From: Ulva prolifera
Lineage: Eukaryota; Chlorophyta; Ulvophyceae; Ulvales; Ulvaceae
Assembly: GCA_023078555.1 (NCBI GenBank)
Contig: CM041201.1
Span: 129,213-193,212, forward strand
Direction: 5' to 3'
Length of the DNA stretch: 64,000 nt
The notes under the pieces are model-generated. The model worked only from the letters and a program-made list of their open reading frames with translations, was not told the origin of the DNA and did not search any database. The translations under genes were made by a program, and so were the position numbers. This document shows, in pieces, positions 1 to 64,000 of this stretch (its first letter is position 1; each line of letters opens with the position of its first letter).

Positions 1-3000
1 CCTCTGTGCAGCCGGGACGCTGTTCTGTGCGGCTGGGGCGGGGCCGCTGCGGGTCGCGCCTCCTGCTGAGCGCGCCTTGAAGGCTTTCGCGATTGCTGCA
101 AGGACGGCAGGCTGGCCCTTCGGGACGCGGCAGGCGCGTGCCTCATAGCCGCTCTTGCGCTGCGCTGGCCCGCGGCCGCTCTCTGCCGCCGTAGCGGCCG
201 CCGCCTCTGATGTTTTGAAGGTCGCGTGTGCCTCGATGACGACCTGCCCGCTGCCGGGCGCGCCGACCACCAGCTTCGTCGGCTTCAGGACCTGCACGCG
301 CCCGGAAGTGTGAGGCTCTGGCGGACCCGGCCGCCCGGCACCGGATTCAGCCGGACACCGGCGGAATCCGATGTCCAAAGAATCAGCATCATTTGATCTG
401 CCGTGGTGGTTCGCAGACATGATTGGCACAATGCAACAGCTACACGCATGCAGAGCAGTTTGACGACGGACGCACAGCTTGGCCTACCAGGAAAGCGGCA
501 TCGGCGCGGCCGGCGTTGTCAGCAGCAAGGCCCCAGCAGTAAGGCACTAGGATACCGGCACAGTTGGGTGCAACATATAGACACGGGCGAGAGGGTACCT
601 GGAGCTCCATCTGATCGGTGGTCGCCAGGCAGCGGATGACGCCTGGGGGGGCGTCCTCAGGGGGCTCCCGAGCGAGGCCCAGGAGGTCGTCGGTGGGGGC
701 GCGGCGCACGCGCTTGCGCGGGTGCGTCGCGAAGTTCGCGGCATCGGCCTCCGCATCATTCACAGCCACGCCGGCGTTGCCGTACGGTGCGACAAAGAGC
801 CGCACGACCACCTGCACGACCCGCCCGTCATCTGTGAACGGAGTCCAGACCCCAGAGAGTCAGGTTTGAGCGGTGTGACATCCGATTGCACACGCGACGA
901 CGCCAGTCAAGCTCACACACAACAATGACCCTCGACACGCCCTACACACAGCCTGGCAGAGTGTCGCCCGGCACTCCACCTTGTCACATCGCATCTGCGT
1001 CACACTCAGTCCCCGCATTGTCCACGCCATTACATGCATCATGCACCCGTCAATCCCTGCATGCATGAGGATACCGCGGCGCACCGCGTCCTTGCCCTTC
1101 TCCTTGTGCACGACCCCCCGCCACAGCACGGTGTCGGCCTCCTCCGCGTCGTCGATCGCCTCGATCACCTCCCCCACCGCGATGTTCGGAGACGGCTGCC
1201 ACTGCGGCCGCTCACGGACCATCACCTGCGGCGTCTGGAACGGGTACGGCTGCGGCCCGTAGAAGACGAACGGCACCCAGGTGGTCGGGTTGGGGTCGAG
1301 CGGGTCGCCGGGGTAGTGCTCCTCCACCAGCAGCCGGAGGCCTCCCTCGAGGCCGCTCCCGGTGCGCGCATCTGCCAGCCTCGCATCCCACCAGCCGCCG
1401 AGGAAGTCCTGCATGCCAGCGTTGGGTCGCCCGGCAGCAGTTTTGGGGGCTGCCACCGCCAACAAAACTCATTCCGTACTCAATTAAAGCCATGCACATC
1501 TGGGGCAGCGTTACATAGGGTATAGGTCTAAAAAATCATAATATTTGTTGGGGCTGCCACCCTGGAAAATAATGATTATGTATACCTAGCCGAGTACCTA
1601 GAAAACCCAGCGTTACGCGTAACATGTCCCTGCTTTTAATTTGCTACGGTATGTCTCAGCCCGGAGACCAAACATTGCTTCGTGTTGCAGTCCCGTGAAG
1701 ACGGCGCTCATTGTGCAACATGTGTGAGGCTGCACGCAAGCGGGCATCTGGTACCTCGCATGCATGCTGTCAGACAGTATACCGACACACGGCGCGTGGT
1801 AGCGTACACGCCCTGATTGAGCACATGCGCCACCTCTGCGGGCGTGCAGAGGTCAGCGATGCAGGGGGCCATCGCGCGCGGCAGGACTGCTGCCATGACA
1901 GAGCCCCCAAGCTGAAGGTGTGCCCTCTCGTTCCCGGCATGCATGACGGCGTCGCCGATGCGAATGGCCGCGTCGTAGGCATCTCCGCTGCGTGAGACGT
2001 CGAGAGATGTGGTGGTGATCGCATGCCGCAGTGCGTGTGACAGCCTGAATGCGGTGCGGCAAAGTGCGTCGCAGGGGACGGAGCGGTCTGCTGAGATCCT
2101 CTACTCGAACACACACATGCACGCCGGCACGCCGGCGCGTGCATGTGTTGTCACCCGTGCGCCAGTTGAAGCGGCTCACCCCAGCCAGAGTGGCTACAGG
2201 CGGCCGGGCGGCGAAGAGCCGCACCTTCTCAGTGCTGACAAACTGCACGCGCATGCGCTTCCCTGCGCGGGCGGTTTGCGCGAGGCGCAGCGCCGGCGGC
2301 TGCGCGATGAGCGCCGTGTGGATCGACGCGACGTCCAGGCGCAGCATGAAGTCCCCGAGTCGCAGTTGCCGCACGTGCTCCGTCCAGATCGCGCCCGGGG
2401 GCAGCCCGCCACCCGGCGGCCGCTTCGGCGGCAGCGCGTTGAGTGGCAGCTGCCGCAGCCGCGTCGCATCCTCCACGACCATCCCTGCGCGCCACACACG
2501 TTCCGTACCGCCCTCGAGAACCATGTGGGCATGTAGAGCGATATAGAACAAGCTCCTAGTCCTGAAGATGAGCGGTGATTGCAGCCATGCAGCTTCAGCA
2601 CTGCACTTCCTGTTGAGGACACCGGTATGAGGCGCAGCTCGCTGAGCAGCAAGGCCGAATTTGAACAGCGGAGCATACAGACTGAGAGACGGTCACTGCC
2701 CGTGCGCAAGCGCTGACGGCGCTGAGCTGCGCAGGGGCAGCCGCACGGCACTCGTAGGCCATGCACACATGAACGCCAGCGATTCTGCAAGCCGCAGTGC
2801 ATGCGGCACGCTGCCATGGGTGTCTGCAGTGATCAACACTTTGGCCCGGTCGCAAGCAAGCCCATTTGAAAAGTCCACCCAATGGCATTCGCAGTGGACG
2901 CTATTCACCTGCAACGGCGTCCTCGTCCGCCACCTCCTCATCGTCACTCAGTTCGGGGCTCGGCTCGGGCTCCGCGTCCGCCCCCCTGGGCCCCTTCTGC

Positions 3001-4309
3001 CGCCCTGCCGCGGCGCCGCGGTCACGCTGCGGGCCGCGCCCCCTGCCACCCTCCTCCTCGTCCTCCTCCTCCCCAGCTCCGTCGCTTGTGCTCGAGCTGC
3101 TGGGGCCGTCGGACACGCCGCCGGACGCCGTCGGCCGGCCGCGGCTCGTCGAGGTGCGGCCCCGGCTCCCCCGTGACACGACGCGGCCGCCGCGGCTGCC
3201 TCCTCCGTTGAGCCTGCCGCTGCGCGGCTTGTCGGCATCATCTGCGTCGCCCGTACCAGCGCCTGCAGGCAAAGACGCGAGCAATCAAACATGCGACAAG
3301 CGGACGTCGAGCGAGTCGGGGCGGGCCTCAGGCAGCACCAGCGCTCCTCGTATGCACGATTGCGGCATGTAATGCATGTTCACCGATTTGATGCAATTCT
3401 TGGGTCGCGGCCCGACCCAAACGGCGCACTTCTAAGCCAGAGACGCCCCCGATGCAGCGCACACACAGCGGCAGCACTTGTCCACAACATGCAATCAAAC
3501 ATCAGACTTCGCCGCCAATGCAACAGCGACATTGGCACACGACGACATCCAATACTGGAGCAACGGACTGGACGCCCTGTCGCCCCGCAGCCCAGCAGGG
3601 AACCCACCGGCACTCCAAGCAGCGCCGAGCGGCATCCCGCGGCTCGCGCCCGGCGCTGCTGCCTGGAAGGCGCCTCGGTTCGACGCACGGCCGATGTCGT
3701 CGTCCATGCTGAGCTCGTTGCGCACGCATGCTGGCCACACGGCAGCAATGTCGTTCTTCCGGGAGAAGAAGGACGTGCTGTCAAACGGTGGCGCGCGCAC
3801 TCCCATCGCGTCGGCGTCCGAGCATGCGAGCCGCGTGAGGTGGAACCCCGTCCACAGCTGCCGCATCTTGAGGGAGCGGTTAGTCATGGTGGTGGGGGCG
3901 CGGAAGACCGCAGCTGCCGCTGACCACAGCTTGTTCTCTGATAGCGCCTCTTCGCCACCCCATGACTGCACCAATTCCCCGCGTAGTCGAGGCCCTGTTA
4001 TACCATCTGACTCGTTTTTTTCTAGTCTACCCCTCTGGCATGGGTTCTTGGTATGGACAACCTATCACAGCATCGAACTCTGGATGGAGCGGAGCTGTGA
4101 CACACATGAAGGCAGCCACTGTGCTGTGAGTCCGGGCGAAGGTGTGCGCTCCTGAGCGGCGGTGTGGTGTTGCGAGACGGCGGTGCCACGAACCCTGACT
4201 GTGCCAACATGCATCTACAGCCATCTTTGAGAGCGCGTGCGTGAGGCACAAGATCTTTCTTATCTGAAGATTGTGCGCAGTCTTTCAAAACAGTCAGAGT
4301 GCGCTTCAT
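1..4309 (-). CDS. Unrecognised large multi-exon gene, 3' end beyond the window
   Basis: I do not recognise the family. Seven exons join in consistent phase: 3965-3689, 3262-2909, 2484-2155, 2087-1810, 1408-1075, 831-599 and 291 to the window edge (699 codons). A possible first exon, 4309-4250, starts with ATG and also fits in phase. The protein starts with a mixed region, then a low-complexity stretch rich in R/G/S and runs of E/D (exon 3262-2909, like a nuclear or RNA-binding disordered region), followed by folded-looking, hydrophobic-patterned exons. The motifs TTWVPFVFYGPQPYP and VVQVVVRLFVAPYG read like beta strands. Donors are mainly GTGCGT/GTGAGC types and acceptors end in CAG. The intron 1409-1809 carries a short inverted-repeat element. 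The exon joins are well supported; the first exon and the function are not. Confidence 0.6.
1474..1649. mobile_element. MITE-like element, copy 1 (degenerate)
   Basis: A 176-bp AT-richer segment begins CCGTACTCAATTAAAGCC and ends with the diverged inverted complement TTTTAATTTGCTACGG, followed by TA. The inside carries GGCAGCGTTA near the left end and GCGTTACG near the right. The same layout, ends and internal words occur in a second copy at 32213-32484. It has no coding capacity. It lies in an intron of the unrecognised minus-strand gene. The family match rests on the sequence; calling it a MITE is inference. Confidence 0.6.
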
Positions 4310-4582
4310 CAGACTGGCGGCTTTGGCTGCAGCTATTGGCAATTGAGCGGGGACGCGAAACACAACTCTAGGTGCACTGCTTAACAGCCACGAGTAAGCA
4401 GGTGGGATGTATGGCATGTGCGTTATATGACTGCGGTCTGTTTCGGCGAAGAAACAGGACCATGCTTATTTGCTCATCCGCGCTACCGGTTCGAGTGTCC
4501 GGCTGTGGCTGTCACTTGCGGACAGAAGGCACCAACGCTATTGACACATCATGCAGATACCCCCCACGAAGTATATATGCAC

Positions 4583-6165
4583 CTTTAGTGCAAACAGTGG
4601 CGCTGGCCGAGATGGAAATGGGTGTGCTGCTGATGGCATGAATCGGATGGGACGCATCAGGAGGTCTGCGAGTGATTCAGTGTGACCAGGCTGCAACCAT
4701 GCCACGGCCCAGCGCGCCACAGTGACAAATGGTGTCACGGCCAATGCACACGAGAGCGAGCGCAGCGCTGCGCAGCATCTGGCAAGACTCAGAGGACCTT
4801 AGGTTGAATGTGCCCTGAACGATGCAGTGGACGGAAGGGTGATGGGTGCTTCATCGCATGGGATTGCAAGAAAGAAAGGGATCGGACAACACTCCTGACC
4901 AAACCTAACATCGGCAATAAACCAGCAGGCACACTGTCCCAAACAAACAGGGGGCACACCAAATGATGATCCCGGCCTGGAGCAATAGCATGCGAGACGC
5001 ACCATCACGACCAGCCACAAAGCATATGACTGGACGAATAGATCCCGACGCAGGCCCAGGAAGCGTGGCATCTGCTGCAAAACAGGGTCAGAAATGTGTT
5101 CTCCGTATCGCCTGACTGCTTGAAGCCAGTTCTCCGCGTCTCTGTCATGGTTGGTGAAGCCGTTCTCTGCAGCAGCGGGGCTGGCTGTCGCAGGCGCAGG
5201 GGTGCCTGAGGCGTTGTCTGCAGGCGCCGCTTCAGCCGAGTTTGCAGCAGTGGATGGTGGAGTGCACGCATCTCGTGGCGGCCCTGATGTAGGGCCTGCT
5301 GCAGGAGGTGCTTTGGTGGCGCTGGAGGACACGGGCGGCACAGTGGCTTGGCGGGAAGGTCCCCGTGCGCCACTGGAAGGCACGACAGCTTTGCTGCTGA
5401 GCGGTGGAGGATCTACTCCGTGCTTTACTGCAATCTGCTTGTAGGTCTCCGGGCAATAAAGGCGCGACTTGGGGATGTGGACGCCTGGAGCGCTGGCCTC
5501 CCAGGTGTCGTCAGAGATGCTGCCATGCCACACTGAGGTGCTTTCCCGAGACACAACATCAGGCTTGGGCTTCTCAGACGAGCCGTTGGCACTGGCATCA
5601 TCCCAAGTCACCAGCATGTAAGTGGGATGGTGCGCAACAACAGTTGCTGCCCGGAACTCAGAGCTATGCGCATGTGCTGCAATGTATGCCGTATCATCGG
5701 GCCTAGCAGCTACCTTAGGAGCTATCCAGTGGTGCTTCAGGCCTCCTGGCATGTCTTTGGCGCATCTCCAGCATAGCCAGGTTTCCGTAGGCTCCGGGCC
5801 ATCTGCGCGGCAACATAGATCAAGACCCAGCCTTCAGCACGAGCACAAAGCTACGCGATCAGCCTTGCATCTAGTTCGTATGAACGCCGTCAACCCTCAG
5901 ATCGGTCGAGCTTTTGGCGTTGGCGCCCTCGCCAACGGCAATCATAGACAGACGGCATGGTCTGAAGCAAATAATTTCTGAGCGCAGTCGCACCGGCACG
6001 ATCATAGTAGCCAGCGCAATTGTAGTGATATGCGGCTGGGCATTGACTGCATTCGAGCAGTACGCTTGCGTCTACAGCTGCAGCACCTGCATTCTGTGGG
6101 CCAGGCTGCGACAGTTTCTCGCACGCACCACAGATACTCTCATGCTGGAAAATACCACTCTTCAT
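4583..6165 (-). CDS. PHD-finger protein (putative chromatin reader), 3' end unresolved
   Basis: Exon 6165-5937 and exon 5802-5003 join in phase and rebuild a PHD zinc finger split by the intron: ICGAC, then LLECSQC, then AYHYNC in the first exon, and LCWRC at the start of the second, giving the C4-H-C3 ligand order. After the finger, around residues 95-190, lies a region containing AATVVAHHPTYMLVTWDD, resembling a small beta-barrel (Tudor/PWWP-like), then an Ala/Pro/Ser-rich linker and a helical tail (NWLQAVRRYGEHISDPVLQQ). PHD fingers usually read histone H3 tails, so a nuclear chromatin role is inferred. A third exon, 4690-4583, fits in phase but is tentative, and no stop codon is assigned. 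The ATG at 6165 is the first plausible start. The gene is divergent from SEC31. Confidence 0.65.
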
Positions 6166-6597
6166 CTAGTCAAACACACCGGATCATGGCGTACGCGCCT
6201 TCCTGCAAAGTGCGAGCGCGCCAATCTGCGCTAGGGCCATCCACCCACGCGGTGATATAAAGCTTCGTACTGCAACTAGACATGGATAATCAATTTATGA
6301 AATTCATGACAATATCGCTCGCGCCCGTCGCTTGGCAATCGCTCCGGAATACAAATGCATGACCTAGTCTAGTTTTGGTTGAGCCAGTTTCCCACCAGCC
6401 ACATGAGGAACAGCTTGAGAGTGGTTGTGTATTCACGCATGCTCCTGTCCATCCTATAGTGCCATGCTGTTCTGTGGATCTTTCAAGAAGGCAGGTCTTT
6501 CCTTGCCTGGACACAGCGGACGTGGGTCGCTCTGCGTTGCTGCACCCTCGAGCGTAAACGGAGCTCGCAGTCAAATGGAGCCGTGAAAAGGGCAAGT
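6166..6597. other. Intergenic, divergent promoters of PHD gene and SEC31
   Basis: 432 bp between the start codons of two divergently transcribed genes. I see no gene, RNA or repeat. It probably holds both promoters and 5' UTRs; no convincing TATA box was found. Confidence 0.5.
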
Positions 6598-9500
6598 ATG
6601 AGTGTTCAAAAGCAGTATTCCAAGCAATCTTACGCAGCGTTCTGCCCAGCAGCGCCGCTGATCGTCGCGGGCACTGCGCAGTATGGTCTTCATGACGATG
6701 CCTTCAGCGCCCAGGCTACCTTGGAGGTGCGTGTATCTGCGTCAACACGACATACATATATTTAGACAACATAGGGCTCTTCGCCACGAGGTATTGTCCA
6801 GTAATGATCTCCAATGACCTGTGTTATAGAGCACTCGCACAAGCCTACTCGTGTCGCACGCCAAACACGCCGACGCGTCAGAAGTCCGCTGCATATATGA
6901 AGATGTTTCTCTGTGTGTGAGTTTGGGCCGTGCCTATCGCCATGTCCATCGTCTCGATACAGCAATCCCGTCATGCCTTGACCGCGAACTCTTGACCTGC
7001 AGGTGCTGTCCTTGGACTTGGCTAAGCCAGGCCTAGAGGTTCCCCGGGTTGGAACTTCGGTGCCTCTTAAAGCGCCTCTCCAGAGCATTGCCTGGGGCTC
7101 ATATGGCATTGCCACCAGGAAAAGCCAAGTACGCCACCACGCTGATCCCTCTTCACTGGACGGCATATGCTTCCTACCTCTACAAGCATGATCAGCACGT
7201 AACGAACAATCTGCAATGCAGTACGGCATTCTTGCGGGCTCGCTGGCTAATGGCGAAGTCACACTCTGGGACCCCACAGCCATCGTGAAGCACGCCCAGC
7301 CAGGTTCCACCGTCATCCACACCTGGAAGCCAAGCACGAACGGAAAGGTAACATTATGTAGCAACGCTCATACTCGACCCTGTGAACGCTGCGACACTCG
7401 AGAGCCTGATCACGATACGCCACACCTGCTTGCAGATCAACAAGCTCGCGTTCAACCCATCTTCGCCAAATGTCATGGCCTTGGGCAGTTCCGCTGGGGA
7501 AGTCATGGTTTATGATATCACCAATCCTTTGGTCCCCCGTGATGTCCTGGCCGGGCCTGATGCTGCACCTGGGCCTCCTGTCACGTACCAGCCTGAGTTC
7601 CGGTCTGGGCCTGGTGAGGTGTTGACCCTCGCGTTCAACAATGTCTCGTCCCACATCCTCACTGTCGGCTTTGCAAATGGCGTCACGCACCTCATCGATT
7701 CCCGGAACAAGCGCAAGTACATGGAGTTCTCTGACGAGAACCTGCCCCGACGCATTGCGGGCGCTGCATGGTCCCCTACCGTGGAGACCCACCTGGTGCT
7801 TGCTTCGGAGGATGACCGCTCCCCGACTCTGCAATTCTGGGATATCAAGAACTTGCGCACGCCTGTGCTGGAGTTTGTGGGCCACAGCCGTGGTGTCACG
7901 GACGTCGCGTGGGCGCCTGAAGACTCCGGCCTGTTGCTGTCCTCTGGCAAGGACTCCCAGAGCATCATCTGGGACGCTCGCTCAGGCGAGCGCCTGGGCT
8001 GCCTGCAGCCAATGGAGCCTGGACCAGCAATACAGGTATGCTGATTCACCGCACTGCAGCCGTCCTGCGCTCATGCGTGGCGCCTGTTTGACTTGTCGGG
8101 CGTCTCAGGTCACTCCCTGCTGCACCAGTGACAAAGAAACACCGTTCGACTGTGCCTGGTGATCCCCTTGCAAGCACCATGAGTCAGATGTCCGTCGCGG
8201 GTGTTCGTAAACCGCCGATGCGGGTGCCATGGTCGACTGTCAGCCGCTTGAGGGTCTCATTATGCTGCTGTCAACCAGACGTCACCTAGCAAATCTGCAA
8301 GGTGCAGCACCTGCTGCTGGTTGCTGCTTGTGACATACACTAGAGTTCGCAGAGGTGCTTCAGCCTGTTTGGCTCGATGCCAAGTGACCCCTGTATTCGG
8401 GCAGCGTCTGAGAACTTCAACGGTACAAAGTTCATCTCATGCATTGCTCCCTGAACACCGCCTAAGGTCCAGCAAGCTGTGTTCCGCTCACATTGACACT
8501 GCATTCTGTGCAAACGTCTCCTGAGCTGCCACGCTCCACTCCTGACTGCCGCAAGAGGAACGCGAGATCATGGCCGATGCCGCTGCATCTGCAGCCTATG
8601 AGCCTGTGTATCCAGAAGACGCGTTGCCAGGTCATGGCCGCGATTCCATGGTGCCCACGGCTGGTTTCAGAGCTTCTATGTCGCAGTGAGCTATACAATC
8701 TCTCGCACCTGTGCTGGCATTGCCGCAGCCTCGACGCAGGGCAGACCCCTTTTTATCACAGCCCGATGCAGCACGCATCACAGATTCCTTCAGCAGGCTC
8801 CTCACATGCGCGATCTGCAAAGCCGTCGGACGTGAGGCAGCGTGAGTCAGTCAAGCTGATCTACATCTGCATGCACTAGTGGCCAGCGGTTACGTCTGCA
8901 TGGCCTCCACACCATCCGCGCCCGATGCCGGGCAAGTACTGGTCCCAGGCGCTGTCGGCTGAGGCGCGCCTCGCAAGTGCAGGTAGCATGGAGCCCCAGT
9001 AGCCACGGCATGTTCCTGTCGAGCCAGGCCGGCCGCGGCGTGTACCTCGCGAGCCACGTCGGGTGCGCGTGCAGCACGGAGATGTACACCGACCCGCACA
9101 CCGGCCAGGCGTCCACGTACACGATGCCGCGGCCGCTGCCGCAGCCGCCCGCGTACATGCTGCGCCGCTCTGTCGCGCGCTTCGGCTGGGGCGGCCGGCT
9201 CGCGACGGCGCAGCCGCCGGCGGGCCACGACGCGACGCGCGCGGTCGCGGTGCGCACGCTCACGCTCGAGCCCGACCTGAAGCGCCACAGCGAGGAGTTC
9301 GAGGGCGCGATGGGCGGCGACCTGCGTTCGTACTGCGCGCAGAAGGCTGCGAACGAGGCAGAGGGGGAACGTGAGTACTGGAGCTTCATCGAGGTGTGTG
9401 CCGCAGGCAACTGCAACTCCATCACGCCTAGTTACGCCGCAGCTCTGTGGCCGATGACGTCGAGCCTGCCTGAATCTGAGCCTGTACACGGATATGTGTC

Positions 9501-12500
9501 ACTGCCTGTTGTGCTATGGGACCGTGTAAGGCTGCAGCAGCCACATGCCACGCACTGCGCGTCAATGCTACGGCCGCTGTGAGGTCCCGTGTGCTGCGGG
9601 GTCGGATGGTGCCTTGATACACACTCTGCCGGCTATGGCGGACCCGGCGCTGCACAGGCAGGCATGTGGCGCAGCATGGCCCCACTCAGCGCAAGCATGC
9701 CGTCTGCATGTGCAGGTTCTGCTCGAGGCGGAGGAGCGGCGCCTGCCGGAGATGTTGGCGCGGCTCGGCTTCACTGCGGAGGTCGCGGCGTCTGCGCGCG
9801 CGGGCGCGGGTGCGTCGGAGCAGGTCGAAGCGGCGGCCGCGCTGCTCGCAAACTCGTCCCTCGTCGGCGACAGCGGGCCCCTGCTCGGCGACGGCGGCGG
9901 CGCGGACAAGCGGTTCTTCGACCCCGATGCGCCGCCACCCCCCGCCGTCGCGTCGCCGCGGCCTGGCGACGGCGGCCCCGGGGCCGCCGGCGCGGGCAGC
10001 TTCTTTGAGAACCTGAACGCGACCGGGTCGCTGACGCCCAAGGAGAAGTCCGGGCGGGGGCCGACGTTCGGCGGCGGGGTAAACGGCGGCGTCGGGGACT
10101 CGGGCACGCTCGAGGCGGAGGCCGAGGGCGAGACGGAGCTGCAGCGTCACCTGTTCATTGGCAACCACGCACAGGCGGTCGCGACGTGCCTATCGCATGA
10201 CCGCCTCGCCGATGCGCTCATCGTCGCGCACGTCTCGGCCGACCCCGCCCTGTGGCAGTCGACGCTCGAGAAGTACATGGAGGTGAGCCCGCAGCCGTAC
10301 CTGCGCGTCGTGGAGGCCCAGATGCGGGAGGACTACGAGAGCCTGATCAAGTCGCGGCCGGTCGGGCGCTGGGCGGAGACGGCCGCGATCCTGCTGACGT
10401 ACGTGTCCCCGCCGGACTTCCAGTGGCTGTGCAAGAAGCTCGCGAAGCGGCTCGACGAGAGCGGCATGCGGCACGCGGCCGCGCTGTGCTACATCTGCGC
10501 GGCGGACGTGGACAGCGCGGTGACGCTGTGGATGCGGGACGCGCATGACTCCGGCCTGCCGGTGCCGCGGCTGCAGGTGCGCTCGCCGCGGTCGTGCTGC
10601 CGAGCGATGTCTGGGGAGGTCCTGGCCGGATGCGCGGGCGCTTTGCATGCTCAAATGACGATATCGCGCCGGTTATTTGGACCTATTGTTCTTTCGTGTC
10701 TGCCGGACTGTCCCTGGATCCACCGGTGCCTGCGCGGCGCCCAGTTCTTGGGTGAACACACCAGCATGTTAGCGTTTCCTCAGGGTGGCGCTCCATTCGA
10801 CGGCCGTGGCTCGCCTGGCCATCACACTCTCCCTGAAACAGCACCGCTGCCGAGAATAAGGAGCACAGCAGGCTGACGAGCGCCGGCCCGATGCCCGACG
10901 CCGCGTGCGCGTGTGTGCAGGCTGTCCTGGAGAAGAGCATCGCCCTGTGCCTCGCCGCAGCCAACACGTCCGCAACGTCGGCCCTCGCCGACCTGCTCGC
11001 GAACTACGTGCTGCGCCTCGTCGACCAGGGCGCCATGCGCTCCGCGATGACGTACCTCGGCCTCCTCGACAGCCTGCCGCCTGATGCGGCCCCCGCGCTC
11101 GCGATCCTCCGCGACCGTGTCGCGCAAGCCGCCGCCGCGGAGGTGCGTCCGTCAACACTATCCCCCCCCCCCCCCCCCCTCATTGCTTCGTAACTTACCG
11201 GTGGCGCAGATATCAGAATTGATTTGTGGCGGCTCCGCTGGCATGTAGTGTTGCTGGTGCAGATATACGTGCACGTGGTGTGGCGTATGGGGCTCACAGC
11301 ACATGGGTTCGTCCGTGTGCGCATGCAGTGTCTTGCGGCGTAGCCGCGGCAGCATCTGCTGTTACAGTGCCCTGTACCAATCCGGCCATCTGCGAGCCGA
11401 CGATGCGCAGTCCTTGCGTTGCTTCTGCGGACTTGCCGACTGCACGTCGTCCTCGTATCAGTGGCCGGCATCAGACGCTGTCCATGTGCTGGCCACACAT
11501 TCTGGGGGGTCTGCGCACACGGCACACACCACATTCCCCGACGTGCGGTCGATGCTCGCCTGCAGATGCCGGACGCCGCCCAGGCCAACGTCCCGCCGTT
11601 CGAGTACGTCGACGTGCCCGTCAGCGCGCAAGGCGGCGCCGCGCAGCAGGAGCAGCACAGCGCGGCCGCGGCGGCCAGCCAGTACTCGCATGGCGGCCAG
11701 TATGACGCGGCCGCGTACGGCCAGGGGCAGCAGTACGCCAGCAGCGTGGGGTCGCAGGCCCCGGGCTATGGCGCCTCGAGCGCCTCGCAGTACGGCGGGT
11801 ACGCGGCGCCGGCCGCGCCACAGTATACGGCGCCCGCGCCGCCGCCGGCCGCGACCTCGACCGCCCCGACCGCGTACAACCAGTCTGTGTACGACCCTGC
11901 CGGGAACTACGGGAAGACTCGGCAGACGTACCTGCAGTCGTACCCGTCCGCGGAGCCAAAGGCGTACCAGGCGCCCCCGGCGCAGGCGCCGCCTCTGCAG
12001 CCGCAGCACAGTGGCTACAGTGCGGGGCCGGCGGTGGGGGCGGGGCCGCGGCGCTTCACGCCGAAGCCCCAGACGCCCGCCGCGCCGACGTCTCCGTACG
12101 CTCAGCCCGGGGCCGCCCCTAGCCACCCGCACTCTCCCGGCGCCGGTGCGCGGGCGCAGCAGTTTGCGGCGGAGCCGCCGCAACAGCGGGCGCCGCGTGC
12201 GGTGTTCCAGCCGATGCACGCTGCCGCGCCGCGGCCCCAGCCGCAGCCGCAGCCGCAGCAGATGCAGCCGCCGCAGCCGCCGCAGCCGCCGGCCCCCCCG
12301 GCTCCTCCGGCCCGTCCCCCGGGCCCTCCCCCAGACTGCTCTGTCTACAACGTCGACACAAGCAACGTGTCTGCCCACGTCCTCCCTGTGGTCCAGAACC
12401 TGATGGGCCTCTACCAGGCACGCTCCCTGCTCCATCCTGTCACTGCATGTCGAATTGAACACAACTTCTCTGACGAAACCATGGCCACCTCGGCGTTACA

Positions 12501-12822
12501 TGCTGCGTGTGGTACCGTCTGATAGTCACGTGCTGGTGGGTGAGTGCAGGCGTGTGAGCCACTGGCGCAGCACATGGCTCACCGAAAGGAGATGGAAGAC
12601 AATGCGAAGAAGCTGGGCATTCTGTTCTGGAAGCTCAATTCAAACGACCTGAGTGAGGAGGTCGTGGCGCAGCTGGTGCCACTGTCCCACGCCCTGTCAG
12701 CAGGCGACATCGCCACCGCCAAGTCCATCCATGTCAAGCTCACGGGCAGCCACTGGAACGAGTGTTCCTCCTGGCTGCAGGTTATCAAGCGGCTCATGAA
12801 GGCTAGGCAGCAGCTTCAGTGA
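6598..12822 (+). CDS. SEC31: SEC31, COPII outer-coat WD40/alpha-solenoid protein
   Basis: SEC31 pairs with SEC13 to form the outer cage of COPII vesicles at ER exit sites. Nine exons join in phase 0 (6598-6726, 7003-7128, 7222-7347, 7436-8035, 8983-9393, 9716-10576, 10921-11142, 11566-12417, 12550-12822), giving 1199 aa, normal for the family. Residues 1 to about 370 are the WD40 propeller; LASEDDRSPTLQFWDIKNLR and GHSRGVTDVAWAPEDSGLL match SEC31 closely. About 400-825 is the alpha-solenoid (LKRHSEEFEGA, YWSFIE, LEKYMEV). About 826-1100 is the Pro/Gln/Ala-rich linker that contacts SEC23 in other species, and 1110-1199 the conserved C-terminal helical domain (EDNAKKLGILFWKLN). The last intron appears to use a GC donor. 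The 945-bp intron 4 could hide a microexon, because the expected short NWxFD segment is absent. Confidence 0.95.
12418..12549 (+). other. Probable GC-AG intron in SEC31
   Basis: The exon ends CTACCAG and is followed by GCACGC, not GT; the intron ends GTGCAG. Joining here preserves phase and the family alignment (LMGLYQ, then ACEPLAQHM). No GT donor near the exon end keeps the frame. All other SEC31 introns modelled here use GT. Confidence 0.6.
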
Positions 12823-13658
12823 TGCAGCAGCAGACAGTCTGCCATGCCTTCAACTGCTGCTGTACCACGGACTGCGATGATGGGATCGCACTATCGCAGG
12901 ATCGTGCGCTATCTGGCCACCGAACATCCTCGCGCACCAAGAAAGGTTGGTGCTCGGTTCCTCGTGGTTGAATCAGCAATTGCTGAATGCTTCATCCATT
13001 TCAGTTCTCAGGTCCATGTAACTAGCTGCGGCGGGGAACGTTTTTAATGCATAGAGACAAGCACAAAAAGCATCCCTGGTAACATCGAGGTGCAGGAGAC
13101 ACGAAATGTAAAAAAAAAAAAAACGCGGACAGAGTTCGCACTATGCTGTATTACACTTCAGTAATGCTGAGAGATCATGCACTGAACACATGCTGGATGT
13201 GGCACCTCTTGCCAGCAACACACGCAGCATGGTGCAGTATGGTGAGTATCGAATGACCGTCCATCCACTCACCCACTTGCTCATTTCAAAGCAACCAGGG
13301 ACAGACAGTACGCCCTGGATGCCACATGCCTGGTTCAAAACTCACACAGCTCAACCATGCGGAGCAGGCCATGTGCATATACAGTAGGCACCTGCAGTCG
13401 GTGCGCCATGCATCGACGTGGGCGTCGACACACTTGCTGCCATGTCCAGAAATCGTGGTTGTGGATCAGGCGCAATGCACTCAGCGACCAGGGACTGCCA
13501 CGGCACAGCCTGACTGCTGCTCCCGGCCTTGTCCCCCCCCGCTGACAACCTTGCATCCTCGAAATGAGACTTCAACCGGCCACTCCTTGCACCCCCTGCG
13601 GCGCGCGTCACATGCTTCCGCGCACATGAGGGCTCACGTGCGCAATTCATTCAACAGA
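12823..13658. other. Convergent intergenic region, SEC31 / proline-rich gene
   Basis: 836 bp between the stop codons of two convergent genes. It contains a TGTAA at 13017-13021 suited to SEC31 and a run of 14 A at 13110-13123. No gene seen. Confidence 0.5.
13017..13021 (+). terminator. TGTAA poly(A) signal for SEC31
   Basis: TGTAA about 195 nt after the SEC31 stop. TGTAA is the established nuclear poly(A) signal of chlorophyte algae. Assigned by position only. Confidence 0.45.
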
Positions 13659-15930
13659 TCACTCCGACGGCCACCTTGACCGGCAGAATAGAAGCTTGCG
13701 TGAACAGAAAACATGCATTCCATGGGAGCCGGCAGCAACATCCAGAATCGCAGCGTCACAGCCGCAACTCGGCACGTCGGTGCGCTGCAACTGCCCTCGC
13801 AGCGCCAACACTCCGACCCGCGACGCCGATGCCCTGCCCCCCCCATCTGTTGCGCATCTCCTCCCCCCCCGCCGCTGCACTGGGCCATTGCTGAATCGCA
13901 GTACTCAATCCGCAGCCATAACCACCAGCTGGCGGCGGACCTACGCCACAGCTCGCCTCGGCCCGGGCAGCAAACACCACACCGCAGCCCTCACCCCGGG
14001 AACTCCCCGCCGCCTTGGTCCAACGCAGACGCAGCCACGCGCATCTCCAGCTTCCGCGTGGTGAAGTCCAGCAGCCGTACATTCTTGAACAGGTCCACAA
14101 GGCCCGAGCTCAGGTCTGCAGCGGCCGTGCGGCCTGCGGCGGAGGCGTCATCGGCGCCTGTGGCTGCCAGTGCGCTGTCGGGCACCGCTGCGCCGGTGGA
14201 CACCAGCGCTTCTGCAGCTGCCGTGCCCGCTGCGCTGTTACCCTTGCCAGGGCCCCTGCATACAGAGCCCTGCATTGTCCTTCTTCCTCCGATCACCTGG
14301 AGATGCTATTTGTTACTTTATATATTATATGTAAAATGTATTCTATGATTTTTGTTTTTACTTTTACTTTTCGGCGATCACCTGGAGATGAACAGACACA
14401 TGGAAACACAAAACAACACAAGGAGAGGTCAGGTACAGCACATCCGAGAGGCGTCTCAGATCTACAGGGTGCAGCACTCGGCGCAGTGGAGGCCTGTTGG
14501 ACACAGTGGCCATTGCCAAGCAACCACTGCCATGCAAGCGCAAAGACGTGGGTGCCTGTTTGACAGTCTGACACAGCTGGCCAATTCCCACGCCAGTGCC
14601 CGCTCACGGGAGGGGGGGTCTGCCGCAGATGCTGCAACAGATCTAGAGACGCCGCCCCTGGGGCCCTCTGCGCGGCACGACAGTGGGTTGGGGTCGCACA
14701 CCATTTCCCCACCCGCTCTTCAGCACCCGCCGCATGCGCAGTGCGCGCGGCACCGTCGGCGCCATTGGCAAACGCGCGCAGGGCGGCAGCGTCGTGCACA
14801 ACCATCGCCGGCTTGCTCACGCCCGGCTCCTGAGAAACCCCGAGCCCGATCCTCTCGAGCTCCCGCACGAGGCCGAGGTACATCGTGACGAGCTCCTGGA
14901 AGTCCTGCGTCAGAATGCTGAGCCCGCTCGGGCACCACGAGGCGGTGCCGATGCTCTCGCGGTCGAGGCTCGGCCAAGTAGTGCCCGAGGTGTTCCCAGA
15001 GGTGCATAGCGAGGCGGCGATGTCGTGGGTGGGGGCTGCGGGTGGTTCGGACGGCCGCGGCTGCCGCGAGCGTGAGGGGCTGTGGCCGTGGGGTTCCGGG
15101 CGCTGGCGCCAAGCTGCGGGGATCGTCGTCGGGGCGGAATGGCTCACGGCCAGGCCACGGCGGCCCGAGGCGGCGGAGTTGAACATCTGGAGTGCATTGG
15201 CGGGGGCGGACTGGCAGGGGGAGAGGTACTGCTGCAAGGAGAGGCGGTGATGAAGGGGTTGCACCGGCCGGGCGAGCCTGGAGGCGAGCCCTTCGAGGGG
15301 CGGCGGAAGGGAGAGTCCTGAGGGGAATGACGTGCGGTTTGGAGGTGCCGCGGGGCGGCTGGTGTGGGGCAGAAGAGGTGGCATGTGGCCGGGGTGGGTG
15401 TTGACTGCCAGTCTGGCCTTGGCTGACGGCGCCGCGGGCCCTGGTGCATAGAGGTGAGAGACAAATGGAAGTGAAGCCATCTCGGGCGTGCTGAGCAACC
15501 TGTTCTGAAGGCCATCCGGTGCGGAGGCATGCGGGGCGCCTGGGGGAGCAGGCATGTTGACACTCCCGGACACTGCTGCACGACCCTCCAGATGGACTGC
15601 TTTAACGCTCGATGGTGGAGCCACCGCGTTGGATGGGCGTAGGTCTACTGTGGCCGAGGTTTGCACATCGCTGGGCCGACTCTGCTGAACCTGCGGATGC
15701 TCGTTTGTCAGATAGGCACCAGCTGCCTCCATGAACCGGGCCGGTGATGGCGCTGACGAGATTGACTTCTCATTCATCTGCAGACCCAGCTGGTCATGGC
15801 TACGGAATGACTGTAGAAACAGTTGCTTCTGGCGTGAGGAGCTGGAAATCGAAGGGACTGCCTGTACGCGGCCTGTCTGGTGTTCAGTCGAGCGACGGTC
15901 CACATGTTTGCTCACTGAACAGCTGGGCAC
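13659..15930 (-). CDS. Proline/serine/alanine-rich protein, unknown function
   Basis: Three exons join in phase 0: 15930-14713 (open; the first in-frame ATG is at 15777, next to a possible CTGCAG acceptor), 14269-14039 and 13784-13659, which ends in TGA. The first 300 or so residues are disordered and rich in P, S, A and H. A short amphipathic helix follows (LTQDFQELVTMYLGLVRELE), and the C-terminus is more ordered (SSGLVDLFKNVRLLDFTTRK, then CGCDAAILDVAAGSHGMHV). I do not recognise a family. About 524 codons are covered. The 5' limit is uncertain, and an upstream exon in the unresolved stretch beyond 15930 is possible. Convergent with SEC31. Confidence 0.55.
14290..14390. repeat. AT-rich insert between 16-bp direct repeats
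   Basis: CGATCACCTGGAGATG occurs at 14290-14305 and again, identical, at 14375-14390. The 69 bp between them are very AT-rich, in strong contrast to the GC-rich surroundings. On the minus strand the 85-bp unit starts GTGATCG and ends CTCCAG, so it has GT-AG ends. It lies inside the intron 14270-14712 of the proline-rich gene. Confidence 0.7.
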
Positions 15931-18900
15931 GAGTGGGACATGAAGTTGACACGGAATGTGAGGGCTGCCCTGTAGAGAACTGCAGCATAGCAGTGAAAGA
16001 CATGTGCCACACTGGGGCGAATTTAGTGTGACATTAGGGCATGGAGCACCTGATCACGCGCTGCCAACGGCGACGAGCCGTCTTGAAAATGTTCTGAGGA
16101 AGTGTCCCTGCACCTTTCAGGTCCCCTTAGCATGAGTCTGGAACGGGCTCAGCGTTGCGAGTCAAAACCTCGAAAACCGGACAGACCAGCAGATGGACGG
16201 GTAGAATTGAAAGTTCAGGCGTGCTTCCAAGGTAGATTCGACGGGGCTCACATTCGCTCAGCACATGCCGATGGTAGAGTGGACGCATATGTACATCAGC
16301 GCGCCATCAAAGACGTACCAACACGTTGCTGCATCGTCCACACAATTTGACCATTTATCAGTAGCGTATGGCGGGGGAGATGGTCCTCTGGTCGTTGGGG
16401 ACCAAGTATGTGCGCTTCCCGCATGCTGCAGCAGCTGCAGCGCTTGCTGCTGTAAACGATCAGCTTGCTCAAGCTCCTGATCAACACCAAAGGCTCCCAA
16501 ATCCATTTAGGTCCCCTTATAGGTACGATTGCGCCTGCTGCGCAATGATGTGGGGTTCCACGGTATCGCATCCTGAAACGGGTCCAGTGAACATATCCGC
16601 ATCTACTGGACGCGCTGGAATCAGTGATCATGTAAAATCTGCATGACATCCTCTGTTGCTCGACTTCAATTTTTTTCATGCACATACGTAAAGGAAGTAC
16701 GGGTCTGTTTGGCCTGGCGCCACCTGGCATCCATGCAGGTGTCACCATTTCATCCGTCGCTGTTCGCCACCATGCCCGAGGGTTCGATGTGCACGCCATG
16801 ATCATATCCTATGAAACAACACAACACCTAATGCGACCAGCGATATCGTTCTGCAAAAGCAAGTGTACGTTGAAGGTGACGCTGGTCCAGACATCTTCCA
16901 TATGAGCCTGCGCAACTTCAGCTTGCTGTGCTGGCGCTCTGCTGCCATCGACCGGGACTACATCTGAGGGCAGTCCGGAAAAATGGATGTTTTCAAACAA
17001 AACAACTGCTAGTGAAGTGCATCTCCATCAATGGAGTCTCCATGTTCTAAAGTTTCTACACAAGCATCGTATCGTCGTCCTGGATGTTGGCCTAGGCATA
17101 TAGCCGAATCTTACAATCAGAACAGAGAAAAAATGAGGTCGTATGAGGTATAATGTGATGAGAACTTGTATGTCTATCAGAACGATCGGAAACAGGTGGA
17201 ACGTGACATCAGGGGCACGATCGAGCATGCTGACCCTCCAGCAATGTAGGCTTTCAAAACGACGACCGAAGCACACGGGATATCAGCTCGCAGCAGAATG
17301 ATGAGTCGCTTGCGAATGATCTTGTGGAAGATAGGTCGGAGCAACGTATGTCAGCCATTCACAGTGTATCTCGAAATACTCTTGTGTGCGTACCAAGCCG
17401 AGAGCGAAGTACTGTGGACCGTTCGGTGAAGGTCAGAGCAGAGCTCAAGGTGCCGTGAGAAGGACGTTGGAACAGCAGGATGGACACGACCAAGTCGATG
17501 TTGATCAAGTATAAATCCAGGGACACTCGAGCGTTGCTCACAGCAGTCCACATTGATCTCCAGACAGGCAGGCAATGATATCAATGGCATGTTCACAACA
17601 ATGCATCGAGCACTTCTTACATCGTGGACAAGCTGTGTCACGCACGGCAGCCAGGACCGCACGTGAAGTGCAATCTGCGGCAGCGGCTACATGACGCACC
17701 GCGCGAAGTAACAATCCATTCGATAGAAGTAGATGTCCCCAAGTTCCGTGCGTGGGGCGACGCTGCCTCGCCACGGGTCAACATGGCCGGTAGCATCTGC
17801 GCAACTACCGCCATACCCACGCAGCTATCAACTTTCCAGCGTGCCTGAATTGATGAACAATCATATTAGATACGCATCAGTGCCTTGCGTTGCGAACCTG
17901 TGATGCAGCTGACATGCGACGCTGCGGCACAAGCCTTTGCATTGACACAGCGACATAGCCTTTCCATAGCTGGAATTATCATTTCCAGTCTCCAAATACT
18001 ATCCCTCAATTATGTGCTTGTGCAGCCGCGTCACAGGAGCCTCCATCACGCTTCGGCGGCTTGTTGCAATTGCTTTCAGAGCAGCGGCCTGGACTCAGCT
18101 GAGGAGCGGCTCTCTCCATACATTGTACGGTCCGTGTTGCTGACGATCTGGTGAATCATTCAGTGCAAAGATTTACTGCAAAGTGGTCACGATGGGTAGC
18201 ATGACTCAAATCGCAGAAGGTTACAACGGACGTTGACAGTCTTCCAACCTCCTCCACCTGCACCAAGATTACGACACTGGTCCTGGTCGATGCGGTGCGC
18301 ATCTTGCGACCGCATGATCATGCTGTTCTCAGCTTGCCTGCCGAAGGCGGCGAGTTAAGGATGCAACAAAAGCCAGAACATCAGCGAGCATCTCGAGATG
18401 GTTGTATGTCACTTAGTGGAGGTGCCACATCTATAGCATGTTACACAGAGGCAGCTGGTCCAGGATCTGCTTGTTCGCGTGCTTACATGCTGAGCACCCT
18501 TGCCATGGCTTAGCGACCAACAATGGCTGGGCGTGAGCGGGAGCGTGTTGCGGGGTACCGGGTTACGTAGATCCTGGCCAGCAAGTGGATGGCTCGACTG
18601 GCACGAGTAACCACCAGATGCAGAGCATGTCACCTGTAAGCATTCATTTCAGCTGGAATGAGCGTCGCTTCGAAATAGCAGCTTGTACGGAGCGGTGCAG
18701 CATGGCAGCAAGGCTGATGGCTCAACGATTGCATGTAGCGACGACGAATTCGTCTCCCCTGTAGCGACAAGCGTGTGGATCATGCGCGGCACATGTATGC
18801 AGTCTAGTGTGAAGCACGTCTGGTGACTGCAGCGATCTATACAGCACAATTGCAATGAGGATTCTCGCAATTCGAAGCCATTGACGCCTCGCGACCAGCC

Positions 18901-19085
18901 CCAGAGTCATGCAGCCTAGGTGGATTTTTTTGGCTGGATCAGGAGTCTGTGTGTACGCTGGTGCAGTGTATAGCACGCTTCTTCTGTTGAAAGGGCGTCA
19001 GTGCAGCGCTGTGCGGTCCCCACCACTGCAGAAAAAAACCAGCCTGTCCTTGTGCCCCGACGCATGAGCCCACATTGATGCGCAG
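15931..19085. other. Unresolved region, no supportable gene model
   Basis: About 3.1 kb. Only short open frames on both strands, none with a recognisable motif or a chain of phase-compatible exons. The minus strand between 16.3 and 17.8 kb has some protein-like pieces (for example MEDVWTSVTFNVHLLLQNDI near 16.85 kb), so a gene with very small exons could be present. The first exon or exons of the downstream methyltransferase and upstream exons of the proline-rich gene may also lie here. Confidence 0.4.
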
Positions 19086-21934
19086 GAGCCTACTTCAGGT
19101 CAGTGCGCCTGTGCTCATGATCGTTGCCGGTTCGACGCCCTCGCGCCGATTTACGACTCCAGCATCGGCTGGGACGAATTTCTCATGGGCATGCCTTTGA
19201 TCCGTTGGTCCCAGGTCGCCAAAGCCCGCGGTCAGGTGTGACGCCACCTCATGCATCTTGCTTGCAAGGGTCTAAGCTGGTCGACGCCGCCGCTGGCAAT
19301 CAGACTGGTACAATGTCAACGTTTGGCTTGTCAGTATTTGCCTACACCTGACCGACGCGGTACCCATCAAATGACTAAGGGCGCGTGCCCATCTGATGCT
19401 GAGTTTCATCCTACACGTTGTTGTTTCACGTTTGCGGAGTCCTGAATTCTCAAGACAGATACCACCTGGGCCTCTCTGGTAGGCCGGAGAGGCCTTGCCT
19501 TGGCCTGGCCGTGTTCTGCCTCGCCAAAGATACAAAACCAGAGCCTCATGGCCGAAACTGCCTGTGACAGGTTCTGGAGGTCTCTGCTGGGACAGGGCGC
19601 AACCTCGGGTGCTACTCCGGTGAAGTTGACCATGTGGTTTTCTCGGACATCAGCTTCGACATGCTCCGCCAGGCCAAGCTCAAATGGGAAACATCTCAGC
19701 ACAACTACACTGCATCCTTCATGCTCAGTGACATCGAGTCCCTAGTGCGACATCCTCACTTGACCTCCTGATCGGATCCTCTTGGCCATGTTCACAATCG
19801 CCCTCCACATGCACAGCCCGCCACTGCCAAGTCAACAGACACAAACATAGCCCCACTAGAGCCCCTACTCTGCAGGTAGGCAGCAAAGACGAGGAGCAAG
19901 CCGGCCCCCAAGCCACGGTTGCTGCGGCCGGCAGCACATCTTTCCTGAGGCGCCTGATGGGGCTTCGCTCCTCCAGGTATGCTTCTAGAGGCACAAACGG
20001 GCCCGCCGCCCCCTCTAGCAGCGCATCTGATCAGCAGCAAATCCCACAGCGAGCCTCTGCTGTCACAGAGCGTGTCGTCATCGATTCAGAGGAAGCCCTG
20101 AGGTCTGCAGTGCTCGCCCCGAAGGTCGGGCACTGCTTCGAGGGCCGCATGTTTGACACGGTCGTAGACACATTCGGCCTCTGCAGCTGTGAGGACCCCG
20201 TGCAGGCACTCAGGCAGATGCTCAAGGTGTGCTCCCTTGCATGTGCTGTCGCAGCAGCTGTGGGCCACGGGTCAGCCCTGCATGTCCTGGGCACCACCGG
20301 CTGCAGAGGATCAGGCTGTGCCTGAATTCTGAAATCTCCCCAACCGAGAGTCCAGCTTGGTGTCCCTTTGTGTGTGAATTCGCTTGCCCTCATGTGCATC
20401 GTTGATGCGGTACTCAGTCAGGCGTGCTGGCCGATCAGCATTTGCTTTGGATTGGGGCCACAGCAGCGACAGTGCCTGCTGTGAGTGTCGGCCCAGTTGC
20501 GACAGTGAAGAAGCCGGACGACTTGTGACAGCGACACCTCATCCGCATCCAGGTGCTGCGCCCTGGTGGCAGGCTGATTCTGCTGGAGCACGGCCGCAGC
20601 TCGTGGAGCTTCATCAATAATCTCCTGGACTCCGACGCCCAGCGCCACTATGCCAGTTGGGGCTGCTGGTGGAACCGAGACATGCTGGCGGTACTAGCAG
20701 AGGTGTGCCTCCGGCACGTGGTGCCTCGGTGATGGAGCTCTGCATCAGCAGCTGAGTGCAGGGGTCTTCCGAATGGTACGCGATGAGCAGTTCGCCTCGT
20801 AGCAGGCTATGAGCAGCTCGAGGCGCAGCACCCCCCCTGTTCAAACTGCACGAGCGTGGCTCCACACAGCTGCCGCTAGTCCCACATCAGCGCGAATGGG
20901 GTTCAAAACCGGGTTCACTTCAGCCGCGACCGCACCGGGTGTCGGCGGCTCCGCATGACCGGCACCACAACCAGTGAGGCCCCGATGCCGTGTGGAAGCC
21001 GTGCCGCACAGCCCAGTGTGCTGTGCGGCCTGTGCGATGTGCACAGCCACGGCCGCCCATGCATGCGCCTCGGGCCCGCTCCCCCTCCGTGTGCGTGACT
21101 GTGTCTGCACGCCGCTCACGCAGCGCCACAGCACAAAGCGACAGCCAGGCCGCGCCGCCCAGTGCTGTGCGCTGTGCCACAGCTCATCACTGCAGCTGAG
21201 AGGGAGGCTGCGCCCCACCTGGCACGATTCCGATGTTGAGTATGGCGGTGACAGAGTCGCTCCTTGTGGAGTGAAGGCGTTGGCTTGCGTGGATGCTGTT
21301 CCTGTCGGTGCCGTGCACGCGGGTGCTGCGGTGGTACCTGCCTCCCTGACCCTGTCCCTATAACAGTGACTGCCACTCGTTCGGATTTGTGGATGCGTAT
21401 TTGGATACGGCTATGTAGTCATGCATACATACATCATGTTTATGCCGCCGGGTGACCCTTTGTGCATAGGAGATTTATCGGTTGTGAACCACTGTGCTGG
21501 TTCCTATTACGGCCGTGCGGCCCGAGAGGACGGGGGTGCTGCGGAGACATGGGACGTGCAGAAACGCAATGATTATCGTTTGTACGACCCTGATACGTAC
21601 AGTTTTGTGCCGTTGTCGCATGAGACGCATGGTCGCTTGGGACGGCCTGCCATGAATCACTTGCATCGGCTGGCGGAGGTTGCGTCTCGGTGTGGTAAGG
21701 TGAACCGTACTCGTGTGAGCCGCGCCGCAGGCTGCTGTGAGGAGCGCGGAGTGTGTGTAGGCCGGGCTCGAGGTGGAGGCGGTCAGCCGCTGGCACTTTG
21801 GCACGACGTACTGCATCGTCGCAAAGCCGTCCTGGCGCAGCCACGGCGAGTGCGGGCCGGGTGCCGCCGCAGCGGTGCCGCAGCATGGAGACCCGCCTTC
21901 GGATGCCTCTGGCATAGAGGAGCAGGCGCGGTAG
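19086..21934 (+). CDS. SAM-dependent methyltransferase (UbiE/OMS1-like class I)
   Basis: Five exons join in phase 0: 19086-19235 (5' limit uncertain, 19099 also possible), 19571-19744, 19876-20226, 20553-20702 and 21761-21934, ending in TAG. The first shows FDALAPIYDSSIGWDEFLMG, typical of UbiE/OMS1-like enzymes. Exon 2 carries SAM motif I (VLEVSAGTGRNLG) and the acidic motif II (VVFSDISFDMLRQA). Exon 3 ends with FDTVVDTFGLCSCEDP (motif III region), exon 4 has LRPGGRLILLEHGRS, and the last has GLEVEAVSRWHFGTTYCIVA. Exon 3 contains an extra Ser/Ala-rich insert of about 50 residues before the conserved part. The substrate is unknown; relatives sit in mitochondria or plastids. The N-terminal exon or exons, likely a targeting or anchor sequence, are not identified. 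Confidence 0.85.
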
Positions 21935-22982
21935 TGCGCATGGATGTGCTGTTGCTATGGGCCACAACGATTTGATCATGCGTGGGCTGCGGCTCTGCGC
22001 ATGTGGAGCAATGGTACCTGTGGCGGCAGTGTGGGGCGGGGGTGGACCATGGTACTGTTGTTGAGTGGAGCGCTGTGGCAATGGGCGGAGACAGTCGAAG
22101 TGAATGCAGGCCTCCGGATCGCAATGCATGGGGAATGTTCCTGTGGAGCTGTTGCGTGGATGTTGGGCGGGGCGTGTGATCCTGCGCTGGCACTCAGCCT
22201 GTTGAGGCCGAGGCTGGCGTGCACTGATCCCCAGGCTGAGTGCTGAGGGAAGGGCAATCTGATCACATTTGAAACAATGGTGATTTTTTTCTGTGATTGG
22301 AAGTCACTACCGGCAAGTATCTGATGCCTCGATAGAACGTGCCGGGTAATCGTGGTAGGCACCCCGGGCAGATGATACCGTTCTGCCGCTCTCACAGAGT
22401 CAGGACACATCGAAATTTTCACAAATCGGGCTAGCTTGCACTGCTGTGTGCAAGTGGACCGCCGTATCATCATCAAAGCTGTCTCCATGGACATACCCCA
22501 CACTGGCGGCAACTCTGCAAACCAACAATCCAGCAGCATCGACACACGCGATGTCGCACTCAACCAAGCAACAGTGTGTGCATTCTTGATCCGTTCTGGT
22601 TGCGTAGCTACGGGAGTTCACGCACGATCTATCTGTGCAAGCTTTCGCGATACCTGCCTCAGACGCTGTGGTGCGGCCGCGATTCTCTGCGGTGGCCCAT
22701 GTCCTCGTCACATGCCCACACAGTTGACGAGCCCGGAGCAAATCCGCACAGCAGCCACAACTTGCAGGCCGCAACACCTTCAGTGCTTGCACCCGGAAGC
22801 AGAACTGTCCAAGCCCTGAAAACTTTCAGGACCGCATATGAACTGCCATCAACACGCAGCTATGGCGACCGAATCCGAGTCCAGCAATCAGGCACGATGC
22901 AGGTCGTCTAGAGACTGCCTATACTACGCCGGTGCAGGGGGCAGCCCCACGCGGGGGGTAGCCCGAGACGGCGGCCGCGTCA
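21935..22982. other. Intergenic, convergent methyltransferase / IspF
   Basis: About 1.05 kb between two convergent stop codons. No supportable gene on either strand and no clear TGTAA close to either stop. Confidence 0.45.
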
Positions 22983-24394
22983 TCAATCCCGCACGAGGAG
23001 GATGACGGTGTGGCAGGCGATGGAGCGCTCCTCCCCGAGGGAGTCCACCTTCTCGTGTGTCTTGGCCTTGATGTTGACGCAGTCCGGGTGCATGCTCAGC
23101 ATTTCGCACAGGTTGCTCCTGCACAGTTAGAGGAGGCTGGGACAGAGGCTGGGGTTGTGCAAGAAGGAGGCGTCCAAAGTGGGCGAGCCTGTGAAAGCGG
23201 ATGGGGTCGTAGAGGAGCGAGCACTGAGACAAGTCCAACAGTAGGGGTAGATTTGTGATTTCCCAGCGGATACAGACCATCGACGCAGCAGTATGTGTAT
23301 GTAAGAGAGCTGTGCTGGAAGGCTCTGGTGTGGGCAGGTGTCAGGCACACCTGATGTCCTCCTTGTGGGGAGATAGCTTTGGTTTCTGGGCGATCAGTGT
23401 GCAGTCAATGTTCCCGATGGTGTAGCCTCGATCCCGCATCAATTTGCAGGCCTCCTTGACGAATATATCTGAGCTCGCACCCTTCCATTTCGGATCATTG
23501 TCTGGGAATATTTGGCCAATGTCTGGCAACGAGAGTGCTCCTGCAGACATTGCTGGTTGTTGGCTTACACCCCTGCCTTGCGAAGCATCGTACCACAGGT
23601 GAGGAATCCAATTAGCTCGTAAACATAGCCGTTTGTTTGCTGCAATATTGTGGCGTACAGCATGCTTGTGTTGTGTCAGGCAAGTGCTGAGCAGAGGAAC
23701 AAGAAAGCAATTGCCTGGGAGGCAGGTACAGCATTCTGTACTTGGGACAAGCAACAGGGAGCAGAGATGGACGCAAGCAACTGACCTAGGATGGCATCTG
23801 TGACGCAGTGGAGCAGCACGTCTCCATCAGAGTGCGCTTCGCAGCCCTTGGTGTGGGGAATGTTCTTCCCGCCAATGATCAGAGGGTAGCCCTCTGCTAG
23901 CCTGTGCAAGTCAAAGCCATGGCCCACTCGGAATGGCAGGGCAGGGGCTTCAGCTTGAACAGCTCGTGCGCGCACATTCGGAGCACGCGAGGACCCCTGC
24001 ACCCATCGAGGACTGCGTTGCTGGGGCCCACGACTGCAATGCTCATGAAGGTGCGAAAATCGCGGAGACAGACAGCATCAAAAGTATAATTATATGATTG
24101 GTGACATAAGCAAAACGTTTGAATATATGCCCGAATTGGACGTGCTGTCAAGGGCGTGTGCTTCGGCAAGGCATCAATCTGTGCACACGTGAGCATCTGC
24201 GCTTGGTGGATGGAAGAGCTGTGTGACGCACCGCTTTTGCTTGTCTGAAGCTTCTCGTGCATGACAACATGTCTGTTCCAAATTTGCGCAAGGTCCGGGG
24301 TCACAGTTGATAGGTGACAGTACAGTCTCGCCAGATTCTCGACCTCTCCGCACCACGTAACAGCTAGGCTACCGATGCAAACGAAAGCTGACAT
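22983..24394 (-). CDS. ISPF: 2-C-methyl-D-erythritol 2,4-cyclodiphosphate synthase, plastid
   Basis: IspF cyclises CDP-methylerythritol phosphate with loss of CMP in the plastid MEP isoprenoid pathway. The secure exons, 24033-23786, 23540-23351 and 23118-22983 (TGA), join in phase. Motifs: [12 protein letters not shown] with the metal-binding Asp and His, [54 protein letters not shown], and the C-terminal [13 protein letters not shown]. Upstream of FRVGHG is a basic, Ser/Ala-rich stretch with a [10 protein letters not shown] segment that reads as the end of a chloroplast transit peptide. A 41-nt first exon, 24394-24354, is inferred from phase only. The modelled protein is 204 aa, suitable for a plastid IspF. 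All core motifs are present, so the enzyme should be active. Confidence 0.93.
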
Positions 24395-25678
24395 TAGGCT
24401 GACTTCATTTCACAGCGCATCATTCGACAGCCTGAGTCCGACCAGCTAAGGCTGCGATCCTACTCCTGGACGCCGCTTAAGGAAGCACGGCGAAGGGTGA
24501 ACCCCTGTGGACATCGAATGTTGAGCACCGCGTGCAACTCACCCAGACCAGCCATGCGCTGGTCACATTTGAGATACCCATACACCCATTGGGCAACAGT
24601 GTTACTCTTGCCACTGTGAGGAGGCCAAATGTCCACGTCATATAAAAGACTGGACCCCATCGTCTGTTCGCATTGATGTGCACATGTACAACATGTCGCT
24701 GCCCATCACACAGCTTGCACTGCTCACCACCTGACCATCTACGCAGCAAATTCAGTGTCTGAGCAGCGCACGGCCAAGACATCCTTCAACGACTGCCACA
24801 TCGCCAGACTGTTCGTGCAGATGCAGGGACAGCGCGTGCCGGTGTCAGATGATATCCACATGATTAGTTCTCTTGACTGTGTCCCAAGCATACAGGTATC
24901 TAGCATCATGATCATGCTTGCCTGGAAAGTTTTCAGGATGCATGCTTCCACCAATCCGGTAGTGTGCGGAGTGTCCGAGCCTGAACGTAGACATGTTGCG
25001 TGAACTGGGCTAGGCTTGGACACGTGACATGGCTATCGAATCGGACCTTACTGCACCGTACATGTGTTCACACGTACTGTGATCCAGTGTTGCATAGGTA
25101 GCTTGAACATGGGCCACCCAAGAAAATTCAGCTGGCTCGAGATGGGTGCAGATGTATGCCCAAAGCACGCTCAGGCTCTGGCAGTTGGCTGCAGCCACAA
25201 GGGCTGCTCAGTGTCAACAGCGCTTATGTTTCGTGACCAGTTGAACACGTTGATAGCTAATCTGGGCTGGGCTCAGGAAGTGTAGGTCCTTGATCGATGG
25301 CACAACTGCAAGCATACCATTGCTTGGGATCAAATAGTCCGCGTTCTTGCCGCAGTGATGTGCCAAAGCATACACCACGAGAAGCAGGCGTAACAAGTAT
25401 ATTCATGAACAGTTCAGGCATAAGCTGGCACAATAGATGAGGAAGAAAGTGTGGCCAAACATTACACGTTGAACGTTTGATACTGGGGAACTCACGAGCC
25501 GCCCAAGCCATACGGAGGCAAGATATGAATTCTCACACGGTCTGTGTACAAAGCCGCACACCCAAATAGCGTGAAAGCATAAGTGCTTTGCATACGTTCT
25601 CGCGGACGACGCTGTGTGTTGTTTACCGAAGCCTTCACTGTGATGGCTTCGGTAAATAATTGTGCTGCAACCAAAGTG
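24395..25678. other. Intergenic, no supportable gene
   Basis: About 1.28 kb between IspF (minus) and the downstream end of the next minus-strand gene. Short, unmatched open frames only. It should contain the IspF promoter and the 3' UTR of the plastid membrane-protein gene, including the hairpin at 25622-25656. Confidence 0.4.
25622..25656. repeat. Perfect 12-bp inverted repeat, 11-nt loop
   Basis: TTTACCGAAGCC (25622-25633) and its exact complement GGCTTCGGTAAA (25645-25656) are separated by 11 nt. In the minus-strand transcript it begins about 22 nt after the stop codon at 25679, so it would form a hairpin in the 3' UTR. Confidence 0.75.
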
Positions 25679-26559
25679 CTAGTAGTCGTCATTGAAATGA
25701 ATAGCTCCTGTCTTGGCAACCACGAAGACGGTGGCGAACATAGACAACGTCATAGCAGTGAACGTACAAAACAATATAATCTGGCCCCTTGTGATCTTCG
25801 TCCACCAGGGAGCTGTGGAGATGGGGTCAGCCTCCATTGTAGGAGACATCATGCTTGGCTCTGAGTCCTGGTCCAAAGTGGTCATGTCACCAAACGGTGA
25901 CGCAGAGGAGAGAGAAGAGGTGCCGAAAGGTGATGCGGGCTTTGCTGCTGCATCGCCGGCCATCGGTGGGGGCGCATTAGCTTTGGGCTTGGCCTTGGGC
26001 GCTGAATCGCCACCTGCAAGAAGCTGGAATATGGAAAGCATTACAACAGAGGAGACATATTGTTGCCGTTAGCAAGGTCATCATGAAGTCCTGTCAGCCG
26101 CTATTGGGACTGTTCGTTCGACAGAGGTCAATGCCCCCAGCATCTGCTCACGGCTGCAAAGCCAGGCAACCACGCACCCCCCGCTGGTTTGAACGCGTCC
26201 GGGAATTCCTCGACTGTTGCGAGTTTATCAACACCGGCTTCTTGTCCGAAAGCTTCGTACGCCTCAGCCCCAATCCCCGTTTTCCCTGTCAGTTCCGCTT
26301 TGTCCCGCTTGAGCAGATTTGCCACTTGCGCGGCCCCTTCATTGAAGACTTCTGCAATATTCGAGTACACTCACAGCAGTCTATTATAATGTCCTTGATA
26401 TGTGATTGCGGCGCAGGACGTGTCAAGCCATCACTTCATCGTGCCGGCAGCAGGAGGCTAGATCGCACTCTTCTTCTTGGCGCAAGCCACAACTCCTCTT
26501 CTACTCTTCCCCGACGTCGTCCGGCTGTTACACGTCACGGAACAGCTCATAGATACCAT
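25679..26559 (-). CDS. Plastid-targeted single-pass membrane protein, unknown function
   Basis: Three exons join in phase: 26559-26469, 26351-26178 and 26013-25679 (TAG), giving 199 aa. The first encodes a Ser/Thr/Arg-rich, acid-free leader ending GVVACAKKK, a good chloroplast transit peptide with VVAC/A as likely cleavage site. Next come a polar, helical segment (AAQVANLLKRDKAELTGKTG), a Pro/Ala/Ser-rich spacer, a basic-flanked membrane helix near the C-terminus (IILFCTFTAMTLSMFATVFV) and a short tail ending HFNDDY. A thylakoid or envelope protein with most of its mass on one side is inferred. The layout recalls small green-lineage photosystem-associated proteins such as MPH1, but I cannot confirm homology. 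Divergent from CLPR2 across about 480 bp. Confidence 0.75.
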
Positions 26560-27040
26560 GTTACACTGTCGTTCGCAAAAAGTGCTGAAAGAGGTGAACG
26601 CCGGGATGCGCGGTGTCGCGTGAGAGATCACGCCCAGATGCTGCGATCGACGAGTACACAAACAGCTAGTATTCATCCGGGAGACGACGCAAACGATGTA
26701 GCATATCGCGCCCTGTGTCGCGACCCGACGCGTGGCTTGTTGTGCACGTTGCTTGCCAGGATTCGCGCGCGCGGGCTGCGACGACCACCGTAGCCATGCG
26801 AAAAACAGGGGAGTTGCACCAACGCGCTGAGCCCTGGTGGTCCAAGTCGGAGCGTGGAAATTGACGTAGTAGCATACCAAATGAAGTAACCTCTGCGGTG
26901 CCTGCGAATGAAGACATTCACACAGCTCGTCCGTGCCACACCGGCAATGCGTTTCTTGCCGTAAGTGAACCTTCCACGTTTTGTGCTTGGCTACAGAAAG
27001 TGAAATTGTGACCCCCAAAACTTCAAGGCTGACTGTCAAC
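26560..27040. promoter_or_regulatory. Shared divergent promoter of two plastid-protein genes
   Basis: 481 bp separate the start codons of the plastid membrane-protein gene (minus) and CLPR2 (plus). No gene seen. Co-regulation through shared elements is possible but not shown. Confidence 0.4.
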
Positions 27041-30000
27041 ATGTCGCGAGCCTTGGCCCATGGACGTGCAGGGCGCTCTTCCGCGGCAAGGTCTGCGCCT
27101 GTCGTGTTGGTGCATGCTACACTTGCCCGCCCTCTGTTTCATAACTCATCTTGCAGAACAGGCCAAACCATTCATCTTGCGATTCGTTGCCATCCCAGAG
27201 ATCTTGATTCCCTGGTTTTATTTAATGCTGCTCTGGCACATACGTGTACCCTGCTGATAGCACAATCCACCCAGCCATCGCTGTGCTATGGCTGCCTCCT
27301 TTGTGCATTTCTACTCCCTACACAGCAGCACGGTGTTGGAGCTTGGAGGTCACCGGATGTATCCGTGCAGGTGTCCATCAGCACCAGCCCAGTATACAGG
27401 CTTCCACCGACACAGCGCATCGATGCCTGGCTACGAAGTGAGCTCATCAGCAAGTTTCCACATCAAGACGAAGAAGTCCCTGTCTGCTCCCAGCTGCTCT
27501 GGGCCACGCCGGACACGGGCCACGATGATGCCAGTCGGGGTACCTCGGGTGCCATACCGTCTCCCACGAAGCAATTACTGGGCGTGGGTGGACATCTGGA
27601 ACTGCCTGTACCGTGAGCGTATCGTCTTCCTATCAAAGGTACGTTGTAGCCACACATCTTGGCCGCTTGCATGTCTGAACAGGCCGTCCTGCCACTTGCC
27701 AGAACAACATCTGCCACCAGCTGTCGCGAATGCCATTTCCTTGTGATGCATCAAGGCTGACGCACACAACGGACGTTCAGAGTCCCTTCTGTGTACTTTC
27801 ACCCACGCTTCACACTTGCCATGGCGCCTGTTGCAGTCAAGACCCTTGCCTTCCTAAAGTCGAACCGCGGCAAGCATTCTCTCACAATTGAAGCGTCCGA
27901 TCATTTTTCGCATCACCAACTCCTTGCGTCCGGTGTTACAAGCGCAAACTTCATGCTCCGCCGCTCAGGCCTCCAGCCAAACTTGCTGCAAGCATCTCTT
28001 TCGCCTGCTTCCTCTCCACTCCACCCTGTTCCTAACCCAGCGCTCACATCTCAGTGCACATGTCACGCAGCGCCACATGGTCACGTTCACCCAGAACAAC
28101 CGCTTTCATCCTGTCTGCTTTGCGCTTGACGATCAGTGAACCAACAGCAAGTGCTCCGTGCCAGTGAGCCTGTATCTGCTACCCGTGTGAGCACATGGTG
28201 GGGTGTTCTGGCTCCCGATGCAGTCGAGTCTGCTACAGGCACCCACTACCCACCGCGTGGATCGCACCATGCGAGGTCTTCCACACACCTTGCACAGCAC
28301 GTGCGCAAGCCGGCCGGCCAGCATCGTGCTCCACAGGGCCACCCGGAGCTCAACTCTGTGCCGTGCTGCAGGCGATCGACGATGAGCTCGGCAACCAGCT
28401 CGTCGCGACGATGCTGTACCTCGACAGCGAGAACAAGAAGGACATCTCGGTGTACATCAATGCGAGTGGCGGCGACGTCGTGCCGTGCCTCGCGCTGCAT
28501 GACACCATGAAGCACATCGGCTCTGACGTCGCGACCGTCGGCTTCGGCGGCGTCATGGGCATGGCCGGGTTCCTCCTCGCCTGCGGTGCTTCCCCCCCCT
28601 CTCCCTCACCTCCGCCTGCACGGCGTGATGTGCTGACTGACGGCAGTGTGCATGCTGCTCATGCGACCGGTTTCCGAGTGTTTTTTTGTTTCTAAAATGC
28701 AGTTGAGATGCAGATTGTTTTTGGTGTTGTTGCGCTCTGTGCCGTGCTGTGCCCCTCTGATGCTTGAGTGCTGCCGGTGTGCGTGGTGGTGCCTCTGCTG
28801 CTAGCTCTACTGAGCGCGGCTCCATGTGATCTGATGCCTTGGGTCGCTGCGCTTGCCAGATCGTCTCCTGTGGCTGGTCGGGCGGTCTCCAGCGCTATCC
28901 CGCGGTGCCGCACCTCCGCCGCATGCATCTGCGATTGGTGCTGTGCTCGAGACCTGCTGCTGTGTATACAGCTCAGTCCAACACGTGTACATGGATGCGC
29001 TGCCGGCTGCGCATTTGCTGTGGTGATGTGCAGCGTGGCATACCCTCCGCTACAAAGCGGAGGCTACAACACCTGTCGCCGCTGACGTCTACGCCAGCCA
29101 CAGTGCCACCATCTGCCTGGGCCACGACGTGTGCGTGGGCATGCGCAAGGAGGGGCACTCATGAACATGGCCGTGTCTGCAATGCATGCTGCGAGCGCGC
29201 GTGCGGCGCCCAGGCCAGAGCCTGGGAGGCAGGTTGCACCGCGTGCAGCAACCACCATCACAGCACAAAACACATGCATCCCATCTCCACACATCGCCGC
29301 CTCAGGCGGGGGTGCAGGGGGGCTGCACCGCAGGCATGCGCCGGCACGGGCCACTGCCAACGCACGATTGGCAGCGTTGTCAGTGTGATCGATCGTTGGC
29401 GATGATTGATCCCATTGATCAGTGATCGCACGCGTGTGTGACAAGAACAGCGGCGGGCGGGCAGGGCGCACTGCCGGAGCCACGCACAAGAACAGAGCCA
29501 TCGCCGGCAGTTGCGCGCGTGTGTGTGTCTGTGTCTGTGTGTCTGTGTGGCTGGGGGTGGGGGTGGGGGTGACGGCGCGGGTTTGTGTACAGGGAAGCGC
29601 GGCAAGCGCTACTGCCTGCCACACACAAGCATCATGCTGCACCACCCGACGGGCGTCGCGCGGGGGCAGGCGTCGGACGTGCACAACGAGGGCCGCGAGC
29701 TGCTGCGCACGCGCGACTACATGGACGCCACCCTCTCTGTCGCCACCGGCCGCTCCTTCGACGCGATCCAAAACGTGCGCCTCGAATTGCAGCCCCTGCC
29801 GCATCTCTGTGCTGTCTTTTGCTGCTGTTTCTTGTGGCGCTGCACGTCGGGGGCCTCACGAAGGATTGCATGCCTGGTGTCTCACTGCTGGAGCTGCCTC
29901 GTGATAGGCTGGGCGACTGCTGTCAGCGTCACGATGCTGCCTGTCGGCTGAGTCCAGTCCCTGTGGCTTGAGCTTGAGCACAAGGCGAGGTGCCTTGTCT

Positions 30001-30173
30001 GGCACAGTACAGTGTGAGCACAGCTGTGCTGAAGCAGTGGTCAAGTGTAGTCTGTGAAGCGGGTCTGTGTTGCTGTGCAGGATCTTGAGCGGGCGCTGTA
30101 CATGTCGCCTCAAGATGCGAAGGAGTACGGGGTGATTGACCGCATACTGCAGCCGTACGACTTCAAGCAGTGA
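27041..30173 (+). CDS. CLPR2: ClpR2, non-proteolytic subunit of the plastid Clp protease
   Basis: ClpR subunits form mixed heptameric rings with ClpP in the chloroplast stroma and lack catalysis. Exons 27400-27638, 28372-28585, 29593-29774 and 30081-30173 (TGA) join in phase; a first exon, 27041-27185, is inferred and encodes a transit peptide ([20 protein letters not shown]). Total 290 aa. ClpR2-like features are PRVPYR and [15 protein letters not shown] before the fold, [29 protein letters not shown], and [20 protein letters not shown] near the end. The nucleophile Ser of ClpP is replaced by Gly (about residue 191, in GGVMGMAGF), while the His of IMLHHP is kept. Introns are long (about 730 and 1007 bp), one with a TG-rich microsatellite. 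Confidence 0.92.
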
Positions 30174-30618
30174 TTGGGTGCTGCTGCAAGGCAAAATTGC
30201 TCTGGACCTCCGTCCCCGACGTCTTCTACAACGATTTGGTGGGCCTCCAAGGTAGACCGAGCACGTGGAGATTCGGGTTGGTCCTTTGCGAAGTCGTTGT
30301 AACCCTCTGACCACCAGCATTGCCATCATGCCACTTGACTGGGCAGGACACGGCAATGTATATTTGATGATGTTGGACTGGCACCTCTTTCACAATCACA
30401 GTAATAATATTTGATGATATTATCGTGCATATACGGGGAGTATCTTCCAGCTATGTTTTCGGTATGAGTAGCGGATGACGTGCGGAGTTAGGGATCGACG
30501 GAACGTGTTCATTCTTCACGACACTCTCAATCCAGAGCCATGCGCAAGCTGCAGCGCCACCATAACAGGCCCGCTCGGATGTGTGATCTGACCCTTCAAG
30601 TTTAGCAACGCGTCCCTG
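30174..30618. other. Intergenic, CLPR2 / phosphoacetylglucosamine mutase (tandem)
   Basis: 445 bp with a TGTAA at 30298-30302 for CLPR2 and, after it, an AT-rich stretch before the next gene. No gene seen. Confidence 0.5.
30298..30302 (+). terminator. TGTAA poly(A) signal for CLPR2
   Basis: TGTAA 125 nt after the stop codon, in the usual chlorophyte position. Confidence 0.55.
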
Positions 30619-33600
30619 ATGTCGCATGTTACATTGAGCAAGGCAGTGCTGGCTGCATCCGCACAGCATCCAAAGCCACCAGACTTCAGACCCAGCTATG
30701 GTACAGCAGGATTCCGGACAATTGCTCAGGATCTAGACAGCACACTGTTTCGATGTGGCATCTTGGCGGGGCTGAGGGCACAACAGTGTGCCTCTGCTGT
30801 CGGACTCATGGTCACGGCCAGTCACAACCCAGAACCGGACAACGGCGTGAAAATGGTCGAGTCCAACGGTATGAAGCTAACATGTGTACGGAGCGACGTG
30901 GTGATCATCGTCTGCAGGAGATGCCGAGCACTTTGCGTGCAGGCGAGATGCTGATTCCAGATTGGGAAGCCTACGCAACAGCGGTAGCCAACGCCAACAC
31001 CGATCAAGAGCTCTTCGACGCACTACAGCACGTGATCGAAAACGAGAACATCACGGCAAGTGCAAACGCAACTGTCTTGATTGGCGGAGATACACGCCCT
31101 CATACCGAGGCGCTGGTACATGCAGCCTGCCAAGGGGTGGAACTCAGTGGCGCTCGTGTCGTGAACATCGGAACATGCACGACTCCCGTGCTTCACTATT
31201 CCGTCCTGCAACATAATCAGCCCAGCCTAGCCCCGTACGGACAGCGACTGGTGGAGGCATTCAAATGTTTGACTTCAGGTGCACTCCTCCCTTGCCAGAC
31301 TGGATCACTGCTGGCACCACCAGAACACCTGTGTTTCGTATCCCACCGTTTTCACCACCACCTTCTGAACAAATCAGACCGTCATTACACACGTACGGAA
31401 ATTCGTGAATTGCCCAGGCAAGGTGTCTGCCCATATCGCATCTCAGCACACATCAGCTCATCGACAATACCACAGAAATGCAGCCACACAGGCTGCATGG
31501 CGGCCGTGATGACTGCACCTGCAAAAGCTGTCCTCGAGCCATCTGTCGCCTCCGAGCGCATGCTAACCTCGATTGCGTGTCCACCGTGCTTCCATGTCAT
31601 ATGCATCTATCCCTGCATAAAACACACCAGTAAAGTACAGTAAATCTGAATTTGCTGAGCCGTATCCTATTGGACATTGACAACTCCGAGTTGACGGGAC
31701 CACATATGCCGACCAGTGCTGCGATCATACTCACGACCACACAGCACTATCACACAGCACCACATCCATCAACGCCCACGCAGCTCCATCCTGAGGGGGG
31801 AGCCTGCGGCGACTTGCGCGTTGGGCCGGCAACGGCCGGGCTGCCAGCTTGGGCCACCACGGCCGCGGCGCGGTCGTTTTGCGTGAGGGCCCGGGGCTGC
31901 GGGTCTTTGTGGCTGGTGAGCGGGCGGGTGCGCGGGTGCGTGTTCGGTGGGTGTCTGTCATGCTGTGGTTGAGCGCCGTCTTCAGGTTCGGCGAGGGTGT
32001 ACATCTCCTGCCGTGCATGCATCGTGGCGTAGGCATGCTTGTGTGTTGCCCCTGGTGGTGCTACCAGCCACTCCGACTTAGTCCTCACAACCTGACTCCA
32101 GCCTCTCTCCATTGCGAGCTCACAAACAGCCCGCCACTCCTGCCCACCTCCGCTACACATTCTCAGCCCCAAATCACTCCTCCATCGCAAGCCCACCGCA
32201 ACAAACCATATACCGTACTGAAATTAAACCCATCGACATCGAGGGCAGCGTTATTGTGTACAAAATATTTCTGGGGCACGCCAATTTGGCCACCGTTATG
32301 CGTTACAGGTGTTTTAAAATTTTCGGAGACTCGGCGTGACGTGACGTGAGGTGCTCTAAGCGTTACGGGTGTACGAAATATTCCTGGATATACGGCCCAT
32401 CTGGCCACCGTTACAGCGAGGTGTTTCAACGCCTCTGCAGGCCTGCGTTATGCGTTACGTGTCGATGGGTTTAATTTAGTACGGTACTCACTCACAGCGC
32501 CCCATCAGTCCGCCTCTGTGACTCCGCTTGCTGGTGCAAAGGCAATCATATTCTGCCAGTGCAGAGTGCAAGGCGCCAGAACTCTCAATCTGCCTCGACT
32601 GTGCTCGCGGTGTCGGTGCCCTGTCGCCAGATGGCCTCCTCCCCAAGCCTGCCCAATCATCGCAGCTGGACGCATCGTCCAGCCAGGCCAGCACGCCACC
32701 GCCGCAAGCCCTCCACGTCCCCTCCCATGGCCTCTCCATCTCGCTGCACAACACCCCTCCCCCTCCCACCACCCCCCCCACCCCCACCGGCCTGAACGAC
32801 GGCTGCGGCAGTGACTTCGTCCAGACTCAGATGCAGTGGCCACAGGGGCTATCCGCCGCCGACGCTGCGCATGCTGCGTGCTGCGCGTCCTTCGACGGCG
32901 ACGCCGACCGCATCATCTTCTACTCGCCGGCGCAGCCCGCGGCGGCTGGGCCCCCTGCGGCCGGGACCCCGCAGCGGCCGTGCATCCTTGATGGCGACTA
33001 TATCGCCGCACTGGTGGCCATGTTTGCACAGGAGGTGCTTGAGGCTCTGCCCAAGACGGAAGAGCTGTCCCTCGGTGCGCGGCCGCGCACTCTGACCATG
33101 TCCGCGATGTATGTGTCCGCCGGGGCAGTAACACGTCACACTTTTGTATTACATTCGTCTCAGGGCCAGCGCGCGCATATCAATGACTGATTGCCGCGGG
33201 AAAGGGCGGGGGGCTTGTGCCGGGCCCGATACAGCCGGGCAACTTTTGAACCCATCAACGCCTCTATGGATGTGGCTATGTGACGATGCATGCATGCATA
33301 AATGAATCAAAATGGCCACGTGGCCTTTCACACTGTCCACAAAGGCATGGCTCTCGTACGCAGTACAGAGCCCCATCGTCCGTCCTCCGCATTCACACGC
33401 TCGCATACTGCGCGTGCGCGCGATCCAGCAGCCAAGACGGGTGCGGTCGTGGCGCAGGGGTCGTGCAGACGGCGTACTCCAACGGCGGCGCGACGGCGGC
33501 CCTCGCCGCGCGCCACGTCGCCACCACCCTCGCGCTCACCGGCGTGAAGCACCTGCACGCCGCCGCGGCCGCCTTCGACGTCGGCGTCTACTTCGAGGCC

Positions 33601-34717
33601 AACGGCCACGGCAGCGTGCTTTTCAGCGCGCGCCTGCTGCGCGTGCTGCGCGAGCTCTCAGCGCGCAGTGCGGCCGGGGAGCTCAGCGGCGCGGAGGGGC
33701 ACGCGGTGGCGACGATGCGTGCGTTTATGGAGGTGCGCTGCGGCCGCGTCCGATCCCATCTGCACGGCGTCGCACGATTCATGCTTCAGGCTTGCATACA
33801 ATGTTGAGAGTGAGGTGCTAGGGCAGCGGTGCGGTGCTGCAAGACACTCAGCAGATGCAAGCGATACGGATTTCCTTGGCAGGGAAGGCCTCTTGGCCTC
33901 TTGATGTGATACGATGCGGCCGCCGGCCTGACTCGCGGTGGTGTTGGGGGTTTGGCTCGTGGCCACGTGTGCCACCAGGAGACAGCGGGCTTGCCTCACG
34001 TTGGTGTCCCCGCAGGGACTGCTGCCGCCAAGCAGCCAGGTGCTGATTTGTTTCAGGTGTTCATTTCAGCCATTGCCACGAGAGGCTCCTTGCAGTCTGC
34101 TGCTGATACAGGCGGCCAGCGCACCGCGTAATCCATCATTTCAATCCATCACGTCTCAATGGACGTCGTTGCTCCGGTAAGCGCGCGCTCGTGTATCAAC
34201 TTTTTGTTTCAACAGTCGGGCAAGTCAGATCAACGATGCAGATCTATACATACGACCTTGACAGCTCCACCCCGACGCAAACAACGCGCCATGAGCAACC
34301 GAGTTGCCCCCGCCCATGCAGATTGTCAATCCCGCAGTCGGGGACGCATGGTCCAACCTCCTCCTCGTGGCGGCCATACTCAAACGCTCCCACCTCTCCG
34401 CCTCGGGCTGGCGCAGCCTCTACCGGCCTCTCGCGGCGCGCCTCGCAACCCTACGCGTCGCCGATCGCGCCGCGATCGAGACCACATGCATGGACACTCG
34501 CGCGACGAGCCCGGCCGGGATGCAGGAGGCGATCGACGCCGCCGTGGCGCAGGTGCCGCAAGGCCGTGCCTTCGTGCGGCCCTCCGGCACGCAGGATGTG
34601 GTCAGGGTGTATGCGGAGGCCGGGACCCAGGAGGAGGCGGACAGGCTGGCACTGGAGGTGCTGCGGCTGGTGCATTTGTTCGCGGCGGGCATTGAAGCCG
34701 TGCCGATGACCTTCTAG
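30619..34717 (+). CDS. PGM3: Phosphoacetylglucosamine mutase (AGM1/PGM3)
   Basis: Interconverts GlcNAc-6-P and GlcNAc-1-P in the UDP-GlcNAc pathway for N-glycans and GPI anchors (cytosol). Five exons join in phase: 30619-30868, 30943-31278, 32565-33074, 33458-33732 and 34322-34717, giving 588 aa. Phosphoserine loop MVTASHNP (Ser68), metal-binding loop SFDGDADRI, sugar-binding loop FEANGHGS, and the phosphate-binding [15 protein letters not shown] are all present and in order; [10 protein letters not shown] and TGVKHLHA are also family hallmarks. Exon 3 carries a Pro/Ser/Gln-rich insert of about 50 residues between LDCARGVGA and GSDFVQTQ, which accounts for the slightly large size. Intron 2 (1286 bp) contains an inverted-repeat element. 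The start ATG is the first in frame and fits the family N-terminus. Confidence 0.95.
32213..32484. mobile_element. MITE-like element, copy 2, TA-flanked
   Basis: A 272-bp segment bounded by near-perfect terminal inverted repeats of about 26 bp: left CCGTACTGAAATTAAACCCA, right end the complement lacking one base. TA dinucleotides flank both ends, as expected of a TA target-site duplication. The inside holds two diverged copies of a unit (GTGTAC.AAATATT.CTGG, then TGGCCACCGTTA) at about 32256-32314 and 32369-32426. No coding capacity. Lies in intron 2 of the phosphoacetylglucosamine mutase gene. Confidence 0.8.
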
Positions 34718-34732
34718 GTGCATGGTAGAGCC

Positions 34733-34750
34733 GGGGGGGGGGGGGGGGGG
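34733..34750. repeat. Poly-G tract (18 G)
   Basis: Eighteen consecutive G only 15 nt after the PGM3 stop codon. Confidence 0.9.
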
Positions 34751-35440
34751 CGTACATCAGCCGCGTTTCCGGGTGATCAGATGAGGCACACATGGTTATG
34801 CTCATGAAGGCTAGGATGATCGTGTATAACTGCGGGTTGATTAGCCTGACGGTGATCCCCAGGAGTGACCTTAATGGCGAACAGGTTGCCTGGGCCGAGT
34901 ATGATGCAGGCGGCTGCCCCAGATAGGCATTGCACATGTGGGTGGCCAGCAGGGGCCATCGATTCCCTGTGCATGATGCACAGCGAGCTGCAATTCTGGG
35001 TCTCATGTCCTGTGCACCTAGGGTCTCACGCTTGGTCTATCCGCAATGGAGAAGTGGTTCGTTGCCAACAGGTTGGCTTGCGGCACAGCTTTGCGGACTG
35101 CAGTATGTATACACACCACGGATTTCCAGCTACAACGAAATGAATCACTAGGCTACAGCGATAGATGATGCTTGAGGCAACTCTCACATGATTAACATGG
35201 CTATTGCTGGCAACCATTATGCTTGTAATTGGTCAGTCCGTGACAGACATTGTGCTGTCGCTCCGATGCACATATTGTATGCTCATCTTTTGTAATAACT
35301 GGACGAGATTAACGGGGCGGCGCATGTCGCTGCCGCTTGATAGGTTTTGTTGTTGTGCATGACCATGCTGTTGCGACATCACCCTAGGCATGCAACCCCC
35401 AATCAGCCGGTGCACCTTGACCAGCCACCCGCTGTCGAAA

Positions 35441-35458
35441 ATGTAATCAAGATTACAT
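35441..35458. terminator. Palindromic TGTAA site in a convergent gene pair
   Basis: ATGTAATCAAGATTACAT puts a TGTAA on each strand within 18 bp. It lies about 85 nt past the QCR7 stop on the minus strand, a typical poly(A)-signal distance; for the plus-strand PGM3 it would be a distal signal. Confidence 0.5.
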
Positions 35459-35539
35459 GTGGGTGAAGTCCGGTTCAGCATAGACATGCGCCTACTAACC
35501 ACTGCCAGGGCATTGCCAGACCTCAGAATCAGAAATGCT

Positions 35540-37555
35540 TTAAGGGATCTGCCTGTCCTTGGAGCGGCCGGCTCCTACCCCAAACCGCTCTGCCTCCTCA
35601 TCTTCAACGCGCTTGAGTGTACCCTGCACAGACTTCATGCTCAAGCAAGCGACAAGGGGTCGATGTACATATCCTTTCCTATACCCGATCGGCCCCGTGA
35701 CCACCCTTGAGAGGCCTGGCTCAGAACTGATGGCGTAGGCGATCAATCTGACCGTATCTGGACGGGGCCCCAAACAATCACATACGACTTTGGCAAAAGC
35801 GCATGCATTCTTGTGCACACAGCTGTTCAGTACAGTCAGAACTGAATGCCCGGCAGGATACCAAGTCATAGGGGCAAGTGGTATGGAACACAGGTCAGAC
35901 TGACTCGTGAGGGAGTTGTACACGCACTGGCCACGGCGGCAGCCGCTGCCAGCATGATGATCGCGTACATGGCCGCTTCTGCAGCATTCTTGCATAAAGA
36001 CAGTGCCCTGAATCGTTTAAGCGAATCAGACAATTTGCCCCTCAACACCAGCAAAGCTGAGCCAGAGGACATGCACACACAGACAACTCTGCAGGTGGTC
36101 AGGCATGAATCGCGATGGTGCAAGTCTCTGCATCGGAGGCATGCTTGGATATAGCAGTCAGCGCGGACAAGACGGGCTTTCACAGGCTGTGATGCACTGA
36201 AGCAACATAGTCTACGTCTGTGTAAGATAGTGTGAAGAAGCATGCCAGATCACGACAGACAATCCAGCACGTCAGAGGAAATGCCCTGATTGCCTGCAGT
36301 AGTACGCATTTTTTCGGAGTAGCACGCATTTTTTCCCCGACCATTGCCTCATAAGTCTTCGCATGCACAGTTAGAACTCAAGTCTGCGAAGCTACATTTT
36401 TTGTGCATGTATATTTGATCACTCTCTTTCAGTGCATGTGCTTCTGAGGCTGCTTGACCAGCATGTCCAATGAAGTATGTGGCACAGTGCCCTCTGCTTC
36501 ACTGTGTCTGCCTGACACGGAGAAACAGAGGTTACTGTGCAGCGATCAATGCGCTAGGGACAGAACTGTATCGAGCAAGGATGTTTTGGTGGAACAGCAA
36601 CAGAAATGTGCAGACAAAATTGCACTGCGTTTCAACTGCATGACTGTGAGCTCGCCAGCGGCCCATGCTTGCAGACATACCTGCAGGTAGTACTCGAAAG
36701 GCGTCTGTTGATCCTGCATATCCTTGGGCAAGGATACGTGCTTCAAGCTTAGGTCCATAGCGCGCTTGTGGCGCTGCATTCTGGCATCTAAGACATCTTG
36801 CGGAGTCCGCCTCAGGGCCTCTTCAATGTTCTGCAGCATTCAAGGACGTCAAGTCATGCAACCGATCCCTCGGTGCATTCCAAATGCAGCTTGAAGCCAC
36901 AAAGGTCTCTGAAGTTACCAGCCGCAGATTATTTACAGGCACACAGAGCGATCTTTGTGTCTAGCATGCCGGTACACAGTGCATAATGGTACTGGTATGT
37001 GCATAATGACAAAGATAGCCAACACCCAACGGAATTCGCCACAAACTACTGACTCTGTAGAGCAAGCAACAAGCATACCACGCTCTTTCCGACGCGCAGA
37101 CCTCCAAGGCTGGCCCACCCGAGTTCCTTGCACATCTAGTGTACCAGAGAAGACAGGAGACTGTGCAATTGAAACATAATGGATGTAGCGACACGTTGGG
37201 AAGAAATGTGGGCGCACCGGATGACTGTCCGGATCCAACAGGTCATCTACACGTAGGCCATACTTGCGCAGCTCTCCGCCAACCTCAGCCTGGTAAGCTT
37301 TGGACCACCTCTCGAGGAATGGCTCAAACATCCGAGCAAAAGACTGCAAGAAACACCATACATGAATGTCATTCTGGATCGGACGCTGTATATTTGCGGA
37401 AACATCCCAAAACGGACTACAAGCTCTTGCACGAAGCGTAGGAGCAAAAGGGATCTGGTCAACTCGACAAGGATATGGCGACGAGAAGTTTCACAGCTTA
37501 TGTTGTAATCTTCAACATCGTGCTCAAACGATTGCCGTACCCGAAGCATCGCCAT
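35540..37555 (-). CDS. QCR7: Cytochrome bc1 complex subunit 7 (QCR7, 14 kDa)
   Basis: Small matrix-side subunit of mitochondrial complex III. Four exons join in phase 0: 37555-37541 (only 15 nt, MAMLR), 37343-37218, 36830-36681 and 35623-35540 (TAA), giving 124 aa, the family's usual length. Matches to plant QCR7: ELRKYGLRVDDLLDPD, NIEEALRRTPQDVLDARMQR, KRAMDLSLKHVSLPKDMQ, QTPFEYYLQ, and a C-terminal VEDEEAERFGVG ending DRQIP. No cleavable presequence, as usual for this subunit. The last intron is about 1.06 kb. Divergent from CCT1 across 492 bp and convergent with PGM3. Confidence 0.93.
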
Positions 37556-38047
37556 GGTGAGGCCTGATGTAGCGCTGCAAAAACAGAACCTTGGTCAGGC
37601 CGATACACACAAGCGGATTATGTCAGCCACAGCACAGCATGCGCATCCTTAATAGATTGCAATACCTGGCCCTGATGTACAGCAATGTTTGTTCACTGAG
37701 CACTCTTGGGTCGGGTGCAGAGAGCGCAGTGCATGTGTTTGATCACAGCCGCGAACAACCCAACGGCGGAAACAAATTCGACATTGTCAGGGAGCCTGGC
37801 CGAGCCCTGGTAGGGACGTGATGGCCTGTCGAAGTTTCGCGCGCGAGGACGCGCTCAGCAGTGGCTACAGTGGTAACGGAACAGAATTGAAACAGCAATC
37901 CACGCTGCGCGCTGCCCAATTCCAACGAAGAATGTATGCTAACGTTAAGGCTCCACGAACAACCAATCAATTATCACACTGCAATATTGCGCTGCATTGA
38001 CCAAAGAGCGACACTGTTTCCGATTATTAGGTTGTCTGACTCCTGCC
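37556..38047. promoter_or_regulatory. Shared divergent promoter, QCR7 / CCT1
   Basis: 492 bp between two start codons facing away from each other, both housekeeping genes. No gene seen and no clear TATA box; a bidirectional housekeeping promoter is inferred. Confidence 0.45.
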
Positions 38048-40235
38048 ATGGCCTTCCAGGGCCCCCAACAAGGAGGCCAAGGGCCTTTAAGCATCAGAGG
38101 TACTAGAGAATCGGGTCAAGATGTTCGTACGGGTAATGTCACAGCTGTGGTGGCTGTGGCCAACATAGTCAAGAGTTCGCTAGGACCAGTGGGTCTTGAC
38201 AAGATGCTTGTAGACGACATCGGTGACGTCTGCATCACCAATGACGGAGCTACCATACTGAAAATGCTTGAAGTCGAGCATCCGGCTGCCAAAATTCTTG
38301 TTGAGCTGGCGAACCTGCAAGACCAAGAGGTCGGCGATGGCACCACGTCCGTGGTCATCGTTGCTGCCGAGCTCTTAAAGCGTGCGCATGATCTGGTGAA
38401 GAACAAGATTCATCCTACCAGTATCATTTCGGGGTACCGCATTGCCATGAAGGAGGCCATCAAGTTTGTAGAGAGCCACATGGCGATCAGCACCGACACG
38501 CTCGGTGAAGACATCCTCCTGCAATGTGCAAAAACCACGATGTCGTCCAAAATCATAGGTGCCCAAGAAGACTACTTCGCTAAGATGGCGGTCGACGCTG
38601 TTCAAGCAGTGAAAACCATCACGGATATTGGAGATGTCCGATACCCGGTCAAAGCCATCAACGTGCTGAAAGCGCACGGACGCTCTCTCATGGAGTCAAA
38701 ACTGATTAAGGGCTACGCATTAAATATGGGAAGGGCTGCGCAGGGCATGCCTACAAGCGTTCGGAACGCGAAAATTGCGTGTGTAGACTTCAACTTGCAA
38801 AAACATCGGATGCACATGGGCATTCAAGTCCAGGTTTCAGACCCCAAAGCCCTCGGCAAGATCCGAGATGAGGAAATGGAGATCGTAGCACGTAGAATAC
38901 GTGCCATGATTGATGCTGGTGCCAATGTGATTTTGACTACCAAAGGCATTGATGATTTCTGCCTGAAGCTGTTCGTCGAGGCGGGGTGCATTGCATGTCG
39001 CCGTGTCCCGAAAGATGACATGAAGCGAATTGCTCGAGCGACCGGAGCAACCATTGTAACAAGCCTGGCGACTGAGGAAGGCGGTGAAGCTTTTGACTCT
39101 GCGCTACTTGGATCATGTGAAACTGTGTTTGAGGACCGTGTCTCAGATGATGACATGATCTTCATTCAGGGCTGCGCTTCTGCAACGTGCGGCATTCTCC
39201 TACACCTGGCCTTCCTTCTTGTGCGTGTTCATGCACAGGCTGATTCCACTCCTTCGGTATCGTTTGCACCGCCACCAAGAGCATGGCCCCTGCAAGCGTA
39301 CTCAATCTGTTTATCTTCGCCAATCTTCACCATTCTAGCACCCAGATCGCAGGTTAATCTGGCCCAAGCACCGTCCTTGGTAATCCATGCCACCAGGCTG
39401 CGCTCGTAACAACGGTGCTGCTGGTGCAGGGCTGTGACCGTGCTGCTTCGTGGTGCCAACGACTACATGCTTGACGAAGTTGACCGAGCACTGCATGATG
39501 CACTTTGCATTGTGAAGCGCGTGCTGGAGAACCAGTCTGTTGTGCCTGGTGGTGGTGCAGTTGAGGCAGGCCTGTCAATATACCTTGAGAACTTTGCCAG
39601 CGCCCTTGGCAGCCGCGAGCAGCTCGCGATCAATGAGTTTGCAGAAGCCCTCCTCGTGGTGCCAAAGACCTTGGCCGTCAATGCGGCGAAGGATGCAACT
39701 GACCTAGTGGCAAAGCTGCGTGCCCTGCACAACATTGCACAGAAGCAAGAGGAAAAGAAGTATCTGTCCTCGGTGCGCTCAGACTGCCTCACTGCTGGAC
39801 CGTCCTGCATGCTGCAGCTCTGGTATTATCCTTAGGCAATCGAATGTGGCAAGTGGAAGCACAGGCTGGCCTGGCGTCTGCACGAACTTTCGACATTTGG
39901 ACACCGCATCTTCCAATCTACACATTGCGCTATGTGCAGTTGCTTATGTAGTCGGGTCAGCTTCCTGTTTACCTACTTCACCATCACTAGGATGTTGCAT
40001 ATTCTGAACTGCACCAGGATCACAGTGGTAAGAGCATCACCGGTGGAACTCTGTGCTGCAGTGGGGGCTGGATCTGATCGCTGGCGCTCCGTGCAATTGC
40101 ACCAAGAATGGGGTTTTGGAGCCGACCATCAACAAGGTCAAGCTCATCCAGTTTGCAACTGAGGCGGCGCTCACAATTTTGCGCATTGATGACATGATCA
40201 AGGTCGAGCCAGATCCGGCGGAGGAGGAGCAGTGA
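38048..40235 (+). CDS. CCT1: CCT1/TCP-1 alpha, cytosolic chaperonin subunit
   Basis: One of eight subunits of the TRiC/CCT double ring, which folds actin, tubulin and WD40 proteins with ATP. Three exons join in phase: 38048-39186, 39430-39772 and 40062-40235 (TGA), giving 551 aa, normal for the family. Equatorial-domain motifs: [40 protein letters not shown] and the ATP-binding GDGTTSVV (residues 96-103). The apical domain has [20 protein letters not shown], and the second equatorial half [28 protein letters not shown] and [12 protein letters not shown]. Alpha-specific features are the [14 protein letters not shown] and [18 protein letters not shown] stretches. The ATG follows a short 5' leader and fits the family N-terminus. 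Confidence 0.97.
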
Positions 40236-40360
40236 TCGACCCGTGAGCGCAGATAGCGGGTGGCTTGAGTTTTATCGCGTGTGAGGTAAACTACATGGGA
40301 ACTGAAGTGAGATGTTATCGTTCCGTGTCCTGAGAAACAACTGGTGTCTGTGCAGAAGCG

Positions 40361-40365
40361 TGTAA
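40361..40365 (+). terminator. TGTAA poly(A) signal for CCT1
   Basis: TGTAA 126 nt downstream of the CCT1 stop codon. Confidence 0.55.
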
Positions 40366-41557
40366 CTGCGCCAGTTCTACAGTGATGTAGCAGGTTGATA
40401 GCGGTGTGTGCAAGGCTGTCACATGTCACTATGACTGTCATGTTTCCTCTAGGCTGTATATATTTCTTTCTGCCACATCTGTCACAAGTAGGACCAATTT
40501 GTGCACTGCTGGATCAGATGCTCTGCCACACCCTGTGGACACGGCTTTGCATATCAGTCGCTTGTGCAGGCTTGTCAGTGATTTTAGATGTGACTCATCT
40601 GCCATGCTGGCATTGCTCCGTCATTCGTGAAGGCTTGACACCAGCTGGACAGCAGGGCATGACTCCACTGAAACAGGCTGATCAAATCGGTGCCAAATCA
40701 GTCGTGTCAGCGTGGCCAGCTCAGTTAGCACCCGAACTGGCTCTGTCAGCTGCGGCGTTGTTTGTGAGGGATGGGTAGGTGCTGGTCCCCACCAGCATCT
40801 TGTCCCACTCTGGTGTACTTCAGGAGCCCTAAAACATGTGGGTAGTTACCGAGCGTGCCCTTGTGCATGCGTGTGTGCTTTACGTTCCAAAGCTGTGCTG
40901 CACAGCTTGCTGTTCCTGCTGTTTCATGCTTTCTTTTGTAACTACAAGGGCTGTGCGGGGGCACCGTTGTGTCAATTGCACAGAACCACATATTCAAGAG
41001 CACCTAACGGGTCATGATGCCCAATTCCCTGAGTTCATACATGAACATATTTTGCCCAGTCCGGAGATGTCCAATTGTATAATTGTTGGGTTTTCTGATA
41101 CCAATGCTGGTTGAGCACTGGAGCTGACATCAAGAATGACATTGCGCCAGATACGGTGTCGTCAGTGGAGCATCACTGTGTCCCTTTGATGCTTCCTTGG
41201 GGTTTCTTGCTGACCACCAGCAGGAATTGTCAATCAAATGAACAGCTGCATGTGGACTGGTGTGACAACCCAGAACAGAAAAGACATGCCAAGAAGGGAA
41301 AGGCAGAGACAGATTGGACCAGATCAAAAGATGACCAGAATGGTGCATTCCTAGGCGATGGCGCTGTAAGATAAGGACTGGCCTGTGCATTCGGTGCATC
41401 AATGGGAATGTTGCAGTGGCAATACGGCCATATAACATTCTCGATGACCCAAGTAGCTTGCAGACCTGCCCAAACACCGATAGCAGCACGCCAGGGCTGG
41501 GCCGAGGCTTCGGAGACTTGTTGGCTTTGGACGTGATCTGGGTGGCAAGCAGTCCGG

Positions 41558-41945
41558 CTACCTCTGTGGCCGGGTTTGTGTGGGTGAGCTGGTGTTAAGT
41601 GTCAGGTCACAGACGACAGTCCTGTGACTCATGGTGTGCAAAAGGTTTTCTCGAGATGCCATAAGCTGAATCCTGCTTCTCGTTTGGGATGGGGCTGTAG
41701 GAGGAGAAATGCCAAGGGTGAGTTGCTCCCGGGAATACATTGCACGTGACGCAGACTGTGTAAAGAGCGAGTTCATGCTTTTGATGAGCACGGCCACAAC
41801 ATTCCTTCCTGCTGCCGCCTCGTCCCAGTAAATATCATTCTTTTGGCGTAGGCTGTCCAATTGTGGACGTTTCGAGTGCTCTGCACTGTGCATGCCCAAA
41901 CCTGAATGCCAGCTGCTGCTGCGTATAATGTAAGAAGACTGTTGC
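41558..41945 (-). CDS. Possible exon of an unrecognised minus-strand gene
   Basis: An open stretch following a CTGCCAG acceptor-like site reads like ordinary protein (QKNDIYWDEAAAGRNVVAVL, then SMNSLFTQSASRAMYSREQL). The composition is balanced and partly helical. I could not chain it to neighbouring exons with certainty and do not recognise a family. It may be coincidence. Confidence 0.3.
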
Positions 41946-42490
41946 CTGGCAGGAGATGGGACTCCTGGCACCACCCGTACCCTTTGCACTTGAGTCACAA
42001 TTCAGTCTTGCAACTCAGGGAAAAAAGAACAGCAGCAGGCGTCATTGTCATCACGGCTTACTTTCAATAGAGCAACGAAGCAAAGGTAGTCAAACTTCCA
42101 CAAGTAGCGGCAAGCAGATGCAGATCAAGATGCGAGCATTGCGCACGAAGCCGTGCACAATACAAGCATGTATACAAATCAACAGGAATTATGGTGGTTT
42201 TCCGCCGGCCAGCGACAGACCTCACAGTTAGTGCCGCCTGTGTATCCTTGCAAGATTTTTGCATCAGCATGATCGTTTTTTGTCCTTTGCAATCCAGTCG
42301 ATCTTTCCATGCGGATTCCGTTGTGACGTGGCCGCGTGGCGACCACAACTTGGCCATGCAACTCATGGCATGTGCCTCGCCGTGTGGCGTGCATGGCTCC
42401 ACGGGACCAGCTCAGCTGCGGCTTCCCGAAAGATAGATTGGAACTATCAAAATTAGTGCCTGAAGGCACGCCTGAGGCTCACGACAATGA

Positions 42491-42533
42491 CACGTGACTC
42501 GGAAGTGTGAGTTGGCCTCATAGCCTTATAAAA
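42491..42533 (+). promoter_or_regulatory. G-box and TATA box upstream of the receiver-SPA gene
   Basis: CACGTG, the core G-box bound by plant bZIP (HY5) and bHLH (PIF) factors, is at 42491-42496. TTATAAAA, a good TATA box, is at 42526-42533. They are 30 bp apart and about 240-280 bp upstream of the ATG at 42769. The sites are seen in the sequence; function is inferred. Confidence 0.45.
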
Positions 42534-42768
42534 CATTATCAGTGCATGGCTGCTTCTGACCATAGGTTTGGCAAAATCATAGGCAGTCGAGACATCACAG
42601 CACGTCCACTGCTGTAGGTGTCTACACTCGTCATTTTGGAATCGTACATGCTGAGCAGGAAAAACCGTCGTTGTCCAGTCTAAATCTTTAGCGTAGTATG
42701 CGTGTGGCAACAGTCTGTTTCAGCCATGAGCAGCGGCGTCACCATTAGCTTCTGAACTGCTTTTTAAA

Positions 42769-45700
42769 ATGTCGCTGAAAGTAATGGATTCCCATTGCGG
42801 CCCGGTGTATGTCCCTGAAGCCCCGGGTACCGGAGCCGACACTGATGCCAGTATTCACATCCTGCTGGTTGATGACGACACACTTGCACGCCACATTGTC
42901 CGAAAGGCTTTAGAGAAATGTCATTACAAAGGTGCGATGGCGGGATTCTTCGATTAAATATACAGTCCACGATGCAAGGCTCTCCGAGTGCCTGGCACAT
43001 CAGCAACGGCCTCTAACACGCCCAGCACAGCGTCAAGTCAAACTGCTTTTCGATCTTCAGATAGTTTGTAGGATGCATGTCCTTGTTCTTCTCCATGGTC
43101 CTTGTGATCGATTTAACCCATGCGATTGGATCTGCAGTGACAGCGGTTACCAGCGCCAAAGAAGCTATCCGTGTTCTGGAGAGTACAGACGTGGACACAT
43201 TTCAGCTAATTTTGACGGTAAGACCACTCTGAACAGTTGCGGATTCGCGGAACGTCTCGATCAGCCGTGGCACGAATTTCACACTCCACGTAGACATCAC
43301 AGCTTCGTGTGCTGGACCACGGTAGCCTCAACGCCGTGCCGTGTATACAGGACGTAGTTATGCCAGTGGGAGGAGACGGTCTGGATCTATTGGAGCACGT
43401 GAAGAGCAACGTCGTGTGGAGGTCTATCCCGGTTGTCAGTACGCCCATCTCCTGCCACGCCTCACAGTCGGCCTCAACACATCACCATTCACAATTTCTG
43501 ATATCTCTTGTGCATCTGCAGTGATGTCCGCGAACGAATGCATCGATACCGTCCGCGAGTGCTTGCAACGGGGCGCCAGTCACTACATCCTGAAGCCTGT
43601 CACCCAGAAGGAGATCAAATCCCTGTGGCAGTACGCGTACCGCTCCGCCACTCGGCCAGCCCACGTTATCGAAGAAACTACAGTGCCCGCTAGCCCCAGC
43701 ACAAATGGCGCTGCTCCAGCCACGGACATTCCCATGATCGCAACAAAACCTGCTGGCCTGTGCGCAAGCAAAGGCCCGCATGTTGCAACCCCCGCACCCG
43801 CAACTTCGAGCCTCGCCCCGGCTGGCACAAACATGCCCCTCAACTCCGCCCTCGAGTCTCTCAGCCTTCCCTGGCGCACTCGCCTCACCGTCTTCTGCCA
43901 ACTCCTCCACAATACCCGCATGGCGTTCGAGTCCGCCACCCCAACCTCCACCTCTGGCCCCCTCGCCCCCCGCCCCCAACCCTTCACCAACTCCGCCTCC
44001 ATCCTCATCTCGCCCTCCACGGGCGCCATTGCCGCGTGCCACACGCCCCCGCACCACTTCTCCTCCTACTTCTACCGCGCGCCCCTCTCCCGCGGCGCCA
44101 CGGCCTCGACGCACTACCTCCGCAGCTATGACGCCGCCTCAGCCACGTATGCTCTCGGAATCCTCCTCCTCGAGCTCGCGATGGCTCCCTGCCCGGCCAA
44201 GGTCCGTACGGAGTACCTCTCCGCCCTGCCACGCGTCCCGGCGTCCCTCCTCTCATCCAAGCCCGACATCGCGGTCCTCGTGCTGCGTATGACGGCTGCA
44301 AACGCGGGCGAGCGACCGTCGCTGGTGCAGCTGACGCGGGAGCGCGCGGTCCATGCGGTGTACAGCACCGTGGCGGCCGCGGCGAACGTCGTTGCGAACC
44401 AGCAGGCCGCCGGCTCGGTCGTGATCCGGCGCGCGTTCCTGCAGAAGGTCCGGGAGAGCCGCAAGGAGCACATCGCGGGCGTGACGGCTGACTTGGAGTG
44501 CCTGGAATCAGATCTCTCACGAGTGCGTCGCGGCCGACCTGTCCCTGTGGCGTGCCCGCTTTGTAGTGATGACTGCTTCTGGTGTCGGCCGCTTGCCAAT
44601 AATCGCCACCATTTACTGTGTGTGCCTGTGTGTTCCTGTGTGGTGGCTCCGTCCAGCGCTGGCTCGCCTGTTTGTTTCGGACATATCACACGAGTTCAGA
44701 CCATTGCATAGCAGAGCATCGAACCAGACCGTAGAACAACGGGACCTTCAGCATGCATCCAAAGATCTAGCGGACGCATCCCCACTAGCAGAGGAGGCAA
44801 CTCGTGCACATGGTGAGATTTGCTGACATATCCCGTGACATGTGATGCCGTGCAGGTTCACGCCGCGTTGCAGCAGGTCCAGCAAGAGTCTGGGCGGCTA
44901 CAAGCATCCTGCGATGTGGGCGGGGCTGACGCGTCTGCAGGCGCTGCCGAGGCGCCAGGAGCCGCACGAAACGGCGTGGAGGCTCTCGCAGCACGGCCAG
45001 CACACATCTCGTGGCCGAGACGACGGCGTGCCTGCGGCAGCGATGACGGCATGGGCGCCTCTGCCACAGACGGTGTAGGGTTTGGGGCTACGGATGGTAA
45101 CACAGGCAGCAGCAGTGGTGACCGCACTGATGTCGATGCCGGGACGGTGGCGGCTGATCATATCGTCAAAATCGGCGGCCCAGGCGACAAACCGGCGAAC
45201 GGCGTCAAGGACGGAGTGGCTACGATTGACGGTGTTGGGGAGTGCGCGGACGAGAATCCGCAGAAGCGGCGGCGTGTCGACACCGATGCGCTGGAGAGCA
45301 CCGTCAAAGTTGCTCACGCGAGCGAGAGCGAGGGCCAGACGGTCGTCGCAATGGGCGGCCCCGCGGGTGAGGTTGTGTGCGGAAGCCTGGCAGAAGCAGC
45401 TGGTGCGCATGCGGCCGGGGACCCCGACTGTGCAAGTGACAGTACACTCAAGCTTAAGGCTGGGGCTGATTCCGATGACGCCGTGCCGGCGTTGAACCTG
45501 TCATCCAAGCCGAAGGCCGCGCCGATACCGAATGCGGTGCGTGAGCGGTGGGAGCACGTTAGCCCGCTCGCGATGCAGCTGTTTGGGGGCTACCGGATGT
45601 CGTCACGGCTCGGCCGCGTCGCACACGAGGGGTGCGCGGAGGCGTCCGGCGGGGCGGCCGCCGGGGCCTTGGCCGGTGCAGCAGACCCGTACCTGCACTC

Positions 45701-47294
45701 GGCGCCGTGGCTGCGGTCAGTCGCGAGGGACCTGCAGGCGGTGGCGCGCTTCCGGTGGCTGCCGGTGGTGTCGTCTGTGCAGCATGCGCCGAGCAACACG
45801 CTGGACGGAAACTCCGGCCGGCGCATGGTGTGCGCGGTCGCGCTCGACCGCTGTGAGGAGAACCTCGCAGTCATCGGTGCGAACCTTCGCGCCGTGAATA
45901 CGGGCTCTCGGAGCGTCCTGTGATCGAGTCCCATTGCTCCCTGAGCTGAGCTGCAGTGCTTACACCCACATATGTGTCCCGCATGCTTCTTGAGTTCTCG
46001 AAAGGGGGGGAGTTGTTCATGTTGTTCATGTACGTTGTTGTGTATATGTAAGTTGTGATGTGTACATGTAAGTTGTTCATGTACGTGAAGGTTCTTGTGG
46101 TGCAGGTGTGAATAAGACGATCCGGCTGTTCCGCTTTGCCAACATGACGGATGAGCACCTGCGTCCGAGCGAGCCGCGGTACCCTGTGAACGACCTCACC
46201 GTGCGTTCGAAGCTCACGTCGGGGTGCTTCAACGCGTACCTGCAGCACCGGCTCGCGATCGCGGACAGCGACGGCGGCGTCACGGTGCTCGATACCGCCG
46301 CGAACGTCGAGCTGATGCAGTTTGAGGAGCACGTGAACCGCGTGTGGAGCGTCGACTGCAGCCCGCACGACCCCGCGCTGCTGCTGTCGGCGTCGATGGA
46401 CAAGACGGTGCGGTTGTGGAGCACCGCTCAGGAGGAGAGCGTCGCGATGATCGTCGAGACGCACCAGGTTCGCCTTGCCAGCCCTGCAGCTTCCTCCCAT
46501 CTCGCCGCATGCTCTGCTGTGAGATGTTGTGGCACTCAGGTCACACCTGAGGTGTTGCACCTGAGGTGGAGGCTCGGCTGCAGCACCTTTTTGTGCCAAG
46601 GTCTCGTCTGGCACATCCAGGACATCATGCTGCATCTTGTTTGCGGCGTGTGTCGTGCATGTTTGCGTTCAGCCAAAAAGAATCTCAACAAACAAACGAT
46701 CGCATCACATCCTCATCGTGTGGTTTTCAAGGGTTGGCGGTGGTGGCGTAGGTGTGCAGTGCGGTCTTCCACCCGCAGAACGCGAACCTCCTCGCCCTCG
46801 GCACCGCCAACGCGGCGCTGAAGCTCTACGACATTCGGCGCCTCGATGCACCCCTCGGCACCGCCTCCGCCCCGCGCGCCGTCAGCTACGTCCGCTTCAT
46901 GGGCGACCACGTCGTCGCCGCCGCCGTCGACTCGGTGATATGCATGTACAACACCGCGGCGGTCGCGCGCGGCGCGGAGACCGGCGGCGGCCTCGTCGAG
47001 CCGGTGCGGGAGTTCCGCGGCCACCTCAACCAGCGCCACTTTGTCGGCCTCGCGTGCAGCCCGGAGGGCTACATCTTCACCGGCAGCGAGAACAACTCGG
47101 TGTGCATGTACCACCGTAGCGTGCCGACGGCTCTCGCGGAGCAGCCGGTGCTGACGCAGGACGCGATGGGTGGCGGGCTGATCCACGGGGCCGAACGGCC
47201 GATTGTGAACTGCCTGACAGTTGACAAGGGGCTGAAGTATGTTGTGTCGGGTGGAACGACGGGCTGGGTGAACGTGATGCGGCTTGGTTCGTAG
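42769..47294 (+). CDS. PRR-like receiver fused to a SPA/COP1-type WD40 repressor
   Basis: Seven exons join in phase: 42769-42931, 43138-43217, 43351-43438, 43522-44522, 44856-45876, 46106-46467 and 46752-47294, giving 1085 aa. Residues about 29-145 are a receiver domain: acidic pocket LLVDDD (Asp35-37), phosphoacceptor Asp82 (DVVMP), Ser113 (MMSAN) and Lys135 (ILKPV); its end (LKPVTQKEIKSLWQYAYR) is PRR-like. About 190-390 is a degenerate kinase-like region as in SPA proteins (TYALGILLLELAM, AGERPSLVQLT), then a coiled coil (HIAGVTADLECLESDLSRV). About 470-770 is a Gly/Ala/Asp-rich linker with the NLS-like QKRRRV. About 770-1085 is a COP1/SPA WD40 propeller (VNRVWSVDCS, DKTVRLWST, HFVGLACSPEGYIFTGSENN). 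SPA proteins support COP1 ubiquitin ligase in light signalling. No RING or CCT domain. The receiver end and kinase-like region share one exon, so the fusion is not a splice-join artefact. Confidence 0.88.
46016..46090 (+). repeat. Short imperfect tandem repeats in intron 5 of the RR-SPA gene
   Basis: Repeated GTTGTTCATGTACGTTG-like and ATGTAAGTTGT-like words in about 75 bp, just before the acceptor of exon 6. TG-rich and otherwise unremarkable. Confidence 0.6.
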
Positions 47295-49660
47295 GGTGCA
47301 AGTCTCTCTGGAGGCGTCCGCGAGGATTGCGGTGCGTTGGCTGCGGTGCGGCGTGGCTGTGACGTGATGCGCGGCTGACATCATGATCAGAAGAGGAAGT
47401 CGCGTCCTGCCATGTCTGCAGATGCGCGAGTCGGTGGGTGGCTGGTTCACACCCTGGGCGATCGCAATTTGGGATGAGCTGGTGTGGGTTCCGTTGGGAC
47501 GCTGCAGTCACCGTGAACTAGCCGTGATCATCACGGAAGCACTGGGACGTGGCACTGGGTTTCTAGTGCAATGCCCTGCTGATGTTGCTGGACTTTGTTT
47601 GTTGAGTTTGTGAAAGTGTCCAGGCTATAGTTTTTTTCACTGCTGCACGCAGTGCTTGTGCATGTGGACTGTGCTTGCAGTGCACGAGACGACCAGCCGA
47701 TCTGGTCAGCTCATTTTGCCAGCGGCGCCTCCCAACCACCTTGCGTGTATATGGTTGAGGTAGCGAGTGGGGAGGCACGGGCACTGCAGGACAGCTTGCA
47801 CTCCGCTGGAGTGATACAGCTCAATCTTGGCCAGGCTTGCAGTTGTATAGTGCGTGGTTTGAAACACATGCAGCTGCAAGATATGAGTTTTTTTGTCAGT
47901 GGCCAGGTGAGGCTGATTCCTCCTGCTGCGTGTCCCTTGCTAGTCATGGTGGCCATGGTCACCATGAAGCAGCGGAGACGAGGCAAGCTTTTGCGGCGAG
48001 TCAGTTAGACCGTCCGCGCCCTGATGTATGCATCAGGAATGTGCATGAGGATAGCTCCTGCAACAATGCTTGGGTGTTAGTCGTTGTTTGTGGTGATGAT
48101 GTTGCAAGGATCTACTGCTCATGCCCAGACTGGTAGTGTTCGCTCCTTTCTTCGACAACGTGTTGGGGACGTTTGTAATCTGCTGCAGTGAGTCACCTGC
48201 CACCACATGTTACGGCTCGGTGATCTAACATGGTACAGAGATGAAACGTGATTTAACCCACAGACCGATACAGCAGGGTGCTCAACCAGCATTCTGACAA
48301 TTTCTTGGTTTACTTATGAGTTTTTTTTTTCTTGAGGCTGGTCCCCGGGCGGGACTTGATTGCCTCCAGGTTTTTCCAGCATGTGCGCTTCGTTGAAACC
48401 TGTACCGCTCTCCAGCCCTGCATGGAATTACAGCTTCATGGGTGACTGAAAGGATACAAAACAAAAGGACCTTAATGTCCATACCTCGCGAAAATATTTT
48501 GTCTTAGTGCAGACATGCGGCTGTATCTGTCGAATTGTGAGCATTTACAGAGCAGCACAGTGCATTTCATTCGTGCACCTCAAAGTATGGTTGTCGGGAA
48601 GAGTTTTCTCTCTCATACCGCGTTGCACATGATGTGTGACAACATATGGCGAGGCCCTCACCGTGAGGTTGGATGTGCCTGACATATGTAGCCCATCACC
48701 ACCAATATGCTTGGTGAGCTGTTGCGTGACTCTGTAAGCAGGCTTGAAGTGACTTTGCATGTCACAGGTTCAGTAGTTCCAGCGCTGAACATGACGAGTG
48801 CCAAATACTCAAGAAACGGGGAGAGTCTTCCAATGATTTCCCAGTGAATATCGCAGGCTGTGGGAGCCTCTGATTGAACGAGGTGCAGGCGTCGGTAGGG
48901 GTTATAGAAAAGTATCGGCAATTCTAGTCTCATAAACCGGATATGTTCAGGGATCATGGAAAACTGTGAATGCGGGAGCAGGAAGGAATGGCTGGTATTG
49001 ACCTGATCGAGCTGCACTCGTGATGTCCGACGAAACAAATTCAAGCTCTTTGGCGTTCTTTCCTGCAGCGTTGCATGTCCACAATCTAGAAAGGGCCCTC
49101 TGTGGAGTATTATGTCCTTGCAACGAGCCAGCATTGCATCGAAAACACACGTGGTACGCATGAACACATGTCCAGAAACTGTCGAGCCGCCCTTTACGGC
49201 TCTACGCCATGGCACGCCAGCCTGCATCGCAGTGGCTCACACATAGTCCACATAGTCTGGCACGCTCGACCAGCGCCCTTCCCGCCACAGTCTCCCACCG
49301 CAATGATCCGCCAATCAGCTCTCCTGAACCCAGCGCTGCCAACAGTCCACTGCGGCAGCGTTGAAGGCCATCATCCTGTTCCAACACTTGCTGTGATTCC
49401 AGCAAAGCACACCCGTTCCCCCCAATCCCCGCCCCCCCCCCCCCCCCCACATGCATCCACACGCATCCTGTGACCGCTCGCACAAGTCCACGCGATCCAG
49501 CGGCCACATGCAACACCTCAGCATTTCCCGTTGCAGCTGTATTCGCTGGCAATTCGCCCACCAACCAGGCCGGTCTCCACCCCGGAGACCACAGGGCGAC
49601 ACCTTGCGTGCCAGATCTGTTCCGCATCCCTCATTCCGGACTCGCGAACTCCTCTTGGTG
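47295..49660. other. Intergenic or unresolved, convergent RR-SPA / DPI-repeat gene
   Basis: About 2.4 kb between convergent stop codons. The longest open frame is 189 codons on the minus strand (49227-48658) with no recognisable motif and no supporting exon chain. A poly-C tract lies at 49432-49448. Nothing else supportable. Confidence 0.4.
49432..49448. repeat. Poly-C tract (17 C)
   Basis: Uninterrupted run of 17 C within about 230 bp of the 3' end of the DPI-repeat gene. Confidence 0.9.
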
Positions 49661-52203
49661 TCACAGCGTGCGGCCGTACGTGCCAAAGAGACCGCGGGGG
49701 TGGTACGACAGGCCTTCAAGAACGCGGCGGTCCTGCGGCGGCTCCACCCAGACGTTCCGGATGGGGTCGTACTTGCCCATGCGGTGCGGCGTCGGCACGC
49801 GCGCGCGCCCCGAGCCGCACCGCCCCGCCTCCCTCAGCTTCTGCACCTCGCTGTCCTGCAGCACCGGCTCCGCCGCTTTTGTCAGGGCAGCAGCTTTGGT
49901 CTCCCTAGCCATAGCCAATAGAACGTGACCACTCCGAACCACCGAGACACAAGTCACAGCTTGACGGAGTCAACCACCTGGGAGCCCCCGTCAGGCGACC
50001 GTTTGCATCCCACAGGGCTTCCTTGTATGCTAAGCGAGGTGCACTCGGCACACAGCGGTGAGCCCTGCATGTGCATGGCACACGCACAGCGCACAGCCAT
50101 GCGCCCCCACGCAGTGCATTCAAGTGGAGAAACGCTCACGCATGATTCACAGGGCAACCAGAACAGCCAAGACACTTCAGAACTCCGAAGCAGCCTCGGT
50201 AAGCCCTCGCTCCGCCGGCTCCGGCGCTTGCGAGATGTGCAAGTGTACCAGACGCCCCCGCTCTCTGACGCTGCGCACTCCGCTGCCATCGGCAGCCCAG
50301 ACATCGAACAGCGGGCCTCAGTGTACTGCTTGGGGCCAGACTCAGTGGCACAGCAGGGCCGGGTGTAGCATGCCAGGCTGCATGTGTCGAGGAGTGCGCG
50401 CCGCAGCCGCCCCTCCTATGCATGGGACAAGAAGAGCGGGCTGCATGCCCACCAGAGCGCGGGACACGGGAGAGCTGTGAGACGGCGCCACACCTGGAAG
50501 GCGGGGGCGTTTGGCTTCAGCGTCCACTCCCCCCGGATCGGGTCGTGCTGGCCCCAGGTCTCTCCTCGGAGGATCGTCTTGCGGCCGGTCGGGCGCACGG
50601 TGTTGGCCGTGTCCATGTTGGTCCCGTTCGTCGGCGCCGCGGTGAACTGGTGTCTGCAAAATGCAGGGAACGCAATGGGGCCCGTGTCTCACGAAGGCCG
50701 CAGGTGCCAACCAGATGCTTGCCGGCCACAGGCAGGTATCGGGCGACAATTTTGTGACAATTTTCGCAGCAACAGCTGTCAGGACAGGGCAGCAACGGTC
50801 GGCACCAACCGCAACTGGCCCAGCCATCGCCACCAGGCCTGCCATGCCATCCACAGCACAGAACCCTGAGAAGGTAGCCAACTATCAACAGCGCGACCCG
50901 ATCTGGCGCTGCAGTCCGCAAAGACGTGATCATGCCACAGCGTGTGCCGTTGAGCTGATTCGAAGAGGCCGCCGTTCACAGCAGCTATGGCCAGGTCAGG
51001 AAATGCTGCACTGTCAAACCGCCGGTCGCAGTGCCATGAGCTACGTCTCGACACCAGGCCAGCCCCTGAGCCATGGTACGTGTTGCTGCTGGGCCAGGTG
51101 CGCTGAGTGTTTGGCACATGCCAGAAACCAGGTATATCCCAAGCCCTGCCTCGTGCCACCTTGTACATGGGGTCAGCGACCGCAGCAGCTGCAAGCCGGA
51201 CTGATCATCCGCGGCCGGGGCGTGGCCGATTTGCATGGCAGAAGTGCGCGAGACAGACAGGCGTGACTGCCAGGAGGGCGGGGGCGCACCGGATGGGGTC
51301 ATATGAGCCCTGCGGCGGGTGCTGGTGCCGCACGCCGACCTCACCCCACACCCGGGCGCCCTGCCGTGTGCGGAACGCCTCCGCGGCGGAGTCGACGGGC
51401 TGCTGTAGTGGCACATGGTGGATCGGGTCGTAGGCTGTGAAGGTGCAGCCGTGGGCGGGCGCTCGCTGGTGCGTGGGTACCACGTCACCGTTCTCTCGCC
51501 ACCGCCGCTCTGTGGTCCCCGGGCGGCCGGTCGTTCTCTCCAGTTCCATCGAATGTTGCAGTGTTTCGGGCATGACGATCCACTCGTTTGTGATGGGATT
51601 GTTCACGCCGGTGGCGTTGCGAGAGGTGCCTTTTCCACGCCCGCGGTCGACGATCTTGCCATCGTCAAATTGGCAGGGGGACAGCTCAGAGGGCTGCATC
51701 GCACATTGACGTTGGTGTGGGCTGCAGGTATGCCTAGAGGAGGGATCAACACCAGACCTTGGACGCTTGCTGCGGTGCAATCCACATCGTGACAGGACGA
51801 AGCAAACAGGCCAGTGCTGTATGGTTGCAGCAATATGGGCGAAATTCTAGCGGAATGGGAGATGCGGGTTTGTCAAGTTTCCCCACACAAGTGCATCGAG
51901 GCAGCCATGGAAGTTGCATAGACACACAGACCCTAAACTACAGCTGATGCAGGCCTCAAGCAGGATGCCACAATCGAACGGATGTGATACCCTGTGGTGA
52001 TCCTGGAGAGCTCCCCGCTGAGTTTTGAATGTGTTCATGTGTCTCTCTTTCTGCTCAGCATATTTGCTGCAGTCCATGTCCTGCCGCAACATCTCGTGCC
52101 CCTTGGTTCCGGGAGCTTTACGCGGAATGTCCGTGATGTATTGCTTTCGAATCTCATGTGTGTTGGTGTAGGCGGAAAAGGCGGGTCGAGCTTCATCACA
52201 CAT
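49661..52203 (-). CDS. DPI-repeat protein, unknown function
   Basis: Four exons join in phase: 52203-51991, 51693-51290, 50653-50494 and 49855-49661 (TGA), giving 323 aa. A short motif recurs: NNPITNEWIVMP, AYDPIHHVPL, SYDPIRHQ, QHDPIRGEWTLKP and KYDPIRNVWVEPP, that is an aromatic or polar residue, then DPI (once NPI), then R/T/H and often a Trp a few residues on. The N-terminus is basic and helical (TNTHEIRKQYITDIPRKAPG). No signal peptide or membrane helix. Short aromatic-DPI repeats resemble those of structural, microtubule-associated or ciliary proteins, but I cannot name a family. The last exon could extend upstream, because the same frame stays open to about 49957. The ATG at 52203 is the first plausible start. 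Confidence 0.65.
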
Positions 52204-54241
52204 ACTGATTGCGCCTCTGCTGTCCAGGACGATTCAATTCCACGTAGATCCAATAGGACTCACAACCATACAGGATATCAGTTGGTTGCAGTCACGGCTC
52301 GACGAGTCACCACTTGCAGCGGGAGTGTGGAAGGCGATGCCACGAGTCTTTCTCTTCGCCAGCCAGGTATCTCAAACAGGGGGAGCAGCTGCACAGAATG
52401 CCCTACGCAAACAAGCATCGGTGATTCAGCATTCGTTAATGTGGAACTGTGCAGGCAAGGTGTCACCGCGCTGCTATGTGTTCACGCAACAGCGAGCTCT
52501 GCCCGTCAAACATAGACAGTGCACAACCCAATGATGCAAGCAAGCCGCAAGCTGCACATAGATCTCCTTAATTTCGTGAGGTGTGCGCTGAATTAAGGCC
52601 CCATCATGGTTGGCAGTGCCGAACCACGGGAGCCGTGCAGTCCGGAGCCACAACCAAGGCTGCGTGGATGCCAAGATGCAAGGTAATCATGCAATCAAGC
52701 GCCAAAGGGGAGAGAAGTACCATACACCGAAGCCCGTGGCGTCAAAATCTGACTGCCAGCTGTGGAAATTGGGAGGGCAGCTGTAGGAAACAGTGTCTAA
52801 GGAGGTAGTTGGGCAGGACAGCTGTCAATATTGTGTCGGCCCTGTTCTGTGGTGCATCTAGCACTGTAGCTCGATGTCGGGATTTTCAAAGTGCAATAGC
52901 TCGGCGGTGCAATGCCACAAGATGCTGAGGTACCCATGCATTCGCTCGCGATGAGAATGAGCTCTGTCACGTGTGCTCGACTTTGCAGTTGTTCGCGCTC
53001 AAATTCAAGGTAGATCTCCACGTTTTCGCGTGTACCGGCCGGCCCTAGAGTCGTTTGCTTGCACTGCCCGCAATGACTTTGCGTCGTGATCTGCCGTCGC
53101 CGCTGCGGCCTGATGTGCTGTCAAATGGCAGTGAGTTTCCCCACCATCGAGACACTGTCAAAGCACGGCAATACTTTGTACGGCCAGGTCTTCCAGCCAG
53201 TTTCGCATCAACATAGATCCAACATAGTATGCGCTTGCCACCGAGGTTGATTCGGGATGGGACCCTGCCAGGGCGATGCAGGTCTCATTCTGGGCATCCA
53301 CCACTTTTCTGAACTATTGAGTAGACTTCTTGGCTGTCACAGGGTAGCAATCACCGGTACCGCTGCAAGCGTGCTTCTACATCTACATGACCAAAGCTCA
53401 ACCGGCGAATTTGTGTGCTTGCCACTGCTGAAGGCCATTTGGGTGTCCTGCGTATGCCATCCGCGTACAACCCTCCACATGCTGCAGGCTTTCATGCAAG
53501 GGCGGCATCTGGTCACAGGGCGACTAGAAATCGTCAGCTTTGGTCACCCACCGCCCCCTTGGCTATGCCATGATCCACCCAGCAGCGATCCGCATCTTCG
53601 CATTCGCTCAACTCAGGCTGGAGAGTTGATGCAGCCAGTAGTCAACGAGCTGCTGAGGGCTACGGGTCATCACACTGCGCTGCACAGCAGCAGCTGCATG
53701 CTCATGCCGGGGTGTTTCAGGTGCACGAAGCCAGGCAGCGAGGCAGGTAGCGTCGCAGGAGGCACACATGCTACTGCAGGTGCTGACGTGGCCGGCGTAG
53801 GTGCTGACGCTGCATGGGTGCGTTGGTGTGTGCGGCGTGTGGCTTGTTGCGTGGTGTGCGGTTCCCCTGGTTGTTGCTCGCGGTGCCACCTGCCTTGCTT
53901 GCTTTGTCCTTGCAACACATGCTACTGCGCAGCCCCGAAGCTCAGGATGGTGCTCCTACACACGCACAGATCAAGCCGCCTCGCCACCTTTATCCTTATA
54001 CCACAGGTCAAGCCCACCGATGGAGTCCACCGGCTATCGCACGCATGGCCTGCCATGCACTCCTCCTGCACGATGTCGACACCTGCCATCAGATGACAGA
54101 GGTCAGTCGCATGCCTGACCCATTCCCCCCGAGGCAGACGTGCGGGCCTGTCCTACCAAGGAGACTGGAGCTCCTGCCTGCCGCCCGACATACACTTGGC
54201 ACACGGGTGAGATGTGCGTGGGTGTCTTGGTGTTTGCTTCG

Positions 54242-54366
54242 TCTGCTTGCTACTTTCGCGGTGCTGCCCGCCTTGCTGCCTTTGTCCTTGTAACACTAGG
54301 CACACGGAGTGAGGTGACAAGGGTAAAGGTGGCGAGGTGGGCAGCACCGCGAAAGAAGCAAGCAGA
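54242..54366. repeat. Foldback (long inverted repeat) with dispersed relatives
   Basis: The left core 54242-54269 (TCTGCTTGCTACTTTCGCGG and on) and the right core 54339-54366 are inverted complements with one mismatch in 28 bp. Similarity continues, more diverged, inwards to about 54298/54305 and a little outwards. The TCGCGGTGC...TTTGTCCTTG.AACAC part also occurs as a direct copy near 53877-53918, a GCCACCTTTATCCTTAT piece near 53984, and an inverted piece near 54620-54645. Confidence 0.65.
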
Positions 54367-54695
54367 TCAAGTACACCCCCACGCCAAACAGGCACAAAAC
54401 CCACCACGCTCCCAGGAAACGACGTAGATCCGCAGACCACCACACACCCACACACGCACTTTTTTTGTTTTAATACACACATCGCCCCAAACTGTGTGCC
54501 ACACACTCTTTGCTCAACCCACTCCGACTTCCCACTTTGACTCTTGACCGCCGCCCGCAAGCTCGCAGCCACGGACGTCCCCAACTGCAGCGAGCGACCG
54601 TCCGCAACCCCGCCCTGGCAGTGTTGCAAGGATACAGGTGGCGCGGTCTCCAGCACCGTGCGAGCTGCACATTGCGGCATTCACGCCTGCGGAAG

Positions 54696-54758
54696 CTTCA
54701 CTGCGGAAGGGCTGAGCTTCACTGCGGAAGGGCTGAGCTTCTCTGCGGAAGGGCTGCA
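54696..54758 (+). repeat. 21-bp tandem repeat, three units
   Basis: Units at 54696-54716, 54717-54737 and 54738-54758; the first two are identical and the third differs at a few bases. The length is a multiple of three; one plus frame would encode FTAEGLS per unit, but no gene model supports translation. Confidence 0.85.
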
Positions 54759-56290
54759 CATGCACGACCGCCCCAAGCCACCCCTTAAGAATTCTCGGTT
54801 GTGGCCAGGAGCCCTCACGGCCCAACTTGGAGCGGCACGTACCAATGTAGGATCCGCACAGGCTACATAGCACCCCGCAGCGCCATGACAGCACAACTGC
54901 CCCAGAATTCAGGAGAAAGCTGTGACACCACAGCCACTTCGGCGCAGCCCAACAGCAGAACAGCCAATTGGCTTGAGGCTGCTCCTGCCGGCTCTGGATC
55001 TAACAAAGTCACCATGGCAACTGTGACCCGGGCCGCGGCCGATCGGAAGCAGTAGAAGGAGGCTACCCAGATGGGCATGAATGTAGTTACAAAGGACAGA
55101 GGCCGGGCAGGAATGTATGCATGATAATAAGTTATGGGTGTACACATGTGGCACCGCATGTGGCGCGCACCGCCAGCACACCGAGCATGCCTGCGACCTG
55201 GACGTCGTACGAGGTCAAGCATCGATGCGCGGTGAGATCACCGGAAGGTCCGCGAGCTGAGGTTGCGCGCCGGTACACGCGACGGTTTGGCGCTCACGAG
55301 GCATGTCCGCCGGCTGCGGAAGCTCACAGCACGCTGTGCCGGCGGCCGTGTGAGGTCGGTGAGACCTATTCCGTGGTTCTACTGGGTGTGCGTGGCTTGT
55401 AAGACGTTGATTACTACGCGCACGCCGTCTCAGTCAAATGTGTGGAGATCTAGATGGAGTTGTACCCGGTTCTAAGGCGGTGCTTGACATGTGTGCCTCC
55501 GCTGAAGCGCCGACGTAGACTTAAGCGTCGGCTCGACAATTCGCATGTTTAAACCGTTGTTTACGCACGTACACCTCAGCCGAGATCGATCCTTGCAGAC
55601 GACGTGTGCAAGCCTGGATGCATGTGAATTTGCCCTTCATATCATTCACATCATACACATTCAAGCCTCTGTTTTTCCTCGGAATGTTTAGTCGCATTGG
55701 TTTATGTGGATGAGAGAGGCTGGGTGGCGGTGGCACACTTCGTCGGTTGAACTGAAATGATGACAGCTGCACAGCAACCCGCTCTCTGATCAGTCTTGAA
55801 GAAGAACTCGATCGACCCATGCTCAGCTTGATTTCGCATATCTGAGCTTGTGTTTGCAGCTGTGCGATAACATTCTGGATGCTACCTCAACATCGACCGT
55901 CCATCTTGTGGCGACCACGAGGACAGCCATCTCAATGCAACGTAGAGAGTGCTGAACCTGAATATCAGCGATATCAAGTGCGTCTGTCTGCTGTTGTGCC
56001 CCTGGAAGAGACAGCCGCATCCATCGCTAGTTCATTGTTATCTCATCCGTTCTGGTACACAGGACTGGCAGCCTGCGACCATTGGGCCGAGTTGACATTT
56101 GCATAGGCTTGGTAGGGCAGAATACGTGCTTGTATGTTGCTAAATTGGTAAGCGGGTCGGCATCTGGGTAGCCAGGAAGTGGCTGGATTCCGGACGATTG
56201 TGCTTATGCTTGGATGCTGCCCGTATGCACCTAGCCGAGTACATGATGGCACCTTTTGCTAATGTGTGACACAGGTTAGCGATGATGTAG

Positions 56291-59200
56291 GCGCGCCTGG
56301 CCGCATTGCAAGAGCGTGCTGCTGCACACGAGTCACGCCTGCTCAGCAACATTTACCCCCCAGTCAAGCAGAATCAAACACAGACGTGTCCAACCCGTGA
56401 AGAGGAAGTTCACCAGGGCTCCATACATCACAGGGAGTCAACAGAGCAGCGTTGCGGACAGCACAATATGGAGCACCCATGGTGCTTAAAGGCACAGGAC
56501 AATGATGCTACGATGCGAGTGCGTTGCCCAATTGTACAAGGCACTGTAAAGGTGTTATGATGGCTGTACACCTTGTAGGCTTGGCCCCAATTCACCAAGC
56601 TGGTACGGTGCAGGATGCGATTAGACGCAGAGAGTCCCAAGCAACCATGCGGCAGAACATGGAGACAGCAGACAGAAAGAAGAAGATGATTGAACAGGAG
56701 CGAGCTCGGGAAAGGGCCATCGACGGCTCTACATTGGCTTCTGAAAAGCAATGGTGGAATTATGGCGCAGCCTCTGAAAAGGTTTACGTCCTCCCCAGTG
56801 TCAAAATTCAAGTGGCAGCATGCTCAGATGCCCGTAGTGACAAGCTGTGACTAATGAATTCTTGCACACTGTAGTGGATTCCTCCAGAGCATCGTGTGCG
56901 AGGACGTGGTGCAAGGACAGCGCATGCAGAAACTGTGCACAGCAGCAGTGGAGACATTCTGCATTGGCATGAAGACACACCTCGGTCGTCAAGTCAGGTA
57001 TGGTCACACATACCCCTCTGCTCCATCTGGTTCAGCCAAATCTGATGTGGTCATGGTTTGGCCTCTTGTGTCTGTGTTGATGACATCAATCGGTTCAAGG
57101 GAACACAGACCAGGCAGTGATCAAAGCCGCCCGCCTGTACGTGGAAGGTCATACTCACTTTTGTATGAACAGTCCGCCTTCAGGTACATGGGTTACTCTG
57201 CAATAATGCCGCGACGTCTCTGATCAGTCATTATCAGTTATCCCGGTCATTGGTTCTGCTACATTTGTGCTCTGCACTGTAGCCACACTTGCTCCTCATG
57301 AGCAATGGCGTCTAGGCATTGCGCTTCACATCATGACGTCTGAGTTTGCTGTGTTTGGCACCGTTAGCTTTGCAGGATCCCTGTTGGTATGTGCGCGTGC
57401 ACAAGGCAAGGCTACTTCCAAGAGGACCGTGGCGCGCCGATCAGTCAGCGCAAGCGAGCAGCCGCTCCCGTGTCCAACCGTTTCTTACCCACACATGCAG
57501 GCCTCTGTTGCGTCATGCTCACATACAGCCCCCTACGCCACGTCAGAAAACGCCCCGTCGCTGCGTCGGAACGGGTACCGCCTGCAGGCTCCGTACTACA
57601 CACAGCAGCAACCCATCCCGGACCACACCAGCCACTCCCTGCGAACCCCCAGTGAAAGCTGCCGCCCGGGCTCATCTCGGCCCCCCTTCAGCCTCCACAA
57701 CGAGCCGGCGGCGGCTGGGGGCGCCCCTGCCCGACCGCACCGCCATGACGCCCGGCCGCTGGCGGCCCGCTCCACCGCTGCGCCGTACGATCGGGACGAC
57801 CAGCCTGCGCCGCCGCAGCGCCGCGCGGTGTTCCGCACCGGCTACCACACGCACTCCCAGTGCCCGTATGACCGGGAGGACCTCGCGGTCCTGCCGCGCC
57901 CTCAGCAGCACACCTCGACGTACCCATACGCGACGTGCGCCCACTCCTGCTGACAGAGGCTGCAGATGACTTGAGCAGCGACGTGTCTGGCTAGCCGCAT
58001 TGCGCCTGCAGTGTGCATAGAAATGTAGATGTGCTTGCTCGCCAGATGCTACAAGCCTACTAACGTTTCTGAAGACATGCGCCCGCACTACCGGCATGTA
58101 GTCCCGGTTGTCCGGAGCTGTCAAGATAAGTTGTATGTGTAGCTCCAAACTCATTTCACTGTTACTGTACAGTGTCTCATGGGGAGGTTTGTGCTGCAGG
58201 TCAGAGCAGACGCCACTGGGAGGAGCTTGGGCTGCACAGCGACAGCGTGATGGCGGGTCTATGAGCAAGTATGGTGGTTCCGGACACGGTGCGTTACATC
58301 CTCACTATACTGTTGACTGCGTGCTCTTCTTTTCTTGCATGTCCAGGTACGACCGGGGTTGTGAGAAGAGGAGTGAGCTGGCGGACCTGGGGCTGGTGTC
58401 TGTATCTGACCACCGATGTCGGCGCTGTGCAGAGCTGCCACAAGTCCGCCATTGCATGATGCGTGGCTTGCCGGCGGTCCAGGTAGCCACGTTTGAACCA
58501 CCCGCATGGAAAATTTGCATTGAAAGCTGTGGGCACGAAACAGTGCAGGGAGGCATGCTGTATGCAGGGGTGGAGAACGAGGGGGCGGTCAACAACCGCA
58601 GCCCGGTAGGCACCCACGCCGCCGGGAAGCCGTCTCCTCCGAAGCACCCGAAGGAGTCTCTGCAGCGTGGCGGCGGCCGCCTCAGCCCTGCAGCTGCCAA
58701 GCACGCAAACGATGCAACGACAGAGGAGGTTCCAATGACGTATCCGTTCGTTGCGACCGCGGCCGGCACGGTGCCGGTGCAGCCCCGGCGAGTGGAGCCG
58801 CACACTCCAGAGGCCCCCCGGAGGATGAGTCGGGGAACTCCGGAGTCGATGTCGCGGTGGCAAGCGATGCAGCGCAGCGAGGGTGTGGACGCCGCGCTGC
58901 ATGCATACGCTGAAGATGCGCCAGCTGTGGCTGCCGATTCGTGTCCGGTGGATGGTGCAGAGGCTGGTGTGAGCAGCGGGACGCGACCGCTGGTGGAGAC
59001 TCTCGTTGCGAAGCATGCACGAGGAAAACTCGTGCATGGGGGTGAGCAGCACCAGTCCCGCATGAGCAGCAGTGCTGGAGAGCGCCCTGCGGGCAGTTCG
59101 GTGCATGATGCGCCATACTCTGTTGATGGGTTGACGAGGCCTCCATACGCTGTTCTGGGTGATAGAGGGACCCGGCGTGATGCGGCTTTTGGACACAGTG

Positions 59201-59499
59201 TGCCTGGGTACGTGGCTTCCGGGCGACCCGGTGTGGGCATGTCTCAAGGGCATAGGATGGTGCAGCCAGAGTGGATGCACATGGACAGGCCAGCTGGAAA
59301 GCCCACTGGGAGGGAGGTGGAAGGTGCTCATTCGCATGCTTCACACGGAAGTAGGGGCTATGATTCGCTGCATAACCGGGATCAGGTTGCAAAGATTCTG
59401 CAGCATAATGAGGCAAGCCTGCGCACGTCACCAGGTGGTGAGATGTTTGGTATGATAGACCAGCTGTCCAGGAAGTATGGTGATCATGCACTGGAGTAG
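56291..59499 (+). CDS. Unrecognised multi-exon gene, coiled-coil N-half, disordered C-half
   Basis: Nine exons join in phase: 56291-56518, 56614-56781, 56888-56992, 57114-57147, 57283-57386, 57501-57934, 58200-58268, 58347-58395 and 58549-59499 (TAG); 713 codons. The first follows a TGTAG acceptor, so a 5' exon is missing. The N-half is charged and helical (RQNMETADRKKKMIEQERAR, QRMQKLCTAAVETFCIGM), then a hydrophobic helix-rich piece (WRLGIALHIMTSEFAVFGTV). The C-half is low complexity, rich in P, H, R, S and G, with two PYDR[ED]D motifs, and ends with a short ordered segment (SLHNRDQVAKILQHNEASLR). A TGTAA 82 nt after the stop supports the 3' end. No family recognised. The exact start of the last exon (58549 or 58483) is uncertain. 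Confidence 0.6.
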
Positions 59500-61386
59500 G
59501 TGTTTTTCCCCCTCTTGTCTGGCAACGCTCCCGGACACTTTTCCTGACGCTCGCCTGAGGCCAGTGTTCCGTTTTAGACTTGTAACCGCCGCAGTGACAA
59601 AATTTCGTATTCTGGGTCAGGCTCGGCTGAGAAGCAAATGGGGAAACACGCGCGATGATGCCGATGAGGTCGGGTGCACGCAAGTCCGAGCGAGCTGTTC
59701 AAATCTGAAATCCCAAATGTCGAAAATCAGCAGCACGCTGCAGCAACCAAAATACAAGACACGCATATGATCACACAGGTCGATTGCATATGTTCAAGGA
59801 GGTCGTCCCGAAAGTGATTATCCGCTCCTGAGACGAGTGCGCTCCAGAAGGTGGAAACTGCGATGTATTCGAACCTGAATGCGCATGCATGGCATGTTGT
59901 GACGGGCTCGCTTTATTTGGTCGCGACTCCATGGCGTTTCTCACTTCGTGGCCAAAACGCGTCAGATGAGCATGGTGCCGACTCCGACAGTGCCTGCGCA
60001 TTGTCGCGAGGTGAACGGAAACACAGTTGATTGACACGTTTTTCGAGGTCCTCATTCGCTGCTAGTGTTCTCCCTGTTCTGTGTTGTTGGAATTCGTTTT
60101 CATCCCCGAGGAATGCACACGCCACAGTGCACTGATCTCTGCGAAAACATATCTCACCACAGCGTATGATAATCGTTTCTTTTGGCTTTTCCGGGGCCGT
60201 CAGGCAGTGCGTCTTCGCACGCTGAAAGCCCCATTGTCGCAGTGTAGGGAAGGACGAGACCGTCCTTCATTCTGATAGTATCACCTGTGTGCCGCAGCAT
60301 TCGATACAATCTTGAGGAGCTCTACGGTCCTCAATTCTCCTGGATCCGCTTCCAGGTATGATCATTTGGTTCTGAGTAGCGCTCGGTATGACGAGGCTCG
60401 TGCTCGAAGCTGCGTCGATCCAGCAGGCGACTTGCCCGCTATGTTCACGCTTGCATGCGAACTTATTCAGTTTTGAGCTTGAAACTGATGTGTTCTTCCT
60501 GCATCGCTTCTCGTGATAAGATTTTTGGCTTTGACTGTCCCGGGGTTGCCTGGACGCTGACCCATGGGCAGTCGCTGGGCGTACAAACGCAGCTTTATCG
60601 ATGTGTGATCATGTCACTGTAGTCCTGTCCTGTCTCCATATTTTAAAGGCTGTTGCAAGCACAGCGGTGCTGACAAGCCATTCAACTCTGTTCGTCGGGA
60701 GGCGACATCATTCTGCATTGCCAAGCAATGGGGATATGTAAGTGCCCACCTGAGGTGAAATTTTTTTTCTCAACATGAAGCATCTCATTTGCTTCCCCAT
60801 GAAGTGCTGTCTACACGTAAGACTGTCGACAAACACATTCGAACTGCGAAGGCACAGAAAGTGCTACACGGTGAAAGCACAGACATGGCGCCCGATGAAT
60901 AATCATGATACTCATATGTGGCCTTGCTCTTGAGGTGATTCTGCTGTAGTGAGTGCATAGCGCCAGTCCGTTCTTGGGCCCAGGATCGACTCGCTGTTTT
61001 TCCTGCGAGCTTGATGTACAGAGATGCTGAGTACGTCGATAAGTATTGATATTGTGCCCACTGTTGGTTCAATTGCGAGTCCTTCCGAACTTATGCACAT
61101 GCGTCCCAAGCGCGCAAGCATCGCGTGTTTCACACGCAACGTCGCAAGGCAATCATCCTGAACAATGCGCTTCAGCCAATGTGCAGATCGTTGATGATTG
61201 CAATATATTTTCACTCATGAAGTTTTCCTGTGATGTCTGCCTTGGTACATCAAGAATGAGCGGGCGTGCCAATCACCTATGCTGGCCTTCACACGCACCT
61301 GGCATCTGCGCACTCTGCTTCGAAACGACGCCGGCCATACTTCGACCATCATAACGCTGAAATGTAATGTTCGTGTAGATTTAGGT
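59500..61386. other. Intergenic, no supportable gene
   Basis: About 1.9 kb, more AT-rich than the flanking genes. Short open frames on both strands without motifs or consistent exon joins. Contains the 3' UTR of the left gene and presumably the promoter of the right one. Confidence 0.45.
59581..59585 (+). terminator. TGTAA poly(A) signal for the 56.3-59.5 kb gene
   Basis: TGTAA 82 nt after the TAG stop at 59497-59499. Confidence 0.5.
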
Positions 61387-64000
61387 ATGACCGAGCGCGG
61401 ATGTGGGGACGTCGAAGGTCATCGGCGGGCACAACCTCCGAACTCGTTGGGCCCAGTTGACCCGTCATGGCTTGCGAAGTTGTCATGCCACCTGGGCATA
61501 CAGCCGGCTAAAGCTGTGGCTCCACTTCTCATGGCGATTTGGCCGGGGACAAGTGCAACAGCTATTTGTTGTAGAGAAGCTTGCGCATACCTGATGAAGG
61601 TGTGTGCTCATCCACCCATGCTTTCGGCGAATCACGGCGGAAACCTAGCTTCCTGCAATCTTCAGTGCAACTTCCATTACCACTGTCAAAGCTGATGCAG
61701 CTTGATGGGCATTTAGGATGCTCTTGACCGGCTTTTGGAATGAAAGTGATCAAAATGGCCTGGGGTGATGTCCACATGGGCGCTGTTTGAGAAGCTGTGG
61801 CAATGTTGCAGTCAGACAAGGCGCAAGTTACGATGACACTACTCGAGCACAGCGTTCAGCTGGCATTCCAGGCTCGTGGACTGGCACTCAATGCTGTCCT
61901 GAACATTCGAGAAATTGTCATTCAGGATCCTCATTTCATCAAAGATCAGACTTCTTCAGACATCATGGTGTGACTTCTAGCGTGCCACACTTGCTTGAGC
62001 GTACAAAACTGTCTTTCCCTTTGCTGCATTGGGAGAATGTGGATTCTGTTTAGCAAGGCTGTGCCAGATGGCCAGAGCCACCAATGCCAGGCACTGCCAG
62101 CATAGTTGAAAGGCATGTAGCCACTGTCGGATGGTAGAAGCTCAGTTGGCACTACTTTTCACGACTGCATAGGTCACAGGAGAATGAGCATATGCAGGTG
62201 CGCCTGGACAAGGCGTCGATGCCAGCACCGGCTGTTGCATCATTGTATTTGAACGGAAATATTGCCAGAATGCTCACACCAGAGCGGGCGCTGTATCAGA
62301 CAGCAATGCATTTGACCTGGCCTGCAGCGCTGACAAATGATGATGAATATCTGTGTTGTCAGATCAGTGAATTGCTCCTGGATGATAGCGAGCGTCAAGG
62401 GCTGGACAGGAACCTCCCCAGGTGAGTTTCCCCTGTTCAGTAAACCAGCATCAGTCAGCCCGCATGGCTGACTTGAGGTGGCATGCCGTGTATGTAGCAC
62501 CGACTGCCCTGTCTCTGCAGCGCACTAGTCCTGCTTGTGCGTTTTTGTATGTCATCAATCATGGCCATGCATGTAAGGCGATGACCCCCTCGACGGCTGT
62601 GCAGCATTCGATGGCAGGTGCATGTGATGATCTCTGTAGCAATTCACTGATCTGCTTGTGTCTACTGTGAACAAGCTGTGGTATGCGCTGCACAGCAGCC
62701 AGACGAGCACTCGTGCGCAGGCATTCCATGCACTTGACAGAGGTAGGCGGGGCGCTGCGGCAGCGCAGCGAAACAGACAGTCGGCTGGCCCTCATCTTCC
62801 CTAAAGGGCAGGTCGCGAAAGCACGACGCCCTCGGCTGTCTGAGTTTCTAGGAAAGGACGATCTGAAGCCAATTTTTCGAGTCCAGGAATCCAAGTTGAG
62901 ACAGTCCGAAAAGGCATGTGCCACTTTCACCTTGCCTCCCGAAACTCCATGCGAGCCCCTGCACTGTGATGTAGACACACAGCGGGCGTCTGCTGTTGAC
63001 GTTGATGCAGCTTCACCCGTTCAGGCATTCCAGTCATCACCAGTGTGGGCTCTGCAGGTGGTCACACTCCGGACGGACGTCTTGCTCCGATCTCTGGGTC
63101 CCCTTGCCGGGCTGCTGCAGAAGGCGCTCCTGCCTGTGGCCGCACCACCGTTGGGACCACCCCCGCCGCCACCAGAGCCAACCTTGAAGGCCTTGCCCGC
63201 ACCTTCGCTGCCGGTTCCGGTCAAAGGGCCAATGATGAAGGCGAGAGCATCGGTAGATCCATGCTCAGGTATGCTTCAGCCCCAAGCTGTTGTGCTCCCT
63301 GTCTGCAAGCCTCGAGTCACCCGATGCATGATGACATGCATCTGCCGTGGCTTGTACCTGAATGTGTGTCTTACGCTCCGCAGATTCTTGTGCAGGTGGG
63401 GGAATGAGCGGTGTGCTGGACACCATGTCTCCCATGGCGCTGAGTGACAACCTCTGGCGTCTGTCCGGGGCATCTGCGCCGCAGTCCAGCTTCACCCGAG
63501 CACAGAGTCTCTTTCTGGGACTGGAGGGCGCGTCTGAGGTCCCTGATTCTGTCCGGAGCTGCTGGGCAAAGTTTGATGAGGGCTTTTCGGAACACAGCGT
63601 TCCCCGCGAGGGCTCTGCAGGCGCGATCGACATCTTTTCAGGAACATCACCGGCTGCATGGCGGCCGGCGTTGGGCGGAGAGCTGAGTGGTGCTTCGGGC
63701 GCAGGCGCCACTAGCGGCATGGAGATGGGACCCCTGACAGAGGATCCCGCAGAGGACGAAGACCTGCTGCTGTTTGGTGCAGTTGCAGAGTGCCTCCCGG
63801 AGTACGCGGGCGGTGGTGCGGGCGGCGGCAAAGCCGCGACTGATATGTCAGGGATCTTTTCATTTGCATCGGAGGACACTAGCGACCATGGCGGCACAGT
63901 GACAGGCGGAGCCAGCGGCAGCAACGCCGGCGGCATGAACGGAGCGGAGCATGGCATGCACGCTCCCTGGGGCGCATTCCCGGGCTCTGTTGCGCCTGCG
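61387..64000 (+). CDS. Unrecognised gene, helical N-half, 3' end beyond window
   Basis: Five exons join in phase: 61387-61599 (ATG start, MTERGCGDVEGHRRAQPPNS), 61812-61967, 62198-62421, 62721-63268 and 63396 to the window end; 582 codons so far. Residues 1 to about 200 look alpha-helical and globular (DPSWLAKLSCHLGIQPAKAV, TMTLLEHSVQLAFQARGLAL, DDEYLCCQISELLLDDSERQ). The rest is a Pro/Ser/Gly/Asp-rich region with short ordered patches (LSDNLWRLSGAS, RSCWAKFDEGF, EDEDLLLFGAVAECLPEY). The donor after exon 3 is a strong GTGAGT. No family recognised; the mix of an N-terminal helical block with an acidic, disordered tail would suit a nuclear regulatory protein, but this is a guess. Confidence 0.6.

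Follow-up and report, generated by a model that had tools for sequence, protein, structure and literature searches.

The window, a 64,000-nucleotide stretch of the Ulva prolifera genome (contig CM041201.1, positions 129,213 to 193,212 of the forward strand), carries a gene in which a phosphorelay receiver domain is joined to a protein of the SPA type. A seven-exon model of this gene (42769–47294), with GT-AG boundaries at all junctions, encodes 1085 amino acids and has the following parts:

42769..42931, plus strand: exon 1, N-terminus and start of the receiver (D35 at 42871–42873, D36 at 42874–42876)
43138..43217, plus strand: exon 2, receiver
43351..43438, plus strand: exon 3, receiver (phospho-acceptor D82 at 43351–43353)
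43522..44522, plus strand: exon 4, end of the receiver (S113 at 43527–43529, K135 at 43593–43595), linker, kinase-like region and most of the coiled coil
44856..45876, plus strand: exon 5, end of the coiled coil, variable linker, pre-WD40 segment and start of the WD40 part
46106..46467, plus strand: exon 6, WD40
46752..47294, plus strand: exon 7, end of the WD40 part and stop
42859..43622, plus strand: receiver domain, residues 31–144, exons 1–4 (Pfam Response_reg)
43851..44375, plus strand: kinase-like region, approximately residues 221–395 (SPA profile from residue 294/314, and Foldseek on the exon 4 model)
44376..44522, resuming at 44856, plus strand: coiled coil (SPA profile; helix 274–332 in the exon 4 model)
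42932..43137, plus strand: intron 1, after K54, phase 1; place and phase as in a type-B response-regulator gene of the same genome
43439..43521, plus strand: intron 3, after V110, phase 1; place and phase as in the same type-B gene

Elsewhere in the window, an open frame upstream of the SPA gene (37949–39406) matches the Cpn60/TCP-1 chaperonins (1e-104), and two further frames match the Sec16/Sec23-binding TPR (9530–10876) and phosphoglucomutase domain I (30606–31643). The minus strand at 49661–51602 holds exon-like frames in which a DPI motif recurs; two of these frames were scanned and gave no Pfam match.

The receiver is assigned to Response_reg by Pfam (residues 31–144, 79.7 bits against a cut-off of 30.2), and a receiver profile built without the Ulva gene gives it 148.5 bits. 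Its catalytic set is intact, with the acid pocket D35/D36/D37, the phospho-acceptor D82, S113 and K135 all lying where a preliminary description of this DNA had placed them. The same description had proposed an in-frame fusion to an SPA-type protein within exon 4, and this holds: a single frame in that exon runs from the end of the receiver (residues 112–151) through the kinase-like region into the coiled coil, most of which it encodes. An SPA profile from which the Ulva gene and its two close relatives, P0001 and P0002, had been left out matches the protein with 59.9 bits (1.6e-18), and the match (aligned residues 314–464, envelope 294–502) spans the join between exons 4 and 5. The WD40 part matches COP1 chains (7.1e-45 over residues 745–1031) and is also reported as WD40 repeats by Pfam. 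The Pfam scan of the 1085-residue model did not match Pkinase, so that of the proposed domains Response_reg and WD40 are recovered by Pfam and the kinase-like region by the SPA profile. Exon 4, modelled with AlphaFold at a mean pLDDT of 77, contains a long helix (274–332); the best 50 of the 1756 Foldseek rows for this model are all kinases or pseudokinases, at weak similarity (best E of 6e-4, query TM-scores of 0.27–0.37). The 25 of 27 Pfam families listed for the model include neither a RING finger, the trait that separates SPA from COP1, nor a GARP/Myb DNA-binding output nor a CCT domain. The presence of receiver and SPA parts in one gene goes far beyond a chance match, and, at the level of sequence, the model shows the receiver, the kinase-like region, the coiled coil and the COP1/SPA WD40 part to be a single gene.

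An additional exon within intron 4 (44728–44812) was considered and dropped; the SPA profile and the corresponding segments of the relatives (VHAALQQVQQ and VHTALWHVQ) fit a direct exon 4/exon 5 join. The segment corresponding to intron 4 (44523–44855) is stop-free in the predicted proteins P0001 and P0002, so an isoform retaining this intron would stay open there; the Ulva frame closes at 44711.

P0001 and P0002 have the same domain order and the same junction as the Ulva gene, as far as the beginning of the WD40 part. Both share 39 of 40 receiver residues with Ulva, while 38 and 40 of 69 residues, respectively, are identical in the adjoining linker and 61 of 210 in the long second linker. 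Because the receiver is nearly identical while the linkers diverge, the pattern looks like purifying selection on the domains and not like a pseudogene or an accident of assembly. It is extremely improbable that the model merges two adjacent genes or reflects a misassembly. The receiver is split over four exons and the gene model comes from genomic sequence, which would leave room for such an error, but the single frame across exon 4, the junction shared with P0001 and P0002 and the recurrence of this domain order in 15 named green algae speak against it. Furthermore, P0156 and P0164 are unbroken frames of ~1000 amino acids on contigs of 3.5–3.7 kb, which appear to be spliced messages. The fusion is real.

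The spread of this architecture was followed in a protein search with the WD40 region of Volvox as the query, in which the best 120 of 1178 matches were examined; together with P0027, P0028 and the Ulva model they make a set of 123 rows. A receiver profile trained on its own matches finds a receiver in 34 of these 123 SPA-type rows, seven of them partial. Where all five catalytic positions are covered, the receiver is canonical in 26 of 27 rows, and 24 of the 26 are distinct sequences. The preliminary description knew of no described protein of this layout and had called for a search of other chlorophytes; in the protein database the same order, with a full canonical receiver, recurs in SPA-type proteins of 15 named green algae. 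These are Volvox africanus, Pleodorina starrii, Astrephomene gubernaculifera, Gonium pectorale, Chlamydomonas eustigma, Tetradesmus obliquus, Trebouxia sp. C0004 and C0006, Elliptochloris bilobata, two Micractinium, Chlorella variabilis, Parachlorella kessleri, Nannochloris sp. and Cymbomonas tetramitiformis. Cymbomonas belongs to the Pyramimonadophyceae; the other 14 we take to be Chlorophyceae and Trebouxiophyceae. Several of these entries carry the automatic name ‘Response regulatory domain-containing’. The Ulva receiver is 44–56% identical to the other canonical SPA receivers, and the AlphaFold model of the receiver of a Trebouxia relative (P0162) has the (beta-alpha)5 order.

The receiver profile finds no match in the remaining 89 of 123 rows. 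These include all named land-plant rows examined, as expected from the preliminary description, in which land-plant SPA proteins have no receiver, together with a Closterium row and rows P0171 and P0173, presumably from Spirogloea (SM codes). A Marchantia control scores -1.9. The chlorophyte rows among the non-matching ones are of two kinds. The first comprises pieces that seemingly start inside or after the receiver (e.g. P0025 and P0237), and the second comprises proteins with long N-termini in which the profile detects no receiver (Pyramimonas P0209, its tree neighbour P0204 and P0028, which from its database code Tetstr1 we presume to be Tetraselmis striata). P0028 was considered as a degenerate receiver and rejected; its N-terminus is alike by eye, yet it scores 3.2 bits, a value matched by 4 of 381 scored shuffles (500 made). 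Other names deduced from database codes are those of P0150 (Chrzof1, presumably Chromochloris) and P0193 (Chlat1, presumably Chlorokybus). Scans of viral and genome contigs gave pattern matches, none of them a relative. In Sanguina aurantia P0160 the domain is kept, with D36, D82, S113 and K135 replaced by I, S, A and A. This is a pseudo-receiver that has lost four of the five catalytic residues in a member of the Chlamydomonadales; P0159 is also from Sanguina aurantia. Judged from these predicted proteins, the receiver-SPA arrangement is a conserved and widespread chlorophyte design; the receiver is as a rule intact, though some members lack it or have a degenerate form.

The origin of the receiver was addressed with a tree of 68 receivers over 124 columns, from which the near-duplicates P0156, P0158 and P0170 and the partial rows were left out. 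All 24 SPA receivers fall into a single group (98/90); with ARR1 and the type-B receiver of the Ulva genome this group makes up a clade (99/93), the bootstrap being unsettled. One receiver of an Ulva hybrid kinase was included and falls among bacterial receivers; a fourth Ulva receiver stands outside on a very long branch. The tree contains no PRR/TOC1 receivers, so ‘type-B-like’ means nearest among the receivers included. ARR1 is also the best PDB match to the SPA receiver. Two of the three introns in the SPA receiver, 1 and 3, have counterparts of the same number in the type-B gene of contig C5, at identical residue and phase; the position of intron 2 differs between the two genes. On the grounds of the tree and the shared introns, the receiver was likely derived from a plant-type (type-B-like) response regulator, in a fusion that kept two introns.

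Type-B regulators (ARR1 and the C5 gene) have the nearest receivers in the tree and the PDB search, but their output is a GARP DNA-binding domain and not an SPA/WD40 part. Another green-lineage receiver joined to a light or clock output is that of PRR/TOC1, which carry a CCT domain, unlike the Ulva model, for which the Pfam scan shows none. Land-plant PRRs lack the phospho-acceptor Asp. According to the available text of PMC12704426, Ostreococcus TOC1 keeps it.

The closest comparison for the remainder of the protein is with land-plant SPA proteins (SUPPRESSOR OF PHYA-105 1, SPA1-RELATED), which have in common with the Ulva gene the kinase-like region, the coiled coil, the COP1-type WD40 part and a place in the WD40 tree. 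They differ in that the named rows have no receiver match and that many list Pfam Pkinase, which is absent from the Ulva protein. Among algae, Chlamydomonas SPA1 (Cre13.g602700) is a chlorophyte SPA like that of Ulva. Its cloned coding sequence of ~4.17 kb (PMC6736836, available text) fits the 1405-residue receiver-SPA of Volvox, a comparison by size and not by sequence, and a receiver is expected in it; the word ‘receiver’ does not occur in the main text of that paper. The available part of PMC8226298 calls Cre13.g602700 a COP1 orthologue ‘currently annotated as SPA1’, and that of PMC5749748 states that microalgae have one SPA homologue.

That the layout is unknown elsewhere is not supported by the literature either. 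A paper of 2025 reports, in the text available, ‘REC-WD40’ putative response regulators in all surveyed Mamiellales genomes, i.e. a receiver and WD40 repeats in green algae, as in receiver-SPA (PMC12704426). Its main text contains no COP1, and the two words that begin with ‘spa’ are other words. That the Mamiellales proteins are receiver-SPA is a guess, as they are likened by description and not by sequence. No description of a receiver in SPA was found in the literature searched, although the 2019 PNAS paper on Chlamydomonas SPA1 may have one in a domain drawing. The main text of PMC8775618 lacks the word ‘receiver’, the available portions of PMC5749748 and PMC3310802 mention no receiver in SPA, nor does PMC12558739, and a whole-word search of PMC12866927 gave neither SPA nor receiver. 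Receiver-SPA is conserved and widespread in chlorophytes and is not described as such in the literature searched.

COP1/SPA has a central role in repressing light responses. It gates photoprotection in Chlamydomonas, where the SPA1/COP1 ligase keeps CONSTANS-dependent photoprotection repressed (PMC6736836, available text). The route by which light and stress reach COP1/SPA in algae is partly known, and a phosphorylatable receiver is a concrete candidate for an input that comes down to one Asp codon. Treating algal SPA as plant-like overlooks this N-terminal signalling domain. In a search of the Ulva genome, the window gene was the one SPA-type locus found, and contig C3 carries a COP1-like locus whose RING and WD40 exons share a strand. 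The genome also gave at least one HPt, at least six HisKA and at least 11 CCT matches, so the parts for a phosphorelay and a CONSTANS-type output exist. Five CCT matches lie within ~62 kb on contig C2 (C2:8332375–8394725), four of them on one strand and ~5.6–6.9 kb apart; they are possibly a tandem cluster of CONSTANS-like or related genes.

A phosphorelay input on a COP1 cofactor, as put forward in the preliminary description, is plausible, and input to the COP1/SPA ubiquitin ligase appears to be the likeliest role of the receiver. The clock-type input suggested alongside it is unproven; the Ulva receiver groups with the two type-B receivers included in a tree built without PRR/TOC1. A histidine kinase would phosphorylate D82 via an HPt protein, and the resulting change on the output face of the receiver would alter dimerisation of the SPA coiled coil, binding of COP1 or binding of substrates. 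The ubiquitination of targets such as CONSTANS-like factors would thereby be tuned, up or down. As a whole, we consider it fairly probable that Ulva has one SPA-type gene of a conserved chlorophyte form, with an N-terminal receiver that comes from a type-B-like regulator and provides a putative HPt-to-D82 input tuning SPA/COP1.

The receiver might instead need no phosphorylation and serve for docking or dimerisation, like the pseudo-receivers of land-plant PRRs, recruiting SPA to partners such as type-B regulators or PRRs. Sanguina, which keeps the domain with four of its five catalytic residues lost, and the kinship of SPA receivers to type-B receivers speak for such a role. Docking need not retain D82, S113 and K135, however, and the conservation of all five residues in 26 of 27 rows makes it rather unlikely. 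A receiver that persists as a stable N-terminal domain of minor function, serving folding, stability or localisation, is more improbable still: the named land-plant rows, P0204 and P0209 do without a receiver match, but in the alignment of SPA receivers 30 of 122 columns, the catalytic five included, are invariant over 26 rows. Among the species that carry the receiver, the phosphorelay reading is weaker for Ulva than for the others, because its WD40 part has the longest branch in the WD40 tree (3.18) and a Ser at the position of COP1 Tyr441 (encoded within 46106–46467), the sole Ser there in 61 rows. At positions 422, 465, 467 and 595 the Ulva residues are those of COP1; the numbering of the COP1 WD40 pocket is presumed and agrees with the spacing observed.

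The WD40 tree was built from 61 of the 123 rows without a COP1 outgroup and rooted by choice on 14 streptophyte rows, and is for these reasons blind to gain versus loss of the receiver. In it, the Ulva gene lies among the chlorophyte SPA rows, weakly with trebouxiophytes (an open fork, 88/93). The 14 streptophyte rows stand apart from the chlorophytes, and P0193, the presumed Chlorokybus protein, is on the branch between them. P0193 contains a first-exon piece of a receiver, RLVDEKRVSRLLVGNLLRKCGYQ, which ends at the place of intron 1. Of its 26 residues, 16 are common to the Trebouxia SPA receiver, versus 5 and 6 to the type-B receiver and ARR1. Left out of the profile, P0193 scores 19.1 bits (7.4e-6), which is moderate evidence; an earlier score of 36.9 bits was inflated, since the first profile included P0193 itself. 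The piece could be a relic or, since small exons can escape gene prediction, part of a complete receiver that has been modelled wrongly. P0195 jumps from the place of intron 1 to that of intron 3; it seems to be another model of the Cymbomonas gene, at zero distance from P0197 in the WD40 tree.

On the basis of this single row, P0193, and on either reading of it, the fusion may be older than the split between chlorophytes and streptophytes; streptophytes would have lost the receiver later if the presumed Chlorokybus piece is a genuine remnant. The receiver in SPA suggests that two-component signalling may have fed a ubiquitin ligase directly and later have been dropped by land plants. More tentatively, and with somewhat less than even confidence, a phosphorelay-controlled SPA could be ancestral in green plants: the COP1/SPA ligase would have begun as a direct output of histidine kinases, chlorophytes would keep this control, and streptophytes would have lost the receiver and given control to phytochrome, cryptochrome and UVR8. 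Were this ancestral reading true, the first-exon receiver piece of P0193 would be its trace.
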